This document shows, piece by piece, positions 1 through 64,000 of a stretch of 64,000 bases of DNA (the stretch's first letter is position 1; each line of letters opens with the position of its first letter). The DNA is taken from positions 8,122,001 to 8,186,000 of the forward strand of contig NZ_CP050975.2 in NCBI RefSeq assembly GCF_012273515.2. Reading direction: 5' to 3'. Source of the DNA: Streptomyces sp. RPA4-2. GTDB lineage: Bacteria > Actinomycetota > Actinomycetes > Streptomycetales > Streptomycetaceae. Position numbers and translations under genes: made by a program. The notes below the pieces were generated by a model that saw only the letters and a program-made list of their open reading frames with translations, ran no database searches and was not told the DNA's origin.

Positions 1-204
1 CGACGCCGCAATCGAAGTCGCCGAGCGCCATGTCCGGTACGAGCCGGAGCCCGGCGGTGGTGCGCACCGGCCGCCCGTCGGGGGAGACGGTGGTCAGCCG
101 GTAGTCGCCGCCGTACTCGTTGGCCGCCGCGTACACGTCCAAGGGCCCGGTGACGTCCAGCGACTGCACACCGTCGAACATCAGCACAAGGACGCGATGA
201 CGCG
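1..204 (-). other. DJ-1/PfpI (GlxA-family regulator) N-terminal segment, partial
   Basis: The translated segment begins HRVLVLMFDGVQSLDVTGP and continues LDVYAAANEYGG, the typical start of the DJ-1/PfpI amidotransferase-like domain that precedes an AraC-type DNA-binding domain in GlxA-family regulators. The rest lies outside the window. The only start codons near it in frame are GTG at 187 and ATG at 181. Neither has a Shine-Dalgarno sequence, and using them would cut into the first beta strand (RVLVLMF). This favours either an upstream start or fusion to the phosphatase frame. Confidence 0.6.
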
Positions 205-1564
205 CCGTGTGCCGGGCGGCCCCCGCGGACCGGTCACCGCGCGGCCGGGCGGGAACGGTCTGTCCCTTCCCCGCGCGTCTCTCCGCTGTCGCGGGCGGGG
301 GCAGGGCCCGCGGTGAGCGGGGAGCGCAGTCGCCGCGGTCGCCCGCACGTGCCTGGACCGGTGTTCCGGCTGCTTCCGGTTCACGTACCAGGGGTCTCGT
401 GGAGCCGGGGGCTCGCTGGAGGGCGATCATGGCGGCGTCGTCGCTCAAGCGGCCGCTGGTGTGCTCGGAGAGGTCGCCCTGGACGTACCGGAGGAGCTGC
501 TCCGGGTCGGCGCCGCCCCAGGAGGCGACCCGCTCCCTCAGGGGGTAGAAGGCACCTGCCCCGTCGCGGGCTTCGGTGATGCCGTCGGTGTAGAGCATCA
601 GGACGTCCTCGGCGGCGAAAGGGAAGGTGTCCTGGTGGTGGTCGCATGCGGAGAAGCTCCCCAGGCCCAGGGGCGGGCTGCATCGCTGAGGCTTCAGGAG
701 GGTCGCGCGGCCCCCGCCCGAGAGCAGGGGCGCGGGATGGCCGCAGCTGACCGTGTGGACCACCCGGTGGTCGTCGGGGATCTCCAGCAGCAGAGCGGTG
801 ACGAAGCGCTCGCCGGCCTCGTGGTCGTCTTCGATGGCCTCGTCCAGGTGGCTGCGGATACTGGCCTCGAGGTGAGCGGCCACTTCGGGGAGGGTGGGGT
901 AGCAGCGGGCGGCTTCGCGGAACGCGCCGAGCGCGGCCGCCACCTCGTGGATGCCCTGTAGTCCCTTGCCGCGGACGTCGCCGATCAGGACGCGCGTGGC
1001 ACCGGGGATGCGGACGGCCCCGTACAGGTCGCTGCCGACCGTGGCGTGCGCGTCGGACGCCTGATACGTGGCCGCGATACGCAGCGGGCCGAGCCGATCG
1101 GGAAGGGGACGCAGAACGACCCCTTGAGCGATCTCCGAGACGGCGCGCAGGGCGTTCACCTCCATGCGGTGACGCTGTCGCAGGGCGCAGAGGACGATGA
1201 CGACCGCGCAGACGACGAGCGTGGTCACGGACTGCGAGGCGGTGGCGAACAGCAGCCGAGGGCAGCCGAGGCCGAGGCCGACTCTCGCCGCGCCCGACAC
1301 GAGGACGACTCCTGCGGTGAGCGTGGGGCCGGCGAACGTAGCTGCCGCCGCCGAGACCGCGGCGAGCAGGGTCGCCCAGCCGACGGCGGGGACGTACGCC
1401 CCGTCGAGCACGATGACGCCCACCAGGACCAGGAGTACGGCGAACAGCCGCAGACGCGACCGCGGGGAGCTGTGGCGGACACCGTCCCGGCCGGCGCCGA
1501 GGCCGGGGGCGGTGGTCCACCGGGAGGTCACAGCGGGGTGGGGGAGAGTCGGAGAGGTGATCAC
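1..1564 (-). CDS. SpoIIE/PP2C-type phosphatase, open in frame into a GlxA-like region (partial at left edge)
   Basis: A membrane-anchored Ser/Thr phosphatase of the SpoIIE/RsbU family, which in relatives dephosphorylates anti-anti-sigma factors. GTG at 1564 follows an in-frame TAG and has AGGA about 6 nt upstream. The N-terminal third has several hydrophobic segments (motifs FAVLLVLVGVIVLD and TTLVVCAVVIVLCAL). The catalytic part shows GSDLYGAV, IGDVRGKG, CGHPAP and YTDGITEARD, the expected metal-binding acidic residues. The domain ends near position 420 at DDAAMIALQR. No stop follows in this frame: a Pro/Arg-rich stretch of about 75 codons with poorer third-position GC leads into a DJ-1/PfpI-like sequence that leaves the window. 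Either this is a phosphatase-regulator fusion, or two genes lie in one open frame by chance. The phosphatase domain is certain; the extent of the protein is not. Confidence 0.7.
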   Translation of the reverse strand, partial: MITSPTLPHPAVTSRWTTAPGLGAGRDGVRHSSPRSRLRLFAVLLVLVGVIVLDGAYVPAVGWATLLAAVSAAAATFAGPTLTAGVVLVSGAARVGLGLGCPRLLFATASQSVTTLVVCAVVIVLCALRQRHRMEVNALRAVSEIAQGVVLRPLPDRLGPLRIAATYQASDAHATVGSDLYGAVRIPGATRVLIGDVRGKGLQGIHEVAAALGAFREAARCYPTLPEVAAHLEASIRSHLDEAIEDDHEAGERFVTALLLEIPDDHRVVHTVSCGHPAPLLSGGGRATLLKPQRCSPPLGLGSFSACDHHQDTFPFAAEDVLMLYTDGITEARDGAGAFYPLRERVASWGGADPEQLLRYVQGDLSEHTSGRLSDDAAMIALQRAPGSTRPLVREPEAAGTPVQARAGDRGDCAPRSPRALPPPATAERRAGKGQTVPARPRGDRSAGAARHTARHRVLVLMFDGVQSLDVTGPLDVYAAANEYGGDYRLTTVSPDGRPVRTTAGLRLVPDMALGDFDCGV

Positions 1565-1853
1565 GCACTGTTCCTAACGGAGTCGGGGACCACTGCCCGG
1601 CTTGTCGAGCGCGCGGGGGCTCCGAGCAGGTCACAGTCGCGGGCTTTCCAGGTATGACCGCTTATGCGCCCAATTCGTGACATCGGTGACGGGTCGATCG
1701 GATGTGGTCCGGCGACTCAGGGCCCTTCGACCGCCCACACGACAGCCCCCATGGGGTGACCGCGGGCGCGAGCCGGGACGTCACGATCTCCGGGTCCCCG
1801 CTGTCATGTACTTGTACAGCGTCCAGTGGGACGGGAGCCGTCGGGCCGGGGTG

Positions 1854-2408
1854 TCACCGGCTCATGTGCAGGGTCACCAGCAACTGCCACACCTGGTGGG
1901 CGACTTCCTCCGGCGTCCCCTCCAGCAGACCGTGCAGCCAGTCCGCGAGCACCCCCGCGAAGGTGGCGGCGACCGCGGAGGCGACGAGGGCGGCGTCCGG
2001 CGCGCCCGCGAGGGTCCGCTCGGTCAGGCTGCGGGCGCGCAGATCCCGGTGCAGGACATGACCGAGCGGGCCGCCGCCGCCGGGACTCAGGAGGGCCCGG
2101 TAGAGGCCGGCGTGCGGTGCGAGGCCGGTGAAGAACGCCTGGAGCGCGGGCGGCGCCGACACCGGGTCGGGCCGCCCGGGCCACGCGTGCAGCGCGTCCA
2201 CGGCCTCTCGTACGACATCGGCGCAGGCGTCCACCGCGAGCGCCTCCAGGTCGGCGTAGTGCACGTAGAACGTGGCCCGGCCCACCCCGGCGCGCCGCAC
2301 CAGCGTGGCGACGCCGACCTCCTCCAGCGGGCGCTCCGCGCACTCCGCGAGGAGGGCCTGCCGCAGCCTTTCCCGGGTGCGGGCCGCCCGGGGATCCTCC
2401 GCCGTCAC
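1854..2408 (-). CDS. TetR/AcrR-family transcriptional regulator
   Basis: A 184-residue one-component repressor. GTG at 2408 overlaps the stop of the upstream DUF1304 gene by four bases (GTGA), so the two are translationally coupled. The N-terminal helix-turn-helix is clear: RERLRQALLAECAERPLEE, then VATLVRRAGVGRATFYVHYADLEAL. The C-terminal ligand domain is hydrophobic and ends WQLLVTLHMSR. It probably controls its own operon through the twin palindromes at 2801-2835, between the operon start and the neighbouring IS element. The ligand is unknown. Confidence 0.85.
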   Translation of the reverse strand: MTAEDPRAARTRERLRQALLAECAERPLEEVGVATLVRRAGVGRATFYVHYADLEALAVDACADVVREAVDALHAWPGRPDPVSAPPALQAFFTGLAPHAGLYRALLSPGGGGPLGHVLHRDLRARSLTERTLAGAPDAALVASAVAATFAGVLADWLHGLLEGTPEEVAHQVWQLLVTLHMSR

Positions 2409-2767
2409 CGGGCGACGAGGACGGCGGCCAGGGCGAGCGCGCCGGGCAGCGCCTGCGCGAAGAGGATGCGCCGGTTCGCCGTGACCGCTCCGTACACCCC
2501 GGCGACCACGACGCACACGAGGAAGAAGACCTGCACGCGGAAGCCGGTCGGATCGGCGGCGAGCAGCCCCCACACCAGGCCCGCGGCGAGGAAGCCGTTG
2601 TAGAGCCCCTGGTTGGCGGCCATCGGCGCGGTCGCCCGGGCCATCTCCGGATCGAAGCCGTGCAGCCCCCGCCCCGGCTTCTTCTCCCACAGGAACATCT
2701 CCATCACCAGGATGTACACGTGCAGCGCGGCCACCAGGCCCACCAGCACGTTCGCGACCGTCTCCAT
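2405..2767 (-). CDS. DUF1304 family small integral membrane protein
   Basis: A 120-residue protein of the DUF1304 family, starting METVANVLVGLVAALHVYI. It has four hydrophobic segments, and conserved features include MEMFLWEKKPG and ANQGLYNGFLAAGL. ATG at 2767 has GGGAG about 12 nt upstream. Biochemical function is unknown for the family; it is often found beside TetR regulators, as here. First gene of a two-gene operon with the TetR gene, with promoter and operator directly upstream. Confidence 0.85.
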   Translation of the reverse strand: METVANVLVGLVAALHVYILVMEMFLWEKKPGRGLHGFDPEMARATAPMAANQGLYNGFLAAGLVWGLLAADPTGFRVQVFFLVCVVVAGVYGAVTANRRILFAQALPGALALAAVLVAR

Positions 2768-2797
2768 CGTCAGCAAGCTCCCTCGTACGAACAGAAA

Positions 2798-2838
2798 TCC
2801 TGGACAGGTGTCCACTATAGCTGGACACCTGTCCAGGA
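2798..2838. promoter_or_regulatory. Twin TetR-type operator upstream of the DUF1304-tetR operon
   Basis: A perfect 17-bp inverted repeat (2798-2814 and 2822-2838) separated by CTATAGC. Each arm contains its own palindrome of the form TGGACA-N2-TGTCCA (2801-2814 and 2822-2835), so the site offers two complete binding units 21 bp apart centre to centre. On the minus strand the spacer provides a -10-like TATAGT, so bound repressor would cover the promoter. Assignment to the adjacent TetR protein is inference from position. Confidence 0.7.
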
Positions 2839-2938
2839 AGTCTGGGGGTACCCCTGGTTGTCCCGTGCGCCCCCTGGGTGGAGCGATGCAGCGGTTTCCT
2901 TTGCCGGAGGGGGAGTTCACCTGGTTCTGGCGAGGATG

Positions 2939-2958
2939 CCCCGGCGTTCACGCCGGGG
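2939..2958 (+). repeat. Left-end hairpin of the IS1341-type element
   Basis: A 7-bp stem with a six-base GTTCAC loop, 20-40 nt inside the inferred left end. Loop identity with the right-end hairpin and with the flanking TTCAC suggests end recognition by a Y1 transposase supplied in trans. Confidence 0.65.
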
Positions 2959-2980
2959 AGGAATCGCCTCCTGCGGCTGC

Positions 2981-3050
2981 GATGCGGAGCGTCGCCGCAT
3001 CTGCACTCGGCGGGCGCGGAGCGCCCGCACGGCTGCCTGGCGGAGCCAGG
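2981..3050 (+). other. Structured leader with three hairpins upstream of tnpB
   Basis: Between the left end and the tnpB start lie three consecutive hairpins: 2981-3001 (7-bp stem), 3010-3028 (8-bp stem, GGA loop) and 3036-3050 (6-bp stem, GGA loop). The last two share an exposed GGA triloop. This is more structure than a 190-bp leader needs and could be a translational control element or part of a noncoding RNA. Function is unknown; the hairpins are visible directly. Confidence 0.5.
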
Positions 3051-3143
3051 AAATACGAACAACCGCCCTGCAGGTCACCGGCGGTGGTGATTTCCGGTCA
3101 TGGGGCGGCCATGTGTGCGGTGGTCGTACTACGGTCCGGGGTT

Positions 3144-4301
3144 GTGAAGCTGGTGGTGCAGGTGAAGCTGCTGCCGACGCCTGTGCAGGCGTCGGCACTG
3201 GAGGCGACCCTGCGCGCATGCAACAGGGCCGCCACGCATGCCTCCGCCGTCGCTTTCAACCGAGGCGTGAGGGACCGCAACGGTCTGCAGAAGGAGGTGT
3301 ACGCGGACCTGAAGACGGCCTTCGGGCTGTCCGCGCAGCCGGCGGTGCGGGCGGTGAAGAAGGTGGTCGACGCCTACGCCACCCTGCGGGCCAACCTGCA
3401 CGCCGGGAATCTGGGGCCCTCGACATCCCGGCGGTATCGCAAGGCGCTGAGTACGCCGATCGTTTTCCGGCCGGAGGCGGCTCAGCCGTTCGACGACCGC
3501 TGCCTGTCATGGCAGCACGACGCGCGCACCGTCTCCATCTGGACCGTGGACGGGCGGATGAAGGGGATCCGCTACACCGGCCACCCCGACCAGCTCAAGG
3601 CCCTGGTCCAGTACCGGCGCGGCGAGAGTGACCTCATCCAGCGCGGCGGGAAGTGGTTCCTGATCGCGACCTGCGAGATCCCCGACGCCGAGATGTTCGA
3701 GCCGGTGGACTGGATCGGGGTGGACCGCGGCATCGCCAACCTTGCGACCACGTCTGACGGGACCAACTACCAGGGCCGCCGCCTGTCGCGCTACCGCAGG
3801 TGGCAGGCCCGCAAACGAGCCGAACTGCAGAAGAAGAAGGCTCGTTCCGCCCGGCGTCGGCTTTCCCGCCGCAAGTGCAAGGAACAGCGCCATGCCACCC
3901 ACGTGAATCATGTGATCAGCAAGGAGATCGTGTCCGTCGCGCAACGCACCGGTCGGGGGATCGCCGTCGAGAGACTGGACGGGATCCGCGAGCGGGTACG
4001 GCTACGCCGCGACCAGCGGGGCACGCTCTCCTCCTGGCCGTTCCGCCAGCTCGGACAGCACCTTGCCTACAAGGCCCGCCGGGCCGGGGTGCCGTTCCTG
4101 GAAGTGGATCCGGCCTACACCTCGCAGCGCTGCCCGCGCTGCGGGCACACGGAGCGGGCCAACCGGCCCACCCGGGACGGTTTCTGTTGTCGTCGGTGCG
4201 GCCTCGCTGGGCCCGCCGATGTCGTCGCCGGGGTCAACGTGCGCGACCGTGCACGCTCGGTGTGGGTATTCGTCACCATGCCCGTCCTGCCATCGGTGTA
4301 G
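3144..4301 (+). CDS. tnpB: TnpB-family RNA-guided endonuclease homologue
   Basis: A 385-residue TnpB of the IS1341 branch. Characterised TnpBs use a transposon-encoded RNA to cut DNA next to a TAM, preserving the element. The RuvC-like triad is intact: Asp194 in WIGVDRG, Glu276 in IAVERLDG, Asp359 in GPADVVAG. The zinc ribbon is complete (CPRCGH and CCRRCG pairs) and lies between the last two catalytic residues as expected. GTG at 3144 gives the canonical start VKLVVQVKLLPTP; ATG at 3111 is an in-frame alternative, and neither has a strong ribosome site. One oddity is Val in place of the usual Asn two residues after Asp359. No tnpA accompanies it. Confidence 0.88.
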   Translation: MKLVVQVKLLPTPVQASALEATLRACNRAATHASAVAFNRGVRDRNGLQKEVYADLKTAFGLSAQPAVRAVKKVVDAYATLRANLHAGNLGPSTSRRYRKALSTPIVFRPEAAQPFDDRCLSWQHDARTVSIWTVDGRMKGIRYTGHPDQLKALVQYRRGESDLIQRGGKWFLIATCEIPDAEMFEPVDWIGVDRGIANLATTSDGTNYQGRRLSRYRRWQARKRAELQKKKARSARRRLSRRKCKEQRHATHVNHVISKEIVSVAQRTGRGIAVERLDGIRERVRLRRDQRGTLSSWPFRQLGQHLAYKARRAGVPFLEVDPAYTSQRCPRCGHTERANRPTRDGFCCRRCGLAGPADVVAGVNVRDRARSVWVFVTMPVLPSV

Positions 4302-4436
4302 CCGGAGGCGGGAGATGCGACCCGTGACCGTCCCGTCGTAGGGGACAGTCGGGAGCGCGACAAGGCGTGAACACCGCTGAGCCGTACAAGCTCGGCCGTT
4401 CACGGCCGAGAAGGTGACGTGTCGGGCAGCCTCGCG
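4225..4436 (+). ncRNA. Candidate reRNA/omega RNA at the right end of the TnpB element
   Basis: In characterised TnpB systems the guide RNA comes from the 3' end of tnpB and the right end, with the first 16-20 nt of flanking DNA as guide. Here the tail is about 115 nt from the stop at 4301 to the right-end hairpin 4391-4410, with further pairing potential around CCGTCCCGTCGTAGGGGACAG. The presumptive guide would begin near 4417, inside the start of the next gene. Position is by analogy only. Confidence 0.3.
4391..4410 (+). repeat. Right-end hairpin of the IS1341-type element
   Basis: A 7-bp stem with GTTCAC loop, paired in design with the left-end hairpin. It ends 8 nt before the GTG start of the following gene, so the element tail supplies that gene's immediate 5' region (GAGAAGG at 4408-4414). 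Confidence 0.6.
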
Positions 4437-6008
4437 CCAGGGGGATGGAGCGGGAGTGAGCGGGGAATGTGGGCCGCCTTCCGGAGGGGCGAGTGGTACG
4501 CGGACGGGGGAGAGGTACGGGCCGCGGTCGTCCGCAGGCTGCTGCTCGCACCGCCGCCCGCCGAACCGGGCCACCTGCCCCGGCTGCGGATCAGGGACGT
4601 ACGGATCACCGGGCGGCTCGACCTCGCCGAGGCCGTCGTCGCCGGGACCCTGCGGCTGCGCAACTGCCGCTTCGAGCAGGCCCCCTGTCTCGACGGCGCG
4701 GCACTGGGCGCCCTTGAACTGCGCGACTGCGTGCTGCCCGGACTCTCCGGGGTCGGCGTCACCATCGGCGGGAAGTGCGAGATCACCGGGTGCCGGGTGG
4801 AAGGGCCCACGGATCTCTACGGCGCCTCGATCGGCGGCACCCTGCACCTGGAGAACAGCCGCCTGACCGGGCACGGTGAGCGACGCGGCGAACGCGCCCT
4901 GCACCTCCTGTGCGCCACGGTCGGAGGCGACATCCAGGCCGGTTCGGGCTTCACCGTCGACGGCCGCACCGACCTGCGGGACACCTCCGTACGCGGCAGC
5001 GTCGTGCTCACGGGCGCCGAGCTGCGCAACCCGTCGGGCACGGCGCTCAAAGCCAACCGGCTGCACATAGGCGGGAACCTGAACTGCCGCGGCGGGTTCG
5101 TCGCCGAGGGCACCGTCGACCTGTGCGACGCCAGGGTGGGCGGCGGTGCGCTCTTCGAGGACGCCTCGCTCTCCGCCGGGCACGGGTCGGCCCTGCGAGC
5201 CCACGGCATAGACGTCAGGGCCGAGTTCAACCTCTGCGACGGGTTCACCGCGCTCGGCAGGCTCTCCATGAGCAGCATCACGGTGCGCAGCCGGTTCTGC
5301 TTCAAGGACAGCCTCATCGACGCCCCCGCGGGACAGCCGGCCCTCATCAGCCGGCGCTCCACCGCCTCCGAACTCGACCTGCGCTTCCGGGAACCCGTCA
5401 AAGGCTGGGTCTCCCTCAGCCACACCCGCGTCACCGTACTGAACGCCACCCCGGAGACCTGGCCCAGGGCAGTGCGCATGGACGGCATGGTCTACGACAG
5501 CCTGCTGCCCCAACTGCCCGCCCGGCAGAGGCTTCCGCTGCTCGCCCCCCCCGAGGGGTTCACCCCGCAGCCGTACGAACAGCTGGCGGCCACCTACCGG
5601 CAGCACGGCCACGACCGTGACGCCCGCACGGTGCTGCTCGCCCAGCAGCGCAGGCTGCGCGGCACACTGCCATGGCCGGGACGGGTGTGGAGCGGCTTCC
5701 AGGACCTCACCGTCGGCTACGGATACCGGCCGATGCGCGCCGTGTGGTGGCTGTGCGCGATCATGCTCAGCGGGATCCTGCTGTTCACGCGCTGGCCGCC
5801 GCAGGCGGTCGACCCGGGCAAGCCGCCCCACTTCCAGGCGGCCATCTACACCTTCGACCTGGTGCTGCCGCTCGTCGACTTCGGGCAGGAGCAGGCGTTC
5901 AGCCCACGGGGCGGCCTGCAGTGGGCGGCCGTGGTCCTAGTCTGCCTGGGCTGGCTGCTCGCGACGACGGCCGCCGCGGGCGCCAACCGCGTTCTCCGCA
6001 GGAACTGA
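4419..6008 (+). CDS. Beta-helix-like membrane-anchored protein of unknown function
   Basis: A 529-residue protein. Residues about 45-330 form a series of imperfect repeats (for example LRIRDVRITGRLDLAEA, LRLRNCRFEQ, LELRDCVLPG, VGGDIQAGSG) with the periodic hydrophobic pattern of pentapeptide-repeat or right-handed beta-helix folds. Two C-terminal hydrophobic segments (AVWWLCAIMLSGILLF and WAAVVLVCLGWLLATTAA) should anchor it in the membrane. Streptomyces relatives are often labelled membrane-associated oxidoreductase, but no redox motif is visible. GTG at 4419 uses GAGAAGG contributed by the IS right end; ATG at 4467 is a later option, but family alignment favours including SGSERGMWAAF. Confidence 0.7.
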   Translation: MSGSLAPGGWSGSERGMWAAFRRGEWYADGGEVRAAVVRRLLLAPPPAEPGHLPRLRIRDVRITGRLDLAEAVVAGTLRLRNCRFEQAPCLDGAALGALELRDCVLPGLSGVGVTIGGKCEITGCRVEGPTDLYGASIGGTLHLENSRLTGHGERRGERALHLLCATVGGDIQAGSGFTVDGRTDLRDTSVRGSVVLTGAELRNPSGTALKANRLHIGGNLNCRGGFVAEGTVDLCDARVGGGALFEDASLSAGHGSALRAHGIDVRAEFNLCDGFTALGRLSMSSITVRSRFCFKDSLIDAPAGQPALISRRSTASELDLRFREPVKGWVSLSHTRVTVLNATPETWPRAVRMDGMVYDSLLPQLPARQRLPLLAPPEGFTPQPYEQLAATYRQHGHDRDARTVLLAQQRRLRGTLPWPGRVWSGFQDLTVGYGYRPMRAVWWLCAIMLSGILLFTRWPPQAVDPGKPPHFQAAIYTFDLVLPLVDFGQEQAFSPRGGLQWAAVVLVCLGWLLATTAAAGANRVLRRN

Positions 6009-6275
6009 CACACACCTGAGACGGGTCCGGGCCTCGGCCGAGGCGGTCCGGGCCTCGGCCGGGGCCGCGGTGACGGGGCAGACCGCCGGGGGTGCGGTGC
6101 CCGCCGGACGCAGCGGGCTCGCGACCGGACCCCGGACGACCTCCGCGCGGCTCGCGGGCCCCCGCCCCCGCCCCGCGCGGACGGGCGATCGCAGACGACG
6201 CTCGGCAGCCCGCGGCCCGCAGCCCGCACCGCGAGCCGCGCGCACCGCGACCGCCGCCACCGCGGCCCGCCGCCC
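6009..6275. other. Convergent intergenic region with GC-rich repeat and palindrome
   Basis: Lies between two convergent genes. It contains GCCTCGGCCGAGGC, a perfect 14-bp palindrome, and a repeated GGTCCGGGCCTCGGCCG, both near 6025-6060, which could terminate transcription. The remainder is unstructured GC-rich sequence with no supported gene. Confidence 0.4.
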
Positions 6276-7904
6276 TCAGGCGTCCGGTGCCTCGTGGACG
6301 CGCTCACCCCCCACATAGGTCAGCGCGACCCCCGTCGCGCCGATCTCCTCGGGCGGCCCGGCGTACGGGTCGCGGTCCAGCACCACGAGATCCGCCAGCG
6401 CTCCCGCGCGTACGCTGCCGGTGTCGTCGAGATGGTTGGCGTACGCGGACCCCGCGGTGTACGCCGTGAACGCGGCCGTCAGCCCGAGGCGTTCGGCCGG
6501 CAGGAACACCGGCTCCGTCCCGTCCGGGGCCGTCCGGTTGACCGCGACATGGATGCCCTGGAGCGGGTCGGGACTGCTGACCGGCCAGTCGCTGCCCGCC
6601 GCGAGTCGCGCCCCGGACCGCAGCAGCGAGCCGAACGGGTACTGCCGGGCGGCCCGTTCGGGCCCGAGGAAGGGAATGGTCAGCTCGTCCATCTGCGGTT
6701 CGTGCGCGGCCCACAGGGGCTGGATGTTGGCCGTGGCGCCGAGCCGCGCGAAGCGGGGTACGTCGTCGGGGTGCACGACCTGGAGGTGGGCCAGGTGCGG
6801 ACGCGTGTCGCTCGGGCCGTTCGCCTTCCGTGCCGCCTCGACCGCGTCCAGGGCGTCCCGTACGGCCCGGTCGCCCAGCGCGTGGAAGTGGCACTGGAAA
6901 CCGAGGGCGTCCAACTCGGTCACGTACGCAGGAAGCCGGGCCGGATCGATGAAACTGGTGCCCCGGTTGGCGGTGGCGCAGCCGCACGTGTCGAGATAGG
7001 GGTCCAGCAAGGCGGCGCTGCCGTTCTCGGCGACCCCGTCCAGCATCAGTTTGACGCTGGTGGCGCGGAACCGGCCATGGTTCAACGCGGCCCGGCGTTG
7101 CACGAGTTCGGGGATCTGCTCGGCCCCGCGTTCCCGGTCCCACCACAGCGCGCCGACGACCCGCGCGGTCAGCGAGCCCTCGCGGGCCGCCGTCAGATAG
7201 GCGTCCGACGGGTCCTCCATGCCGAGGAAGGCGCCGACGAGCGCGTCCTGCCAGGCGGTGACGCCGAGCGCGTGCAGATGCCGCTGGGCGTGCAGCAGCG
7301 CGGCGAGCCGGTCCGCCGGGGTGGCCGGGGGAGTGAGCCGGCCGACGTACCGCATGGCTCCTTCCTGGAGCATCCCGGTGGGCTCGCCCGAGGCGTCCCG
7401 CTCGAAGCGCCCGTCGGCCGGGTCCGGGGTGTCGCGTGTGACACCCGCAAGCTCCAGGGCGCGGCTGTTGGCCCAGGCACCGTGGTGGTCCCGGTTCGGC
7501 AGGTACACCGGCCGGTCGGGCACGACCGCGTCCAGTACCTCCTTCGTCGGCGTACCGCCCTCGAACGCCTCCATGGACCAGCCACCGCCCGTGATCCACT
7601 CCCGGCCGGGGTGCGCGTCGGCGTACGCCCGGACGGCGCGCACGGTCTCCTCGGCGGTCCGCGCGCCTGTGAGATCGCACTGGGCGAGTTCCAGTCCCGC
7701 CGGGACCGGGTGGAGGTGCGCGTCCTGGAAGCCGGGCAGCAGCAGCCGTCCCGCGAGGTCGACGACCTCGGTCCGGGGGCCGGTCAGATCGCGCGCCGCG
7801 GTCCCGACGGCGGTGATCCGGTCGCCGGTGACGGCGACCTCGGTGACAGTGGGGCCCTCGGGGGTGAGGACCGGTCCACCGGTGAACAGGAGGTCAGCGT
7901 GCAT
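6276..7904 (-). CDS. YtcJ-like amidohydrolase (amidohydrolase family 3)
   Basis: A 542-residue metal-dependent hydrolase. Features in order: N-terminal beta-sandwich part (MHADLLFTGGPVLTPEG), metal-binding DAHLHP after LLLPGFQ, YtcJ signature GGGWSMEAFEGG, YLPNRDHHGAWANSRAL, the His in CHFHALGDRA, and the late acidic motif GSDWPVSSPDP. These match N-substituted formamide deformylase or exoenzyme-regulatory-type amidohydrolases; the true substrate cannot be read from sequence. ATG at 7904 has AAGGA about 10 nt upstream. It follows the permease gene by 66 nt on the same strand, so uptake and hydrolysis of one amide or amino-acid derivative is a fair guess. Confidence 0.85.
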   Translation of the reverse strand: MHADLLFTGGPVLTPEGPTVTEVAVTGDRITAVGTAARDLTGPRTEVVDLAGRLLLPGFQDAHLHPVPAGLELAQCDLTGARTAEETVRAVRAYADAHPGREWITGGGWSMEAFEGGTPTKEVLDAVVPDRPVYLPNRDHHGAWANSRALELAGVTRDTPDPADGRFERDASGEPTGMLQEGAMRYVGRLTPPATPADRLAALLHAQRHLHALGVTAWQDALVGAFLGMEDPSDAYLTAAREGSLTARVVGALWWDRERGAEQIPELVQRRAALNHGRFRATSVKLMLDGVAENGSAALLDPYLDTCGCATANRGTSFIDPARLPAYVTELDALGFQCHFHALGDRAVRDALDAVEAARKANGPSDTRPHLAHLQVVHPDDVPRFARLGATANIQPLWAAHEPQMDELTIPFLGPERAARQYPFGSLLRSGARLAAGSDWPVSSPDPLQGIHVAVNRTAPDGTEPVFLPAERLGLTAAFTAYTAGSAYANHLDDTGSVRAGALADLVVLDRDPYAGPPEEIGATGVALTYVGGERVHEAPDA

Positions 7905-7921
7905 GAGTCCGTTCCTTGGTC

Positions 7922-7946
7922 GGGGGTCGGGGGTCGGGGGTCTGGG
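7922..7946 (+). repeat. G-quadruplex-prone G tracts between permease and amidohydrolase genes
   Basis: Four runs of G (5, 5, 5 and 3 bases) separated by TC, TC and TCT on the plus strand, which is the template strand for the minus-strand operon. The pattern fits a short-loop quadruplex and could slow polymerase between the two genes. Confidence 0.4.
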
Positions 7947-7970
7947 TCGGGTGGGCAGTGCGGGGAGGGG

Positions 7971-9464
7971 TCAGTGCGGTGCGGTCAGCAGCCGGGGCGC
8001 GTCGGCGTCGGTGCCGCGGCCGGTGCGGAAGTACGGGGATCTGCGCACCCACTTGGCCCAGGCGGCCGCCACGCATCCGGAGGCGATCATCAGTGCGGGT
8101 ACGAGCAGCAGGAACCACCCGTTGTCCGCGCTGACTTCGAGATGGTCGGTGGAGGTGTAGAAGGACCAGGCGAGGTAGCCGCCGAGGCCGAGCAGGGCCG
8201 CGGCGCTCAGGGAGGGGAGCACCACGGCCCGTATCCCCTGCCGCCAGTCCTCGCGCAGCAGGCCGCGGAAGCGCGCCGCGGCCGCCAGAGCGGTGAGCGC
8301 GTAGGACAGGGCGACGACGATCCCGACCGCGTTCACCGTCGCCATGATCATGTCGGCGAGCCGGGGGATGACCAGGGCGAGCGCCGCCACCGCCGCCGCC
8401 AGCGCGCCGATCAGCAGGGTCCCGGCCGCCGGAGTCCCGTACCGGGAGCTGACCTTGGACCACACCGGACCCAGCGTGCCGTCCCGGCTCATCGCGAACA
8501 TCCCCCGAGCCGTCGGGATCACCCCCGCCTGGAGTGAGGCGACGGCCGAGAACATCAGCGCCACCAGAGGCAGCGCGGCGAGGGGCTGGGAGGCCAGACG
8601 GTCACCGAAGTACGCCAGCCCCTGGGCGCCGTGACCCGCCAACTCGTCCTCGGACAGCACGCGTTGGAAGGCGACCGAGCCGAGGAGGAAGAGTCCGAGC
8701 ATCGTGACCAGCGTGATGGTCCCGGCCCGTGAGGCGTCCTTGGGGTCACGTACCTCCTCGTTCACGGTGAACGCCGCCTCGAACCCCCAGTAGCAGAACA
8801 CCGACAGCAGCATGCCCTGCGCGAGGGCCGAGGCCGAGGGGATGGCGAACGGGTCGAACCAGCTCAGGCGGAAGGGGTGCGGACCGGTGACGATGCCGTA
8901 TCCGCAGAAGCCCAGCAGGACGACGTACTCGAAGACCAGCAGCCCGCCCTGCAACCGGGCGGCGGTTCTGACCCCGGTGACCGCCGTGAGGGTGACGGCG
9001 ACGAGGACCACGACGCCCACCGCGGTCGTCTGGGCGGTGGAACCCGGGTCCAGCGTGAACCCGGCCGCCTCGTGCAGCCCGGCCTCACCGGCGAGTTGCA
9101 GCATCGTCGAGCCGGTCACGGCGGTGGTGTAGGCGAGAAAGGCCACCGTGGCCACGATGTTCACCCAGCCGACCAGGAAACCGAGCCAGGGAGTGAGTGA
9201 ACGGCCCACCCAGACATAGCCGTTGCCCGCGTTCGGCTCGACCCGGTTCAGCCGGGAGTAGGCGCCCGCGATCCCCAGGACCGGGAGGAAGGCCAGCAGC
9301 ATGATGGCGGGCAGATGCAGACCGACCACCCCCGCCGTCACGCCGAGCCCGATGCCGATGCTGGTCGTCGCCGCCGTACTGGACGCGGCGATCGCGACGC
9401 CGTCCACGACGCCGAGGGACTTGCGCAGGGACGGGGGATCCACACCGTACGGCTTCTGCGTCAT
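7971..9464 (-). CDS. APC-superfamily amino acid permease
   Basis: About 497 residues with 12 or more hydrophobic segments. It starts MTQKPYGVDPPSLRKSLGVVDGVAI, then SSTAATTSIGIGLGVTAG (typical TM1 with the unwound glycine-rich stretch). The conserved YVWVGRSLTPWLGFLVGW and FEAAFTVNEEVRDPKDASR loops are present. ATG at 9464 is chosen because GGAG sits 10 nt upstream; GTG at 9482 is a longer alternative. It should import an amino acid or amine with proton or sodium symport. Divergent from the TetR gene at 9583, whose operator lies in the shared 118-bp region. Confidence 0.87.
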   Translation of the reverse strand: MTQKPYGVDPPSLRKSLGVVDGVAIAASSTAATTSIGIGLGVTAGVVGLHLPAIMLLAFLPVLGIAGAYSRLNRVEPNAGNGYVWVGRSLTPWLGFLVGWVNIVATVAFLAYTTAVTGSTMLQLAGEAGLHEAAGFTLDPGSTAQTTAVGVVVLVAVTLTAVTGVRTAARLQGGLLVFEYVVLLGFCGYGIVTGPHPFRLSWFDPFAIPSASALAQGMLLSVFCYWGFEAAFTVNEEVRDPKDASRAGTITLVTMLGLFLLGSVAFQRVLSEDELAGHGAQGLAYFGDRLASQPLAALPLVALMFSAVASLQAGVIPTARGMFAMSRDGTLGPVWSKVSSRYGTPAAGTLLIGALAAAVAALALVIPRLADMIMATVNAVGIVVALSYALTALAAAARFRGLLREDWRQGIRAVVLPSLSAAALLGLGGYLAWSFYTSTDHLEVSADNGWFLLLVPALMIASGCVAAAWAKWVRRSPYFRTGRGTDADAPRLLTAPH

Positions 9465-9538
9465 GGCCTGCTCCGATCGCACCCGGGGCCTGGTTCCGGC
9501 CCGATGACCGGAAATGAAACTGCCCGGGGCCTTAACAG

Positions 9539-9553
9539 GTCAACGCTGTTGAC
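9539..9553. promoter_or_regulatory. Palindromic operator between permease and tetR
   Basis: GTCAAC-GCT-GTTGAC, a perfect 6-bp inverted repeat with 3-bp centre, 30 bp upstream of the TetR start. TTGAC on either strand could also serve as a -35. Probably bound by the adjacent TetR regulator to control both divergent units. Confidence 0.55.
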
Positions 9554-9582
9554 ATAAGGTGCCCGCACCGGAGGGAGAGCCC

Positions 9583-10302
9583 ATGGCCGAACGAGTCGTC
9601 CCGCCCGCCGCCCGGCGGCGCCGACGCCCCACCAAGACGGGTGTCGTCCTCTCCGAGGAGCTCATCGTCGAGACGGCGCTGCGGCTGCTCAAGGAGCACG
9701 GCGCCGACGCCCTGACCGTCCGCCGCCTCGGCCTCGCCCTCGGCGCCGATCCCACGGCCCTGTACCGGTACTTCCGCGACACCGACGACCTGCTGCTCGC
9801 CATCGCCGACGAACTCATCGGCCGTACGCTGCGCACCTGGCGCCCCACCGGCGACTGGCGGGCCGACCTGCGCGACCTCGGCCTGCGGATGCACTCAGGA
9901 TCGCTCGCCCATCCACAGGCCGCGGTGCTCAGCGCGTATCGCGTCACGGGCCGGGTCCACGAGATCGCCGCGGTGGAGACGATCCTCGGCGTGCTGCGCG
10001 GCGCCGGATTTCCCGACGTCGAGGCCGTACGGATCTACCACGCGTTCGTCGATCAGGCGCTGGCCTTCGCGGCCCTCGACGCGGCGAGCGTGGCCCTTCC
10101 CCGGGCCGCGCGCGAGGCCGAGGCGGGGGTGTGGCGGGCGACGTACGCGCGACTGTCCCCCGACACGCACCCGCACATCGCGGCGACGGCGCGTCATCTG
10201 GTGGCGGACATGCGGCGCAGCGCCTACCCGGCGGCGCTCGACCTGCTGCTGTCCGCGGCGGCCGCCCGACTGGAGGAGATCCAGGAGCTCCCGGGGACGT
10301 GA
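9583..10302 (+). CDS. TetR-family regulator with TetR_C-type ligand domain
   Basis: 239 residues, starting MAERVVPPAARRRRRPTK. The DNA-binding domain reads LSEELIVETALRLLKEHGADALTVRRLGLALGADPTALYRYFRDTDDLL, the type found in TetR and its close relatives. ATG at 9583 has a strong GGAGGGAG site. The C-terminal domain is helical and ends LEEIQELPGT. Likely represses the divergent permease-amidohydrolase operon and itself, with the amidohydrolase substrate or product as inducer (inference from layout). Confidence 0.85.
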   Translation: MAERVVPPAARRRRRPTKTGVVLSEELIVETALRLLKEHGADALTVRRLGLALGADPTALYRYFRDTDDLLLAIADELIGRTLRTWRPTGDWRADLRDLGLRMHSGSLAHPQAAVLSAYRVTGRVHEIAAVETILGVLRGAGFPDVEAVRIYHAFVDQALAFAALDAASVALPRAAREAEAGVWRATYARLSPDTHPHIAATARHLVADMRRSAYPAALDLLLSAAAARLEEIQELPGT

Positions 10303-10426
10303 GGGACACGCCAGACGGCAGACACCAGACGCAGACGCGAGCGGAGGGCGCCTGTCACACCGACGGGCGTTCGCTCGTCGTTCCACCGGACCTGTCCGCA
10401 CCTCGGCCCCAGGAGGCTGACCGCAC

Positions 10427-10888
10427 ATGACCCCGCCCGCCCGCACCTTGAAGCTGCGCACGCAGGACACGCTCCGCCGGCTGGAACAGGACGTCGACGT
10501 CTGGGTGTCCACGGCGGACCCGGACGGGGCGGCGCCCCACCTGATCCCGCTGTCCTACCTCTGGAACGGCACGACCGTGCTGCTGTCCACCCCGGGCGCC
10601 AGTCCGACGGGCCGCAACCTGCGTGCGACCGGCACGGTACGGCTGGGCTTCGGGCCGACCCGCGACGTGGTCATGGTCGACGGCACCGTCGAGACACTGG
10701 AACCGGCCGGACTGCCCGCCGGTGTCGGCGACGCCTTCGCCGAGCGGACCGGCTTCGATCCACGCCGCCTGACCACCGCCTACCTCTACTTCCGCGTCAC
10801 TCCACGACGGGTACAGGCCTGGCGCGAGGCCGACGAGATCGCCGGCCGCGACCTCATGCGGGACGGAGAGTGGCTCGTGGACGACTGA
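10427..10888 (+). CDS. Pyridoxamine 5'-phosphate oxidase-like flavin/F420-binding protein
   Basis: 153 residues with the split-barrel fold signature: DVDVWVSTADPDGAAPHLIPLSYLWNG, then LLSTPGASPTGRNLRATGTVRLGFG and a C-terminal YLYFRVTPRRVQAWRE. Members bind FMN, heme or F420 and reduce small substrates; the cofactor cannot be settled here. It follows the tetR gene by 124 nt on the same strand. A start-proximal AGGAGG lies about 10 nt before ATG 10427. Confidence 0.8.
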   Translation: MTPPARTLKLRTQDTLRRLEQDVDVWVSTADPDGAAPHLIPLSYLWNGTTVLLSTPGASPTGRNLRATGTVRLGFGPTRDVVMVDGTVETLEPAGLPAGVGDAFAERTGFDPRRLTTAYLYFRVTPRRVQAWREADEIAGRDLMRDGEWLVDD

Positions 10889-10968
10889 TTCCGTGGGACG
10901 GGGTATCCGGGAGGCGCGGGGCAGCGACGGCCCGGCCGACCGCGCCCCCGATCCCCGACGGAGGAACC

Positions 10969-11361
10969 ATGGCACTGGTACTGGCAGGCGTGGTGGTGCT
11001 GGACTGCGCCGAGCCCGAGAAGCTCGCCGCGTTCTACAAGGAACTCCTCGACGGCGAGGAGACGGACACGAGCGCGAACCGCATCGACATCAGGGGCGCG
11101 GACGGGACGCGGATGGGTTTCCGCAGGGACCTCACGGCGACGCCGCCGAGTTGGCCGCGCCCCGAGAACTCCCTCCAGGTCCATCTGGACTTCCAAGTGG
11201 CGGACCTGGACGAGGCGGAACGCCGGATCGTCGGTCTCGGCGGGCGCCCCATCGAGACCAAGGACGCCGCGGGACCCTTCGAGGAGCGGGGCTACGCCGA
11301 CCCGTCGGGGCACTCGTTCACCCTGTGCCTCACGCCCACCATGGCGCCGAAGCTGGGCTGA
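10969..11361 (+). CDS. VOC-superfamily (glyoxalase/bleomycin-resistance-like) protein
   Basis: 130 residues, starting MALVLAGVVVLDCAEPEKLAAFYKELL, one full pair of beta-alpha-beta-beta-beta modules. The ends are typical of the glyoxalase-like group: HLDFQVADLDEAERRIVGLGG and YADPSGHSFTLCL. ATG at 10969 has an excellent GGAGGAA site. Potential metal ligands (His in VHLDF and Glu in the C-terminal strand) are only partly conserved, so catalysis versus binding is open. Co-directional with the PPOX-like gene 80 nt upstream. Confidence 0.8.
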   Translation: MALVLAGVVVLDCAEPEKLAAFYKELLDGEETDTSANRIDIRGADGTRMGFRRDLTATPPSWPRPENSLQVHLDFQVADLDEAERRIVGLGGRPIETKDAAGPFEERGYADPSGHSFTLCLTPTMAPKLG

Positions 11362-11406
11362 ACCCGCCGGAGCCCCGGCCCGGCCCCGGCCCGGCGAGCA
11401 CGGTCG

Positions 11407-11745
11407 TCAACTCCGGCCACCCCGGGTGACCTTGCCCTTCCCCTTCCCCTTCCCCTTGTCCGGGGACGGCCAGATCCCCGTGGACCGCTCGACGGCCTTC
11501 GCGCCCGTACGGTCCGCCGCGCTGCGGGCGACGGCGAACAGCGCGCCCTGGAGGGCCGCGGCGAGCAGCACCTCACCCCAGCCGCGGTCCTTGTCCAGCG
11601 CGTCCGGGGCGTCCTCCTCGTGACGCACCGCCTTCCACGCCGCCTCGAACGCCAGCCCGGCCAGGGCTCCGCTCGCCCAGCCCAGCGCGAATCCCAACGG
11701 CTTGTAGGCGAGAGGGAGTTTGAGTTTCTTCCGTTTCTTGGGCAT
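11407..11745 (-). CDS. DUF4235 domain-containing small membrane protein
   Basis: 112 residues, starting MPKKRKKLKLPLAYKPLGFALGW. Family-typical features are the Gly/Ala-rich helix with GWASGALAGLAFEAAWK and the second helix GWGEVLLAAALQGALFAVARS. A basic tail consists of Lys-Gly repeats encoded by AAGGGG units. Function is unknown; the family is widespread in actinobacteria. Divergent from the cation-efflux gene at 11822. Confidence 0.8.
   Translation of the reverse strand: MPKKRKKLKLPLAYKPLGFALGWASGALAGLAFEAAWKAVRHEEDAPDALDKDRGWGEVLLAAALQGALFAVARSAADRTGAKAVERSTGIWPSPDKGKGKGKGKVTRGGRS
11435..11455 (-). repeat. AAGGGG hexamer repeat (quadruplex-prone) inside the DUF4235 gene
   Basis: Four C runs on the plus strand separated by TT, giving GGGG-AA repeats on the coding strand. 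They encode the Lys-Gly repeats near the C-terminus and make the mRNA quadruplex-prone. Confidence 0.45.
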
Positions 11746-11821
11746 GTGGGTCTCCTTCCGTGGTCCGAGTCGACGGTGTCACCGAATCCGGACGCCTGGT
11801 AGAGGGCCGCACCATCCGCCG

Positions 11822-12934
11822 ATGTGTGAGGTGCGCGGGCCTGGGCAGCCGGACGGGGTGAATCGGACATCGCAGGACCGGTCGGACCGGCCGAAGCCGT
11901 CGGCGCCATCCACGGAGCCGACGGAACCGAGGGAACCGGCGCGGTCGGAGCCGTCGCCGAAGCCGAAGGGGCAGGACCACGGGACGCGCCTGACCGTATT
12001 CGTGGCCCTCGGAGCCAATCTCCTGATCGCCGTGGCCAAGGCGGTGGGCGGACTGCTCACGGGTTCGCCCGCACTGCTCTCCGAGGCCGCGCACTCGGTG
12101 GCCGACAGCCTCAACGAGGTCTTCCTGCTCGCGGCCCTGCGCCGCAGCCGCCGGCCGGCCGACCGCCGGCACCCGTTCGGCTACGGCAAGGAGAGGTTCT
12201 TCTGGTCGCTGCTCGCCGCCGTCGGCATCTTCGTGATGGGCGGCTGCTTCTCGTTCTTCCAGGGCTTCGAGGCGCTCAGGAGCGGCAGCGAGGAGTCGTC
12301 CAGCGGCTATGTGGCGGGGCTGGCGGTCCTGGCCGTCTCCCTGCTCGCCGAGGGCGCGTCCCTGTTCCGCGCGCTGCACCAGGTGCGCAGGCAGGGCGGC
12401 GCCGGAGGGCTGCGCGACCCCGCCCTGCGCACGGTGGTCGCCGAGGACGGCACCGCCGTGCTGGGCGTGACGCTCGCGATCATCGGCATGGCGCTGCACA
12501 TGATCACCGGGCAGATCGTCTGGGAGGCCTCGGCATCCTTCGCCATCGGGGCACTCCTGGTGGGCGTCGCCTACTGGCTGGGCCGGGACGCGCGCGAGCA
12601 ACTCATCGGCCGGGCCGCCGACCCCGAATCGAGCGGCCGGATACGGGCCCTGCTGGAGGCGCAGCCCGAGATCGACAGCGTGGAGGCGCTGCTCACCATG
12701 GAGATCGGCCTCGACTCGACCCTGGTCGCCGCCCGGATCGACCTCGTGCCGGGCCTGGACAGCGAGGAGGTCGAGGAGGTCGCCGTCCGCATCAAACGCT
12801 CCGTCGCGAACATCGTGCCGGAGGCGGACCAGATCTTCCTGGACGTGACCGACGCGGCGGCGGCACGGGCAGCGTCGCGCGGGGACGGGACAGCGGAAGA
12901 CCCCGCCGCGACGGGGGAGCGCGGCGGGGCCTGA
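11822..12934 (+). CDS. Cation diffusion facilitator (CDF) transporter
   Basis: About 370 residues. A hydrophilic Pro/Glu/Ser-rich N-terminus of about 50 residues precedes TM1 (RLTVFVALGANLLIAVAKAV). TM2 carries the metal-site motif SEAAHSVADSLNEVFLL (His-x3-Asp). The conserved HPFGYGKERFFWSL loop follows, TM5 has AEDGTAVLGVTLAIIG (Glu-Asp variant like the ZnT9-type branch), and a C-terminal cytoplasmic domain follows. Predicted divalent metal/proton antiporter. The start is uncertain: ATG 11822, GTG 11831 and GTG 11858 are in frame without strong ribosome sites. The last codons form half of a hairpin at 12901-12929. Confidence 0.85.
   Translation: MCEVRGPGQPDGVNRTSQDRSDRPKPSAPSTEPTEPREPARSEPSPKPKGQDHGTRLTVFVALGANLLIAVAKAVGGLLTGSPALLSEAAHSVADSLNEVFLLAALRRSRRPADRRHPFGYGKERFFWSLLAAVGIFVMGGCFSFFQGFEALRSGSEESSSGYVAGLAVLAVSLLAEGASLFRALHQVRRQGGAGGLRDPALRTVVAEDGTAVLGVTLAIIGMALHMITGQIVWEASASFAIGALLVGVAYWLGRDAREQLIGRAADPESSGRIRALLEAQPEIDSVEALLTMEIGLDSTLVAARIDLVPGLDSEEVEEVAVRIKRSVANIVPEADQIFLDVTDAAAARAASRGDGTAEDPAATGERGGA
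12901..12929 (+). terminator. Hairpin overlapping the 3' end of the CDF gene
   Basis: Perfect 10-bp stem (CCCCGCCGCG with CGCGGCGGGG) and a 9-nt loop, ending 5 nt before the gene's last base. No U tract follows, which is common for GC-rich actinobacterial terminators. Confidence 0.4.
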
Positions 12935-13104
12935 GGTACGGGTGCCCAGCGGGCGACGGCTCATGCACGGCATGTCCGCGGGATCCCGGCGGCGGACTCG
13001 CGCCCCCTTCGGGGACCTCGGCGCAAACGCGGCCGGGGCCCCGGTCCCGCGCGGCCGGGGCTCCGGTCACGCACCGCGCGCCGTCGCCCGCGCGCCCGCG
13101 CCGC

Positions 13105-13548
13105 TCAGTCCGTCGGCTCCAGCACGAAGACGGGGATCTCGCGGTCCGTCTTCTTCTGGTAGTCGGCGTACGAGGGGTACGCCGCGACGGCGCGCTCCCA
13201 CCACTGGTCCTTCTCGGCACCGGTGACCTCACGGGCCCGCAGTTCCTGGCGGTTGGCGCCGTCCTGGAGTTCGACGTGCGGATCCGACTTCACGTTGTAG
13301 TACCAGACCGGATGCTTGGGGGCTCCGCCGAGCGAGGCGACCGCCGCGTAACGGCCGTCGTGCTCGACGCGCATGAGCGGGGTCTTGCGGATCTTGCCGC
13401 TCTTGGCACCGCGGGTCGTGAGAATGATTACCGGCAGTCCCGTGTCCTGCAGTGTGGTCCCCTCGGTGCCGCCGGAGCTCTCGTACAGCTCCACCTGCTC
13501 GCGCACCCACTGCGTCGGGCTGGGTTCGTACTCACCCTCAAGAGGCAT
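13105..13548 (-). CDS. F420-dependent nitroreductase (Ddn-like, DUF385)
   Basis: 147 residues, starting [27 protein letters not shown]. Family hallmarks are [54 protein letters not shown] and the conserved [22 protein letters not shown]. Relatives reduce quinones or nitro-compounds with F420H2. The start at 13548 is preferred because the longer frame to 13629 adds a non-conserved basic stretch. It stands alone on the minus strand. Confidence 0.85.
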
Positions 13549-13718
13549 GACTTGCGTCCCATCTCGCGTCGTACTGGACCTGTCTCGGCATGATTCAACA
13601 CCAGCGCGGACGCGATTCATCCGCACCATGACCCCGCGGGTAATCGCGGACGCGGGACGCGTGCGCGACGGTGGGGACGTTCCCGGACGACGACCACGAA
13701 GGGGCCGCCCCCATGTGA

Positions 13719-13892
13719 GCAGTCACCGCACACGTTCCGACGACCCGCGCCGTGACCGAGGAGTTGTTGCGCCGGATCGGCGCCGGCGTCCCCGAAAGGA
13801 TCGCCGAGCTGTACGCCGAACGGATCGACTGGAAGCTCGGCCGGCCGATGGACGAGCACGGAAGCGCCGCGACCCCGTGGATTCGCCTTCGA
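13719..13892 (+). pseudogene. Truncated NTF2-fold (SnoaL-like) gene relic
   Basis: The frame through VTEELLRRIGAGVPERIAELYAERIDW and then KLGRPMDEHGSAATPWIR matches the first half of Streptomyces NTF2/SnoaL-like proteins. Homology stops abruptly and the frame continues as an Arg/Pro-rich sequence. An in-frame TGA lies just upstream at 13716 and no proper start with a ribosome site is visible. The second half of the fold is absent before the convergent LysE gene. Best read as a decayed gene. Confidence 0.5.
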
Positions 13893-14000
13893 ACCCGGCG
13901 CCGGCGTCCGACCGGGCACCGCGACCACTCCGTCCGCCCCTCGCCGCGACCGGTGACCTCGCCGGCCGACCCGCCGGGTTCTGGCGGCGGATCGCGGCAG

Positions 14001-14039
14001 GTCACACCGGTCACCTCACACCGGTCACGCCGGTCACGG
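14001..14039. repeat. Short CCGGTCAC repeats
   Basis: Three copies of CCGGTCAC (14007-14014, 14021-14028, 14030-14037) lie directly past the NTF2 relic and before the end of the LysE gene. They may be debris from the event that truncated the relic, or part of a terminator region. Confidence 0.35.
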
Positions 14040-14052
14040 CAGGTCCGCGTGC

Positions 14053-14685
14053 TCACGGTGAGGGGACGAGCATCCGCACGGCGAGCACCATGATCACGAC
14101 GCTGGACGCGAGCGCCGTGACCAGCCGCCCCCGGTGTCCCGTCAGGACCCGGCCCAGCAGTGCGCCGCTCCCGGCGATCAGCAGTTGCCAGCTCGCGGAC
14201 GCGACGAACGCGGCGAGCACGAACACCCCTTGCTCCAGCGGCCGTACGGCCTCCGTCGCACGGCTGCCGAGGACCAGCGCGGCGAAGTAGACGATGGTGG
14301 TGGGGTTCAGCAGGGTGATCCCCAGCAGCGTCAGATACGCCCTCGCCGGGTGCGCCGGATCCTTCGTGGAGCGGGCGGTGAGCCGCCGCTCGCGGTACTG
14401 GCGCAGTGCGGTGACGGCGCCCCGTATCGCCAGGGCGACCAGCACCAGCCCGGACACCCAGCGCAAGGGCGCCAGCACCGGCTGGAGCGCGGCGGCGAGC
14501 GCGGCACCCCCGAGCGCGGCGAGCAGGGCGTACACCCCGTCGGCGGTCGCGACGCCCAGCGCGGCGGACCCGCCGATCCGCAGTGACGTACGAGCAGTGA
14601 GGGACACTAGATAGGTCGCGACCGCTCCGACGGGGATGGCGATGCCATAGCCCGCGAGCAGCCCCGCGACGAGCGCGGCGGTCAC
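14053..14685 (-). CDS. LysE-family amino acid exporter
   Basis: 210 residues with about six hydrophobic segments. TM1 is VTAALVAGLLAGYGIAIPVGAVATYL; the loop region contains LRIGGSAALGVATADGVYALLA; TM4-5 include YLTLLGITLLNPTTIVYFAAL with the conserved Asn-Pro. Predicted efflux of basic amino acids or other small metabolites. GTG at 14685 overlaps the stop of a 35-codon upstream ORF by four bases (GTGA), which implies translational coupling. A 14-bp hairpin precedes that ORF. Confidence 0.8.
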   Translation of the reverse strand: MTAALVAGLLAGYGIAIPVGAVATYLVSLTARTSLRIGGSAALGVATADGVYALLAALGGAALAAALQPVLAPLRWVSGLVLVALAIRGAVTALRQYRERRLTARSTKDPAHPARAYLTLLGITLLNPTTIVYFAALVLGSRATEAVRPLEQGVFVLAAFVASASWQLLIAGSGALLGRVLTGHRGRLVTALASSVVIMVLAVRMLVPSP

Positions 14686-14789
14686 GATCGGGGAAGCGAG
14701 GGCCTCCGCGGTCGGCCGGGCTGCTGCTGGACCCGCACCGGACGAGTGGCGGCGGAGGTCGGCGGCAGGAAGGCTTCGTACATGGACAT
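14682..14789 (-). CDS. Putative leader peptide coupled to the LysE gene
   Basis: A 35-codon ORF starting MSMYEAFLPPTSAATRPVRV and ending in an Arg/Pro-rich tail. ATG at 14789 has GAGGAT 8 nt upstream, a better ribosome site than the LysE gene has. Its TGA overlaps the GTG of LysE, so ribosomes finishing it would initiate the exporter. It contains a Pro-Pro pair, a run of three Gln and several Arg, any of which could act as sensing codons. No homologue recognised; its coding status is inferred from layout. Confidence 0.45.
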   Translation of the reverse strand: MSMYEAFLPPTSAATRPVRVQQQPGRPRRPSLPRS

Positions 14790-14805
14790 GCGCAGATCCT
14801 CGGGC

Positions 14806-14850
14806 CCCGGCGGCGGCCCGTGCAACCGAATTACGGGGGCCGCCGCCGGG
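14806..14850 (-). promoter_or_regulatory. Long hairpin in the 5' leader of the LysE transcript
   Basis: Perfect 14-bp inverted repeat (14806-14819 and 14837-14850, arm CCCGGCGGCGGCCC) with a 17-nt loop, placed 17 nt upstream of the leader ORF start. It could be an attenuator, a riboswitch expression platform, or a terminator for transcription arriving from the right. Confidence 0.45.
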
Positions 14851-15037
14851 ATCACAAGGGACACCGCCGAGCCACGGGGAACGGGTGTCCACCGTGGCGG
14901 GAGCGGACGGTTCGAGCCATGGCCGCGCCTCCGCGCCGCCCCGCCGTCCGCCGGGCGCCCGGTCGGCGCCCCGCCGGGCGACGGCGTTCGGCCAGACCGC
15001 CCGACCGGAGCATCTGGCCGAACTTCGAGTGGCCCTG

Positions 15038-15056
15038 TAGATGCCTGGGGCATCTA
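15038..15056. promoter_or_regulatory. Palindromic operator candidate upstream of the P450 gene
   Basis: TAGATGCC-TGG-GGCATCTA, a perfect 8-bp inverted repeat, 51 bp upstream of the P450 start. Spacing and symmetry fit a dimeric repressor. It differs in sequence from the GAGAAC operators of the nearby TetR gene, so the regulator may be encoded elsewhere. Confidence 0.5.
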
Positions 15057-15107
15057 ATGAGGAGCGGCAAGATCGGCAAGAGGGAACCATCGCATGCGAG
15101 GTCACTC

Positions 15108-16295
15108 ATGACAGAAACCGTTGCCTTCCCCCAGGACCGTACGTGTCCTTACCACCCCCCCACCGCCTACGATCCCCTGCGTGAGGCGCGCCCCCTGTCG
15201 CGGGTCTCCCTGTACGACGGCCGCAGCGTCTGGGTCGTCACCGGCCACGGCACCGCCCGCGACCTCCTCACCGACCCACGGCTGTCGTCCGACCGGACCC
15301 GTCCGGCGTTCCCGATGCCCACGGAGCGGTTCGCCTCCGCCCGCGACCGCCGGGTGGCACTCCTCGGGCTCGACGATCCCGCGCACCACACCCAGCGCCG
15401 GATGCTGGTCCCCAGTTTCACCCTCAAGCGGATCGGGACCCTGCGACCCCGCATCCAGGAAACCGTGGACCGGCTGCTCGACGTCATGGAGGCGAAGGGC
15501 CCGCCCGCCGAGCTGGTCGGCGACTTCGCGCTGCCCGTGCCGTCGATGGTGATCTGCGCGCTGCTCGGCGTCCCGTACGCCGATCACGAGTTCTTCGAGG
15601 AGCAGTCCCGCAGGCTGCTGCGCGGCCCCGCCGCCGCGGACACCCAGGACGCCCGCGACCAGCTGGACGCGTACTTCGGGTCGCTCATCGACCGCAAGCA
15701 GAAGGATCCCGGCGACGGGCTTCTCGACGAGCTCATCCAGGACCGGTTGCGCGAGGGCGCGGTGGACCGCGAGGAAGTGATCAGCCTGGCGACGATCCTG
15801 CTGGTCGCCGGCCACGAGACGACCGCGAACATGATCTCGCTCGGCACGTTCACCCTGCTCAGGCACCCCGAGCAGCTGGCGGAGCTGCGCGCGGAGCCGA
15901 CGCTCATGCCCGCCGCCGTCGAGGAGCTGCTGCGCTTCCTCTCCATCGCCGACGGGCTGCTGCGGGTGGCCACCGAGGACATCGAGGTGGCCGGGGCGAC
16001 GATCCGCGCCGACGACGGCGTCGTCTTCTCGACCTCCGTCATCAACCGTGACGAACACACCTTCCCCGAGCCGGACGCCCTCGACTGGCACCGTCCGGCC
16101 CGTCACCACGTGGCGTTCGGCTTCGGCATCCACCAGTGCCTCGGCCAGAACCTCGCGCGCGCCGAGATGGAGATCGCCCTGCTGTCGCTGTTCGACCGGC
16201 TGCCCGGACTACGGCTGGACGCGCCCGCGGACGACATCCCCTTCAAACCCGGAGACACGATCCAGGGGATGCTGGAACTCCCCGTGACCTGGTAA
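15108..16295 (+). CDS. Cytochrome P450, CYP105-like
   Basis: 395-residue soluble P450 monooxygenase. It starts MTETVAFPQDRTCPYHPPTAY, as in the SoyC/CYP105D group. The I-helix has LLVAGHETTANMI (oxygen activation), the K-helix ExxR is in VEELLRF, and the heme loop is HHVAFGFGIHQCLGQNLARAE with Cys344 as axial ligand. CYP105 enzymes hydroxylate varied hydrophobic xenobiotics and secondary metabolites; the substrate here is unknown. ATG at 15108 has GCGAGG upstream. The ferredoxin gene follows after 13 nt, giving a ready electron donor. Confidence 0.92.
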   Translation: MTETVAFPQDRTCPYHPPTAYDPLREARPLSRVSLYDGRSVWVVTGHGTARDLLTDPRLSSDRTRPAFPMPTERFASARDRRVALLGLDDPAHHTQRRMLVPSFTLKRIGTLRPRIQETVDRLLDVMEAKGPPAELVGDFALPVPSMVICALLGVPYADHEFFEEQSRRLLRGPAAADTQDARDQLDAYFGSLIDRKQKDPGDGLLDELIQDRLREGAVDREEVISLATILLVAGHETTANMISLGTFTLLRHPEQLAELRAEPTLMPAAVEELLRFLSIADGLLRVATEDIEVAGATIRADDGVVFSTSVINRDEHTFPEPDALDWHRPARHHVAFGFGIHQCLGQNLARAEMEIALLSLFDRLPGLRLDAPADDIPFKPGDTIQGMLELPVTW

Positions 16296-16308
16296 GAGGC
16301 TTACCCGC

Positions 16309-16509
16309 ATGACCATCGACATCGCAATCGACAAGGACGTCTGCATCGGCGCGGGACAGTGCGCGCTGACCGCGCCGGGCGTCTTCACGCAGGACGACGA
16401 CGGATTCAGCGAGGTGCTCCCCGGCCGTGAGGACGGCGGCGGTGCCCCACTGGTCCGGGAGGCCGCGCGGGCCTGCCCGGTGGGTGCCATCACCGTCTCG
16501 GAGGCCTGA
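16309..16509 (+). CDS. 3Fe-4S ferredoxin
   Basis: 66 residues, starting MTIDIAIDKDVCIGAGQCALTAP. Three cluster Cys are present (Cys in VCIGAGQC pair and in ARACPVGAI), with Gly/Ala replacing the fourth, as in P450-partner SoyB-type ferredoxins. It is the second gene of the P450 operon and should pass electrons from a ferredoxin reductase to the P450. The operon ends at the strong palindromes at 16545-16620. Confidence 0.92.
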   Translation: MTIDIAIDKDVCIGAGQCALTAPGVFTQDDDGFSEVLPGREDGGGAPLVREAARACPVGAITVSEA

Positions 16510-16544
16510 GGACACCTCCCACGGACCCTGAGGAAACCTCCCGC

Positions 16545-16620
16545 GGACCCGAGGACGCCGTCCTCGGGTCCGTCCGTCGTCGCTCCGGCGTGCCGGCTAG
16601 CCGGCACGCCGGAGCGACGA
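16545..16620. terminator. Two consecutive perfect hairpins between convergent genes
   Basis: Hairpin A (16545-16571): 11-bp stem GGACCCGAGGA, 5-nt loop. Hairpin B (16577-16620): a 44-nt perfect palindrome with 22-nt arms and no loop spacer. B contains the TetR stop codon and its last residues (SLRRAG). Together they should terminate the ferredoxin transcript and, from the other side, the TetR transcript. No U tract is seen. Confidence 0.65.
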
Positions 16621-17184
16621 GATGAGCGCCGCTGCCGCGGCGGCCGCGTGCCCGGCGGCCGCCGTCTCGCGTGTGATGCCCGCGGTGACCATGGCTCCCT
16701 CGGCGAGCAGACAGACCTGATCGGCGAGGGAGTCCGGCAGCCCCGCGTCGGTCACGAGGCCGCCCAGATAGTCCCTGAACGCCTTCTTGTGGGCGCGGAC
16801 CTGGACGGTCACGCGAGGTGAGGTGGCGCCGAGTTCTCCGTAGGAGTTGATCCAGGCGCACCCGCGGAAGTCCGGTTCCTCGAACCACAGCCGGAGCCAG
16901 TCGAACACGGCCAGAATCCGCCGCTCGGGCTCCGTGTACCGGTCGACGTGCTCGGCCAGCCGGCGCCGCCAGCGGATGTCGCGCCGCTCCAGATAGGCCT
17001 CGACCAGCAGCTCCTTCGCGGGGAAGAGCTGGTAGAGCCGCTTGAGGGAGACGCCCGAGGCGCTCCGGATGTCGTCCATCCCGACGGTCTGGATGCCGCG
17101 GGCGTAGAACAGCTCCTCCGCGGCGTCCAGCGCCTGTTCCCGGGCCTGCGCGAGGGCTTGTTCGCGAGCACTCGTGATGTCCAT
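16597..17184 (-). CDS. TetR-family transcriptional regulator
   Basis: 195 residues, starting [21 protein letters not shown]. The helix-turn-helix is [44 protein letters not shown]. The C-terminal domain has [21 protein letters not shown], a pattern seen in regulators of small NTF2-fold or oxidoreductase genes. Two operators with GAGAAC-N4-GTTCTC symmetry lie in the 110-bp gap to the divergent DUF1348 gene, so it probably represses itself and that gene. The 3' end is embedded in a perfect palindrome. Confidence 0.87.
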
Positions 17185-17205
17185 GGGCAGGGGGCTCCTT
17201 GACGC

Positions 17206-17257
17206 GAGAACCAACGTTCTCTACGTTAACAGCCAGCCCGGAGAACGTACGTTCTCC
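17206..17257. promoter_or_regulatory. Twin GAGAAC/GTTCTC operators between tetR and DUF1348 gene
   Basis: Site 1 is 17206-17221 (GAGAAC-CAAC-GTTCTC). Site 2 is 17240-17257, an 18-bp perfect palindrome (GGAGAACGTACGTTCTCC). They share the half-site GAGAAC with 4-bp centre and are 35 bp apart centre to centre, about 3.3 helical turns. Position in the divergent region supports binding by the adjacent TetR. Confidence 0.65.
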
Positions 17258-17293
17258 GCCTTGTCGCCCCGCGCGTCCGAAAGGAAGCCGCTC

Positions 17294-17752
17294 ATGTCCC
17301 CGCGCCCGCCCCTGCCGCCCTTCACCCGTGAGACCGCCCTCCAGAAGGTCCGGGCCGCCGAGGACGCCTGGAACACCCGTGATCCCCACAAGGTCTCGCT
17401 CGCCTACTCCGAGGACTCGGTCTGGCGCAACAGGGACACCTTCGTCACCGGCCGCGCCGCGATCGTCGAGCTGCTCACCGCGAAGTGGGCGCGCGAGCGG
17501 GAGTACGCCCTGCGCAAGGACCTCTGGTCCTTCGACGGCAACCGCATCGCCGTCCGCTTCCAGTACGAGTCCCGCGACGCGGACGGCCGGTGGTGGCGCT
17601 CGTACGGCAACGAACTGTGGGAGTTCGACGATCAGGGATTGATGACCCGCCGCGAGGCGAGCATCGACGACGTGCGCATCGAGGAGCACGACCGCCGGCT
17701 CTTCGGCCCGCGCTCCGACGCCGAACGCGGGGCGTCCCTGCCTCTCCGTTAG
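17294..17752 (+). CDS. DUF1348 (NTF2-fold) family protein
   Basis: 152 residues, starting [31 protein letters not shown]. Family motifs are [32 protein letters not shown]-type strand [28 protein letters not shown] and a C-terminal [12 protein letters not shown]. The fold belongs to the NTF2/SnoaL group; catalytic function is not established. The gene is divergent from the TetR gene and is its likely target. Confidence 0.82.
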
Positions 17753-17830
17753 GGTCCGCGGCTCCGGCCCGGGTCCGCCACCTCGTCGCGCGCCGCACCG
17801 GGGCTTCGGGTCAGCCCTTAGGGTTCCCGG

Positions 17831-18379
17831 ATGACCGAACACACCGGGCGGGCCCCCGCCGCGAAGCCCTTCCTCTACGTCGTCGTCTGCGCGGCGGGCA
17901 TCGCGCAGGACGTCGGCAGGCTGATCGCCGCCGCACAGGAGCGGGGCTGGGAGGTCGGCGTCATCGCCACCCCGCAGGGGCTCGGGTTCTTCGACGCGGA
18001 GGCCGTCGGGGCGCGGACCGGCCGCCCGATCCGGTCCGCGTGGCGGGCCCCGGGCGAGGCGCGCCCCTTCCCGGCCCCCGACGCGGTGGCCCTCGCTCCG
18101 GCCACCTTCAACACCGTGAACAAGTGGGCGGCCGGCATATCCGACACCCTCGCCCTGGGCACCCTGTGCGAGGCGTACGGTCTCGGCGTCCCGATCGCCG
18201 TACTGCCCTGTGTGAGCGACGCGCTGGCGGCTCACCCCGCGTACCGCGCGAGCCTCGACCGGCTGCGCGGCATGGGCGTCCGTTTCGGGGACCGGTACTC
18301 GGGGGAGCCGGATGCGGACGGACGGCGTGCGGAGTTCCGCTGGGATCGGGTGCTCGACCTGCTCGCCGCCCGAACCTGA
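17831..18379 (+). CDS. Flavoprotein of the HFCD (PPC decarboxylase-like) superfamily
   Basis: 182 residues. Begins with FLYVVVCAAGIAQDVGRLIAAAQERGWEVGVIATPQG and contains the superfamily signature LAPATFNTVNKWAAGISDTLALG (substrate-clamp/FMN region with Pro-x-x-x-Asn). Relatives include phosphopantothenoylcysteine decarboxylase and EpiD-type peptide decarboxylases, but no partner gene indicates which reaction applies. Stand-alone, 78 nt after the DUF1348 gene on the same strand. Confidence 0.8.
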   Translation: MTEHTGRAPAAKPFLYVVVCAAGIAQDVGRLIAAAQERGWEVGVIATPQGLGFFDAEAVGARTGRPIRSAWRAPGEARPFPAPDAVALAPATFNTVNKWAAGISDTLALGTLCEAYGLGVPIAVLPCVSDALAAHPAYRASLDRLRGMGVRFGDRYSGEPDADGRRAEFRWDRVLDLLAART

Positions 18380-18410
18380 GGGCGGACGGTGTGACGGGCC
18401 GGTCCGTCGC

Positions 18411-20114
18411 CTAAGGCCTCCGGAAGATCGTGATCGAGTGGCCGACGTCGTCCACGGGCGTACTGCCGTCGAGCAGTGCCGCCAGGCGGCCGTCCGCCTT
18501 CGCGACCGAGGAGTCCGAGACGACGAGCAGGCCGTGCACCTCGCCCGGCGGCGCCTTGCGCGGATCGGCCGCCTCGATCCCGTACGCGGAGGGCACGCCG
18601 CTGCCCTTGTAGACCAGCCAGACCCGCTCGCGCGGATACCGCTCGGCCAGCCGGTCGGCGAGCCGTCCCAGGTCCTGCCCCCAGTCGACGTTCGAGTCGT
18701 GCAGCCGCAGACGGGTCTTCGACGGTCCGCCGAACGCCTCGTTCGAGTACGGCAGGTAGTACGGGAACGCGCGCAGCGAGCTGACCGCGACGAACAGCAC
18801 CAGCGCCGCGGCGGCGAGAGGGGTCCGGCGGGGCCGCAGCGCGAGGACCCCTGCCGCCGCGACCGCCAGGAACACCGGAACGAACAGGGCGTACCGGACC
18901 CCCAGATCGCGGGATCCTGTCATGGCCACGGCGAGCAGGACGGCCGGAGGGAGGAGGACGTACGGGGCGGCGGCGCGCAGCCGGGGGACGCGGACCATGG
19001 CCGCCGCGCCGGTCATCCAGAGCACGAGCATGCCGAGCGGAGTCTTCACCAGCAGCGCCGCCGGCAGGTAGTACCAGAGCGCGCCGCGGTACACCCTGCC
19101 GAAGAGGAAACCGCCCCACGTCGCGTCCTCGAACCCGAACTGGACGCGCATCCCGTCGCGGTACGGCCGGGGGACGGGCAGCCAGTGCAGGGCGAGCCCG
19201 CGCAGACCGTGCACGGCCGGCACGTCCGCGGGCGTGGCCCAGCGCAGTCGCGGGTCGACGACGAGGTAGCCGGCCCACACCACGGCGAGGGCCAGCAACA
19301 CCATGCCGGCCGCCACCGCCACGCTCCGCGCCACGAGCCGCCGCTGGGCGTGCGGGCCCGTGCCGGGGACACGGCGCGCGTGCCGGAAGGAGAGGACCGC
19401 CAGAAGCAGCAGCACCGGGGCGGCGGGCAAGGTGCTCATCTTCGTGGCGAGCGCCGCGCCGAGCGCCACCCCCGCGAGCGCGAGGTGCGGCAGCGGCCGC
19501 CCGCGCCGCGCCCGCCACACCAGCCAGGCCGACGTCAGCACGAATCCCGCCGCCGGTACGTCGAGGGTGGCCAGCGACCCGTTCGCGATGACGTCGGGAG
19601 ACAACGTGTACAGGGCGAGCGCCACCAACCCGCCCACGGCACCGACGAGTTCACGGGCGAACGCGAGAACGGCCAGGCCGAACAGCAGCGTCAGCACGAT
19701 CACCGGCAGCCTCGCCCAGAACATCACCCGCCAGGGATCGTTGCCCGACTCGTACAGCAGCCGCCGTCCGAGCGCCGTCTGATCGTCGGCGGCGTGGGCA
19801 TCGAGGTGGGGGTGGGCGAACACCAGCCCGGCGCCGATGATCAGTTTGCCCAGCGGCGGATGCTCCGGGTTGTAGCGCAGGCTGTGTTCCCGTGTGTAGA
19901 CCACCGCCGTGCCCACGTACACCGGCTCGTCGATCGTCGGTGTCTGCCGCGCGGCGGCCGTGACCATCGCCACCGCCATCTGCGCCAGCAGGGCGGCCAC
20001 GGCGAGCGCGAGCAGCCACCGCCGGTGCCGCCGCAGTCGTGCGTATCGTCGCGGCGGCTCGGTGGTGCTCGTCGGCAGGCGGCTTTCCCGCCTGTCCGCC
20101 ATGGAGGTCGACAT
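18411..20114 (-). CDS. Membrane glycosyltransferase, GT39/ArnT-like (GT-C fold)
   Basis: 567 residues with about 10-12 membrane segments. After the basic N-terminus comes TM1 (WLLALAVAALLAQMAVAMV), followed by the first extracytoplasmic loop with PTIDEPVYVGTA, the acidic motif of polyprenyl-phosphate-sugar transferases, and YNPEHPPLGKLI. The C-terminal soluble part includes DSNVDWGQDLGRLADRLAERYP. It would transfer a sugar from a lipid carrier to a protein or glycan on the outer face. ATG at 20114 has AAGAGG 3 nt upstream. It lies downstream of the GH4 operon, separated by 112 nt. Confidence 0.82.
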   Translation of the reverse strand: MSTSMADRRESRLPTSTTEPPRRYARLRRHRRWLLALAVAALLAQMAVAMVTAAARQTPTIDEPVYVGTAVVYTREHSLRYNPEHPPLGKLIIGAGLVFAHPHLDAHAADDQTALGRRLLYESGNDPWRVMFWARLPVIVLTLLFGLAVLAFARELVGAVGGLVALALYTLSPDVIANGSLATLDVPAAGFVLTSAWLVWRARRGRPLPHLALAGVALGAALATKMSTLPAAPVLLLLAVLSFRHARRVPGTGPHAQRRLVARSVAVAAGMVLLALAVVWAGYLVVDPRLRWATPADVPAVHGLRGLALHWLPVPRPYRDGMRVQFGFEDATWGGFLFGRVYRGALWYYLPAALLVKTPLGMLVLWMTGAAAMVRVPRLRAAAPYVLLPPAVLLAVAMTGSRDLGVRYALFVPVFLAVAAAGVLALRPRRTPLAAAALVLFVAVSSLRAFPYYLPYSNEAFGGPSKTRLRLHDSNVDWGQDLGRLADRLAERYPRERVWLVYKGSGVPSAYGIEAADPRKAPPGEVHGLLVVSDSSVAKADGRLAALLDGSTPVDDVGHSITIFRRP

Positions 20115-20226
20115 GCCTCTTGATACGCCCGTCGGTGGCCCGCCGCTCATCCGACACGGCCCGGGTTCGGCGCGGGTGCGCCTCACGGGCCGTCCGGGTG
20201 CGGCGGAAGGGCGGCCGGGCGCGTGC

Positions 20227-21546
20227 TCAGTGGCCGAGCTCGGCCCGCAGTTCCGGCTGGAGCAGGGCGCCGTGGGCGCGTACGAGGTCGTCGCACAGGT
20301 CCCAGATCCGTTCGACGGGCAGCGCGGCGGCCGTGGCGGGGTCGGCCATGGCGGCGTGCCGGATGTGGCGGGGGTCGTCGTCGGTGGCGGCCCGCACGAC
20401 CAGGTCGTTGACGGCGACGTAGGCACTGTTGAGGGCCGCGCACTGCGGCGGTAGCGAGCCGACGCGGGTCGGCTGGACGCCCAGCGCGTCGGTCAGACAG
20501 GGGACTTCTACCACGGAGTCGGCGGGCAGGTTGTCGATCAGGCCGCGGTTGGGGACGTTCCCGTAGATCGTGCGCGGGGTGCCGGTGAGGGTGCTGTGGA
20601 TGATCTGCGGGGCGTACTCCAGGGTGCCCTCGACGGGCAGCGGCGCGTCCCTGGCCAGGGCGTCGCGGGTCTGCTCGTAGCTCGCCGTGTTCTCCTCGAT
20701 GATCTTCAGATAGGCGCCCACCGGCAGCCGGAGGCGTTCGATCTCGCTGTCGTGGTGGAGATACCAGGGCACGTACTCCGAGGAGTGCTCGCTGGTCTCG
20801 GTGGGGTAGTGGCCCAGCCTGCGGTACATGTCGACGCGGACCCGGCGCAGCAGCCCGGGATCCTTGGCGATCGCCTCGTCCAGCAACGGGTGGAGGTCCT
20901 GGCCGGCGCGTTCGAAGCGCAGCACCCAGGCCTGGTGGTTGACCCCGGCCGCCAGATAGGACACCTCCTCGAAGGGCACGCCGACCAGCGCGGCGAGGTC
21001 GTGCATCGTCCAGTGCACCGAGTGGCACAGGCCCGTCACGCGCAGGTCCGGGGCGATGCGGCTGAGGTAGAGGACGTTCATCGCCATGGGGTTGGTGTAG
21101 TTCAGGAGCATGGCGTCCGGGCACAGTTCGGCCATGTCCCCGGCCAGCGCGCGCAGGACCGGGAAGGTGCGCAGGGCGCGGAAGATACCGCCGATGCCGA
21201 GCGTGTCGCCGATGGTCTGGCGCAGGCCGTGGCGGGCCGGGATCTCGAAGTCGACGCGTGTCGCCTCGTTCATGCCGACCTGGATGATGTTGATGACGAA
21301 GTCCGCGTCGGCCAGGGCCGCCCGCCGGTCCAGGTGCGCGGTGATCACCGGCTTGGCCCCACGGGCGGCGGCGATGCGCAGGGCCGCGCCCTCCGCCGTC
21401 GCGAGCCGCTCCGGGTCGATGTCGTGCAACGCGATCCGGGCGTGGGCCAGTTCGGGGAAGGCGAAGAGGTCCGCGAGCAGTCCTTGGGTGAACACCACGC
21501 TCCCGGCCCCGATGAAGGCGATCTTCGCGGCGGTGACGTCGTACAT
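20227..21546 (-). CDS. Glycoside hydrolase family 4 (alpha-galactosidase-like)
   Basis: 439 residues, starting MYDVTAAKIAFIGAGSVVFTQ, the NAD-binding Rossmann motif of GH4. Metal/catalytic motifs are NYTNPMAMN and GLCHSVHWTM; the CHSV quartet is the type seen in alpha-galactosidases, as opposed to CHSI of alpha-glucosidases. GH4 enzymes use NAD and Mn to cleave by oxidation-elimination. The start overlaps the PfkB stop by one base. Last gene of the sugar operon, it would release monomers from imported oligosaccharides. Substrate identity (galactose or galactosamine type) is inference. Confidence 0.88.
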   Translation of the reverse strand: MYDVTAAKIAFIGAGSVVFTQGLLADLFAFPELAHARIALHDIDPERLATAEGAALRIAAARGAKPVITAHLDRRAALADADFVINIIQVGMNEATRVDFEIPARHGLRQTIGDTLGIGGIFRALRTFPVLRALAGDMAELCPDAMLLNYTNPMAMNVLYLSRIAPDLRVTGLCHSVHWTMHDLAALVGVPFEEVSYLAAGVNHQAWVLRFERAGQDLHPLLDEAIAKDPGLLRRVRVDMYRRLGHYPTETSEHSSEYVPWYLHHDSEIERLRLPVGAYLKIIEENTASYEQTRDALARDAPLPVEGTLEYAPQIIHSTLTGTPRTIYGNVPNRGLIDNLPADSVVEVPCLTDALGVQPTRVGSLPPQCAALNSAYVAVNDLVVRAATDDDPRHIRHAAMADPATAAALPVERIWDLCDDLVRAHGALLQPELRAELGH

Positions 21547-22553
21547 CAGTGAATCCCTCTTTCCGAGTTGTCCGAGGTGGCGGCGCGGGCCTCGTCCCAC
21601 GTGGGCTGTGCCGCGGTACCGCCGTGGCCGCGGGTGGAGAGCGAACCGCAGGCCACGGCGAGGGCCATGGCCGGCGCGAGGTCCAGCCCGCGCAGGGTCG
21701 CGGCGACGAATCCGGCGTCGAAGCTGTCGCCGGCGCCCACGGTGTCGACGGGTTCGACGGGCACGGCGGGCGCGCGCAGCAGTCGTGTCCCGCGCAGGGC
21801 GAGGGCGCCGTTCCCGCCGTCCTTGATGACGACGGTCGGCGGTTGTCGCGGGGGCGCGGCCACCTCGTCGCCGCTCACGCCCTCTCCCCGTGGCGGTCGG
21901 GGGTACGGCCCCGCACCCGTGGCGGGGTGCAGACCGAGGGCGCGTGCCTCGGCCGCGTTCGGCAGCAGGAAGTCGGTGACCGCCAGGACCGGATCGAGGA
22001 GGCCGCGGTCCCAGCGTCCGGCCGGGTCGTCGTTGGTGTCGAGCGAGGTCGTCGCCCCCAGGGCGCGGGCCCGCGCGAACACCGCGGCGAGGGAGCACGC
22101 CAGACGGGGCATCAGAAAGAACGACGCCGCGTGTACGTGACGGGTGGCGGCCAGCAACTCCCGCGGGACGTCCTCGGCGTCGGTCGCCGTCAGACAGCCC
22201 GGCGCGGTGAGGATGGCCCGGTCACCGTCCTCGGTGGTGACCACGACCGTGAGGGGCGTGGCCAGTTCGGGATCGGTGACCAGGAAACTCACGTCGACCC
22301 CTCGTCCCGCCAGCGCGTCACGCACGAACACGCCCGCGGGATCGGCGCCGACCCGGCCCGCGAAGGCGACCCGCAGCCCCAGCCGGGCGGCCCCGCACGC
22401 CATGATCGCCGCGGATCCGCCGAGCACCAACCCGGCGTGAGCGACGAGCTGTTCACGCTGCCCGAAGGAAAGGGGACCGGACAGCGGACCGGCCACCACA
22501 TCCGGATTCGCGTCGCCGATCACCACAAGGTCGAAATCCCGCACCGCCGTCAC
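21546..22553 (-). CDS. PfkB-family carbohydrate kinase
   Basis: 335 residues. The N-terminal ribokinase-like part has DLVVIGDANPDVVAGP and GGSAAIMACGAARLGLRVAFAGRVG. The C-terminal signature PVDTVGAGDSFDAGFVAATLRG contains the catalytic Asp and the anion hole. A Pro-rich insert near residue 240 is unusual. GTG at 22553 overlaps the permease stop (GTGA); GTG at 22544, three codons later, is better spaced from the AAGGGG ribosome site. It would phosphorylate the sugar freed by GH4. Confidence 0.87.
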   Translation of the reverse strand: MTAVRDFDLVVIGDANPDVVAGPLSGPLSFGQREQLVAHAGLVLGGSAAIMACGAARLGLRVAFAGRVGADPAGVFVRDALAGRGVDVSFLVTDPELATPLTVVVTTEDGDRAILTAPGCLTATDAEDVPRELLAATRHVHAASFFLMPRLACSLAAVFARARALGATTSLDTNDDPAGRWDRGLLDPVLAVTDFLLPNAAEARALGLHPATGAGPYPRPPRGEGVSGDEVAAPPRQPPTVVIKDGGNGALALRGTRLLRAPAVPVEPVDTVGAGDSFDAGFVAATLRGLDLAPAMALAVACGSLSTRGHGGTAAQPTWDEARAATSDNSERGIH

Positions 22554-23368
22554 CCCTTCAGACCGCTCGACGTGAGCGACTGCACGAACGTCTTCTGCGC
22601 CAGCAGGAACGCCACCAGCACCGGCAGCACGGTGATCACGTTCCCCGCCATCACCGCCGACCACCGGGTGTGGTGCTGTCCCTGGAAAGTCGTCAGCCCC
22701 AACTGGAGCGTGTACCGCGTGTCGTGGTTGAGCGCGATCAGCGGCCACGACAGGTCGTTCCAGGTCGACAGGAACGTCAGCACCGCGACCGTGGCCAGCG
22801 CGGGGCGGGCCAGCGGCAGCACGATCGAGAAGAGGACCCGCAGCCGTGAACACCCGTCGATCCAGGCGGCCTCCTCCATCTCCCGCGGCAGCGAGAGGAA
22901 GAACTGCCGGAACAGGAAGACCGCGAACGGGGTGACCAGCGACGGCACGATCAGCGCGCCGAGCGTGTCGATCAGACCCAGCTCCTTCATCACCAGGAAG
23001 GTGGGGATCATGGTGAGCTGGAACGGGATCACCATGGTCGCCAGCATCAGCCCGAGCAGCAGCCGCGACCCGGCGAACCGCATCCGCGCGAACGCGTAGC
23101 CGCCCAGCGCCCCGAACAGCAGATTCGATCCCACCGCGACCGATGCGACCAGGAAGGAGTTGGCGAACCACCGTGGGAACAGCGCGTTTCCGAGCACGTA
23201 CCGGTATCCGCCCAGGTCGATGCCCTTCGGCCACAGCGCGGGCGGGAACCGGTTGATCTCCGCGTTGGTCATCACGGAACTGAGCACCAGCCACACCAGC
23301 GGCAGCGCGAAGCACAGGGCCAGCGGCGCCAGCAGCAGATGCCAGCCGCTCACCTTCGGCGTCCTCAT
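22550..23368 (-). CDS. Carbohydrate ABC transporter permease (MalG-like)
   Basis: 272 residues with six membrane segments, starting MRTPKVSGWHLLLAPLALCFALPLVWLVLS. The EAA loop is EEAAWIDGCSRLRVLFSIVLPLARPALATV, which docks the ATPase. Overlaps the upstream permease stop by four bases (ATGA) and has AAGGAG 6 nt before the start. Second membrane subunit of the importer. No ATPase gene is present, as is usual for Streptomyces sugar importers that share MsiK. Confidence 0.9.
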   Translation of the reverse strand: MRTPKVSGWHLLLAPLALCFALPLVWLVLSSVMTNAEINRFPPALWPKGIDLGGYRYVLGNALFPRWFANSFLVASVAVGSNLLFGALGGYAFARMRFAGSRLLLGLMLATMVIPFQLTMIPTFLVMKELGLIDTLGALIVPSLVTPFAVFLFRQFFLSLPREMEEAAWIDGCSRLRVLFSIVLPLARPALATVAVLTFLSTWNDLSWPLIALNHDTRYTLQLGLTTFQGQHHTRWSAVMAGNVITVLPVLVAFLLAQKTFVQSLTSSGLKG

Positions 23369-24342
23369 CGGACGACTCCTTCCGTACGGTTCTGGCGGCG
23401 CCGTACGACCCGCAGCGCCGCGCCCACCACCATCAGGGCCGCCGCCAGGACGTACGCCGCCGCGGCCCCGTATCCGGCCGTGAACGTCTGGAAGGCCTGC
23501 TGCCAGACGAAGTAGACGACGACCGTGGTCGAGCCGAGGGGTCCGCCTTTGGTCGTCACATAGATCAGGTCGAAGACCTGGAGCGCCGTGATCACCTGCC
23601 ACAGGAGCAGGAACACGGTGACCGGTGTGAGGGTCGGCAGCACGATGTGACGCAGGATCAGCGCGCGGCCCGCACCGTCGATGCGGGCGGACTCGACGAG
23701 TTCGGGCGGCACGTCCTGGAGCGCGGCCAGGTAGACGACGACGCAGAAGCCGACGCCACTCCACAGCGAGATGAGGACCAGCAGGTAGATCGCCTGGTCG
23801 GGGTCGGAGAGGAAGCCCTGCGGCGAGATGCCGAGCTGGTGCAGGAGTGAGTTGGCGACCCCGAACTCCGGGTCGAGGATGAACGAGAACAGGACGCCCT
23901 GGGCCGTCGCCGACACCACGAACGGGATGAAGACGAGCGTCCGGTACAGGCCGATGAGCCGCAGCCGACGGTTCAGGGCCAGGGCGAGCGCGAGGCCGCC
24001 GACCAGACTGAGCGGCACGTAGAGGGCCGTGTACAGCAGGGTGTTGCTCACGGCCGTATGGAAACCGGGGTCCTCGGCCAGGGCCCGGTAGTTGTCGAGG
24101 CCGACCCAGCGGCCCGGCGTGACCAGGTCGTCGGCCCGGAAGGACAGCAGCAGCGACCACAGGACGGGGACGATGCCGAGGCCGAGGATCACGACGACCG
24201 AGGGGCCGATGAACCCCCAGGCGGTGGCCGTTTCACGGCGGGCGCGACGGCGTGCGGCGCGCCGTGCGGCGGCCGGGGGCACCGCGGCCTGCGGGGCGAG
24301 CGTGATGGCGCGGGGCAGAGTGGACAAGACGGCCTCCCTCAC
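23365..24342 (-). CDS. Carbohydrate ABC transporter permease (MalF-like)
   Basis: 325 residues. A basic Ala-rich N-terminus precedes TM1 (WGFIGPSVVVILGLGIVPVLWSLLLSF). The EAA loop reads LVESARIDGAGRALILRHIVLPTLTP. GTG at 24342 lies in the third of three 11-nt-spaced AGGTGA units, each a possible ribosome site. First membrane subunit after the solute-binding gene, with a 155-nt gap that contains tandem repeats. Confidence 0.9.
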   Translation of the reverse strand: MREAVLSTLPRAITLAPQAAVPPAAARRAARRRARRETATAWGFIGPSVVVILGLGIVPVLWSLLLSFRADDLVTPGRWVGLDNYRALAEDPGFHTAVSNTLLYTALYVPLSLVGGLALALALNRRLRLIGLYRTLVFIPFVVSATAQGVLFSFILDPEFGVANSLLHQLGISPQGFLSDPDQAIYLLVLISLWSGVGFCVVVYLAALQDVPPELVESARIDGAGRALILRHIVLPTLTPVTVFLLLWQVITALQVFDLIYVTTKGGPLGSTTVVVYFVWQQAFQTFTAGYGAAAAYVLAAALMVVGAALRVVRRRQNRTEGVVR

Positions 24343-24367
24343 CTGGAAGTCACCTGAGAGTCACCTG
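24339..24367 (-). repeat. Three CAGGTGA units with 11-nt period at the permease start
   Basis: TCACCTG on the plus strand at 24339, 24350 and 24361. On the coding strand each unit contains AGGTGA (ribosome-site-like) and a GTG. The last GTG is the permease start at 24342, and the AGGTGA before it is well spaced. The others are in different frames. Confidence 0.5.
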
Positions 24368-24397
24368 GACACGGACGGCGGAACACGGGGAGCGCGG

Positions 24398-24459
24398 GGA
24401 ATTCAGGGAACGGGCGGAATTCAGGGAACGGGGGGAATTCGAGGAACGGGGGGAACGCG
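24398..24459. repeat. Tandem 18-bp repeat between solute-binding and permease genes
   Basis: Three full copies of an 18-bp unit of the form GGAATTCAGGGAACGGGN (24398-24415, 24416-24433, 24434-24451) plus a partial fourth. Each contains GAATTC. The repeat lies in the transcribed gap of the ABC operon and may stabilise or insulate the upstream mRNA segment. Confidence 0.6.
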
Positions 24460-24497
24460 TCGGTGGATGCCGGAGGTTCTCGGATGCCCGGCCCGGG

Positions 24498-25793
24498 TCA
24501 CCGGGGGATGAGCAGGGCGGCGTCGGACCGTTCCGCGCACCGGCGCAGGGCGCCGGCGGGGGAGTCCTTGCCGAGCAGCACCGAGACGATCGCCTCGCCG
24601 AGTGCCTGGGAGATCTGCGGATAGGCCGCGTGGACCGGGCGCACCCGGGCGGAGCCCAGCGCCTCGGTGAACACGTCGAGGCCTCTGGTCTGTTGGGAGT
24701 GCCGGCGCCACTCCGGCCGGGCGGCGGTGGCCGAGCTCAGCGGAAGGCTGCCCGCCGAGATGTCCCAGCGGGCGTCCTGGGCGGGGCGCATCATCCAGCG
24801 CACGAACTCGACGGCCGCCCGTGAACGGGCCGAGCCGTTGTCCAACACCGTCCAGGTGTCCGGGCCCGAGATGGTGACCGGCCGTCCGCTGTAGGTCGGC
24901 AGCGGCACGACGTCGTAGTCGACCCCGGCGCCGATGATGTCCGGGAGCTGCCAGGGCCCGGTCCCCACCATGGCCATCCGGCCGGCCATGAAGACCTGGT
25001 ACATCTGCTCGCCGCCGGGCTTCGGATCGACGTACACGCTCTTGTCGCGGCTCAGCCCGGCGAGGGTCTCCAGGGCCCGTACGCCCTGGTCGGCGAAGCC
25101 GATGTGCTTGCCGTCGGCGGCCACGACGTCACCGCCCAGGTCCCAGATCATCGGCCACAGACGCCACACCGTGTCCTCGTCGCCGGTCCCGGGCCAGCCC
25201 GTACCGAAGACCCCGCGGCCGGGCTCGGTCAGTCTCCGTGCCGTGTCGGTGAACTCGTCCCAGGTCCAGCCGGCCCGCGGGAAGTCCACCCCGGCCTGCC
25301 GGAACAGCTTCCTGTTGTAGACGACGGCCAGGGAGTCGAGCAGCGCCGGGGCGGCCCGCACCCTGCCGTTGACGGTGACTCCCTCCCGCACCGGGGCCCA
25401 GAGAGACCGCCACGGCGTGGGGCCCGCGTGCAGCGCGGACGTCAGGTCGACGACGCGGGGACTGCGCGCGATGCTGGCCAGGTCCGAGCCGAAGATGTAC
25501 GCGATGTCGGGATAGGAGCCCGAGGCGAGCGCGGCCGTCACCTTCTGGAGCATCGCGTCGGACAGCACCCCGCCGCCCGCGCTGTCGACGCGGATACGCG
25601 GATGGGTGCGGTTGAACTCGGCGACGAGCGCCTCCACGGCCTTCCTGCCCGTGTCGCTCTGCCCGTGCCACAGCTCGACGGTCACGGTGCCGTCGGCGCC
25701 GACGCCGTCGGAGGCGCCACCGCCGCAGGCGGCGAGGAACGGGGCGGCGGCCGCGCCGGCCAGCAGGCGGCGACGTGCGATCGAGGAGGTCAT
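24498..25793 (-). CDS. Extracellular sugar-binding lipoprotein of an ABC importer
   Basis: 431 residues. Signal MTSSIARRRLLAGAAAAPF leads to a lipobox FLAAC; the twin Arg suggests possible Tat export. The mature part begins with VTVELWHGQSDTGRKAVEALVAEFNRTHP and has the family motifs of cluster-B sugar-binding proteins (FMAGRMAMVGTGPWQLPDI). ATG at 25793 has GGGAGG 6 nt upstream. It is 12 nt after the GH114 gene, so both are made from one mRNA and would sit together on the outer face of the membrane. Confidence 0.9.
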   Translation of the reverse strand: MTSSIARRRLLAGAAAAPFLAACGGGASDGVGADGTVTVELWHGQSDTGRKAVEALVAEFNRTHPRIRVDSAGGGVLSDAMLQKVTAALASGSYPDIAYIFGSDLASIARSPRVVDLTSALHAGPTPWRSLWAPVREGVTVNGRVRAAPALLDSLAVVYNRKLFRQAGVDFPRAGWTWDEFTDTARRLTEPGRGVFGTGWPGTGDEDTVWRLWPMIWDLGGDVVAADGKHIGFADQGVRALETLAGLSRDKSVYVDPKPGGEQMYQVFMAGRMAMVGTGPWQLPDIIGAGVDYDVVPLPTYSGRPVTISGPDTWTVLDNGSARSRAAVEFVRWMMRPAQDARWDISAGSLPLSSATAARPEWRRHSQQTRGLDVFTEALGSARVRPVHAAYPQISQALGEAIVSVLLGKDSPAGALRRCAERSDAALLIPR

Positions 25794-25805
25794 CAGGGCC
25801 TCCCG

Positions 25806-26660
25806 TCAGTGCGTCCGGCGGACGTAGTCCGCGCTGCCCGGTGTCGAGACGTCCACGTCCCGGCGCACGATGCTCAGCCTTTTCCCGTACCGCGCGCGGG
25901 CCTTGCGCAGCCCGCTGTCGGTGTACTCGATGACGACGACCCGGTCGTGGAACGCCGTCGCGTACGTCCCGCACTCGTCGTACTCGCCGCACTCCTCCGC
26001 CACCGCGAAGTCGAGGCCGGTCCGTGCCCTCAGGCCGGCCAGTTCCGCGGTGTTCTTCTGCCCGATGGCCAGGTGGCGGGCGTGCGCGCGGGCGGAGAGC
26101 AGCGTGATGAACGCGGTGGCGTCGTCGGCGCCCAGCAGATGCCGCGACCGGGTGTAGCTGTCGTAGTTGTCCGGCTCCACCGCGTCGAAGCCCTTGTCCG
26201 CGCAGCCGTCGATCCACCGGCCGACCCGCGCGGCCACCCGCTCGCGCTTGTCCGGCGTACCGATGTCGAGCAGCGCCTCGTCCCAGTCGCGGTCGACGAC
26301 CACCTTGCCGTACGCGTCCCGCAGCAGCAGGTCGGCGGGCCACTGCCGCTCCTCGCCCGGCTGGACCTGGAAGGCGTTGACGTAACAGATGTTGTAGAGG
26401 CCGGGCGCGGGCGTCGCCGTACGGTCGCGGCTGACGATGCGGACACCCGACGGCGGCCGGTAGGCGCCGCCGATCTGGTAGTCGAAACCGGCGTGGAGCG
26501 GGGGGAGCCGTACGGTTCGCGGGCTCGGTCCCGAGGTCCCGTGCTTTCGGGGCGGAGTGCTCTTCGCCGGTCCGGAAGCACAGCTCACCAGTGTCGCGAG
26601 CGCCATCAGGGCAGCGGCTGCCCCCGGACCGGCGACGCGGAGAACACGTTTGACGGGCAT
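25806..26660 (-). CDS. GH114 endo-alpha-1,4-polygalactosaminidase-like lipoprotein
   Basis: 284 residues. The signal peptide ends in lipobox LVSC (ALATLVSCASG), so the enzyme is probably membrane-anchored outside. The catalytic domain has the GH114 hallmarks: FDYQIGGAY near the start, CYVNAFQ, the acidic motif GFDAVEPDNYDSYT and the late AVAEECGEYDECGTYATAF. GH114 members cleave alpha-1,4-galactosamine polymers such as galactosaminogalactan. First gene of the operon with binding protein, permeases, kinase and GH4. ATG at 26660 has GGAG 8 nt upstream. Confidence 0.82.
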   Translation of the reverse strand: MPVKRVLRVAGPGAAAALMALATLVSCASGPAKSTPPRKHGTSGPSPRTVRLPPLHAGFDYQIGGAYRPPSGVRIVSRDRTATPAPGLYNICYVNAFQVQPGEERQWPADLLLRDAYGKVVVDRDWDEALLDIGTPDKRERVAARVGRWIDGCADKGFDAVEPDNYDSYTRSRHLLGADDATAFITLLSARAHARHLAIGQKNTAELAGLRARTGLDFAVAEECGEYDECGTYATAFHDRVVVIEYTDSGLRKARARYGKRLSIVRRDVDVSTPGSADYVRRTH

Positions 26661-26708
26661 GTCCGCTCCATCAATCGCGAGTACGACCCCGCCTCGGACG
26701 CTTCCCGC

Positions 26709-26803
26709 GATCCTGGCGACTTTGGCCGGACTTGAACCGTGTCCGTTACCGGCTGGGCGCACCTCTGGGTGCCCGGCTGCACGCGCCACGGCACGCCAGG
26801 ATC
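26709..26803. repeat. Long-range inverted repeat in the GH114 operon leader
   Basis: GATCCTGGCG at 26709-26718 and its complement CGCCAGGATC at 26794-26803 enclose 75 bp. The same ten bases also occur at 47389-47398 in the lldD-pucR gap. The enclosed DNA contains GTTCAAGTCC on the minus strand but does not fold as a tRNA. Confidence 0.35.
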
Positions 26804-26815
26804 AAAGCGCTTCGA
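26802..26815. promoter_or_regulatory. LacI/GalR-type operator upstream of the GH114-ABC operon
   Basis: TCAAAGCGCTTCGA, a 14-bp near-palindrome with the AAGCGCTT core typical of LacI/GalR repressors, 142 bp upstream of the GH114 start and 105 bp upstream of the divergent hydrolase. No LacI gene is in the window, so the repressor would act from elsewhere. Confidence 0.5.
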
Positions 26816-26919
26816 CGCCGCCCCCGTCAAGGCCACGCCGGCACGGGAGGGCTGCGGGACGGCCACCGACACACGATGTCCTCCGGGAGCAGCCCCGACC
26901 CGGGCCCTATGGTCAGGAC

Positions 26920-27870
26920 ATGACCGGAGACCGTATCGCACTGGCCGTCCACGACCACGGAGGCGACGGCCCGCCGCTGCTCCTGCTGCACGGAGCCGGG
27001 CGCACGCTGGCCGACTGGGCCGCCGTCGCCCCTCTCCTGACACCCCGGCACCGGGTGCTCGCCGTCGACCTGCGCGGACACGGTCTCTCGCCTTCCGGGA
27101 CCTGGACCCTGCCCCGGGTGATCGAGGACATCGAGGGGGTCCTGGAGGAGTACGGCCTGCCCGGCGCGCTCCCGGTCGGACACTCACTCGGCGGGGTGAT
27201 CGCGGTGCGGTACGCGCTGGACCACCCGGAGGTCACGCCCGGCGCGGCGAACCTGGACGGATACGGGTGGGGCCGCCCCGACCAGTACGTGGGCCTCGAC
27301 CCGGCCTATGTCGACGAACGTCTCGTCCAGGTGAGGAAGTCGGCGACGGCCGGGCTGCCGGGCGGCCCGCTGCCCGTCGACGGCCTGCAGACCCTGCTCG
27401 CCCAGCAGCGCGCCCTGTCCGGACAACTCGGCGTTCCCTATGAGCTGTTGGAGACGGCACTGCTGAGGTCCGTGCGTCACACACCGGACGGGCGGCTGGA
27501 GTTGAGGCCGCGGCGCGAGCACGCGCTCGAGATGCTGGCGGCGATCGACTCGCTCGACCTGTTCGCCCTCTTCGCGCGGATGGACCGCCCGCTGCTGCTG
27601 GGGCGCGCGCTCCGCCCGACGCCCCCGGTGCCTGGCAAGGAGTGGTTCGACGACCTGATGAGGGCCTACGGGATGGGGCTCGCCAGGGATCTCACGGCAC
27701 TGGCCGCACAGCGCCCCCACGTGCGCGTCGTCGGGATCGACGGCACGCACGCGATGCTCCTGGAGAGCCCCGGCGCGGTCGCGGCCGCGGTCCTCGCCTT
27801 CGCCGCCGAAGCGCTCACCGATCCCGCCTCGGTCCCCTTCCGGTACGCGCTGCCCGAACCGGAGGAGTGA
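26920..27870 (+). CDS. Alpha/beta-hydrolase
   Basis: 316 residues. Oxyanion-hole motif LLLLHGAGRTLADW, then LAVDLRGHGLS, the nucleophile elbow VGHSLGG, and a C-terminal His in IDGTHAMLLESPGAV. The usual catalytic Asp strand is replaced around PLLLGRALRPTPPVPG, so the acid residue is unclear. ATG at 26920 has AGGA 5 nt upstream. It diverges from the GH114 operon and stops 2 nt before the convergent PhyH gene. Substrate unknown. Confidence 0.83.
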   Translation: MTGDRIALAVHDHGGDGPPLLLLHGAGRTLADWAAVAPLLTPRHRVLAVDLRGHGLSPSGTWTLPRVIEDIEGVLEEYGLPGALPVGHSLGGVIAVRYALDHPEVTPGAANLDGYGWGRPDQYVGLDPAYVDERLVQVRKSATAGLPGGPLPVDGLQTLLAQQRALSGQLGVPYELLETALLRSVRHTPDGRLELRPRREHALEMLAAIDSLDLFALFARMDRPLLLGRALRPTPPVPGKEWFDDLMRAYGMGLARDLTALAAQRPHVRVVGIDGTHAMLLESPGAVAAAVLAFAAEALTDPASVPFRYALPEPEE

Positions 27871-27872
27871 GG

Positions 27873-28694
27873 TCAGTGGGGGGACGCGGCGGCGAACTCC
27901 TCGCCGCACGGGCCGGCGCCCTCGCTCTCGGGCAGGGCGACCGGCTCGCCGCTCATCGTCAGGGTGCGGTAGTGGACGCCGATGCGGGCCGTAGACCGCC
28001 CGACGTAGTGGCCGATGAAGCAGCGGCGGAAGCGGTCGGCGCTGCGGTTGGGGCCCGAGCCGTGCACCAGGCTGCCGTTGAAGAACAGCACGTCACCCGG
28101 TGCCATGTCGACCGGCACGGCCACCAGACCGGGCGGCGGTGGCACGTACTCGCGGACGAAGGACAGCTCCTCGTCCGCCTCCTGAGGGCAGAACAGGTCC
28201 ATGCGATGGGTGCCCGGCACGACCTCCAGGCCGCCGTTGCCCCGGTCGATCGTGTCGCAGGCGATCCAGGCGGCCACGCAGGTGCCCGGCTCCACCCGCA
28301 GATAGAAGTTGTCCTGGTGCAGCGCCTGGCCACGGGCGCCGGGCGGCTTGAAGTAGAACATGCTCTGCGCGGCCAGGACCTCCTCGCCCGACAGGACTTC
28401 GAGGATCTCCCGCAGCCGGGGATCGAGCAGCGTGCGCCGGGACAGCGCGTTGATGCGGTGCGGATGCATCACCCGGGGGTGGCCGTGCAGCGGATCGGCC
28501 GTGCCGCCGGGCCTCGTCGCGCGGGGCTCGAAGTGCCCCGGCACCGGCCCGGCGGCGTGCAGCGCCGCGAACTCCGCGCACAGCGCGTCGATCTCGGCAC
28601 CGGTGAACAGCCCGCGGACCACCACGAAGCCGTTCTCCGCGAACGCGTCCTCCCAGGTGCGCGGGTGCCGCCCGTTCCTGTCCGTGACCGTCAT
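27873..28694 (-). CDS. Phytanoyl-CoA dioxygenase (PhyH) family oxygenase
   Basis: 273 residues. Non-heme iron, 2-oxoglutarate-dependent fold: AFAENGFVVVRGLFTGAEIDALC at the start, iron-binding His-x-Asp in ALHQDNFYLRVEPG, distal His in LVHGSGPNRSADRFRRCF with the Arg that holds 2-oxoglutarate. Family members hydroxylate fatty acyl-CoAs, amino acids or natural-product intermediates. Divergent from the AraC-type regulator at 28765, which probably controls it. Confidence 0.87.
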   Translation of the reverse strand: MTVTDRNGRHPRTWEDAFAENGFVVVRGLFTGAEIDALCAEFAALHAAGPVPGHFEPRATRPGGTADPLHGHPRVMHPHRINALSRRTLLDPRLREILEVLSGEEVLAAQSMFYFKPPGARGQALHQDNFYLRVEPGTCVAAWIACDTIDRGNGGLEVVPGTHRMDLFCPQEADEELSFVREYVPPPPGLVAVPVDMAPGDVLFFNGSLVHGSGPNRSADRFRRCFIGHYVGRSTARIGVHYRTLTMSGEPVALPESEGAGPCGEEFAAASPH

Positions 28695-28764
28695 CCGACC
28701 GTCCCTTCCGTTCGGGGTGCGAGGTGCCTCACGCTAGGACGGTGACCCTTCCGGGAGGATGCCT

Positions 28765-29778
28765 GTGCGTGCTGACGTCCTGCCCGAGCCTGCTGTCCCG
28801 TCCCCGCCGCCGGACCTGGTGACGATCGGGCGCTACGACCAGCGGGAGGGATACCGGGTCCACCGGCCGCACGGCAGTGACAGCTGGCTGTTCACCTGGA
28901 CCACGGCCGGACGGGGCAGCCTTCGGCAGGGCGTGGCCCGGACGACGGCCGGCGCGGGCGACCTGGTGGTTCTGGGACCCGGCGTACCGCACCGCTACGG
29001 CGTCGAACCGGGCGCCGACCACTGGGCGTTCTGGTGGACCCACTGCCGGGCCAGGCCGTCCTGGGACCGGTGGCTGCGGCCGTACGCCCTCGCTGACGGG
29101 GTGTACGCCGTGCGGGCCGCCCGGAGCCGGGAACGTATCGGGTCGGCGTTCCGGCGGATGCTCGCCGACGCCCGCTGGACGGGGGACGGCGAACCGCCCG
29201 ACGGCGCGGAACCGGCCGACGGTGCGGAACCGGCCGACGGCGCGGTCGCGGTCGCGCACGGCACCGCGGCCAGGGAACTGGCCCTGTGCTCGCTGGAGGA
29301 GATCGTGCTGCTCGGCACCGCCCGCGCGGAGGGCGACAGGCCCGGGGTGGACGCCCGTGTGCTGCGGGCGGAGGCGCTGATCGCCGCCGACCCGGCCGCC
29401 GCGCACACCGTCCGCTCGCTGGCCGGGGCGGTCGCGCTCTCGCCGTCGCGATTCGCGCATCTCTTCACCGAACAGCTCGGCCGCTCCCCGATGCGGGCGC
29501 TGCGCGAGGCCCGGCTGCTGCACGCGGCCCGGCTTCTGGAGGCCACCGGGCTTCCGGTGGAACGGGTGGCCGCGGTCTCCGGATTCTCCAGCGCCCCGCA
29601 CTTCCACCGGGCCTTCCGGCAGCGCTACGGGACCTCGCCGGGGGCCTACCGCCGTGGTACGGCCATGGCCTGTCCTTCGGACCGGACGGCGCCGGAGCGC
29701 GGTGCCCGGTCGACCCGCGACCTGACCCGAACGACAGGCCCTAAGGGTGGTGCGGGGGAGGCGGCGGCAAGGTCGTGA
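28765..29778 (+). CDS. AraC-family transcriptional regulator
   Basis: 337 residues. N-terminal cupin-like sensor (WLFTWTTAGRGSLRQGV, VLGPGVPHRYGVEPGADHWAFWWTHC), then a linker with three copies of an EPADGA-type hexapeptide, then two helix-turn-helices (HTVRSLAGAVALSPSRFAHLF and PVERVAAVSGFSSAPHFHRAF). GTG at 28765 is preferred since GGGAGG is 6 nt upstream; ATG at 28759 directly touches that site. Its 3' end overlaps the convergent universal stress gene by 38 nt. Likely activator of the PhyH gene. Confidence 0.87.
   Translation: MRADVLPEPAVPSPPPDLVTIGRYDQREGYRVHRPHGSDSWLFTWTTAGRGSLRQGVARTTAGAGDLVVLGPGVPHRYGVEPGADHWAFWWTHCRARPSWDRWLRPYALADGVYAVRAARSRERIGSAFRRMLADARWTGDGEPPDGAEPADGAEPADGAVAVAHGTAARELALCSLEEIVLLGTARAEGDRPGVDARVLRAEALIAADPAAAHTVRSLAGAVALSPSRFAHLFTEQLGRSPMRALREARLLHAARLLEATGLPVERVAAVSGFSSAPHFHRAFRQRYGTSPGAYRRGTAMACPSDRTAPERGARSTRDLTRTTGPKGGAGEAAARS
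29191..29244 (+). repeat. Three 18-bp tandem repeats in the AraC linker
   Basis: Units at 29191-29208, 29209-29226 and 29227-29244 (GAACCGGCCGACGGCGCG and variants) encode EPPDGA, EPADGA, EPADGA. They probably arose by slippage in the flexible linker between sensor and DNA-binding domains. Confidence 0.6.
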
Positions 29779-30232
29779 CGTCCGGCGCCGGCTCCGGCCA
29801 GACCAGCAGGACCGGACAGGGCGCGTGGTCGACGACGAACCGTCCGGCCGGGCCCAGACTGTGCGGGCCCAGGCGGGCCCGGTCGCCGTCACGGGCGAAC
29901 ACGAGCAGATCGGCGCCGTCGGAGGCGGCGACCACCTCCCGTTCGGCACGGCCGGCGCGCTCCAGACGGTCGCACGGGCGGCCCAGGCGCTCGGCCGCCG
30001 CGTCGAGCAGCCGTACGGCGGAGGAGGCACCGAGATCTTCCAGCAGAACCTCGGGGTCGCGCTCCCGGTGCCCGCGGCCGAGCAGTCCGGCGAAGGCGCC
30101 GTGCGCGAGACCGGGCACCCCCGGCTCGCTGACGTGCAGCAGCACGACCTCCGTCGCCCGCGGCGCGTGCTCGCGCACCGCGTCCACACATGCCGGCCAG
30201 GTTCCTTCGACGAGCCAGGCGATCACCCGCAT
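29741..30232 (-). CDS. Universal stress protein (UspA) family
   Basis: 163 residues, starting MRVIAWLVEGTWPACVDAVREHAP. The C-terminal nucleotide-binding stretch ARDGDRARLGPHSLGPAGRFVVDHAPCPVLLVW resembles the G-x2-G-x9-G pattern of ATP-binding Usp proteins. It sits immediately before the ArsB-like transporter gene on the same strand (16 nt from its end), a likely two-gene unit. A Pro/His-rich tail extends into the AraC 3' end. Confidence 0.8.
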   Translation of the reverse strand: MRVIAWLVEGTWPACVDAVREHAPRATEVVLLHVSEPGVPGLAHGAFAGLLGRGHRERDPEVLLEDLGASSAVRLLDAAAERLGRPCDRLERAGRAEREVVAASDGADLLVFARDGDRARLGPHSLGPAGRFVVDHAPCPVLLVWPEPAPDVTTLPPPPPHHP

Positions 30233-30248
30233 GGGCAACGTCCTCCGT

Positions 30249-31505
30249 TCAGCCTCCGATGACGTGGAGCGAGGTCCACAGTGCCAGTACGGCGGGGACC
30301 AGCGCGGCCGGCACGGCGATCAGGCCGAGCCGGGTGAACTCCTTGAGGTCTACGCCGTGTTCGTGCTGGTGGACGATACGCCGCCACAGCAGGGTCGCCA
30401 GGGAACCGGCGTAGGTGAGGTTGGGGCCGATGTTGACGCCGAGCAGGACGGCCAGCACCGCGCCGGAGCCGGACGTGGCGGCGAGCGGCAGCAGCACCAG
30501 GACCGCGGGCAGGTTGTTGATCAGATTGGCCAGCACGGCGGCGAGCGCCGCGATCCCGAGCAGCGCGGGCAGCCCGCTGCCGTCCGGCAGGATCCGGCCG
30601 AGGGCGTCGGAGAGTCCGTTGTCGACCACCGCGCGGACGACGACGCCCAGGGCGAGGACGAAGGCCAGGAAGGCCGGAGCGGTGGCCCGGACCACGGTGA
30701 GCACGGTGGCGCGCCCACGCACCATGGCCCGGACGGCGAGCACCAGCGCCCCGGCCGCCGCCGACCACGCCGGATCGATCCCGACCGCGGAGGCGACGAC
30801 GAAACCGGCCAGCGTGCATCCCACCGTGACCAGTGCGAACAGCGGCAGCTCCGGCGGCTCGTCGAGGGTGGGCTGCGGAGCGGCGGCGGCCAGGTCGCGG
30901 GCGAAGAAGCGCCGGAAGACCACGTACTCGGCGCCGATCGCGACCAGCCACGGAAGGACCATCAGCGCGGCGAACCGGGTGAAGCTCAGCCCGCTCGCGG
31001 TGAACGCCAGCAGGTTGGTGAGGTTGGAGACGGGGAGCAGCAGCGAGGCCGTGTTCGACAGGTGCGTGCAGGCGTAGACGTGCGGTTTGGGGCGGGCGCC
31101 CATCCGGGCCGCGGTGGCGAAGACGACGGGCGTGAGCAGCACGATGGTGGCGTCGAGGCTGAGCACCGCGGTGATCGCGGAGGCGAGCGCGAAGACGGCG
31201 GTGAGCAGGCGCCGGGGCCGACCGGCGGCCCAGCGCGCCATCCAGGCGCCGCACGCGTGGAAGAGGCCTTCGTCGTCACAGAACCGGGCGAGCACCAGTA
31301 CGGCCGCCAGGAAGCCGATCACCGGCCCGAGGTGCGCGGCCTCCTCGCGGGCGTGCTCCCAGGAGATCGCGCCGGTGGCCATCACCAGCAGAGCGGCCGG
31401 GACCGCGACGACCGCCTCGGGCCAGCCGAACGGCCGTACCACCGCGCAGACGAGCACGGCGGCGAGCAGCACGACGGACAGTGTTTCGGCGAACGGGGTG
31501 TTCAG
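30249..31505 (-). CDS. ArsB/SLC13-type anion transporter, probable CTG start
   Basis: About 418 residues with 10-12 membrane segments. Family motifs are FLAAVLVLARFCDDEGLFHACG, LSLDATIVLLTPVV, THLSNTASLLLPVSNLTNLLAF and LANLINNLPAVLVLLPLA, with the paired Asn-Leu hairpin sequences of the ArsB/NhaD/DASS superfamily. The first conventional start (GTG 31472) has no ribosome site and cuts TM1 short. CTG at 31505 is in frame, with GGAGGA exactly 7 nt upstream, and restores LNTPFAETLSVVLLAA. Substrate (arsenite or another anion) is not determined; no arsR or arsC is adjacent. Confidence 0.8.
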   Translation of the reverse strand: MNTPFAETLSVVLLAAVLVCAVVRPFGWPEAVVAVPAALLVMATGAISWEHAREEAAHLGPVIGFLAAVLVLARFCDDEGLFHACGAWMARWAAGRPRRLLTAVFALASAITAVLSLDATIVLLTPVVFATAARMGARPKPHVYACTHLSNTASLLLPVSNLTNLLAFTASGLSFTRFAALMVLPWLVAIGAEYVVFRRFFARDLAAAAPQPTLDEPPELPLFALVTVGCTLAGFVVASAVGIDPAWSAAAGALVLAVRAMVRGRATVLTVVRATAPAFLAFVLALGVVVRAVVDNGLSDALGRILPDGSGLPALLGIAALAAVLANLINNLPAVLVLLPLAATSGSGAVLAVLLGVNIGPNLTYAGSLATLLWRRIVHQHEHGVDLKEFTRLGLIAVPAALVPAVLALWTSLHVIGG

Positions 31506-31619
31506 GGTTCGGTCCTCCAGGGCACGGTCGGGTGCCCGTCCATCACATCAGATGCCGCACCACCTGCCCCGACGGGACGCGGTCAGACCTCCGGGAACGG
31601 GAACGCGTCGCGCCTCCGG

Positions 31620-31636
31620 CGGCGGTCGGACCGCCG
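31620..31636 (-). terminator. Palindrome downstream of the SpoIIE multi-domain gene
   Basis: CGGCGGTCGGACCGCCG, a 17-nt palindrome 27 nt past the stop of the minus-strand phosphatase gene, which could end its transcript ahead of the ArsB-like gene. No U tract. Confidence 0.3.
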
Positions 31637-31662
31637 GGGCCGTTTGAGGCCTCCGGGGCCTT

Positions 31663-34047
31663 TCAGACCTCCGGGACGAGGCTCAGCTCCGCCCAGATCG
31701 TCTTTCCGTCGGTCGTGTGCCTGCTGCCCCAGCGCTGGGTGAGCTGGGCGACCAGCAGCAGGCCGCGCCCGCCCTCGTCGAAGGTCCTGGCCCGGCGCAG
31801 ATGCGGCGCGGTGTGGCTGCTGTCGGAGACCTCGCAGATCAACGTGTCCGCGTCGTGGATGAGCCGCAGCCTGATGGGCGACTCGCCGTACCGGATCGCG
31901 TTGGTGACCAGCTCGCTCACCACGAGTTCCACCGTGAACGTCGCCTGGCTGAGTTCCCAGCGGTCGAGCTGCTCCACGACCTGGCCGCGGATCGGCGCCA
32001 CCAGGGCCGGGTCGGCGGGAATGTTCCAGGTCGCCACCTGCGAGGACGGCAGCCCGTGGGTCCGGGCGAGCAGCAGGGCCACGTCGTCCGGGGCGCCACC
32101 GGCGGGCAGCAGGGCCTGGAGGATCGCGTGACAGGCCCCGTCCAGCGAGTCCGCCGAGCGCTCCAGCGCGTCGCACAGCAGGTCGCGGTTGATGTCGGCG
32201 TCGCGTTCGCGGCTCTCCACCAGTCCGTCGGTGTAGAGGGCGAGCACCGTACCCTCGGGCAGGGCGAGTTCGACGGACTCGAAGGGCAGCCCGCCCAGCC
32301 CGAGCGGTGGTCCCGCGGGAAGGTCGATCTGCCGGGCAGAGCCGCCCGGCGGAAGCATGACGGGCGGTGGATGGCCGGCCCGCGCGAGCGTGCAGCGCCG
32401 TGTGACCGGGTCGTACACCGCGTAGAGGCAGGTCGCGCCGACTTCGCCCGTGGTGTCCTCCGAGCCGTCCTCCGCGGACAGCCGTACGACGAGGTCGTCC
32501 AGGTGGGTGAGCAGTTCGTCCGGGGCGAGGTCGATGTCGGCGAGTGTCCGGACGGCCGTGCGCAGCCGGCCCATGGTCGCGGACGCCTGGACGCCGTGTC
32601 CGACGACGTCACCGACGACCACGGCCACCCGCATCCCGGACAGCGGGATCACGTCGAACCAGTCGCCGCCCACCCCGGCCCGTGCGGCGGGAAGATAACG
32701 GGAGGCGGCCTCCAGGGCGGCCGTGCGCGGCAGTGTCCGGGGCAGCAGGCTGCGTTGCAGGGAGAGCGCGGTCTCGCGCTCGCGGGAGTAGCGCCGGGCG
32801 TTGTCGATGCAGACAGCGGCCCTGGCCGTCACCTCCTCGGCGAGCAGCACGTCGTCGGCGGTGAAGGGGTCGGGGCGCCGGGAGCGGGCGAGGACGGCGA
32901 CTCCGAGGGTCTGGCCCCGGGCCGTGATCGGTACGCACATGAGGGCGTGGAACCCGTACTCCGCGGCACGTTCGCGCCGCAGCGCGTCCCAGGAGAGCCA
33001 CTGCGTCAGGGTGGTGGCGCCATCGGGCGCCACGATCGTCCGGCCGGCCGCCAGCGAGTCGGCCTGCGGTGAGGCGGCGGGGTAGACGTCCACCTGGCCG
33101 GGCTTGAGCACGGCCTCGGGGGAGCCGGGGTGCACCGAGCGGTGAGCGGCGCGGCGCAGTGCGACCGGCGTGAGCGGCGGCCCGACCGGGGGTTCGCCCC
33201 CGTGCTCCGGCGGGTCCAGCAGGTCGACGCTGACGAAGTCGGCCAGCGCGGGTACGCAGACGTCGGCGAGTTCCTGCGCTGTTCGGGTGACGTCGAGGGA
33301 GGTGCCGATGCGCAGGCCGGCCTCGTTGACCAGTTGCAGGCGTTCCCGGGCGAGGTAGTGCTCGCTGAAGTCGTGCGCGGACAGACACACCCCCACGACC
33401 TTGCCGTCGGCGCCGGTCAGCGGGGCGATCCGGGCCAGCCAGGCGTGCGCGCGGTACTCGCCGCCCGCTCGCAGGTACGTCTCGACGTCGCGTCCGACTC
33501 CGGAGACGAGGACGTCGCGCAGCTGGGTCTCCAGGCGCTCGCTCTCCTCCTTGCCGCCGATCTCGGACATCCGCAGGCCCTGGATGCGGGCTTCGGGGAG
33601 GCCGATGAGGTCGGCCATGGCGTCGTTCACCGCGAACAGGCGCAGCCGCTCGTCGTAGACCGCGACGGGGCACGGGGACTGCAGCGGCATCGCCTCGGTC
33701 AGCGGGTCTCCGGGCTCGCGCGGGCCCCGGGATTCCAGTGGTGTGACCACCAGCCAGCTGACCGGGCCGCCGTCCGGCGACTGTCGGCGGTGGGCCAGCA
33801 GCCATACGGGGAGGGCGTGGCCGTCGCGGTGGCGCAGGGCGACGGTGCCGTTCCAGCGGCTGCCGGGCGGTTCGTTCGGCAGGTCCGCGCGGTCGGCGAG
33901 CAGGCCGGAGGCGGGGCGGCCCTCGACGTCTTCCGGAGCGTGGCCCAGCAGACGGCGGGCCCCCTCGCTCCACCGGAGCAGGGTGCCGTCGGCGTCGATC
34001 ACCGCCCGCGCCGTGGCGGCCTCGTCGAGGGGGTGGACCGGGGGCAT
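31663..34047 (-). CDS. PAS-PAS-GAF-SpoIIE phosphatase with C-terminal HATPase domain
   Basis: 794 residues. Order: PAS 1 (ARAVIDADGTLLRWSEGARRLLG), PAS 2 (CPVAVYDERLRLFAVNDAMADLIG), GAF (about residues 240-420), SpoIIE phosphatase (SLLPRTLP, GGDWFDVIPL, VVGDVVGHG, ARAGHPPPVML, YTDGLVESR, GAPDDVALL), then an anti-sigma-type kinase domain (VVSELVTNAIRYG, EGGRGLLLVAQLTQRWG). Both opposing activities of the partner-switching cascade thus lie in one chain. GGGAG is 8 nt before ATG 34047. Sensory input is probably a small molecule, light or redox cue; the target sigma factor is not in the window. Confidence 0.9.
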   Translation of the reverse strand: MPPVHPLDEAATARAVIDADGTLLRWSEGARRLLGHAPEDVEGRPASGLLADRADLPNEPPGSRWNGTVALRHRDGHALPVWLLAHRRQSPDGGPVSWLVVTPLESRGPREPGDPLTEAMPLQSPCPVAVYDERLRLFAVNDAMADLIGLPEARIQGLRMSEIGGKEESERLETQLRDVLVSGVGRDVETYLRAGGEYRAHAWLARIAPLTGADGKVVGVCLSAHDFSEHYLARERLQLVNEAGLRIGTSLDVTRTAQELADVCVPALADFVSVDLLDPPEHGGEPPVGPPLTPVALRRAAHRSVHPGSPEAVLKPGQVDVYPAASPQADSLAAGRTIVAPDGATTLTQWLSWDALRRERAAEYGFHALMCVPITARGQTLGVAVLARSRRPDPFTADDVLLAEEVTARAAVCIDNARRYSRERETALSLQRSLLPRTLPRTAALEAASRYLPAARAGVGGDWFDVIPLSGMRVAVVVGDVVGHGVQASATMGRLRTAVRTLADIDLAPDELLTHLDDLVVRLSAEDGSEDTTGEVGATCLYAVYDPVTRRCTLARAGHPPPVMLPPGGSARQIDLPAGPPLGLGGLPFESVELALPEGTVLALYTDGLVESRERDADINRDLLCDALERSADSLDGACHAILQALLPAGGAPDDVALLLARTHGLPSSQVATWNIPADPALVAPIRGQVVEQLDRWELSQATFTVELVVSELVTNAIRYGESPIRLRLIHDADTLICEVSDSSHTAPHLRRARTFDEGGRGLLLVAQLTQRWGSRHTTDGKTIWAELSLVPEV

Positions 34048-34297
34048 CGTCGCCACTCCCTTACCGTCACTCGCGGTGAACACGCGTCACTGGGGTCTCA
34101 GCCTAGTGCGCGGGCGCGTCGCGCACCCCGCACACGAGCCGCCCGGGAGCGCATCGGCGCGACGTATTCCGGCAGATGTGGCCCCCGGAGCGGAAGTGGG
34201 TGCCCGCCCCTTGACGGCCCCATGTGTCAGCACGTCAGAATCTGTTTGTTCACGATCAGTTGTGATGAGTTATGGGTCCTGATGAGGGAGAGCCGCC

Positions 34298-37200
34298 TTG
34301 ACGGTCACTCGGAGATCGGTATTGATCGCAGGAACCGCCGCACCCACGGCCGGAGCGTTCGTGGGTGCCGCCGACGCCCGGGCGGCCTCGTCCGGGCACG
34401 CGGCGGGCCGCAGTATCGTCGAACTCCGCGACGGTTGGCGCTTCGCCCTGGTCGATCCGGGTGGGATCACCGACCCGACCGGGGCGTACGAGGGCGCGGC
34501 ACAGCCCGGTCACGACGACTCGGCCTGGCGCGAGGTGGCCGTCCCGCACGACTGGAGCATCGAGCAGACCCCCACCACGGAGCACGGCACCACCAGCGGC
34601 ACCGGGTTCTTCCCGGGCGGCCTCGGCTGGTACCGCATCGCCTTCACCCTGCCGCCCGCCCTCGCCGGCAAGCGGATCTCGGTGGAGTTCGACGGCGTCT
34701 ACATGGACTCGTACGTCTACTGCAACGGCACCGAAGCCGGCCACCACCCCTACGGATACACGGGGTTCGCCCTCGACCTCACCGGCCTGCTGCACACGGA
34801 CGGCAGCACCGCCAACGTCATCGCGGTCAAGGTCCAGAACCAACTCCCCAGCAGTCGCTGGTACTCGGGCAGCGGCATCTACCGCGAGGCCCGTCTCGTG
34901 GTCACCGAACCGGTGCACATCGAGCGCTGGGGCACCTACGTCACGACGCCGGACATCACCGCGCGACGGGCGGTCGTCCGGGCCCGGACGAGCGTGGTCA
35001 ACCAGACAGGCGCCACGGCCGAGGTCCAGGTGATCTCGACGATCCTCGACCCCGACGGCCGAACCGCGGCCCGCACGTCCACCACCGCGACGGTCGGGGA
35101 CCGCGCCGACGAGACCCACGAACTCATAGTCGAGCGACCGAGGTTGTGGGACTTCGAGACCCCCGGCCATCGCTACACCCTGGAGACCGAACTGCGCGTC
35201 GGCGGCACGACCGTCGACACCTGCCGCACGTCCTTCGGTATCCGCTCGTTCCGCTTCGACCCGGACGAGGGCTTCCACCTCAACGGCACCCACGCCAAGA
35301 TCAAGGGCGTCGACCTCCACCACGACCAGGGCGCCCTCGGCGCCGCGATCAGCATCGACGCCGTCCGTCGGCAGATGACCGTCATGAAGTCGATGGGCGT
35401 CAACGCCTTCCGTACCTCCCACAACCCGCCCTCGCCGCAGATGATCCAGGTCTGCGAGGAGCTGGGCATCGTGATGATGGTGGAGGCCTTCGACTGCTGG
35501 CGGACCGGCAAGACGCGGTACGACTACGGCCGCTTCTTCGACGAGTGGTGCGAGAAGGACGCCACCGAGATGGTCCTCGCGGCCCGCAACTCGCCCGCCG
35601 TGGTCCTGTGGTCCATCGGCAACGAGGTCCCCGACTCCACCTCCACCGCCGGACTGGCCATGGCCGACCGTGTCATCGGCGCCATCAGGGCCGCGGACGA
35701 CACCCGCCCCCTGGTCATCGGTTCCGACAAGTACCGCCGCACGCCCACCAAGGGCTCCGCGGCCGACCTCATGCTCGCCAAACTCGACGGGCTCGGCCTC
35801 AACTACAACACCGCCCAGTCGGTCGACGCGCTGCACGCCGCCTACCCCCACCTCTTCCTCTTCGAGTCGGAGTCCTCCTCCGAGACCTCCACGCGCGGCA
35901 CCTACCAGGAGCCGGAGCACCTCAACACCGGCGAGAACCACACTCCGGGCCGGCGCGCGACCTCCTCGTACGACAACAACCTCGCCTCCTGGACGATGAG
36001 CGGCGAGTACGGCCACAAGAAGGACCGGGACCGGAAGTGGTTCGCGGGCCAGTTCCTCTGGTCGGGGATCGACTACATCGGCGAACCGACGCCCTACGAC
36101 GTCTTCCCGGTCAAGGCGTCCTTCTTCGGCGCCGTCGACACCGCGGGCTTCCCCAAGGACATGTACCACCTGTTCCGGAGCCAGTGGGTGAGCGAGCCCA
36201 TGGTCCATCTGGTGCCCATGACCTGGAACCACGAGATCGGCGACACGGTCCAGGTGTGGGCGTACGCGAACGTCGACACCGTGGAGCTCTTCCTCAACGG
36301 AAAGTCCCTCGGCACACGGAAGTTCGACACGAAGCGGACCGTCGACGGCCGTACGTACCTGGAGACCACCGAGGCGACCGGCGACGACAAGACGTTCACC
36401 TCCGGCCCCTACCCGGGCAGCTACACCAGTCCGAACGGCAGCGCGGGCAGACTCCACCTCACCTGGAACGTGCCGTACGCCCCCGGCGAGTTGAAGGCGG
36501 TGGCCCGCCGCGGCGGCCGGACCGTCGCCACCGACGTGCTGCGCACCGCCGGCCCGCCGCACCGGGTGCGCCTCACCGCGGACCGCAAGTCCCTTCCCGC
36601 GGACGGCCGTTCACTGGTGTTCGTGACGGCGGAGGTGGTCGACGCCCGGGGCGTGGTCGTGCCCGACGCCCAGCACCTGATCGCGTTCGAGGCCCACGGC
36701 GGTTCGCTCGCCGGTCTCGACAACGGCCAGGAGGAGAGCGCCGAGCGCTATCAGGCGAGCACCCGGACGGCCTTCCACGGCAAGGCCCTCGCGATCGTCC
36801 GCAGCGGCACGCGCCCGGGAGCACTGCGGGTGACGGCCCGCTCCGAGGGGCTGCGGAGCGCCACCGTCTCCGTGCCCGCCACCACGGCGCGCACGAAGGC
36901 GACCACCCCGGCCGCACGCTTCGCACCCGACCCGGGACCGGGCGCCCCCGCCTACCCGTTCGCGGACGCCGGCTACTCGGGGCGCCCGGACTCCCTGCCG
37001 GCGGCCATGCTCGACGGTGACGCGGCCACCGGCTGGTCCAACGCCTTCTTCAAGTCGGCCACGGCTCTGCTGCCCGCCTTCAGCGGAGCCCGCGCCGAGG
37101 ACTGGGTCTCGGTCACCTGGGCGCGCCCCCGTGCCGTCGACCGTGTCGAGGTCTCCTTCACCGTCGACGCGACGCACGCCCTGCCCGCCTCGGCCGAGGT

Positions 37201-37396
37201 CTCGGTGTGGGACGGCGAGCGCTACGTGCCGGTGAAGGGAACGGCCGTCGACTGGGCCACCGCGTCCGACGCCCCGACCGTGATCACCTTCGACCGGGCC
37301 CGCGGATCACGGCTGCGGATCCTCCTGACCAGCGGGCACCCCGGAGCCGCCGACGGCGGGCTGCGCATCAGCCGGCTGGAGGTCCCGGTGGTCTGA
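34298..37396 (+). CDS. Secreted glycoside hydrolase family 2 beta-galactosidase
   Basis: 1032 residues, TTG start at 34298 with GAGGGAG upstream. The signal has twin Arg (TRRSVLIAGTAAPTAGAFVG) and ends ADARAASS, pointing to Tat export. Domains: sugar-binding jelly roll (RDGWRFALVDPGG to about 200), Ig-like, TIM barrel with FRTSHNPPSP, acid/base Glu443 in LWSIGNEVPD and likely nucleophile Glu523 in LFLFESES, then DUF4982/Ig-like modules and a C-terminal discoidin-like domain (about 880-1032, DGDAATGWSNAF). The architecture suggests action on large beta-galactoside glycans outside the cell. The last 90 nt overlap the convergent cytochrome b gene. Confidence 0.9.
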   Translation: MTVTRRSVLIAGTAAPTAGAFVGAADARAASSGHAAGRSIVELRDGWRFALVDPGGITDPTGAYEGAAQPGHDDSAWREVAVPHDWSIEQTPTTEHGTTSGTGFFPGGLGWYRIAFTLPPALAGKRISVEFDGVYMDSYVYCNGTEAGHHPYGYTGFALDLTGLLHTDGSTANVIAVKVQNQLPSSRWYSGSGIYREARLVVTEPVHIERWGTYVTTPDITARRAVVRARTSVVNQTGATAEVQVISTILDPDGRTAARTSTTATVGDRADETHELIVERPRLWDFETPGHRYTLETELRVGGTTVDTCRTSFGIRSFRFDPDEGFHLNGTHAKIKGVDLHHDQGALGAAISIDAVRRQMTVMKSMGVNAFRTSHNPPSPQMIQVCEELGIVMMVEAFDCWRTGKTRYDYGRFFDEWCEKDATEMVLAARNSPAVVLWSIGNEVPDSTSTAGLAMADRVIGAIRAADDTRPLVIGSDKYRRTPTKGSAADLMLAKLDGLGLNYNTAQSVDALHAAYPHLFLFESESSSETSTRGTYQEPEHLNTGENHTPGRRATSSYDNNLASWTMSGEYGHKKDRDRKWFAGQFLWSGIDYIGEPTPYDVFPVKASFFGAVDTAGFPKDMYHLFRSQWVSEPMVHLVPMTWNHEIGDTVQVWAYANVDTVELFLNGKSLGTRKFDTKRTVDGRTYLETTEATGDDKTFTSGPYPGSYTSPNGSAGRLHLTWNVPYAPGELKAVARRGGRTVATDVLRTAGPPHRVRLTADRKSLPADGRSLVFVTAEVVDARGVVVPDAQHLIAFEAHGGSLAGLDNGQEESAERYQASTRTAFHGKALAIVRSGTRPGALRVTARSEGLRSATVSVPATTARTKATTPAARFAPDPGPGAPAYPFADAGYSGRPDSLPAAMLDGDAATGWSNAFFKSATALLPAFSGARAEDWVSVTWARPRAVDRVEVSFTVDATHALPASAEVSVWDGERYVPVKGTAVDWATASDAPTVITFDRARGSRLRILLTSGHPGAADGGLRISRLEVPVV

Positions 37397-38854
37397 GCGA
37401 TCGCGATGCTCGTGCTCGGTCAGCGTGTGGAGTTCGGCCGGGCCGAGCGGGCGGTGCGCCTCGACGTACTCGCCGTGCGGCAGGCGTGTGATCACGCCGG
37501 TCGCACGGCCGTGCGCCACCAGTTCGCGGTCGCGCTGCCGCAGTCCCAGACAGAGGCGGCGCGTCACCGTGAAGACGAGGACCGGGACGACGAACAGGGA
37601 GACCCGCACGGCCCAGGTCACGCTGTTGATGGACAGATGCAGGCGGGTCGCCACGATGTCGTTGCCGCCGCCCGCGAGCAGGATCAGATACACACTGATC
37701 CACGCCGCCCCGATCGCCGTACGCACCGGCCGGTTGCGCGGACGGTCCAGGAGATGGTGCTCGCGCCGGTCCCCCGTGAACCGGGCCTCCACGAACGGGT
37801 ACACGCCGATGGCGACCAGGAGCAGCGGAAAGACGACGACGGGGATGAGCACACCGAGCACCAGAGTGTGCCCCGCGACATCGATCTCCCAGCCCGGCAT
37901 GACACGAACCAGACCCTCCGCGAAGCCCAGGTACCAGTCCGGCTGGGCGCCCGTCGACACCTGGTCGGCGCGGTAAGGACCGTATGCCCAGACCGGGTTG
38001 ACGGTCGCGACGGCCGCGACCAGCGTGATGACGCCGGACACGAGGAAGAGGAAACCGCCCGCCTTCGCCAGGTACACCGGCAGGAACGGGGTCCCCACTA
38101 CGTTGCGTTCGGTCTTTCCCGGCCCCCCGAACTGGGTGTGCTTGTGGTACACGACCAGGATCAGATGCGCGACGACGAGCGCCGCCATGATCCCCGGGAT
38201 CAGCAGGACGTGCAGCGAGTAGAAGCGGGACACGATGTCATGGCCGGGGAACTCCCCGCCGAACAGGAAGAACGACAGATACGTGCCGACGACCGGGACC
38301 GACAGCAGCACGCCGTCCACGAACCGCAGTCCCGTCCCGGACAGCAGGTCGTCCGGTAGCGAGTAGCCGAACAGGCCCTCGAACATGCCGAGGAGCAGCA
38401 GCGTCCAGCCGAACACCCAGTTCACCTCACGGGGTTTGCGGAACGAACCCGTGAAGAAGTGCCGCATCATGTGCGTCAGCATCGCCGCCAGGAAGATCAG
38501 CGCGGCCCAGTGGTGGATCTGCCGGATCAGCAGCCCGCCGCGCACGTCGAAACTGATGTCGAGCGTGGACGCGTACGCCTCCGACATGCGGATGCCGTTC
38601 AGCGGGACGTAACCGCCGTGGTAGGTCACCTCGTTCATGGACGGATGGAAGAACAGCGTCAGGTACACCCCGGTGAGGACCAGCACCACGAAGCTGTACA
38701 GGCAGATCTCGCCGAGCAGGAAGGACCAGTGGTCCGGGAAGACCTTGCGCAGATACCGCCTGCCGAGGGTGTGGAGGCCGAGACGGCCGTCGAACCAGTC
38801 GGCGAGTCGCTCACCGGAGGACGTCTTCCCCGATGTGGTCACGGTGTCCGTCAT
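37307..38854 (-). CDS. Cytochrome b subunit (QcrB-like) of a bc-type complex, stand-alone copy
   Basis: 515 residues with about nine membrane helices. Heme ligands are visible in IRQIHHWAALIFLAAMLTHMMRHFFTG and FYSLHVLLIPGIMAALVVAHLI, and the quinol-site motif is PDWY in GAQPDWYLGFAEGL. The Streptomyces respiratory QcrB normally lies in qcrCAB beside ctaE; here neither QcrA nor QcrC is present. ATG at 38854 overlaps the ECF41 sigma stop by four bases, with GAGGAG 5 nt upstream. A hydrophilic C-terminal tail of about 30 residues is antisense to the GH2 gene end. It may serve as an alternative b subunit. Confidence 0.87.
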   Translation of the reverse strand: MTDTVTTSGKTSSGERLADWFDGRLGLHTLGRRYLRKVFPDHWSFLLGEICLYSFVVLVLTGVYLTLFFHPSMNEVTYHGGYVPLNGIRMSEAYASTLDISFDVRGGLLIRQIHHWAALIFLAAMLTHMMRHFFTGSFRKPREVNWVFGWTLLLLGMFEGLFGYSLPDDLLSGTGLRFVDGVLLSVPVVGTYLSFFLFGGEFPGHDIVSRFYSLHVLLIPGIMAALVVAHLILVVYHKHTQFGGPGKTERNVVGTPFLPVYLAKAGGFLFLVSGVITLVAAVATVNPVWAYGPYRADQVSTGAQPDWYLGFAEGLVRVMPGWEIDVAGHTLVLGVLIPVVVFPLLLVAIGVYPFVEARFTGDRREHHLLDRPRNRPVRTAIGAAWISVYLILLAGGGNDIVATRLHLSINSVTWAVRVSLFVVPVLVFTVTRRLCLGLRQRDRELVAHGRATGVITRLPHGEYVEAHRPLGPAELHTLTEHEHRDRSDHRDLQPADAQPAVGGSGVPAGQEDPQP

Positions 38855-39804
38855 GCGTGCTCCTCCTCGGTCGCGTCGGTCGCGTGGGTCTCATCGGTCT
38901 CATCGGTCCGCCGTACGCGCGCGAGCTTCTCGGGGTTGGTGACGATGTAGACGTCGGACACCTGCTCGCCGTCCGGGGTGAGATCCATGACCATGACCGC
39001 GTACGGCGACTCGCCCGCGAAGAGCACCGCGGAGTCGTCGCCGTTGACCCGCCGGTAGCGGATGTCGAGGCCGGCGCCACGCCGGGCGGCGTAACCGGCG
39101 AACAGCCGGGCCGCCTTGTCCCGGCCGCGCACCGGCCGCAGCCCCGCCGGCGCCTTGCCGCCGCCGTCCGTCCACACGGTCACGTCCGGCGCGAGGATCT
39201 CCATCAGCGCGGCGATGTCCCCGCCGAGCGCCGCCTCGACGAAACGCTCGGTCGCCTGGCGGCGGACACGGGGATGGGCCCGGTAGAGCGGGCGGCGGGC
39301 GTGCACGTGCTCCCGCGCCCGGTGCGCGAGCTGGCGCACCGCCGCCGGACTGCGGTCGATGACCTCCGCGATCTCGGTGTGCGCGTAGCCGAACACCTCG
39401 TTGAGGACGAAGACCGCCCGCTCCAGCGGGGTGAGCGACTCGAGGACCACCAGCATCGCCAGCGACACCGACTCGGTGCGCAGAGTGCGGTCGGTCGAGT
39501 CGTCGGGGCCCGCTTCGTCGAGCAGCGGCTCCGGCAGCCAGGGCCCCACATACGTCTCACGGCGCCGGGTGATCGCGGCGCGGCGCGCGAGCGCGTGGTT
39601 CACGGCGATCCGCACGAGGTAGGCGCGTGGGTTGGTGATCGCGTCCAGCGGTGCCCGCCGGGCACGGCCCGTCCATGACAGCCAGGCCTCCTGGAGGACG
39701 TCCTCGGTGTCGGCGACGCTGCCGAGGATGTTGTAGACGATCGCGAAGAGCAGCTCGCGATGGTCGACGAACACCTGCGTGGCGCTCTCGGTCCTCTCGG
39801 ACAT
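38851..39804 (-). CDS. sigJ: ECF41-type RNA polymerase sigma factor with C-terminal SnoaL-like domain
   Basis: 317 residues. Sigma region 2 (HRELLFAIVYNILGSVADTEDVLQEAWL) and region 4 (LTPLERAVFVLNEVFGYAHTEIAEVI) are followed by a fused NTF2-fold domain. ECF41 marks are WLPEPLLDE in the linker and DGGGK in the extension, through which the C-terminus modulates activity in place of an anti-sigma factor. The extreme tail is a Thr/Asp/Glu-rich repeat. ATG at 39804 has GGGAGG upstream. ECF41 genes usually flank a carboxymuconolactone decarboxylase/oxidoreductase gene; here the coupled partner is cytochrome b. Confidence 0.88.
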   Translation of the reverse strand: MSERTESATQVFVDHRELLFAIVYNILGSVADTEDVLQEAWLSWTGRARRAPLDAITNPRAYLVRIAVNHALARRAAITRRRETYVGPWLPEPLLDEAGPDDSTDRTLRTESVSLAMLVVLESLTPLERAVFVLNEVFGYAHTEIAEVIDRSPAAVRQLAHRAREHVHARRPLYRAHPRVRRQATERFVEAALGGDIAALMEILAPDVTVWTDGGGKAPAGLRPVRGRDKAARLFAGYAARRGAGLDIRYRRVNGDDSAVLFAGESPYAVMVMDLTPDGEQVSDVYIVTNPEKLARVRRTDETDETHATDATEEEHA

Positions 39805-39856
39805 GCCATTCCTCCCTGGGTGCGCTCACCACTGCGAGCCCCGGAGAGGGTCCGAA

Positions 39857-39890
39857 TGTGACATCCGGAGGCCAAAGAGTGACGTACGTC
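39857..39890. promoter_or_regulatory. Possible ECF41 -35 element and adjacent palindrome
   Basis: On the minus strand 39863-39857 reads TGTCACA, the ECF41 -35 consensus, 53 bp before the sigma gene. The expected CGTC at about 16 bp downstream is replaced by GGCT, so the match is partial. GACGTACGTC (39881-39890), a perfect 10-bp palindrome, sits beside it in the region shared with the divergent MFS gene. Confidence 0.35.
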
Positions 39891-39989
39891 TCACGGCGTC
39901 ACGCGGTCCCGGCGCCGTGCCCTCTTGAACGCGAGTCCGATGCCCGGGGCATCACCCGGCACCCAACTCGGCACTAGGAGACGGACATC

Positions 39990-41603
39990 GTGTTCAAGAA
40001 ATGGCACGGCAACCCCTGGGCGATCCTCATCACGCTCTCCCTGGGCTTCTTCATGACCCTGCTCGACCTGACCATCGTCAACATCGCGATCCCCGACATG
40101 GGCCAGGACCTCGGCGCCTCACTGGACGAGATCCTCTGGGTCGTCAACGCCTACACGCTCGCGCTGGCCGTGCTGCTCATCACCGCGGGCCGCCTCGGCG
40201 ACCTGCGCGGCAAACGCGCCCTCTTCCTGGCCGGCGTCGCCCTGTTCACACTCGCCAGCCTCGCCTGTGGCCTCGCACGGGACCCGGCCCAACTGATCGC
40301 GTTCCGGGCGGTCCAGGGACTGGGCGCGGCGCTGCTCATGCCACAGACCCTGTCGATCATCGCGGAGGTGTTCCCGGCCGACCGGCGCGGTGCCGCGATG
40401 GGTGTCTGGGGCGCGGTCGCGGGCATCTCCGGCGCGCTCGGCCCGATCATCGGCGGCGCGCTGATCACGCACCTGGACTGGCGGTGGATCTTCTTCGTGA
40501 ACCTGCCGCTCGGGGCGCTGGTGCTGGTGCTCGCCGTGGCGATCATCCCGGCCTCGCGCCGCACCGTCCGCCACCGCTTCGACACCCCCGGCGTGCTGCT
40601 CGCGTCAAGTGCCCTGTTCTGCCTGGCCTTCGGGCTGACGGAGGGGCAGCGCTACGACTGGAACGGCTGGATCCTGTCCCTGTTCGGTGCCGCGGCGCTG
40701 CTCTTCGCCGGATTCCTCGGCCACGAGCGCGGCCGGCAGGACGACGATCCGCTCGTCCCGTTCTCGCTCTTCAGGGACCGCAACTTCACCCTCATCAACT
40801 TCGTCGGCGTCACGGTGTCCTTCGGCGTGATCGGGATGTTCCTGCCGCTGACGATCTACCTGCAGTCCGTGCTGGGGTTCAGCGCCCTCAAGTCCGGACT
40901 CGTCCTGCTGCCGCTCGCGATCGGCTCGTTCGTGACGGCGGGGCCCGCCGGAGTCCTCGCGGACAAGGTCGGCGGCAAGTTCATCCTGATGACCGGGCTG
41001 CTGGCCTGGGCCGCGGCCCTGGTGTGGATCGTGGCCGCGGTGGACGTGGGGTCGAGCTGGACGGCGGTCGCCTTTCCCCTGCTGCTCGCGGGCCTGGGAG
41101 CCGGGTTCACCTTCGCGCCGATGGCCACCGAGGTCATGCGCAACGTGCCCGCGAGGCTCTCCGGAGCCGCCTCCGGCCTCAACAACGCGCTGCGGCAGGT
41201 CGGTTCGGTACTCGCGGGAGCCGTCGTCGGTGCGGTGCTCCAGGCCCGGCTGGCGTCCTCGCTCCCCGAGCAGGCACAGCAGCGCGCCGGCCGGCTGCCC
41301 GCGGCGTACCGCGACGGTTTCGTCGGCGCCTTCTCCAAGGGGGAGGCCGACGTGAACGCGGGACAGTCGGCGCGGGTGCCGGACGGCGTCCCGCACGACG
41401 TCGCCGACCGCATGCGCGAACTCGGTAGCCAGGTCTTCGGCCATGGCTTCGTGCACGCGATGGGGCCCGCCGTCCTGGTCGCCGCCGCCGTTCTGCTGGC
41501 CGGCGCGCTCGCCTGCCTCGCCGTACGCCGTCACCGGGGGCCGTCGGCCAACCCGCACGCCTTGCCCGTGTACGAACCCCGACTGGAGGAAGCGGCCTCA
41601 TGA
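39990..41603 (+). CDS. MFS drug-efflux transporter, DHA2 (14-TM) family
   Basis: 537 residues, starting MFKKWHGNPWAILITLSLGFFMTLLDLTIVNIAIP, the canonical TM1 of DHA2 pumps. Motif A is GRLGDLRGKRALFLAG; motif C is in WGAVAGISGALGPIIGGALI. GTG at 39990 has AGGAG about 10 nt upstream. The stop overlaps the hemerythrin gene by four bases (ATGA). Divergent from the ECF41 sigma gene; the pair may respond to the same stress. Substrate unknown. Confidence 0.9.
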   Translation: MFKKWHGNPWAILITLSLGFFMTLLDLTIVNIAIPDMGQDLGASLDEILWVVNAYTLALAVLLITAGRLGDLRGKRALFLAGVALFTLASLACGLARDPAQLIAFRAVQGLGAALLMPQTLSIIAEVFPADRRGAAMGVWGAVAGISGALGPIIGGALITHLDWRWIFFVNLPLGALVLVLAVAIIPASRRTVRHRFDTPGVLLASSALFCLAFGLTEGQRYDWNGWILSLFGAAALLFAGFLGHERGRQDDDPLVPFSLFRDRNFTLINFVGVTVSFGVIGMFLPLTIYLQSVLGFSALKSGLVLLPLAIGSFVTAGPAGVLADKVGGKFILMTGLLAWAAALVWIVAAVDVGSSWTAVAFPLLLAGLGAGFTFAPMATEVMRNVPARLSGAASGLNNALRQVGSVLAGAVVGAVLQARLASSLPEQAQQRAGRLPAAYRDGFVGAFSKGEADVNAGQSARVPDGVPHDVADRMRELGSQVFGHGFVHAMGPAVLVAAAVLLAGALACLAVRRHRGPSANPHALPVYEPRLEEAAS

Positions 41604-42217
41604 CCACCGACACGATCGACCTCACCGTGATGTACGCGGCCCACGACGCCTTCCGGCGCGATCTGGAGCGTCTCGCCAAGGCCGCGGTGGACGGCACCGC
41701 GTCCACTCCTCAAGTCCGCGCGGGCTGGGACAACTTCAAGCATCAGCTGCACATCCATCACACCGCGGAGGACAGCGACCTGTGGCCGCGTGTGGAGCGC
41801 GGGGCCGCGGGGCGGCCCAGGGACGTCGCCCTGCTCGCCGCGATGGAGGCGGAGCACGCGGGCCTCGGCGCGCTGCTGACGGCCGTCGACACCGCGCTGC
41901 GTGACCGGTCGGCCGAACTCCCCGCCTGTGTACACGCGTTGGCCGCCGCCCTTGGCGACCACCTCACGCACGAGGAGGACAGTGCCCTTCCGCTCGTCCA
42001 GGAGGTCCTGACGCCGGCGGACTGGGGTGCCTTCACCGGGAAGATCCGCGAGGCACAGGGGCTGCGGGGGGCCGCGCTCTTCGTGCCATGGATCGTCGAC
42101 GGCGCCCCGGCCGCCGACCGGGCCCGGTTCCTCGGCGCGCTGCCGCCACCCGTGCGGGTCCTCAACCGGCTCTTCTGGGAGGCGGGTTACCGCAGGCGCG
42201 GGTTGTGGCAGTCCTGA
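41600..42217 (+). CDS. Hemerythrin HHE domain protein
   Basis: 205 residues. Di-iron ligands are in YAAHDAFRRDLERL, LHIHHTAEDSDLWPRVE, MEAEHAGL and ALGDHLTHEEDSALPLV, a complete HHE bundle. A C-terminal extension of about 55 residues (PWIVDGAPAADRARFLGALPPPVRVLNRLFWEAGYRRRG) follows. Members bind oxygen or nitric oxide or act as redox sensors. Translationally coupled to the DHA2 pump, so it may protect or gate the pump's function; this is inference. Confidence 0.87.
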   Translation: MTTDTIDLTVMYAAHDAFRRDLERLAKAAVDGTASTPQVRAGWDNFKHQLHIHHTAEDSDLWPRVERGAAGRPRDVALLAAMEAEHAGLGALLTAVDTALRDRSAELPACVHALAAALGDHLTHEEDSALPLVQEVLTPADWGAFTGKIREAQGLRGAALFVPWIVDGAPAADRARFLGALPPPVRVLNRLFWEAGYRRRGLWQS

Positions 42218-42780
42218 AGTCGAGGGGCGTGCGGACGGGGCTTCGGCTCCGTCCGGACGCCCGGCCCGTATCCCGGGGCCGCCGGCCGAGGGCGGGAGGA
42301 TCGGGGTAAGCCGGCGGGTTTCGCGCGGGAGAGCCGCCGTCCTGCGCGGGGCCTCCGAGAAGGGCCGGGTTCCAGTGGACTACCGGATTCCGTGCGCCGG
42401 TAGCGTGCGACGGGCTCCGGCGCGAGCGTGTGGTTCACACGGGGCGCACGGAATTTCGAAAGCCGGTGCGAGTGGGCCGAGTTGGCAGGGCAATTGACCA
42501 TCTTTCAAAAGTGCGGATGTTTCCCAGGCGCCTTGTTGGTCGTGAGCGTGTTGTGCGAGGGTGAACTTACTGCGCGTGGTCAATGGCCGGGTGTGAAATC
42601 CGTGTTCGTCATTTCGGACCGTCGGTGAGCTCGAAAGGCTCCGGACGAGGGTCTTCGCCGACCTTCCCGCCCGGCTGTTCTCCCGGCGCATCGCCAAAAA
42701 GGCACGCATCAGGCAGGGCTGCTTTTCGGCGGCCGGAAATAGCCCGTGTGCCTCCTTGCACCGTGGAAGGAACCCGTTCC
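42218..42780 (+). promoter_or_regulatory. 560-bp intergenic region with a less GC-rich promoter segment
   Basis: No supported gene on either strand. About 42430-42620 is visibly less GC-rich than its surroundings. TTGACC with ATGTTT at 17-bp spacing (within 42490-42530) is a weak sigma70-like match. The segment probably drives the ricin-domain gene. The rest is ordinary GC-rich sequence. Confidence 0.35.
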
Positions 42781-42835
42781 GTGCCCACCCCCACCCCCCT
42801 CGTCCCGCCCATCCTCCCGGCGGCGCCTTCGGTGA

Positions 42836-44767
42836 ATGCGACGAGAGTCTCGCCGCCCGACTGAGAGGCCGACCGGAGGGCGGGGCCACCAGTCCGTGGC
42901 CCTGCTGATGGCCCGGCACTGGCAGTCGACGTACGACTACGCGGTCGTCTGCCTCGCCTCTTCGTCGCACATCGCCTCGATGGTCGCCGCGACCTCCTTC
43001 CACTACGCGCTCGACTGCCTGATACGCGGCGAGTCCGGAGCGGCCCTGCGGCCCCGGCTCCTGGTGACGGTGCGGGACACCGTCAAGGAATGGTCCGCGG
43101 AGGACCGGATATCCGGTGTTCTGCCGGATCTGGGGAAACCCGCCGGTGGGCGTGGTATGCGGGTGGCGGGATCCTCGGGATCCCTGACAGCCGAAAATCG
43201 CAAGCTCGCCGAGCGTTCCTTCCACACTCTCCCGGGTTCCGCGCAGTGTCTGCTGTGGCACACCGAGGTCGAGGCCGAGCCCATATCCGTACCGGCCGGT
43301 CTGTCGGGCATGGACCTCGGGACCGCGGTGGCCGCTCTGGAGCAGGCCCGTGAGCAATTCCGGCAGGGTTGTGTGCGCGCCCATCGGGAACTCGCGCCGA
43401 GCGGGGAATGCGGCTCCTACAACCGGCTGCTGGATGTCCCGACGCGTCGCGGCGGCGCGCCGTTGCCGGAGGACCGGCACCATCTCGCGGGGTGCGCCCA
43501 CTGCCGGCACGCCGAGGAGCAACTCAGCCTGTGTGAAGGTGAGTTGGGTGTTCTCCTGGCCGAGGCCGTGCTCGGATGGGGCGCGCGGCGTTATCTCGAC
43601 ACCCGCACGGGGGGCGCGCAGCGAGGAGTGCGCCCCCTGGACGGGCCGGCGTTCGGAGGCAGGCTTCCGGTCGGTGCCGGCGTACCCGGCGGCCCGCGAG
43701 TTGGGCGTGGCGATGGCCGTGACGCGGGAGGTCACGGGGGTCCGGGCGATGACGGAGGCCCTGGCGATGACGGAGGTCTCGCGGCGGGCGGGCGTGCCGG
43801 GAGCGGTGGACGCCATCGACCGTCGGCCAGGATTTCCGCGCAGGGTCGCCGGATCCTGACCGGACAGGCACGTTCCAAGGCCCTGCTCACGGGAGCGGGC
43901 ACCGTCTCGGCCCTGCTGCTCGTGACCGTCCTCGCCGTGAGTCTGTCGTCCTCGGGCAGCGGCGGAGCCGACCCGGCCGCCTCCACGGGCGTCGGCAGCA
44001 CCGGCACGGTTCCGGCCGCCCCGGGTTCCTCGCCCCCGACCTCGGCCGGACTGCCCACCGGTACCGAGCGGATGCGACTGCGCAACCTCGCCGCCGACCT
44101 GTGCCTCGACATCCGGGGCGGCCGGGCGACGTCCGGCGCGGAGACGGAGCTTGCCGCCTGCTCCTCCGCCGGGACCCAGCAGTGGTCGTACGAGGACGAC
44201 GGGCTGCTGCGCAGTGTCGCCGACCCCGGAATGTGCCTGGACTCCGGGGCGGTCGACGGCGTCGTCGCGCTCGACCGCTGCGTCGGTTCCGGGGACGCGC
44301 ACCGCGACGACGTTCGCTATGACCTCACCGTGCGCGGTGAGTTGCTGCCTCGTGCGCGAAATCGGCTCGCGGTCGCGCCCGGTTCCACCGACCCGGACGC
44401 CGACATCGTCGTCAAGGACCGAAGCGGTTCCGACGCGCAGCGCTGGCGCACCGACTCCTCGCCGGCGGCACCCCGGTCGTTGTCGATCGCGGGCACGGCG
44501 AGCGCGTCGACGCGTCCCGTCACCGAGCCGGCGTCCGCCGGCGGCACGACGGCCGGACAGCCGGGCGACCCGTCCGGCGACCCGTCCGGCGACCCGTCCG
44601 GCGGGCAGCCGACGCGGGGAACCGATGCCCCGGAGGTGACCGGGACGGACGCCCCCGACGAACCCCGCCCGGTGAGCGCCGACGACCGCACGAGCCCGGA
44701 GTCCGTGCTGCCGCTGCCTGCACGACTTCCGCCCGCGGCGGCCGAGACGGCGGAGACGGCCCTCTGA
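42836..44767 (+). CDS. Ricin-type beta-trefoil membrane protein with sigma-like N-terminus (N-terminus possibly frameshifted)
   Basis: 643 residues as read from ATG 42836. Residues about 20-80 (SVALLMARHWQSTYDYAVVCLASSS) resemble sigma region 2. A zinc-binding-like HHLAGCAHCRHAEEQL follows, then a Gly/Asp-rich stretch, one membrane segment (ALLTGAGTVSALLLVTVLAVSL) and a ricin-type lectin domain with QQWSY and QRWRT. The C-terminus is Pro/Ser-rich with GDPS repeats. ATG 42836 lacks a ribosome site. GTG 42781 has GGAAGG but is in another frame, and the family-like GECDESLAARLRGRPEGG lies in the third frame. The N-terminus therefore appears broken or mis-sequenced. Function unknown; anti-sigma-like surface sensor is one idea. 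Confidence 0.65.
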   Translation: MRRESRRPTERPTGGRGHQSVALLMARHWQSTYDYAVVCLASSSHIASMVAATSFHYALDCLIRGESGAALRPRLLVTVRDTVKEWSAEDRISGVLPDLGKPAGGRGMRVAGSSGSLTAENRKLAERSFHTLPGSAQCLLWHTEVEAEPISVPAGLSGMDLGTAVAALEQAREQFRQGCVRAHRELAPSGECGSYNRLLDVPTRRGGAPLPEDRHHLAGCAHCRHAEEQLSLCEGELGVLLAEAVLGWGARRYLDTRTGGAQRGVRPLDGPAFGGRLPVGAGVPGGPRVGRGDGRDAGGHGGPGDDGGPGDDGGLAAGGRAGSGGRHRPSARISAQGRRILTGQARSKALLTGAGTVSALLLVTVLAVSLSSSGSGGADPAASTGVGSTGTVPAAPGSSPPTSAGLPTGTERMRLRNLAADLCLDIRGGRATSGAETELAACSSAGTQQWSYEDDGLLRSVADPGMCLDSGAVDGVVALDRCVGSGDAHRDDVRYDLTVRGELLPRARNRLAVAPGSTDPDADIVVKDRSGSDAQRWRTDSSPAAPRSLSIAGTASASTRPVTEPASAGGTTAGQPGDPSGDPSGDPSGGQPTRGTDAPEVTGTDAPDEPRPVSADDRTSPESVLPLPARLPPAAAETAETAL

Positions 44768-45208
44768 GGGAACGATCCCCCGGCGCGCATGAGCCGTCGG
44801 GGGACCGGGACCGCACGGGACCGGCCCGGTGGACTCGATCGGCTCGTCCGGTGGGATCGGTCCGTCCGATGGGAATGGTCCGGCCGACGGAATGGGATCG
44901 GGCCGTGGGAGCAAACCGGCGGACGGGATGGGCCCGCACCACGGGACCGATCCGGCGGACGGGAACCGGCCTGTGCGGGGCGGTGCGCCTGACATGACCG
45001 GGTTGGCCCCGCGGGGACGGAGCGTGTGACGGGACCAGGTGGCCCCGCAGGCGCACCGCGCCCGATGAGACCGGGTGGGCCCGCAGGGACGGTGCGCTTG
45101 GCGTGACCGGTGGCCCCCAGCCCGGAGCGCCCCGCTCGACCAGCCGGGACACGGGACCTGACCCGCCCCGCCCCGACCCGCCCGCGCCGGGGGACCGGGC
45201 CGAGCCCC
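44768..45208. repeat. 440-bp noncoding region of degenerate GC-rich repeats
   Basis: Lies between convergent genes. It consists of diverged motifs such as GGGACCGATCCGGC, GGCGGACGGGA and GTGACGGGACCAGGTGGCCCCGC that recur with irregular spacing. Some segments echo each other (GGTGGGCCCGCAGGGACGGTGCGC with GGTTGGCCCCGCGGGGACGG). No start/stop pattern supports a gene. Probably a decayed tandem array that also serves as a terminator region. Confidence 0.4.
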
Positions 45209-46177
45209 CTACGTCACCACGTCCCGCAGCGGCTTGCCCGCCACGAAGTCGGCGGCGTTCTGGACCGCGGCCAGCGCGATCCGTACGAGGGTCTCGCGCG
45301 TGACGCCCGCGACGTGCGGCGAGAGCACCACGTTCGGGACCTTGAGCAACCGCAGCGCCGCCGTGGGCGGTTCGGGATCGAAGACGTCGAGACCCGCGCC
45401 GGCCAGGGCACCCGCGTCGAGCGCGTCCGCGAGGGCGTCCTGGTCGATCAGGGCGCCCCGTGAGGTGTTGACGACGAACGCGGTGGGCTTCAGGAGCGCC
45501 AGCCGCTCGGCATTGAGCAGATGCCGGGTCGTCTCGGTGAGCGGCGCGTGCAGCGTGACGTAGTCCGACGTCCGCAGCAGTTCGTCGAGTTCGACGTGGC
45601 GGGCGCCCCCGAGCCGGGCCTCCGCCTCCGCGCCGACGGACTGCGGACCGGCGTACACGATGGACATGTCGAACGCGACCGCGCGGCGGGCGACCTCCTC
45701 GCCGATGTGACCGAGCCCGATGATGCCGAGGGTCTTGCCGGACAGCTCGGTGATGGACCGCTGCAGCCGCGGCAGCGCCCAGTCCGCGTCGACGAGCGCG
45801 GTGTGGGCCGGGATCAGCTGCTTGGCGAGGGCGAGCATGAGGGCGAAGGTCTGCTCGGCCACGTTCTGCTTCTCGGCGCCGCTGGAGCCGATGTTGCACA
45901 CCGGCACTCCCTTGGCGCGGGCGGCGTCCAGGTCCACGTAGTCGAAGCCGTGGCTGGCGCACTGCACCAGTTCGAGGTCCGGTGCGGCGGCCAGGTGCCC
46001 GGCGGTCACCGGGGCGAGGCCGGTGATGATGACCTGGGCCTCGCGCAGCGCGCCGGGGTCCTCGTCGGTCGTCTCGACGACGGTGACGCGGGCCTCACCG
46101 GGGAAGACCCCGGCCAGCGCGGCTCCGGCGGTGCGGCCGCCCACGTGTGCCGAGACCACGGCGAGTACGTTCTTCAC
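45209..46177 (-). CDS. D-isomer-specific 2-hydroxyacid dehydrogenase
   Basis: 322 residues. NAD-binding fingerprint GKTLGIIGLGHIGEEVARRAVAFDMSIVYAG, catalytic Arg in VNTSRGALIDQDAL, Glu in DVFDPEPPT and His in LSPHVAGVTRETLV. Predicted NAD(P)-dependent interconversion of 2-oxo and D-2-hydroxy acids. GTG at 46177 overlaps the FMN oxidase stop by four bases, so the two enzymes are co-produced and may act on opposite enantiomers of one hydroxy acid. Confidence 0.88.
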   Translation of the reverse strand: MKNVLAVVSAHVGGRTAGAALAGVFPGEARVTVVETTDEDPGALREAQVIITGLAPVTAGHLAAAPDLELVQCASHGFDYVDLDAARAKGVPVCNIGSSGAEKQNVAEQTFALMLALAKQLIPAHTALVDADWALPRLQRSITELSGKTLGIIGLGHIGEEVARRAVAFDMSIVYAGPQSVGAEAEARLGGARHVELDELLRTSDYVTLHAPLTETTRHLLNAERLALLKPTAFVVNTSRGALIDQDALADALDAGALAGAGLDVFDPEPPTAALRLLKVPNVVLSPHVAGVTRETLVRIALAAVQNAADFVAGKPLRDVVT

Positions 46178-47343
46178 GGTGTTTCCTCGATCAGGTCGTC
46201 GGGGCCGAGGCCGGCGGGGCGGGAGTGCCCGGACAGGGCGAGGGTGAGGTCGAACTCCGCGAGCAGACAGCGGATCACGTGTTCGACGCCCGCCTGTCCG
46301 TCGAGGCCGAGCCCGTAGGCGTACGGTCGTCCGACGAGCACGGCCCGTGCGCCGAGGGCGAGCGCCTTGAAGATGTCGTCGCCGGTGCGGATGCCGCTGT
46401 CGAACAGGACGGTCAGCCGGTCGCCGACCGCCTCGACCACCCGGGGCAGTGCGTCGGCGGCCGCGACCGACCCCGCCACCTGCCGCCCGCCGTGGTTGGA
46501 GACCACCACGCCGTCCATCCCCGCGTCGGCCGCGCGCCGGGCGTCGTCCGGGTGCAGGATGCCCTTGAGGATGATCGGCCCGTCCCAGTTCTCCCGCAGG
46601 AAGGCCAGGTCCGGCCAGGTCTTTCCGGGGTCGGCGAACATCCCCACGAAGTGCATCACGGCCGCGTTCGGGTCCTCGTGCACCGGTTTGGCCAGACCCG
46701 CCTGGAACGCCGGGTCCGAGAAGTGGTTCGCGGTGCCGATGCCGTGCAGGAACGGCAGATACGCCTGGTCGAGGTCGCGTGGACGCCAGGCCAGCAGGGG
46801 AGTGTCCAGCGTGACGAACAGGGCCGTGTATCCGGCGGCCTTCGCCCGGTCCAGGAAGCTCCGGGTCACCTCGCGGTCCTTCGCCCAGTACAGCTGGAAC
46901 CAGCGCTCCGCGTCGCCCATCGCCTCGGCGACCTGCTCCATCGGCGTACTGGACGCCGAGGACAGGATGTACGGGACACCCTGCGCTGCTGCGGCCCGCG
47001 CGGCGGCGGACTCCGCGTCCGGATGCATGATGGAGAGCACGCCCACGGGCGCGAGCGCCAGCGGCGCGGGCAGGGCGCGCCCCAGCACCTCTACGGACAG
47101 GTCGCGTTCGTGCACGTCCCGCAGCATGCGCGGCACGATCCGGCGCCGGTCGAGCGCCTCCCGGTTGGCCCGCGCGGTGCTGCCGTTGCCCGCGCTTCCC
47201 GCCACATAGCCGACCGGACCGGGGCCGAGGCGCTGCTCGGTGAGCTCCTCCAGCCGGGTCAGATCGGTGGGCAGCCGCGGCACGGCGCCCGTCATTCCGT
47301 TCAGATAGATCTCGTACTGGAAGTCGGCCCAGTGCTTCGCCAT
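46174..47343 (-). CDS. FMN-dependent alpha-hydroxy-acid oxidase/lactate 2-monooxygenase-like
   Basis: 389 residues, starting MAKHWADFQYEIYLNGMTGAVPRLPTDL. FMN barrel motifs are APLALAPVGVLSIMHPDAE, SSASSTPMEQVAEAMG, GPIILKGILHPDDARRA and the catalytic VVSNHGGRQVAGS with the active-site His and Arg. The N-terminal block resembles lactate 2-monooxygenase more than L-lactate dehydrogenase LldD. ATG at 47343 is preferred over GTG 47463. Divergent from the PucR gene, which likely controls it. Substrate is an L-2-hydroxy acid of unknown side chain. Confidence 0.87.
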   Translation of the reverse strand: MAKHWADFQYEIYLNGMTGAVPRLPTDLTRLEELTEQRLGPGPVGYVAGSAGNGSTARANREALDRRRIVPRMLRDVHERDLSVEVLGRALPAPLALAPVGVLSIMHPDAESAAARAAAAQGVPYILSSASSTPMEQVAEAMGDAERWFQLYWAKDREVTRSFLDRAKAAGYTALFVTLDTPLLAWRPRDLDQAYLPFLHGIGTANHFSDPAFQAGLAKPVHEDPNAAVMHFVGMFADPGKTWPDLAFLRENWDGPIILKGILHPDDARRAADAGMDGVVVSNHGGRQVAGSVAAADALPRVVEAVGDRLTVLFDSGIRTGDDIFKALALGARAVLVGRPYAYGLGLDGQAGVEHVIRCLLAEFDLTLALSGHSRPAGLGPDDLIEETP

Positions 47344-47456
47344 CCGTACGTCCCGCCTCTCGTCCCTGAGATCGCGCTGTACGCCGTCGATCCTGGCGAA
47401 TGTGACAAGGTCCGTCCACTGTGGTGCGCACATCGCGCGGCTGGGATCATCACCTG

Positions 47457-48638
47457 GTGACAAAGAGGCCCGTGGACGTCAGGGAACGCGTCCGGCAGGA
47501 GATGGTCGCCGACCCGCGTGTCGTGGAGGCGGTCGTCGCCGCCGTGCACGAACAGGTCCCGGCCTACGCCGCGCTCGACGACAGCCGGCTGCCGGAGGTG
47601 CGGGCCATCGCGGCCTGGGGGCTGGAGCGCCTGCTCCATCTGTGGGCCACCGACGCCACACTGGAGCCGTCGGACCTGAGGCGCTTCCGGGGCATCGCGG
47701 CGGCCCGCGCGGCCGACGGGCGCCCCGTGCGGGCGGTGCTGCGCGCCTACCGGGTCGCGGCGACCGTCCTCACGGACGAGATCGCCGCCCGCGCGCCGCG
47801 GCTGATCGCGTCGGACGCCCTGGCGCTCACCAGGATGCTGCTGACCGCGCTCGACACCCTCTCCGAGGAGATGGCCACGGCGTACGCGGCCACCAGCGAG
47901 GACCTCGCCGCGGACCGTGACCGGGCGCTGCGGCTGCTGCTGGACGACCTGATCGCGGGGCGGCACGCCTCGGTGGGCGCGCTGACCGACCGCTCGGCCC
48001 GGCTGGGCATCCAACTGCCCGACCCCGCGTGCCTGCTGGTGGCGGAGCCGGCCGGCCCGGACCGTCCCGACCTGACGCACGACGTGGTGACGGCGTTGCT
48101 GGACGCGCTCGACACCGCCGGCACCCCGGACGTCACCTCGCCGACGACCGTACGGGGCTCCCGCGCCGTCCTGCTGCTGCCCGCCGCTGCCGCCGCGGGG
48201 GCCGGGGCGGCGCTCCGCGCGCTGGACCTGCGCGGCTGCGCGATCACGGCGGAGAGCCTGGACCGGGTCGCCGTCGCCCACCGGCTGGCCGCCGACGCCC
48301 TCGACACGGCACCCGCACACGCGTACCGGGCAGGCCGCCTCCTCACCGACGCCGACGCCCATGTCCTCGCGCTGCTCGCCGGGCATCCGGCCGCGCCGCC
48401 GGACCACATCGCCCGTCTGGTGCTCGGGCCGCTCACCGATCCGGGGCAGGGACACCTGCTGGCGGCGCTCACCGCGTACCTCGACACGGGTTCGGCGAAC
48501 GCCGCCGCACGTGAACTCCATCTCCACGCCCAGTCCCTGCGCTACCGCCTGCGCCGCGTCCGCGAACTGACCGACCGTGACCCGCGCGACGCCTGGCAAC
48601 GGCTCACCCTGGACATCGCCCGCACGATCAGGCCCTGA
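47457..48638 (+). CDS. PucR/CdaR-family transcriptional regulator
   Basis: About 393 residues. A helical N-terminal domain (RERVRQEMVADPRVVEAVVAAVHEQ) is followed by a GGDEF-like CdaR middle part, and the C-terminal PucR helix-turn-helix reads SANAAARELHLHAQSLRYRLRRVRELTDRDPRDAWQRLTLDIAR. GTG at 47457 gives VTKRPVDVRERV; GTG 47421 is a longer option. The gene sits between two divergent or convergent catabolic pairs (FMN oxidase/hydroxyacid dehydrogenase and cyclase/NCS1 permease), which suggests it regulates one or both. Confidence 0.85.
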   Translation: MTKRPVDVRERVRQEMVADPRVVEAVVAAVHEQVPAYAALDDSRLPEVRAIAAWGLERLLHLWATDATLEPSDLRRFRGIAAARAADGRPVRAVLRAYRVAATVLTDEIAARAPRLIASDALALTRMLLTALDTLSEEMATAYAATSEDLAADRDRALRLLLDDLIAGRHASVGALTDRSARLGIQLPDPACLLVAEPAGPDRPDLTHDVVTALLDALDTAGTPDVTSPTTVRGSRAVLLLPAAAAAGAGAALRALDLRGCAITAESLDRVAVAHRLAADALDTAPAHAYRAGRLLTDADAHVLALLAGHPAAPPDHIARLVLGPLTDPGQGHLLAALTAYLDTGSANAAARELHLHAQSLRYRLRRVRELTDRDPRDAWQRLTLDIARTIRP

Positions 48639-48657
48639 GCCGGGTCCCTCCCGCTCA
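48636..48657. terminator. Short hairpin bounded by two convergent stop codons
   Basis: TGAG-C-CGGG and CCCG-CTCA pair with one bulged base around a 5-nt loop. The left arm starts with the PucR TGA and the right arm ends with the cyclase TGA (as TCA). Likely a compact bidirectional terminator. Confidence 0.35.
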
Positions 48658-49377
48658 GACCTGTCCGTCCGGCACGGCGGGGGGACCGCTCCGCGCCCGG
48701 ACGTCCTGGTCCGGGTCACCGACGCGGGCCGTGGCCCGGATCGGCGCGCCGTCCGCTCCCGCCAGGCGCAGGGGAAACAGGAAGACCTCGACCGACCGGC
48801 CCGCGGCCTGCGCCTCGGCGAGGCGGTCGAGGCCGGTCAGGTTCTCGGCGATGACCCCTTCCGCGCCGCACAGCACCCGGTGGGCCGGCAACTCCGCTCC
48901 ACCCGTGGGATCCACGCTCAGCGCGTCGACGGCCACGGTGCGCACACCGGCGGTGACGAGGGCCCGCGCGGCCTCCGGCGTGAGCCAGGGGTGCGCCGCG
49001 TAGTGGTCGGTGCCCCAGTGCGCCGACCACCCGGTGGCCAGCAGGAGGATCCCGGCCGGTCGCCGCCCGAGGAGGCCGAGCGCCGGCGCGAGATGATCCG
49101 GGGTGATCGGCTCCCGCGCCGCCAGACCCCGGACGTCGGCCACCACGGCCGCTCCCGCGAACCGTTCCAGCGGCAGATCGTCCAGCGTGGGCCACGCCTC
49201 GTCCACGTGGTAGGGCGCGTCGACGTGGGTGCCCGACTGGGAACCCATGTGGAGCCGCAGGACGTTGACGCCGTCCTCGGCGACCTTCAGGGCCCTGGTC
49301 ACCTCGACCCGGGGGTCACCGGGATAGACGGGCATCCCGGTGACCACGGGGACGGACAGATCGATCCAGGAGTCCAT
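48655..49377 (-). CDS. Cyclase/kynurenine formamidase-like metal hydrolase
   Basis: 240 residues, starting MDSWIDLSVPVVTGMPVYPGDP. The metal-binding motif of the cyclase family is SQSGTHVDAPYH (His-x3-Asp-x3-His), and the second conserved stretch is TDHYAAHPWLTPEAARALVTAGVRTVAVDALSVD. Members open N-formyl or cyclic amide/lactone bonds. ATG at 49377 overlaps the permease stop by one base, so it is coupled to the NCS1 transporter that probably imports its substrate. Confidence 0.86.
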   Translation of the reverse strand: MDSWIDLSVPVVTGMPVYPGDPRVEVTRALKVAEDGVNVLRLHMGSQSGTHVDAPYHVDEAWPTLDDLPLERFAGAAVVADVRGLAAREPITPDHLAPALGLLGRRPAGILLLATGWSAHWGTDHYAAHPWLTPEAARALVTAGVRTVAVDALSVDPTGGAELPAHRVLCGAEGVIAENLTGLDRLAEAQAAGRSVEVFLFPLRLAGADGAPIRATARVGDPDQDVRARSGPPAVPDGQV

Positions 49378-50972
49378 CAGCGGCCCTCGGTGGCGAGAGC
49401 CGGCGCCGAGCCGTCCGTCCGTGAGCCGTCCTTCTCCGCGCCCGGCCCGGTGATCGCCGGGATCGGGACGTCGACCGTACGGGCGAGCCGCGCGCCCTGC
49501 GGCCCGTAGACGGCCCGCGGCTCGGGGAAGACCCGCAGCAGCGTGAGGAACAGCACCGCGGCGACGGCCAGCGACAGCGGCAGACTGATGTCGATGCCGT
49601 TCGCCAGGTCGCCCAGGGGTCCGACGAACTGGCCGGGGATGTCGGTGAACAGCACACCGACCACCGCGGCCACCCACCACGCCGTCATGCCCCGCCAGTT
49701 CCAGCCGTGCGAGAACCAGTAGCGGCCGCCGCGCTGGCGGCGGTTGAAGACCTGCAGCGCGTCGGGGTCGTACCAGCCGCGACGGGTGTAGAAGCCCAGC
49801 ATCATCACGACCATCCACGGAGTGGTGCACGTGATGATCATCGTGGCGAACGTGGAGATGGACTGGACGAGGTTCAGACCGAAACGGCCGATGAAGATGA
49901 AGGCGATCGACAGCACGCCCACCACCAGCGTCGCCTGGACCCGCGACAGCCGCGGGAACACCGACGAGAAGTCGAGCCCGGTCCCGTACAGCGACGTGGT
50001 GCCCGTCGACATGCCGCCGATCAGCGCGAGCAGACACACCGGCAGGAAGAACCAGCTCGGGGAGATGGCCAGCAGACCGCCCACGAAGTCGGGGGCGCCC
50101 GGATCGACGTACTTCGGAGCCTTCGTCGCGATGATGCTCGCGGTGGCCAGACCGAAGACGAACGGCAGCAGGGTCGCGATCTGCGACAGGAACGCGGCGC
50201 CGACGACCCTGCGGCGCGGCGCGTCGGCCGGGATGTAGCGCGACCAGTCGCCGAGGAACGCGCCGAACGACACCGGGTTCGACAGCACGATCAGCGCGGA
50301 ACCGATGAACGACGGCCAGAACAGCGACTGGGTGGCGGAGTCCGCCGAAGCGGTGAAGACACCCGCGTACGAGGGGTCGAAGTCACCGGCGAAGGCGACC
50401 GCGCCGAGCAGGAAGAGCACGGTCGCGGAGGTCACCGCGATCTTGTTGACGAAGAGCATGAACCGGAAGCCGTAGACGCACACGGCGAGCACCAGACCGG
50501 CGAACAGCGCGTACGCGACGACGTACGACAGGTTGCTGCGCTCCAGGCCGAACAGCCGGTGCGCGCCGCCGACCAGGGCGTCGCCGGAGCTCCACACCGA
50601 GATGGAGAAGAAGGCGATGGCGGTGAGCAGGGAGAGGAAGGAGCCGACCACACGGCCGTGCACTCCGAGGTGCGCGGACGAGGAGACGGCGTTGTTGGTG
50701 CCGTTGACCGGGCCGAACACCGCCATCGGGCAGAGGATCAGCGCACCCGCCACCACGCCGAGGAGCGTGGCGGCGAGGCCTTGCCAGAAGGAGAGGCCGA
50801 AGAGGATGGGGAAGGCCCCGAGAACACAGGTGGAGAAGGTGTTCGCGCCGCCGAAGGCGACCCGGAACAGGTCGAGCGGGGACGCGCTGCGGTCCGCGTC
50901 GGGGATCCGCTCGACGCCGTAGGTCTCGACCTCGGTGAGGGAGGGAGAGGTGGTCGGGGAGTTGTCGGACAA
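49377..50972 (-). CDS. NCS1-family nucleobase/hydantoin/allantoin permease
   Basis: About 531 residues with 12 hydrophobic segments. Family signatures include SPLDLFRVAFGGANTFSTCVLGAFPILFGL, GPVNGTNNAVSSSAHLGVHGR, and ALIVLSNPVSFGAFLGDWSRYIP. A TTG start at 50972 (LSDNSPTTSPSLTEVETYGVERIP) has GGAG 5 nt upstream and excludes a His/Arg-rich leader present in the longer frame to 51143. NCS1 permeases import pyrimidines, purines, hydantoins, allantoin or vitamins; coupling to a cyclase-type hydrolase points to a cyclic amide. Confidence 0.88.
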   Translation of the reverse strand: MSDNSPTTSPSLTEVETYGVERIPDADRSASPLDLFRVAFGGANTFSTCVLGAFPILFGLSFWQGLAATLLGVVAGALILCPMAVFGPVNGTNNAVSSSAHLGVHGRVVGSFLSLLTAIAFFSISVWSSGDALVGGAHRLFGLERSNLSYVVAYALFAGLVLAVCVYGFRFMLFVNKIAVTSATVLFLLGAVAFAGDFDPSYAGVFTASADSATQSLFWPSFIGSALIVLSNPVSFGAFLGDWSRYIPADAPRRRVVGAAFLSQIATLLPFVFGLATASIIATKAPKYVDPGAPDFVGGLLAISPSWFFLPVCLLALIGGMSTGTTSLYGTGLDFSSVFPRLSRVQATLVVGVLSIAFIFIGRFGLNLVQSISTFATMIITCTTPWMVVMMLGFYTRRGWYDPDALQVFNRRQRGGRYWFSHGWNWRGMTAWWVAAVVGVLFTDIPGQFVGPLGDLANGIDISLPLSLAVAAVLFLTLLRVFPEPRAVYGPQGARLARTVDVPIPAITGPGAEKDGSRTDGSAPALATEGR

Positions 50973-51216
50973 GAGTGCTCCAGCGAAGTGCCTGTACCCG
51001 GACGGGCGGTGGAGCGCGTGGTGGCGCCGGGGGAGGGATGGCCGATTGTCGCCGCTGGGGTGTGCGGCGTGAGCGGTAGCCGTCCTTCTGGGGTCTGCTG
51101 ACGGTAAGGCGTCGCGGAGCAGGGACACCAGAGGACGGATCATCCATTTTCCGGGCCGCCGCGGGACGATTGCTCCATAGTGGTGAGCGGCCCGTCGCTA
51201 CGACGTCACCTCTCGT

Positions 51217-51816
51217 TCACTGCTCGCGCTCTCCCCGTTCCTCCTGCCGCCCTTCCCGTTCGCCTCCTTCACCGGCGGCGGCGGCGTCCTGCGGCCCGGC
51301 GTCCGGCCCCTGGGCCCGGACCCGCTCCACGTGCGCGAGCGAGTCGCGCAGCTCCGTCAGCCAGTCGTCGGTGTGGCGCTGCACGAGGCGGACGCACCAG
51401 GCGAGCGCGTCGCTGCGGCTGCGGGCGACACCGGCGGCGATGAGGGTGTCGAGGACCTGGCGCTCGGGCTGGCGCAGCCGGGTCATGACAGGTGCGGCGA
51501 CGTGGGTGAACAGCGCGCGTTCGCCCCCGCACTCGACACCCCAGGACACCTTCCTGCGGAAGCGGTGCTCCGCCTCGCGCGCGACCGCGACCCGGTCGTC
51601 GCGGGTGCGCTCCCGGAACTCCTGGACGCGTGCCTGGAGGGCCGCCTCCCGCTCGGCGTCCGAGGCGTCCTCGGCGAGCCTGGGCTCCGGGATGCGGCCG
51701 ACGACGGTGATCTCCTCGCGGTCGACGGTCACCTCCGTCAGGCTCTCGAAGAGATCGTCGGGAAGGCGGCCGGCGAACCAGCCGCGCGTCTGCTCGCGTT
51801 GCTCTGTTGTAATCAT
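51217..51816 (-). CDS. Conserved actinobacterial hypothetical protein with a possible ribbon-helix-helix-like segment
   Basis: 199 residues, starting MITTEQREQTRGWFAGRLPDDLFESLTEVTVDREEITVVGRI. The middle has REAEHRFRRKVSWGVECGGERALFTHVAAPVMTRLRQPERQVLDTLIAAGVARSRSDALAWCVRLVQ. Its last half (VMTRLRQPER, VLDTLIAAGVARSRSDALAW) resembles CopG/ParD ribbon-helix-helix proteins. The tail is Glu/Arg/Gly-rich. Function unknown. The ATG lies inside a 22-bp inverted repeat, consistent with a small autorepressor. The ribosome site GGGAG is 13 nt away, rather far. Confidence 0.7.
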   Translation of the reverse strand: MITTEQREQTRGWFAGRLPDDLFESLTEVTVDREEITVVGRIPEPRLAEDASDAEREAALQARVQEFRERTRDDRVAVAREAEHRFRRKVSWGVECGGERALFTHVAAPVMTRLRQPERQVLDTLIAAGVARSRSDALAWCVRLVQRHTDDWLTELRDSLAHVERVRAQGPDAGPQDAAAAGEGGEREGRQEERGEREQ

Positions 51817-51830
51817 GTAATGACGATTAC
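51809..51830. promoter_or_regulatory. Inverted repeat over the start codon of the hypothetical gene
   Basis: GTAATC (51809-51814) and GATTAC (51825-51830) flank 10 bp that include TCATGTAATGA, itself symmetric. The ATG of the minus-strand gene (51816-51814) is inside. The site is less GC-rich than its surroundings and suggests autoregulation. Confidence 0.45.
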
Positions 51831-52166
51831 TCCCTTGCGGTGGATGCGCAAGGGTCGCGCAGCGATGTCCGCCGTGGGCTGAAGGGGGTCCGGTGGGGCC
51901 GGGGGGCGCTGAGCGGAATGTTTCAGGCCTATTGCGGAGCCGGGGGAAACCGGCCATGAAGGTGCCCCCGGGCGATCAACGGCCGTGCCGTTGTAGGGCT
52001 CGAACGTTCGAGTTTCGTTACTTCGCGCCAGTGATTCAATACTCAAAGTTACCGAAACGCGTGGGGTCGATGTGTGTTTCCGGTGTGGACTCGGCAGACT
52101 CGCGCTCGCCGCACCGACACACACCGAGTCCGGTGCCGCATTCAACCGAGCGGAAGGATGCACACA
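51831..52166 (+). promoter_or_regulatory. Intergenic region with perfect palindrome upstream of the SSI-like gene
   Basis: Contains CTCGAACGTTCGAG (51999-52012), a perfect 14-bp palindrome, followed by a less GC-rich stretch (about 52013-52060) that probably holds the promoter of the inhibitor gene. GTTTCG and CGAAAC form a further loose inverted repeat across that stretch. No gene is supported here. Confidence 0.4.
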
Positions 52167-52616
52167 ATGCCGAACACCGCGCGCTGGGCAGCGACTCTCA
52201 CCCTCGCGGCCACCGCCGTCTGCGGGCCCCTCGGAGGGTCCGCCCTCGCCACCCCCGCCCCTGCCCCCGCCCTCGCCCCCGCTTCTTACCTGTACGCCCC
52301 CTCGGCCCTGGTGCTCACCACGGGGCACGGGCAGAGCGCCGACGCCGCCACCCCGGAACGCGCGGTCACGCTGAACTGCGCGCCGACCGCCTCCGGCACC
52401 CACCCCGCCGCCGTCCAGGCCTGCGCCGAACTCCGCGGAGTCGGCGGCGACTTCGATGCCCTGTCGGTCAGAGACGGCGTCTTGTGTACGAAGCAGTTCG
52501 ACCCCGTGGTCGTCACGGTCGCCGGCGTCTGGCAGGGCAAGCGGGTCACGTACGAACGGACCTTCGCCAACGAGTGCGTGAAGAACTCCTACGGGACGAC
52601 CGTCTTCACGTTCTGA
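52167..52616 (+). CDS. Streptomyces subtilisin inhibitor (SSI)-like protease inhibitor
   Basis: 149-residue precursor. Sec signal [20 protein letters not shown] with cleavage after SALA. The mature part has the SSI plan: [13 protein letters not shown], four disulfide Cys (LNCAP, QACAEL, LCTKQ, NECVKN), [11 protein letters not shown] and [14 protein letters not shown]. The reactive loop reads C-T-K-Q-F-D-P, so P1 is Lys109, predicting trypsin-like targets, whereas classical SSI has Met. ATG at 52167 is well spaced from GGAAGG; ATG 52158 is too close. Secreted, likely to restrain an endogenous or competing protease. Confidence 0.92.
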
Positions 52617-53018
52617 GAGACCGGGATCGCGCGCTTTTCGTGAGCATCGATCGAGGCGCGTAGCTGGGGAGTGCGAGCCCCGTCGCGGAGCGCAGCGCGA
52701 TCTCGCACCGAGGGTCGGCCGGGCGGAGTGGGGCCTCCGGCCGGCCTTCGGCATGTTCCGGGCCCGCCCAGGACTCAAGTCGGTTCGTCCTCAGGGGGTT
52801 CGGCCCCGCAGAAGAAGCATGCCGACCGCTGGAAGTCCCGGGGACGGCGCCCGCGGGCCCGAGGTCCGGGAAGCCGCCCCGGCACGGATCGACCGTCACA
52901 CCGGGCTCGGGTCAGAGCTGCCGCGCGACCCGTGCGGGAGGCTCCGCGCGGAGCAGCCGCGTCACCGGTCCGAGTCTCCGGGGATGCCGGGTCCGGCCCG
53001 GTACCGTAGCCCTGGATC
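52617..53018. other. 400-bp intergenic region, no gene seen
   Basis: GC-rich sequence after the inhibitor gene with several short inverted repeats (for example around GGCCGGGCGGAGTGGGGCC and CGGCCGGCC near 52718-52748) that may terminate the inhibitor transcript. No coding signal is supported on either strand. Confidence 0.35.
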
Positions 53019-54602
53019 ATGAGTGTTCTGAGTGACGCGGACCGACGGCTGTTCCGACGTGTGGCGGCCGCGCGGCTGCCCGGCGCGGATCCGGCGCTGC
53101 GACGGCTGAGCCACTCCGCCGATCACGGACGGCTGTGGCTCGGCGCGGCGGCAGGCCTCGCGCTCGTCGGAAGCGGCACCGGCCGCCGGGCGGCGCTGCG
53201 GGGTCTGGGCTCGCTGGCGTTGGCCTCGCTGACCGTCAACACCGTGGCCAAGTGGAGCACCCGGCGGCCCCGCCCGCTGCTGGACCTCGTACCGCCGATC
53301 CGCCACCTCGCCCGGCAGCCGCACAGCACCTCCTTCCCCTCCGGGCACTCCGCCTCGGCCGCGGCCTTCGCCACCGGAGTCGCCCTGGAGTCGGCCGGAC
53401 ACGGCGCGCTGGTCGCGCCCGTCGCCGCCGCGGTCGCCTTCTCGCGGGTGTACGTGGGGGTCCACTACCCCGGTGACGTGCTGGCCGGCGTGGCGATCGG
53501 AGTCGGGGCGGCAGCCCTCACCGCCCGCTGGTGGCCGCGGCGCCCGGAGCTCCCTGAGCGGGAACGGCCCTCGGTGTCCGCCCCGGCGCTGCCCGGCGGC
53601 GCGGGGCTCGTCGTCCTCGTCAACAGCGAGGCGGGGACGGCGGAGACGGGGGCGTCGTCACCGGCCGAGCGGCTGCGGGTGCTGCTGCCCGCGGCCGACC
53701 TGATCGAACGCGGCCCGGACGACGACTTCGCCGCGCTGCTCGACCGGGCGGCCGCGAGGGCCACGAAAGCGGGCGGTGTGCTCGGGGTGTGCGCAGGAGA
53801 CGGCAGCGTCAACGCCGCCGCGCGGGCGGCGGCCGAACGCGGGCTCGCGCTCGCCGTGTTCCCCGGCGGCACCTTGAACCACTTCGCCCAGGACGTGGGC
53901 GTACCCCGCTTCGAGGACACCGCCACCGCGGTCGGCCGCGGCGAGGCGGTGAGGGTGGATCTGGGTGTGGCGAGGCCGCAGAGGGCCGGGCACGAGGTGC
54001 TGTTCCTCAACACCTTCAGCATCGGCCTGTATCCCGAACTCGTCGGGATCCGCGAGCGCTTGGAGGATCGCTGGGGCAAGCGGCCGGCCGCGGCGGCCGC
54101 CCTGGTGCGGGTCCTGCGCACCGCGGCCCCCGTCGACCTGCGCGTCAACGGCCGTGACCGGCGTCTGTGGCTGCTCTTCGCGGGCAACGGGCACTACGAG
54201 CCGGAGGGGTTCGCCCCGGTCTTCCGGCCTCGCCTGGACGACGGACTCCTCGACCTGCGGCTGATCGACGGCGCCCACCGCCTCGCCCGCACCCGGGTGG
54301 TGGTCTCCGCCCTCGTCGGCGCGCTCGGCCGCTCCCGTGTGTACCGCGCCGAGGCGGTGCCCTGGGTCGAGCTGGAGGACCTCGGCGGCACGCGGACGCT
54401 CGCGTACGACGGTGAAGTCGCGCCCGCGCCGACGGGGTTGAGGCTGGAGAAGGAGCGGCGCGCGCTCGTCGTGTACCGGCCCGCCGCGGTGGGGAACGCG
54501 AACGCCGGGCGGGGCGGGCGGGGCGCTACGGTAAGCGGCCGTCGCAACGGGAGGAGGGGTAAGCGTCTCCCTGAAGACGGCGGCCCCTCGGTTCCGGGGT
54601 GA
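53019..54602 (+). CDS. PAP2 phosphatase fused to a diacylglycerol-kinase-like domain
   Basis: 527 residues. N-terminal PAP2 half: KWSTRRPRP, FPSGHSASAAAF and SRVYVGVHYPGD, the three phosphatidic-acid phosphatase motifs, within membrane helices. C-terminal lipid-kinase half: LVVLVNSEAGT, CAGDGSVNAAARAAAERGLALAVFPGGTLNHFAQDVG, and LFAGNGHYEPEGFAP. One chain could thus dephosphorylate and rephosphorylate a lipid. In the kinase half the usual GGDGT is CAGDGS, still acceptable. The common actinobacterial fusion supports a role in phospholipid recycling. Confidence 0.9.
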   Translation: MSVLSDADRRLFRRVAAARLPGADPALRRLSHSADHGRLWLGAAAGLALVGSGTGRRAALRGLGSLALASLTVNTVAKWSTRRPRPLLDLVPPIRHLARQPHSTSFPSGHSASAAAFATGVALESAGHGALVAPVAAAVAFSRVYVGVHYPGDVLAGVAIGVGAAALTARWWPRRPELPERERPSVSAPALPGGAGLVVLVNSEAGTAETGASSPAERLRVLLPAADLIERGPDDDFAALLDRAAARATKAGGVLGVCAGDGSVNAAARAAAERGLALAVFPGGTLNHFAQDVGVPRFEDTATAVGRGEAVRVDLGVARPQRAGHEVLFLNTFSIGLYPELVGIRERLEDRWGKRPAAAAALVRVLRTAAPVDLRVNGRDRRLWLLFAGNGHYEPEGFAPVFRPRLDDGLLDLRLIDGAHRLARTRVVVSALVGALGRSRVYRAEAVPWVELEDLGGTRTLAYDGEVAPAPTGLRLEKERRALVVYRPAAVGNANAGRGGRGATVSGRRNGRRGKRLPEDGGPSVPG

Positions 54603-54613
54603 TCACACGGGTC

Positions 54614-56113
54614 CTACATGTGGACGGCGCGCACGGCGTCCGGGTCCTGCTCCTGGGCGCCACGGCGGTAGAGCAGGAAGGCGATGACCGCGCCCGCGGC
54701 GAAGAAGCCCGCCGACCACCAGAAGGCGGTGGTGTAGCTCTCGATCGTCGACTGCGCCCGGACCAGCTTGTTCGTGGCGTCCTTGCCGGCCAGGTAGCTG
54801 GTGGCGGCGCTCGCGGCGAGCGTGTTCAGCAGCGCGGTGCCGATCGAACCGCCCACCTGCTGCATCGTGTTGACCGTGGCGGAGGCGACGCCCGCGTCCT
54901 CGGCGGCGATCCCGCTGGTGGCCAGCGCCATGGCGGGCGGCATCACGATGCCGAGGCCCGCGCCGATCAGGAGCAGCTGCGGCAGCACGGCGGTCGAGAA
55001 GTCCGAGGCGACCCCGATACCGGTCAGCCAGGCCATGCCGGCGACGGCGATCGCGAAGCCCGCGGGGATGACGATCTTCGGGCCGATACGCGGCACCAGG
55101 ACGGTGGTGGACACCTGAGCCATGATCATCAGGGTGGCCATCATCGGCAGGAAGGCGACACCGGTCTTCGTCGGGCTGAAGCCCAGGTTCAGCTGCAGGT
55201 AGTAGGTGAGGAAGAGGAAGACACCGAACATGCCCGCACCGGTGATCAGCACGGTGACGAACGACGCGGCGCGGTCGCGGTCGAGCAGGACACGCATCGG
55301 CAGCAGCGGGTGCTCGGCACGGGTCTGCCACCAGGCGAAGCCGCTGATCAGGATGCCACCGGCGGCCAGGAAGCCCCAGGTCAGCGGCGAACTCCAGTCG
55401 TGCGTCTCGGCGTTGGAGAAGCCGTAGACCAGGGCGAAGAGGCCGGAGGAGACCAGCAGGGTGCCCGGCAGGTCGAGCCGGGAGTTCGCGGCGTCCCGGT
55501 GGTTGCTCAGCAGGACCCAGCCGCCGGCGAAGGCGACGACCGCGAAGACGAGGTTGACGAACAGTGTCCAGCGCCAGTCGAGCGCGTCGGTCAGCACACC
55601 ACCGAGCAGCAGTCCGACCGCGCCGCCGGCACCGGCGATCGCGCCGTAGACGCTGAAGGCCTTGGCGCGTTCCTTGGCGTCGGTGAACGTCGTGTTCAGC
55701 AGCGAGAGCGCGGCGGGGGCCAGCAGCGCACCGAAGACACCCTGCAGGGCACGCGCGGTGACCAGCATGCCGAAGCTGGTGGAGGCGCCGCCGAGTACGG
55801 AGGCGCCGGCGAATCCGGCGACACCGATGAGGAAGGCGGGCTTGCGCCCGAAGAGGTCGGCGATGCGTCCGCCGAGCAGCAGCAGGGAGGCGAAGGCCAG
55901 CGAGTACGCCGTGACGATCCACTGCCGGTTGCCGTCGGAGAAGCCGAGGTCCGCCTGCGCGGACGGCAGGGCGATGTTCACGATGGTGGCGTCGAGGACC
56001 ACCATCAGCTGCGCGATGCCGATGATCGCGAGGATCCACCACCGCCTCGAAGAGGGCGCGGACGAGGAGTCCACGGAGCCCTGGCGGGCACCTTCGGTCA
56101 GGGTCTGGGACAT
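54614..56113 (-). CDS. MFS drug-efflux transporter, DHA2 (14-TM) family
   Basis: 499 residues, starting MSQTLTEGARQGSVDSSS, then TM1 WWILAIIGIAQLMVVLDATIVNIALP. Motif A is GGRIADLFGRKPAFLIG and motif C lies in GAIAGAGGAVGLLLGGVL. A central extra TM pair separates the halves. The gene has its own promoter (-35 TTGCCG, 17 bp, -10 TACTGT) bracketed by CGAAAC-type palindromes, so a TetR-like repressor should control it; none is adjacent. Converges with the PAP2-kinase gene, 11 nt apart. Confidence 0.9.
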   Translation of the reverse strand: MSQTLTEGARQGSVDSSSAPSSRRWWILAIIGIAQLMVVLDATIVNIALPSAQADLGFSDGNRQWIVTAYSLAFASLLLLGGRIADLFGRKPAFLIGVAGFAGASVLGGASTSFGMLVTARALQGVFGALLAPAALSLLNTTFTDAKERAKAFSVYGAIAGAGGAVGLLLGGVLTDALDWRWTLFVNLVFAVVAFAGGWVLLSNHRDAANSRLDLPGTLLVSSGLFALVYGFSNAETHDWSSPLTWGFLAAGGILISGFAWWQTRAEHPLLPMRVLLDRDRAASFVTVLITGAGMFGVFLFLTYYLQLNLGFSPTKTGVAFLPMMATLMIMAQVSTTVLVPRIGPKIVIPAGFAIAVAGMAWLTGIGVASDFSTAVLPQLLLIGAGLGIVMPPAMALATSGIAAEDAGVASATVNTMQQVGGSIGTALLNTLAASAATSYLAGKDATNKLVRAQSTIESYTTAFWWSAGFFAAGAVIAFLLYRRGAQEQDPDAVRAVHM

Positions 56114-56158
56114 GGGAGAACCACTCCAGGGAAGTCGCTCAGGGTGACGGAGACGTAA

Positions 56159-56218
56159 ACGAAACTGTTTCGTACACATCGACAGTAGGGCACCGCCTGC
56201 GAAACGGCAACGTTTCGC
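56159..56218 (-). promoter_or_regulatory. Promoter of the DHA2 pump flanked by two palindromic operators
   Basis: -35 TTGCCG (56210-56205) and -10 TACTGT (56187-56182) with a 17-bp spacer on the minus strand. Operator 1 is 56159-56173 (ACGAAAC-T-GTTTCGT), downstream of the -10. Operator 2 is 56199-56218 (GCGAAACG-GCAA-CGTTTCGC), over the -35. Both share the half-site CGAAAC. A repressor bound at both would block the promoter fully. Confidence 0.65.
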
Positions 56219-56277
56219 TAGTGGTGTCGGATGAGGTGCCCGTCACATCGCGAGCCTCGTGGGGGTCCGTGTATGCC

Positions 56278-56313
56278 TTGACCGGCATATAAACGAAGCG
56301 GCATATTGGGCGC
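56278..56313 (+). promoter_or_regulatory. Promoter of the arsR-SRPBCC pair, probably giving a leaderless mRNA
   Basis: -35 TTGACC (56278-56283) and -10 CATATT (56302-56307) with an 18-bp spacer. The ATG at 56314 lies 7 nt past the -10, at the expected transcription start, and no ribosome site is visible. CGGCATAT occurs twice (56283-56290 and 56300-56306, the latter incomplete), which may mark the ArsR binding site. Confidence 0.55.
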
Positions 56314-56667
56314 ATGCCCGACGTCACTCCCTGGACCGCGCTAGCGGACCCGCACCGCCGCGCGATCGTCGCGCTGCTGCGGGAGCGCCCGCGCCCCGTC
56401 GGAGAGATCGTGGCGGCATGCGGACTGAGTCAGCCGAGCACCTCGAAGCACCTGCGGGTGCTGCGGGACGCGGGCCTGGTCCGGGTCAGCCAGGACGCGC
56501 AGCGCCGCGTCTACGCCCTGGATCCGGCCCCGATCGCCGCACTCGACGCCTGGCTCGCCCCGTACCGCACGCTGTGGAACGACAGCCTCGACACTCTCGG
56601 ACGCCGTCTGGACCAGGCGTCGGGGGAGCCGTCGGACGACCCCGAAGCCCCCTCCGCGAAGGACTGA
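56314..56667 (+). CDS. ArsR-family transcriptional regulator
   Basis: 117 residues. Winged helix-turn-helix WTALADPHRRAIVALLRERPRPVGEIVAACGLSQPSTSKHLRVLRDAGLVRVSQDAQRRVYAL. There is no Cys metal site of the ELCVCDL type, so it is one of the non-metal ArsR proteins that accompany SRPBCC genes. Six nt before the SRPBCC gene on the same strand. The promoter suggests leaderless translation and autoregulation. Confidence 0.88.
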   Translation: MPDVTPWTALADPHRRAIVALLRERPRPVGEIVAACGLSQPSTSKHLRVLRDAGLVRVSQDAQRRVYALDPAPIAALDAWLAPYRTLWNDSLDTLGRRLDQASGEPSDDPEAPSAKD

Positions 56668-56673
56668 GCCACC

Positions 56674-57213
56674 ATGTCGGCCGAACGCACCGCCCTCACC
56701 GGCACCTACCTCACCCTCGACGACGGCCGCCCCGCCGTCCGATTCAGCCGTACCTACGACCACCCCATCGCCCGCGTCTGGGAGTTCGTGACCGATCCGG
56801 AGGAGCTGGCCGGCTGGTTCCCGTCCCGCGCGGAGATCGAGCTGCGCCCCGGCGGCACCATCAGGTTCAGCGGCGACCCGAACATGTCCGACTCCACGGG
56901 CCGTGTCATCGCCGTGGACCCGCCCCGGCACCTCTCCTTCGACTGGGGCGGCGACGAGCTGCACTTCGACCTCGAAGCCCTCGAAGGGAAGCGCACACGA
57001 TTCACGCTCACCAACGTGCTCGCGGCCGAGGACACCGCCGCCCGCAACGGCGCCGGCTGGGAGGTGTGCCTCGCCGCCCTCGACGCCAAGGTCCTCGGCC
57101 GGCAGCACTCGCCGGGCCCGCACGCCGGTGCCGGAGCGCCCTGGCCGGAGATCTACCGCGCCTACCTCGCCGCCGGTGTCCCCTCCGGCGCCCAGGTGCC
57201 GGGGATGGACTGA
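56674..57213 (+). CDS. SRPBCC (AHSA1-like) ligand-binding domain protein
   Basis: 179 residues. Starts after a 20-residue leader with VRFSRTYDHPIARVWEFVTDPEELAGWFPSRAEIELRPGG, then MSDSTGRVIAVDPPRHLSFDWGGDELHFDLEAL and the long C-terminal helix GAGWEVCLAALDAKVLG. The Bet v1-like cavity binds hydrophobic ligands. Paired with the ArsR regulator, as often seen. Converges with the peptide-export operon, with only 4 nt between them, which fixes one border of that locus. Confidence 0.86.
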   Translation: MSAERTALTGTYLTLDDGRPAVRFSRTYDHPIARVWEFVTDPEELAGWFPSRAEIELRPGGTIRFSGDPNMSDSTGRVIAVDPPRHLSFDWGGDELHFDLEALEGKRTRFTLTNVLAAEDTAARNGAGWEVCLAALDAKVLGRQHSPGPHAGAGAPWPEIYRAYLAAGVPSGAQVPGMD

Positions 57214-57217
57214 CCCC

Positions 57218-60031
57218 TCACGCCAACTGCCGCCGCACCAACTCGTGGAGCCGCCCGCCGGTGTCCGCGAGCAGCCGGGCGGGAGGCCCCTGCTGGGCGA
57301 CGCGGCCGTCCTCCATCACGATCACCCGGTCCGCGTCCATGACCGTGGACAGCCGGTGCGCGATCACGACCCGGGTGGCGTTGAGCGCCTTGGTGCTCTC
57401 GATGACCGTGCGCTGGGTCTCGTTGTCCAGGGCGCTGGTCGCCTCGTCGAAGAAGAGGATGCGCGGGCGGCGGATCAGCGCCTGGGCGATCATCAGACGC
57501 TGGCGCTGGCCGCCCGAGACCGCCCCGCTGCCGGAGACGATCGTGTGCAGCCCCATCGGCATCCGCCTGATGTCCTCGGCCAGGCCCGCCATCTCGGCCG
57601 CCGCCATCGCCTCCTCGGGCGTGTACGGCTCGGTGCCGCAGATGCAGTCCAGGACGGAGCCGGTGAACGGCTGCGCGTGCTGGAGCACGACACCGCACTG
57701 ACGGCGTACGGCGGACTGGTCGAGCGCCGCCAGGTCCTGACCGTCGTACAGCACACTGCCGGAGACCGGCTTGTCGAAGCCGATGAGCAGCCGCAGCAGC
57801 GTGGACTTGCCGCAGCCGCTGGGGCCGACGATCGCCACGAACTCGCCCGCCCGGATGTCGAACGACACGTCGTCGAGCACGAGCGGGCCGTCGTCGGCGT
57901 ACCGGAACGAGAGCCTGCGGGCCTCGATGGCCCCGGACAGCACGCCGGGGCGTGTGCTCGCCACCCGGACCTCCGGGGTGGCGTCGAGCACCGGCCTGAT
58001 CTCCTCGAACATCGGCAGCGCGGCCGCCGCCGAGACGAAGGCGCCGGTCAGCTGGGTGACCGAGGTCAGCAGCATCGTCACCGAGGTGTTGAAGGTGAGG
58101 AAGTCCGCCGCCGACAGCGAGCCGCTCGCCGGGCCGGCGAGCAGCATGAACATCAGCAGGGAGCAGAGCGGCAGATACACCGCACCCAGCACCGTGGTGA
58201 GGTTCTTGATGCGGCCGACCCTCCGCTGGAGTTCACGGCTGCGCGCGAACTCGCCCGCCCAGGCGGCGTACGCGTAGTTCTCCGCCGCCGCGACCCGTAG
58301 TTTGGGCAGTCCGCGCAGGGTCTGGAACGCCTGGTTGTTCAGCTTGTTGCCGAGCACGACCAGCCGGCGCTGCCACCGCACCTGCCACAGGCCGAGCCCC
58401 AGGAACACGGCCGCGATGACGACGAGCATGGCGATCGCGGCCAGCGCCATGGGCACGCTGTACCAGAGCAGCAGTCCCAGGTTCATCGCGCCGACCGTGC
58501 CGGCCTGCGCGAGCGTGGGGCCGACGCCCGCGAGGAGACGGCGGATCGCGCTGATGCCCATGGCGGCACTGGCCAGTTCACCGGTCGAGCGCGAGGTGAA
58601 GAACTTCGTCGGCAGCCGCAGCAGCCGGTCCCACACGGCCGGTTGCAGCGTCGCCTCGATCCGCCCCTCCATCCGCAGCAGCGTCAGGTTCTGCAGCAGC
58701 ATGAACGCCGCCGACACCACACTGGTGATCATGATGGCCAGGCAGACCTGCACGATGAGTCCGTGCTGGGCCTTAGGCACGTACTCGCCGAGCACCTTGC
58801 CGGTCGCGATCGGCACCAGGGCGCCGATCGCCACCGTGACGAGACCGCTGACCGCCAGGTTGCGCAGATCGCCGCCGGTGCCCTGGAGACAGAACCGCGC
58901 CAGCCGCAACGGGCTCAGCCGGCGCTCGGGCAGCGGCCGGTAGAACATCACGGCCCGCGGCTCGAACTCGGCCGCGTTGGCCTTCTCGACCGGCGTCTCG
59001 CGCCCGGACGACGGCTGTACGGCCACATAGCCGCCGCGCCGCCACAGCAGCGCGACCGGGCTGCCCGACACCGCGCGCCGGCCCACCAGCGGACCGATGT
59101 CGTCCCGCCACCAGGGTCCGTCCAGGCGCACCGCGCGACTGCGGACGCGCGAGGCCAGCGCGATCCTCTCGACCGGGTCGAGCCGGTCGCTCTCCGTGCC
59201 GCTCTGCGCCGGTTCCGCGAGCGTGATCCCGGACGCGCGGGCGACCAGCGCGCAGGCCGCGTAGGTGGCGTCCGTGTCGGCCGGCGTAGGACGCTTCGAG
59301 GGCGTCCCGATGGATGCCAGCAGGGTCCGGTCGGCCTGGGCGCGGACGGCCTCGCCCGCCTTGATGCCGGCCGCCGTCCGGTCCTCGTGACGAGCCTCCA
59401 ACTGCTCGATCCAGCGGTCCAGCGTGGACAGCAGCCGGTACTGCTGGTCGACCATGCCCTGCCAGACACCCGAGTCCATCAGCAGGTCCGCGGCGGCCTC
59501 CGCGCCGTACAGCGAGCCGTACCGCACACTCCCCGGCGGCACCTGCATCCAGAAGACGTCGTCGTCCGTCGGCGCGGCCGCGTTCTCCGTGGCCGTGGGG
59601 GCCTGGAAGAGGATGGAGAGGCTGCGGCCGACGCCGAGGGCGAGGGCGTACTCCAGCGGGCTCGATGTCGGCGGCACGTACTGGGGGTTGCCGTACTCGT
59701 CGTAGGACCAGGTCTCGGTGGGGGCCGGCTGGTACAGCTCGCGCAGCACGATCCGGCGCACCGCGCAGTCCCGCAACGGCCGGCCGACCAGCGTGTGCTG
59801 GGGACCCGCGACCGGGCCGAGCAGCAGCGAGCCCGCTTCGAGACGGCCGAGGTGGTGCCAGTGGCCCTGCTGGGCGGCGTCCACCGCGAACAGGTCCAGG
59901 GTGCCCGCGGTGATCAGCCACAGCACCTGTGGCCCTTCCAGGTCGAGGCGGTTGAGCCCGGCGCAGTCGACCGGCGTGCCCATCGTGCCGAGCGCGCCGA
60001 GGACGACGTCGCCCTCGTGAACCGTCGTCAT
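57218..60031 (-). CDS. NHLP-type peptide-export ABC transporter, permease/ATPase subunit without peptidase
   Basis: 937 residues. A long N-terminal region (about 1-390) without C39 peptidase contains a cyclic-nucleotide-binding-like part near HHLGRLEAGSLLLGPVAGPQHTLVG. Six membrane helices follow (about 400-660), then the ATPase: IVGPSGCGKSTLLRLLIG, VSGGQRQRLMIAQALI and ILFFDEATSALD. ATG at 60031 is one base from the stop of the C39-ABC gene. In NHLP systems this protein pairs with the peptidase-containing ABC subunit. Last gene of the operon. Confidence 0.9.
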   Translation of the reverse strand: MTTVHEGDVVLGALGTMGTPVDCAGLNRLDLEGPQVLWLITAGTLDLFAVDAAQQGHWHHLGRLEAGSLLLGPVAGPQHTLVGRPLRDCAVRRIVLRELYQPAPTETWSYDEYGNPQYVPPTSSPLEYALALGVGRSLSILFQAPTATENAAAPTDDDVFWMQVPPGSVRYGSLYGAEAAADLLMDSGVWQGMVDQQYRLLSTLDRWIEQLEARHEDRTAAGIKAGEAVRAQADRTLLASIGTPSKRPTPADTDATYAACALVARASGITLAEPAQSGTESDRLDPVERIALASRVRSRAVRLDGPWWRDDIGPLVGRRAVSGSPVALLWRRGGYVAVQPSSGRETPVEKANAAEFEPRAVMFYRPLPERRLSPLRLARFCLQGTGGDLRNLAVSGLVTVAIGALVPIATGKVLGEYVPKAQHGLIVQVCLAIMITSVVSAAFMLLQNLTLLRMEGRIEATLQPAVWDRLLRLPTKFFTSRSTGELASAAMGISAIRRLLAGVGPTLAQAGTVGAMNLGLLLWYSVPMALAAIAMLVVIAAVFLGLGLWQVRWQRRLVVLGNKLNNQAFQTLRGLPKLRVAAAENYAYAAWAGEFARSRELQRRVGRIKNLTTVLGAVYLPLCSLLMFMLLAGPASGSLSAADFLTFNTSVTMLLTSVTQLTGAFVSAAAALPMFEEIRPVLDATPEVRVASTRPGVLSGAIEARRLSFRYADDGPLVLDDVSFDIRAGEFVAIVGPSGCGKSTLLRLLIGFDKPVSGSVLYDGQDLAALDQSAVRRQCGVVLQHAQPFTGSVLDCICGTEPYTPEEAMAAAEMAGLAEDIRRMPMGLHTIVSGSGAVSGGQRQRLMIAQALIRRPRILFFDEATSALDNETQRTVIESTKALNATRVVIAHRLSTVMDADRVIVMEDGRVAQQGPPARLLADTGGRLHELVRRQLA

Positions 60032-60032
60032 C

Positions 60033-62255
60033 TCATCGCTCCCTGACCAGCTCGGCGTACGGACCGCCGGCCGCCACCAGGGCGTCGTGCCGCCCGCGTT
60101 CCACGATCGTGCCGTGCTGGAGCACCACGATCTCGTCGCTGTCGCGCACGGTGCTGAGCCGGTGCGCGATCACCACACAGGCGCAGCCGCGCTTGCGCAG
60201 GTTGTCGATGACGGTCTGCTCGGTCTCCGCGTCCAGCGCGCTGGTCACCTCGTCGAGGACCAGGATGCTGGGCCTGCGCACCAACGCCCGCGCGATCTCC
60301 AGGCGTTGGCGCTGACCGCCGGAGAAGTTGCGGCCGTCCTGCTCGACCCGGCTGTGGATGCCACCGGGACGCCGCACCACGACGTCGTACAGGGCCGCGT
60401 CCCGCAGCGCCGTGACGACGGCGTCGTCCGTGATCGAGGGGTCCCACAACGCCACGTTGTCGCGGACCGTGCCCTCGAAGAGGAAGACGTCCTGGTCGAC
60501 GAAGGAGACGGAGGCCGCGAGCGCGCCGCGCGGGATGTCCTCGAGCCGCTGACCGTCGATGCGGATCGTGCCCTCCCAAGGGGTGTACAGGCCCGAAATC
60601 AGCCGGGACACCGTGGACTTGCCGCTTCCCGAGCCGCCCACCAGCGCCACCTGCCGACCCGGGCCGACGGTCAGCGAGAAGCCGGTGAGCAGTGGCTTGT
60701 CGAGCGGGCTGTAGCCGAACGTGATGTTCTCCAGCTCGACATGGCCGTGCAGCCTGCGGGTGGAGTCGCCGGTGCCGGAGCGGGTGTACAGCGGGTCGGC
60801 CTGGAAGTTCTCGACGTCCTTGAGGCGTGCCACGTCGGCGGCGAAGTCCTGGATGCGGCCCGCGACGCCGTTGAGCCGGGTGAGCGGCGCGGTGAATCGG
60901 GTGACGAGCGCCTGGAAGGCGACGAGCAGACCGACCGAGATGTGTCCCTCCATCGCCCGCAGGCCGCCGATCCAGAGGATCAGTGCGCTGTTGAGGGTGG
61001 CGAGCGTCGGCGCGACCACTCCCAGCCAGGCGCTCGGCACACCGAGGCGCTGCTGTTCCTCCAGCGTGGTGGCGTGCTGCCCGGCCCACTTGCGGAAGTA
61101 GCCGTCCTCGCCGCCGGTCGCCTTCATGGTCTCGATCAACTGCAGCCCGGTGTAGGCCGTGTTGGTGAGCCGGGCGCTGTCCGCGCGGAGTTTCGCCGTA
61201 CGGGTCGCGCGCAGCCGGATGACCACCCGCATCGCGACCACGTTGAGCAGCGCGACACCGATACCGACCGCCGTGAGCTGCGGGTCGTAGGTGTAGAGCA
61301 GGACGGCGTAGAGCACCACGACGACCGCGTCCACGCCCGCCGCCGCGAGGTCGCGGGCCAGGGTCTCGGCCACCGCGTCGTTCGACTGGAGCCGCTGCAC
61401 CAGGTCGGCCGGACTGCGCTGGGAGAAGAACGTGACCGGCAGCCGCAGCAGATGGCGCAGGAAGCGTGCGCTGCTGAGCGTCGAGGAGATGATCCGGCCG
61501 TGCAGCAGGTTCGCCTGCTGGAGCCAGGTCAGCAGCACGGTCAGCAGGACGCAGGCGCCCATCGACGCGAAGAGCACGCCGAGCAGCGAGGTCTGACCAC
61601 CTATCAGATAGGTGTCGATGTACGTCCTGCTGAGCGCGGGCACCGCCGCGCCGACGGCGACCAGCAGCAGGCTGGCCAGCACGGCGGCGGGCATCGTGCC
61701 CGACGTCCCGCGCAGCCGGGCCGGCATGGCACCGAGGATCCCGGGCCTGCGGCCGCCCGCGCGGAAGTCGGGGCCCGGCTCCATGACCAGCACCACGCCG
61801 GTGAAGCTGGTGTCGAAGTCCTCCATCGGCACGAAACGGCGGCCCTTGCCGGGGTCGTTGATGTGCACCCCGCGCCGTCCGAGACGGCGGCCCATTCCAT
61901 CGTAGACGACGTAGTGGTTGAACTCCCAGAACAGGATCGCGGGCGCCTGCACCTCGGCGAGCGCCGCCGTGTCCATCTGCATGCCCTTGGCCGTGAGGCC
62001 GTAACCGCGCGCCGCCTTGAGGAGGTTGCTGGCACGCGAGCCGTCCCGGGAGACGCCGCAGGCGATGCGCAGCTCTTCGAGGGGGATGTACCGGCCGTGG
62101 TGGCCGAGCACCATGGCGAGGGAGGCCGCGCCGCACTCCACGGCCTCCATCTGGAGGACCGTCGGCGTGCGGACGGTCTTGCGGGTGCTCTTGGGCACCG
62201 TGCGCTTCGGCGGTGCGGCGCGACGTCTGCCCCGGGTGTCCTGCGCGGTGGTCAC
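60033..62255 (-). CDS. NHLP-type peptide-export ABC transporter with C39 peptidase domain
   Basis: 740 residues. The N-terminal C39 double-glycine peptidase is intact: catalytic Cys in VECGAASLAMVLGHHG, His in EFNHYVVYDG, Asp in HINDPGKG. A membrane domain and an ATPase follow (LVGGSGSGKSTVSRLISG, FSGGQRQRLEIARALV, ILVLDEVTSALD). GTG at 62255 overlaps the HlyD stop by four bases. It should cut the precursor after its Gly-Gly and export the core. Confidence 0.93.
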   Translation of the reverse strand: MTTAQDTRGRRRAAPPKRTVPKSTRKTVRTPTVLQMEAVECGAASLAMVLGHHGRYIPLEELRIACGVSRDGSRASNLLKAARGYGLTAKGMQMDTAALAEVQAPAILFWEFNHYVVYDGMGRRLGRRGVHINDPGKGRRFVPMEDFDTSFTGVVLVMEPGPDFRAGGRRPGILGAMPARLRGTSGTMPAAVLASLLLVAVGAAVPALSRTYIDTYLIGGQTSLLGVLFASMGACVLLTVLLTWLQQANLLHGRIISSTLSSARFLRHLLRLPVTFFSQRSPADLVQRLQSNDAVAETLARDLAAAGVDAVVVVLYAVLLYTYDPQLTAVGIGVALLNVVAMRVVIRLRATRTAKLRADSARLTNTAYTGLQLIETMKATGGEDGYFRKWAGQHATTLEEQQRLGVPSAWLGVVAPTLATLNSALILWIGGLRAMEGHISVGLLVAFQALVTRFTAPLTRLNGVAGRIQDFAADVARLKDVENFQADPLYTRSGTGDSTRRLHGHVELENITFGYSPLDKPLLTGFSLTVGPGRQVALVGGSGSGKSTVSRLISGLYTPWEGTIRIDGQRLEDIPRGALAASVSFVDQDVFLFEGTVRDNVALWDPSITDDAVVTALRDAALYDVVVRRPGGIHSRVEQDGRNFSGGQRQRLEIARALVRRPSILVLDEVTSALDAETEQTVIDNLRKRGCACVVIAHRLSTVRDSDEIVVLQHGTIVERGRHDALVAAGGPYAELVRER

Positions 62256-63061
62256 GGCAGCAGCCAATCGACGGGACGCTGATCGGCCAGCCGGATCGAA
62301 CCCGTGGCCAGGGTCATGGAGGTCAGCGGGTACGGAGGCCCGTCCACCGAGGACCACTTGAGGCCGCTCTTCGTACGGGACGAACGGTCGAGGGAGACCA
62401 GGACGGCCACCGGCCTGCCCTTCTTGGTGAACTGCTCGCCGAGCTGGCTGTCGCCGAGCGAGGAAGTGATCTGCTGCTGGGTCTGCACACTGCGGCCGAC
62501 CGCCTTCACATGACCGCGCAGCACCCCGTACCGCTGGGTCGGCACCGACTGGACGGTGAGGTCGACGGCGGCGTCCGCGGGGATGGTGGAGGCGCTCTCG
62601 GCGGGCACGTACACCGTCGCGTAGAGCGGATCGCCGGCGTGCGCGACCTTCTCGACCGCGGCGACGTCCGCGCCGGTGGAGATGATGGCTCCGATGGTCG
62701 CGGCGAGCGCCGTGACACGGCCCGCGGCCACGGTACGGACGACCGATGTCCCGCCCTGTGCCGTACGGACCTTCAGCACCGGGGCGTCGGCCGCGAGCCG
62801 ATCGCCCTCCTTGGCGAGGACCGCGGTGACCTGGCCGGCGACGGGGCTCTGCAGGACGTAACTGCCCTGCGCGTGCGTGAGGACGGCGGGGGCACCGACC
62901 GTCGAGGCCACCGTGCCCGTCACGGCCCAGACCGACGCGGCCGCCATGACGACCACCGTCACCGAGAGGACGAGCCAGCCCTGGGGGCGGGCGAAGCGCA
63001 CCGGCAGGTCGAGTTCTTCGGCCGACTGCAGCTTGGCGAGGGCCTGTTGGCGGAACTGCAC
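62252..63061 (-). CDS. NHLP-type secretion accessory protein (HlyD-like membrane fusion protein)
   Basis: 269 residues. One N-terminal membrane helix (GWLVLSVTVVVMAAASVWAV) precedes a periplasmic-type adaptor with lipoyl/barrel-sandwich parts (GSYVLQSPVAGQVTAVLAKEGDRL, VVRTVAAGRVTALAATIGAIISTG). GTG at 63061 has GAGGGAAG 4 nt upstream. It is the first transporter gene after the precursor and a 13-bp hairpin, and it is translationally coupled to the C39-ABC gene. In a Gram-positive cell it would bridge the exporter to the cell wall. Confidence 0.88.
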   Translation of the reverse strand: MQFRQQALAKLQSAEELDLPVRFARPQGWLVLSVTVVVMAAASVWAVTGTVASTVGAPAVLTHAQGSYVLQSPVAGQVTAVLAKEGDRLAADAPVLKVRTAQGGTSVVRTVAAGRVTALAATIGAIISTGADVAAVEKVAHAGDPLYATVYVPAESASTIPADAAVDLTVQSVPTQRYGVLRGHVKAVGRSVQTQQQITSSLGDSQLGEQFTKKGRPVAVLVSLDRSSRTKSGLKWSSVDGPPYPLTSMTLATGSIRLADQRPVDWLLP

Positions 63062-63101
63062 GGGACTTCCCTCACCTGTCGAAGAGCTCTACGGCATCCG
63101 A

Positions 63102-63134
63102 GAGTCCCGGAACCGGGGAGTGGTTCCGGGACTC
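63102..63134 (-). terminator. Strong hairpin between precursor and transporter genes (attenuator/processing site)
   Basis: Perfect 13-bp stem GAGTCCCGGAACC (63102-63114 with 63122-63134) and a 7-nt loop, 17 nt past the precursor stop. It lacks a U tract, so partial read-through to the transporter genes is expected. This would give far more precursor mRNA than exporter mRNA. Confidence 0.65.
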
Positions 63135-63151
63135 AGCGGGATGAGGCGCGG

Positions 63152-63367
63152 TCAGAGACCGGCGACCAGGCCGGTGACCGGAGCGGTGTTCAGGCCGGTC
63201 ACACCCTCGACGGTGCCGATGGCCGTGCCCACGATGCCCGAAACCGGGGCAACGCCGTCGACCAGGCCGGTGACGGTGCCGACGGCGTTCAGCGACAGGC
63301 CGCCGGAGACGTTGTCGAGGTCCGCGTCCGAGATCTCGGCGGTGGCAACCTGGGGGGTGGAGTTCAT
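63152..63367 (-). CDS. Double-glycine leader peptide precursor with Cys-free glycine-zipper core
   Basis: 71 residues. The leader (1-23) starts MNSTPQVATAEISDADL and ends DNVSGG, a classic double-glycine cleavage site for C39 peptidases. The predicted core of 48 residues is rich in Gly, Val, Thr and Leu and contains no Cys, Trp, Tyr, Phe, Lys or Arg. It has five GxxxG motifs (GTVTG, GLVDG, GTAIG, GTVEG, GLVAG) and two echoing APVSGIVG/APVTGLVAG segments. With no Cys it cannot be a lanthipeptide, despite a leader like those often labelled type A2 lantipeptide. ATG at 63367 has AAGGGAAG upstream; ATG 63397 would add ten residues. Likely a membrane-active or self-assembling secreted peptide. Confidence 0.85.
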   Translation of the reverse strand: MNSTPQVATAEISDADLDNVSGGLSLNAVGTVTGLVDGVAPVSGIVGTAIGTVEGVTGLNTAPVTGLVAGL

Positions 63368-63845
63368 GGGGGAACTTCCCTTCGTATGGATATTCATAAG
63401 GGGGGAGCGGCCCCCTCTGGGGACAGATGACGGCCGCGACCGCGGGGGTGCGGACCCCGTTTCCGGGAGCCGTGCGGCTCCCGTCTCCGGAAGCTTGCCG
63501 CGACCTCCGCGGTGCACGGATCAAAGCACGGTCGCGAGGCGCGTATCCAATCAACCAGGGCTCTCACCTGGGAACTTGAGCGCGACTTCGGCCCAACCGT
63601 GCAGGCGTGCGCACGTCATTGCGGCCACTTCTTCACATGCTGCACGGCATTGTTTCGGCGCCGCCCTTGCCGCTGGGCGGCGCAAGGGGACAGTCCGGTC
63701 CCAATGGTGCACGGGGGGCGTGCGACTGTGCAGATCCGTCGCGCGCCGTGACGTGCCTGCGCATTCGATGTGCAGATTCGCTGAAGCAAGGATTCCGGCC
63801 CTGTTGGCGGACGGAGTGTCACCGGCCGTTCGCGGACGGTGGCGT
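63368..63845 (-). promoter_or_regulatory. 480-bp leader/promoter region of the peptide operon
   Basis: Holds two hairpins: 63464-63483 (9-bp stem CGGGAGCCG, 2-nt centre), about 95 nt upstream of the precursor start, and 63658-63683 (9-bp stem GCGCCGCCC, 8-nt loop), probably the terminator of the thioesterase gene. The less GC-rich TATGGATATTCATA near 63385-63398 sits just upstream of the start. No second precursor or modification gene is found. Confidence 0.45.
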
Positions 63846-64000
63846 TCAGCCCAGCAGGGCGTACACCGTGCTCGCGCGCGCCGCGACGTCCCGGGAGTTC
63901 CCCGCGGTCATCGTGATGTCGGCGAAGGCCATACGGCGGCCGAGCTTGGTGAGAACCGCCTCGATCAGCACGTCCGCGTCCGTGACCGCGCGCTGGAAGC
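63846..64000 (-). CDS. Hotdog-fold thioesterase (PaaI-like), C-terminal part, truncated by the window edge
   Basis: The last 50 codons are visible (FQRAVTDADVLIEAVLTKLG, RRMAFADITMTAGNSRDVAARASTVYALLG, then TGA). The pattern of an early basic/acidic strand followed by RRMAFADITM and a final AxxxSTVYAL strand is typical of PaaI/hotdog acyl-CoA thioesterases. Catalytic residues lie outside. It forms the right border of the peptide-export locus and appears unrelated to it. Confidence 0.7.
   Translation of the reverse strand, partial: FQRAVTDADVLIEAVLTKLGRRMAFADITMTAGNSRDVAARASTVYALLG

Follow-up and report, generated by a model that had tools for sequence, protein, structure and literature searches.

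Organization of the locus

Within the window, a stretch of 64,000 nucleotides from Streptomyces sp. RPA4-2, four minus-strand genes form a compact peptide-export locus (57218-63367). The gene for a 71-residue precursor (63152-63367) is followed by those for a HlyD-type membrane-fusion protein of 269 residues (62252-63061), a C39-peptidase ABC exporter with a GTG start (C39-ABC; 60033-62255) and a peptidase-less ABC partner of 937 residues (ABC2; 57218-60031). The C39-ABC gene overlaps the HlyD gene by 4 nt and is separated from ABC2 by a 1-nt gap, and the locus is flanked by an AHSA1/SRPBCC gene identified by domain match (56674-57213) and a 4HBT thioesterase gene whose stop lies at 63846. A sequence-only reading of this DNA had described the gene order, the tight coupling and the unrelated borders, all of which are borne out by gene coordinates and domain matches. 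It had also placed no modification enzyme in the locus, in agreement with the comparison of 23 loci, where nothing beyond the precursor and the three exporter genes is common to all. Among the 15 widest-spread small open reading frames (30-130 aa) listed near these 23 loci, the recurring ones are the precursor and frames overlapping its upstream region. The published work on SCO0753-0756, the unlinked leader-sharing genes, the promoter box, the conserved hairpin and the internal two-fold repeat, all described below, were absent from that reading.

Both ABC proteins score above the family cut-offs, C39-ABC (taken with one extra upstream codon) against TIGR03796 with 1013.9 bits (cut-off 853.3) and ABC2 against TIGR03797 with 898.7 bits (cut-off 709.4). 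The HlyD protein matches HlyD_3 (3.7e-8) and is related to TIGR03794 at a sub-threshold 138.1 bits (cut-off 156.2). The double-glycine leader adjoins a C39 exporter with intact peptidase motifs (QMEAVECGA...HYVV...DP), a pattern found in 78 of the 80 named loci (78 examined). That the precursor gene is real follows from its 692 related proteins (E<=10) and from the 77 of 80 named loci in which all four genes are near full length, the remaining three being cut by contig ends. Nor is the precursor absent or poorly conserved in close relatives, the best 120 of the 692 being 83-96% identical.

Leader and core of the precursor

The precursor opens with a double-glycine leader of 23 residues ending in NVSGG (63299-63367, minus strand; leader profile match E 1.7e-15), and the next best match in the source genome reaches only E 0.165, leaving a single leader gene there. 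No NHase- or Nif11-like leader model in NCBIfam or Pfam matches the precursor. No solved relative emerged from the PDB, where all matches stay below threshold (E 0.026 to 0.81) and concern caveolae proteins and a Nif11 protein, the last of these aligning weakly with the leader end (E 0.81). A match to the FapA amyloid chaperone reached 17.8 bits where the cut-off is 100, and was set aside as chance or composition.

The remaining 48 residues form an anionic, Cys-free core with an internal two-fold repeat, as judged from composition, charge and self-alignment (63155-63298, minus strand). As first read from the letters, the leader ends in VSGG and the core lacks Cys, aromatic and basic residues (zero Lys, Arg or His). 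Its net charge is -2, it contains seven Thr and two Ser, Val/Ile/Thr make up 40% and Gly 21%, and it is hydrophobic overall (GRAVY 1.15). The best 19-residue hydropathy, 1.50, falls below the usual membrane cut-off of 1.6. Self-alignment of the core scores 48 versus 23.6 in 1000 shuffles (p=0.001), and the repeat is also significant (p<0.05) in 16 of another 24 main-type cores, against just 4 of the 18 cores from unlinked genes. We compared 69 main-type precursors (window included, chosen by leader pattern, identical sequences dropped), for 23 of which the adjoining exporter genes were checked; every one of the 69 cores is net negative, as are all 18 unlinked cores, giving 87 of 87 examined. 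Furthermore, the core evolves faster than the leader (dN/dS 0.54 versus 0.26).

Promoter box and transcript features

Upstream of the precursor lies a promoter-like box, TTGG-N17-GTGCTTTGATCC (63518-63550, minus strand), the sole exact site in the 9.86-Mb source genome when searched with a pattern one base shorter. Two mismatches add one other site, not above the reversed control of 2, and a wider regulon in this genome was accordingly rejected. Across 199 Streptomyces genomes there are 78 exact boxes (reversed control 0), and all 78 sit 69-151 nt upstream of leader-peptide genes. The exact box is found before none of the 18 unlinked leader genes examined; these carry a weak version by position weight matrix (each P<=0.024, 16 of 18 P<=0.008). 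Among distant main-type genes, the same matrix does no better than P 0.045 in 3 of 20.

Two further elements precede the start codon. A conserved 5'UTR element, TGTCCCCAGAGGGGGCCGCTCCCCC (63401-63425, minus strand), has no second copy in the source genome even when 3 mismatches are allowed (reversed control 0), and it recurs within 3 mismatches in 56 of the 80 named loci in a pattern search. It is followed by the ribosome-binding site GAAGGGAAG (63375-63383, minus strand), which appears as GAAGGGANG in 78 of these loci. Between the precursor and HlyD genes, an alignment of 27 loci reveals a hairpin with a 13-bp stem (63102-63134, minus strand), in which 11 of 13 pairs are kept in all 27 sequences, two of the kept pairs showing compensatory changes in 8 and 2 of the 27, respectively. 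This hairpin is probably a partial terminator or processing site. Folding energy in the region is low in 80 of 80 named loci, but the DNA is GC-rich; known RNA families give two matches in 62900-63900, both far under gathering scores.

Distribution and unlinked leader genes

Running the leader profile across Streptomyces, a check proposed with the sequence-only reading, found the leader in 145 of 199 sampled genomes and in 143 of them together with ABC2, with 52 genomes having neither and two discordant in each direction (among the matches listed). Pieces of ABC2 below the cut-off are present in the two leader-only genomes. With a per-genome threshold of E<=0.05 for leader matches, up to about 10 of the 227 may be chance, and the co-occurrence counts ignore kinship among genomes. 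The leader system is dispensable, since 54 of the 199 sampled Streptomyces lack the leader (among the matches listed). In a class-wide survey, 21 of 246 genomes were positive, all from one genus, with 94 other genera negative; within Streptomycetaceae, 9 of 17 genera are positive at E<=0.01, some weakly.

While the main loci fetched have one precursor match each, 66 of the 145 leader-positive genomes carry at least two leader matches (among the matches listed). The additional, unlinked genes encode the same leader with other cores that differ widely among themselves, and none of the 18 examined has a HlyD gene nearby, the nearby ABC matches being generic (59 bits or less). The unlinked peptides of these relatives bear the same export tag and their genes have a similar switch, suggesting that a single exporter handles several peptides. 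Because the source genome has a single leader gene, this idea draws on relatives.

Proposed function and alternatives

We tentatively favour, at slightly less than an even chance, a regulated export system for anionic peptides that carry no modification and act at the hyphal surface or matrix, resembling the EbfG/PteB system. The locus would be a small regulon unit whose promoter, used almost only for the leader-peptide family, drives an abundant precursor transcript, while the hairpin 3' of the precursor would let part of transcription through to the exporter genes. Once the C39 domain had cut C-terminal to the double glycine, an unmodified 48-residue peptide would be released by the HlyD-ABC1-ABC2 complex. 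This anionic, Val/Thr/Gly-rich, repeated peptide may then act extracellularly, most likely assembling on or between hyphae in a surface or matrix role that affects hyphal aggregation. An envelope or secretion signal could switch the unit on, and the exporter of many relatives probably serves their unlinked leader-sharing genes too. Several observations sit against this proposal: the repeat is scarce in unlinked cores, the core is under looser constraint than the leader, none of the 18 unlinked genes has the exact box, one copper-related transcriptome shows SCO0756 slightly down (PMC6414726), and the low-confidence helical model described next, lacking strands, does not favour beta fibrils.

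The AlphaFold model of the precursor (mean pLDDT 57.5, pTM 0.20) contains helices at residues 18-38, 45-57 and 62-70 and no strands, agreeing with the proposed helices at low confidence. It is compatible with helix packing and a membrane-active role and makes fibril-like assembly somewhat less likely, although a model of this quality tells little about assembly, and it lowered our estimate for the surface reading from an even chance to just under one, with a slight rise for an unmodified membrane-active bacteriocin whose glycine motifs form helical pores that kill neighbours. That bacteriocin remains unlikely, at somewhat better than one chance in five. It would suit the C39/NHLP-type exporter, the hydrophobic and faster-evolving core and the five GxxxG motifs (precursor residues 30, 34, 47, 51 and 66), which outnumber the 1.76 expected in composition-preserving shuffles (P=0.009, uncorrected, 12 spacings tried). 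The glycine zipper was nevertheless rejected as a defining feature, for it is not kept in relatives: among 112 distinct close relatives, Gly is present at residue 47 in 17 and at residue 66 in 49, so that two of the five motifs are lost in most, and distant relatives retain fewer. This set was drawn from the best 120 of the 692 matches, of which 115 have 71 residues and 112 of those are distinct, and it leans towards close relatives. The pore claim of the sequence-only reading therefore stands as to its motifs and tentative helices, and is weakened by the loss of these motifs, the sub-cut-off hydropathy and the negative charge of all 87 examined cores, 69 of them main-type. A composition unfavourable to helices, a single unpaired precursor per main locus and the lack of a recurring immunity-like gene in 23 loci (frames of at least 80 aa, and of 30-130 aa close by among the 15 widest listed) also count against a bacteriocin.

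Less probable still is a signalling peptide that the producer or related strains would perceive in order to coordinate growth form or envelope stress. At 48 very hydrophobic residues the core is long for a pheromone, the cores of unlinked genes differ widely, and nothing resembling a receptor gene recurs among the frames of at least 80 aa at 23 loci. On the other hand, signalling would fit the specificity of the exact boxes, the occurrence of several different cores with a common leader and the finding that a two-component system strongly induces the S. coelicolor locus (PMC6629963).

The public name of the precursor relatives, 'type A2 lantipeptide', is wrong, because Cys occurs in none of the 69 main-type cores (window included; nor in the overlapping set of 80 named loci) and the complete source genome has no LanM (PF13575), which together led us to reject a lanthipeptide reading and uphold the earlier doubt about the label. 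A distant lanthionine synthetase is not a constant companion either, LanM being found in 34 of 145 leader-positive genomes and missing from 111, versus present in 21 of 54 leader-negative genomes (among the matches listed). The eight scanned neighbours of unlinked genes comprise an amidase, a metallo-beta-lactamase fold, two HTH regulators, an MFS transporter and three proteins that match no family, with no modification enzyme identified among them. That an enzyme encoded elsewhere modifies the peptide, by lanthionine formation, dehydration or otherwise, is thus improbable despite the Thr and Ser residues of the core, the public name and two LanC-like loci megabases away in the source genome. 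The product is apparently unmodified and, as the sequence-only reading expected, acidic.

The misleading label invites an antimicrobial reading of the precursor gene. If the product is an unmodified surface or matrix peptide, the leader system of 145 of 199 Streptomyces (among the matches listed) would be structural or developmental rather than an antibiotic cluster, with a bearing on pelleted versus dispersed growth, which is relevant to fermentation. The promoter box and shared leader make it easy to compile candidate cargos genome by genome, and the box could serve as a reporter for the driving signal. A broader proposal, which we hold a shade more loosely than the surface reading itself, is a dedicated peptide secretome of Streptomycetaceae, in which one C39/HlyD exporter and its own promoter type would serve one to five scattered anionic peptides sharing only leader and promoter, as an envelope-linked surface or matrix toolkit of hyphae distinct from bacteriocins, lanthipeptides, chaplins and SapB.

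Comparison with known systems

Class IIb two-peptide bacteriocins have double-glycine leaders, C39 exporters and GxxxG motifs, as does the window locus. Unlike them, the main loci fetched have one precursor each and the source genome a single leader gene, the core is anionic, and no immunity gene recurs at 23 loci (for 30-130 aa, among the 15 widest listed). SapB is a lanthionine peptide and chaplins use Sec signals, whereas the window core is Cys-free and its leader is of the double-glycine type. All are small hydrophobic peptides of Streptomyces, SapB (discussed in PMC6629963) and chaplins acting at the hyphal surface, and a shared role is possible.

NHLP/Nif11-type export (TIGR03794/03796/03797; PMC2887384) is similar in that both ABC families score above cut-off, and there, as here, a phylogenetic profile linked leader and exporter. 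It differs in that HlyD does not reach the TIGR03794 cut-off, none of the NHLP or Nif11 leader models fits the precursor and the locus lacks a modification enzyme. The EbfG1-4/PteB system of Synechococcus elongatus likewise combines double-glycine small proteins with a C39 transporter, and its several cargos and biofilm role are features of EbfG (PMC4997328, PMC9981879). Efficient EbfG secretion needs the peptidase Cys of PteB, the proteins enable biofilm (PMC4997328), and EbfG1-3 proved to form amyloid when tested in E. coli (PMC9981879), in contrast to the low-confidence helical model of the window core. The likeness is one of features, across different phyla.

Closest is S. coelicolor SCO0753-SCO0756, a 'bacteriocin' or lantibiotic-like locus with the order peptide, HlyD and two ABC genes, conservation across many Streptomyces and a hydrophobic Cys-free peptide, whose missing cysteines and likely export were already remarked on in 2019 (PMC6629963). 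By gene order and this description we infer that the window locus is its orthologue, the precursor corresponding to SCO0753, whose length of 77 aa agrees with translation from six codons further upstream, where relatives P0010 and P0019 also begin. What is known from S. coelicolor concerns transcript levels, and besides the responses above, SCO0756 is up in a polyprenol-phosphate-mannose mutant (PMC5882110). A transcription start of the S. coelicolor 'bacteriocin' cluster is reported at position 796,462 (PMC4895711). The portion of PMC6629963 seen describes no promoter specificity, unlinked peptides, hairpin or charge rule, and the open-licence PMC literature seen gave no description of unlinked peptides or the box, which may exist elsewhere. 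New here are the correction of the label, the universal negative core charge, the unlinked leader genes, the promoter box and the compensatory changes in the hairpin.

Locus organization and distribution

The locus lies on the minus strand and comprises a precursor gene near the window end (63152-63367) followed by genes for HlyD (62252-63061), a C39-ABC protein (60033-62255) and a peptidase-less ABC protein, ABC2 (57218-60031), coupled by exactly the 4-nt overlap and 1-nt gap described in the sequence-only reading. Both ABC proteins match curated NHLP export families above cut-off (C39-ABC, TIGR03796; ABC2, TIGR03797); HlyD scores 138.1 bits, below the TIGR03794 cut-off of 156.2, and the precursor reaches the cut-off of no curated family model. 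The peptidase motifs QMEAVECGA, HYVV and DP are all present in C39-ABC. Unrelated genes set the borders, as had been proposed, with an AHSA1 gene on one side and a 4HBT thioesterase on the other. On the AHSA1 side, an ArsR-type regulator/AHSA1 pair (56314-57213, plus strand) adjoins an MFS transporter (54614-56179, minus strand), an ordinary flank.

All four genes are near full length in 77 of 80 named loci, the remaining three being cut by contig ends. The precursor and three exporter genes, and none besides, are common to all 23 loci compared, upholding the earlier claim that the locus contains no modification enzyme; recurring small ORFs of 30-130 aa near these loci amounted only to frames overlapping the precursor region. 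In a class-wide sample, 21 of 246 genomes were positive, every one in Streptomyces, and matches at E<=0.01, some of them weak, came from 9 of 17 genera in the family; a 1.16-Mb plasmid record of S. chartreusis carries one copy. By gene order, length and description, the locus matches S. coelicolor SCO0753-SCO0756, which are treated in PMC6629963, in part in connection with dispersed morphology; that 2019 paper pointed out the lack of cysteines and the probability of export, and describes strong induction through a two-component system. In published expression data, SCO0753 is raised in an aor1 mutant (PMC5733086); SCO0756 is raised in a ppm1 mutant (PMC5882110), and a copper-related mutant shows it slightly lowered (PMC6414726). 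The locus itself is therefore not new.

The lantipeptide label

At E<=10, 692 proteins are related to the precursor; many among the 120 matches listed bear the name ‘type A2 lantipeptide’ in Streptomyces, a name read in PMC13047742 (2026) as a sign of antimicrobial potential for a protein that may belong to this family. The sequence-only reading considered this label inapt, and rightly so: lantipeptide identity is rejected, with Cys in none of the 69 main-type cores (precursors picked by leader pattern, window included) and no LanM domain in the complete genome. Lys or Arg occurs in 1/69 of these cores, and LanM in 34/145 leader-positive versus 21/54 leader-negative genomes. Two LanC-like loci in the window's own genome (G000:C1:4080241-4081119 and 1181826-1182644) lie megabases away.

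Unlinked leader peptides and a shared exporter

Many relatives have additional genes in which this leader precedes a different core. Twenty such matches were fetched with 16 to 19 kb of sequence; two were main loci, and around the 18 retained (‘unlinked’) genes no HlyD was found and ABC matches were generic (59 bits or less). Within a group of seven, the peptide is kept and the neighbours largely differ, except for the common flanks of L055 and L058. A second group (L061:9325-9519, L065:8846-9073, L069:8833-9054) has a single core Cys, and its members resemble one another in their neighbours, which include an Amidase_2 gene (domain scan of L061 only). A third (L063:9392-9613, L068:8542-8763, L072:8980-9210) ends in TTSV or TTML, contains His and Phe, and has a largely common neighbourhood, with a metallo-beta-lactamase-fold gene adjoining the peptide in L063, where the domain scan was made.

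Across 199 Streptomyces genomes, the leader profile (E<=0.05) matched in 145, with 227 matches in total and two to five in 66 of the 145; the window's own genome has a single leader gene. ABC2 exceeded its cut-off in 145 genomes, and the two co-occur closely (both 143, neither 52, leader alone 2, ABC2 alone 2), related genomes in these counts not being independent. Both leader-alone genomes contain sub-cut-off ABC2 pieces. This is the pattern that a shared exporter predicts, with putative export in trans. Leader matches are absent from G117 and G185, which have ABC2 over cut-off, and from G037, which has a 627-bit ABC2 relative, possibly reflecting different cargos or gene loss.

Candidate regulatory elements

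A promoter-like box, TTGG-N17-GTGCTTTGATCC (63518-63550), lies upstream of the precursor. Allowing spacers of 17 or 18, exact boxes occur at 78 sites across the 199 genomes, at most one per genome, and each site has a leader gene between 69 and 151 nt downstream; the reversed control gave zero sites. None of the 78 belongs to the 18 unlinked genes, which have weaker versions by PWM (18/18 at P<=0.024, 16/18 at P<=0.008), P values that are conservative because random windows may contain true sites. Among 20 distant main-type genes, 17 scored P<=0.012 and three between 0.045 and 0.10.

The 5'UTR (63368-63425, minus strand) contains CCCCAGAGGGGG-CCGCT-CCCCCC, then the ribosome-binding site GAAGGGAAG. 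Its element at 63401-63425 is unique in its own genome and recurs within three mismatches in 56/80 named loci; at 4/18 unlinked genes it is faint (6 to 8 of 25 mismatched, start distance equal), shuffled sequence giving a best of 7 mismatches. The C-run could pair with the upstream G-run or with the ribosome-binding site, alternatives that suggest possible translational control. The 13-bp hairpin that follows the precursor (63102-63134) keeps 11 of 13 pairs in all 27 aligned loci (window plus 26 of the 80), with GC-to-AU exchanges in 8/27 and UA-to-CG in 2/27; its probable effect is a high ratio of peptide to exporter.

The core peptide and its possible role

The precursor is under purifying selection, looser on the core: over 45 Streptomyces sequences, dN/dS reaches 0.26 in the leader and 0.54 in the core (first half 0.64, second 0.38). 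The window core is rich in Val, Gly, Thr and Leu and has a net charge of -2, in keeping with the acidic-to-neutral product of the sequence-only reading. Every core examined, 69 of the main type and 18 unlinked, is negative, ranging from -1 to -4. In the window core, an imperfect two-fold repeat aligns AVGTVTGLVDGV..APVSGIV with AIGTVEG.VTGLNTAPVTGLV (score 48, against 23.6 for 1000 shuffles, p=0.001); such a repeat is significant at p<0.05 in 16/24 other main-type cores tested and in only 4/18 unlinked ones. The proposed glycine zipper is weak: GxxxG is enriched (5 versus 1.76 expected), but Gly is missing at residue 47 in 95/112 and at residue 66 in 63/112 close relatives.

We propose that the promoter would be activated by envelope or secretion sensing and the peptide produced in excess; the C39 domain would remove the leader, and the complex would export the core unmodified. 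Beyond export, we infer a surface role. An extracellular assembling peptide fits somewhat better than a pore former, because the core is repeated, anionic and without a recurring immunity gene. A membrane-active peptide is the less likely rival, kept in play by the helices predicted (18-38, 45-57, 62-70; no strands) in a poor AlphaFold model (47-sequence alignment, mean pLDDT 57.5, pTM 0.20); core composition by itself (Val/Ile/Thr 40%, Gly 21%) leans away from helices. For the assembling peptide, the nearest working parallel is the Synechococcus EbfG/PteB system, in which double-glycine proteins leave the cell with the aid of a C39 transporter and enable biofilm (PMC4997328); an E. coli test showed amyloid formation by EbfG1-3 (PMC9981879).
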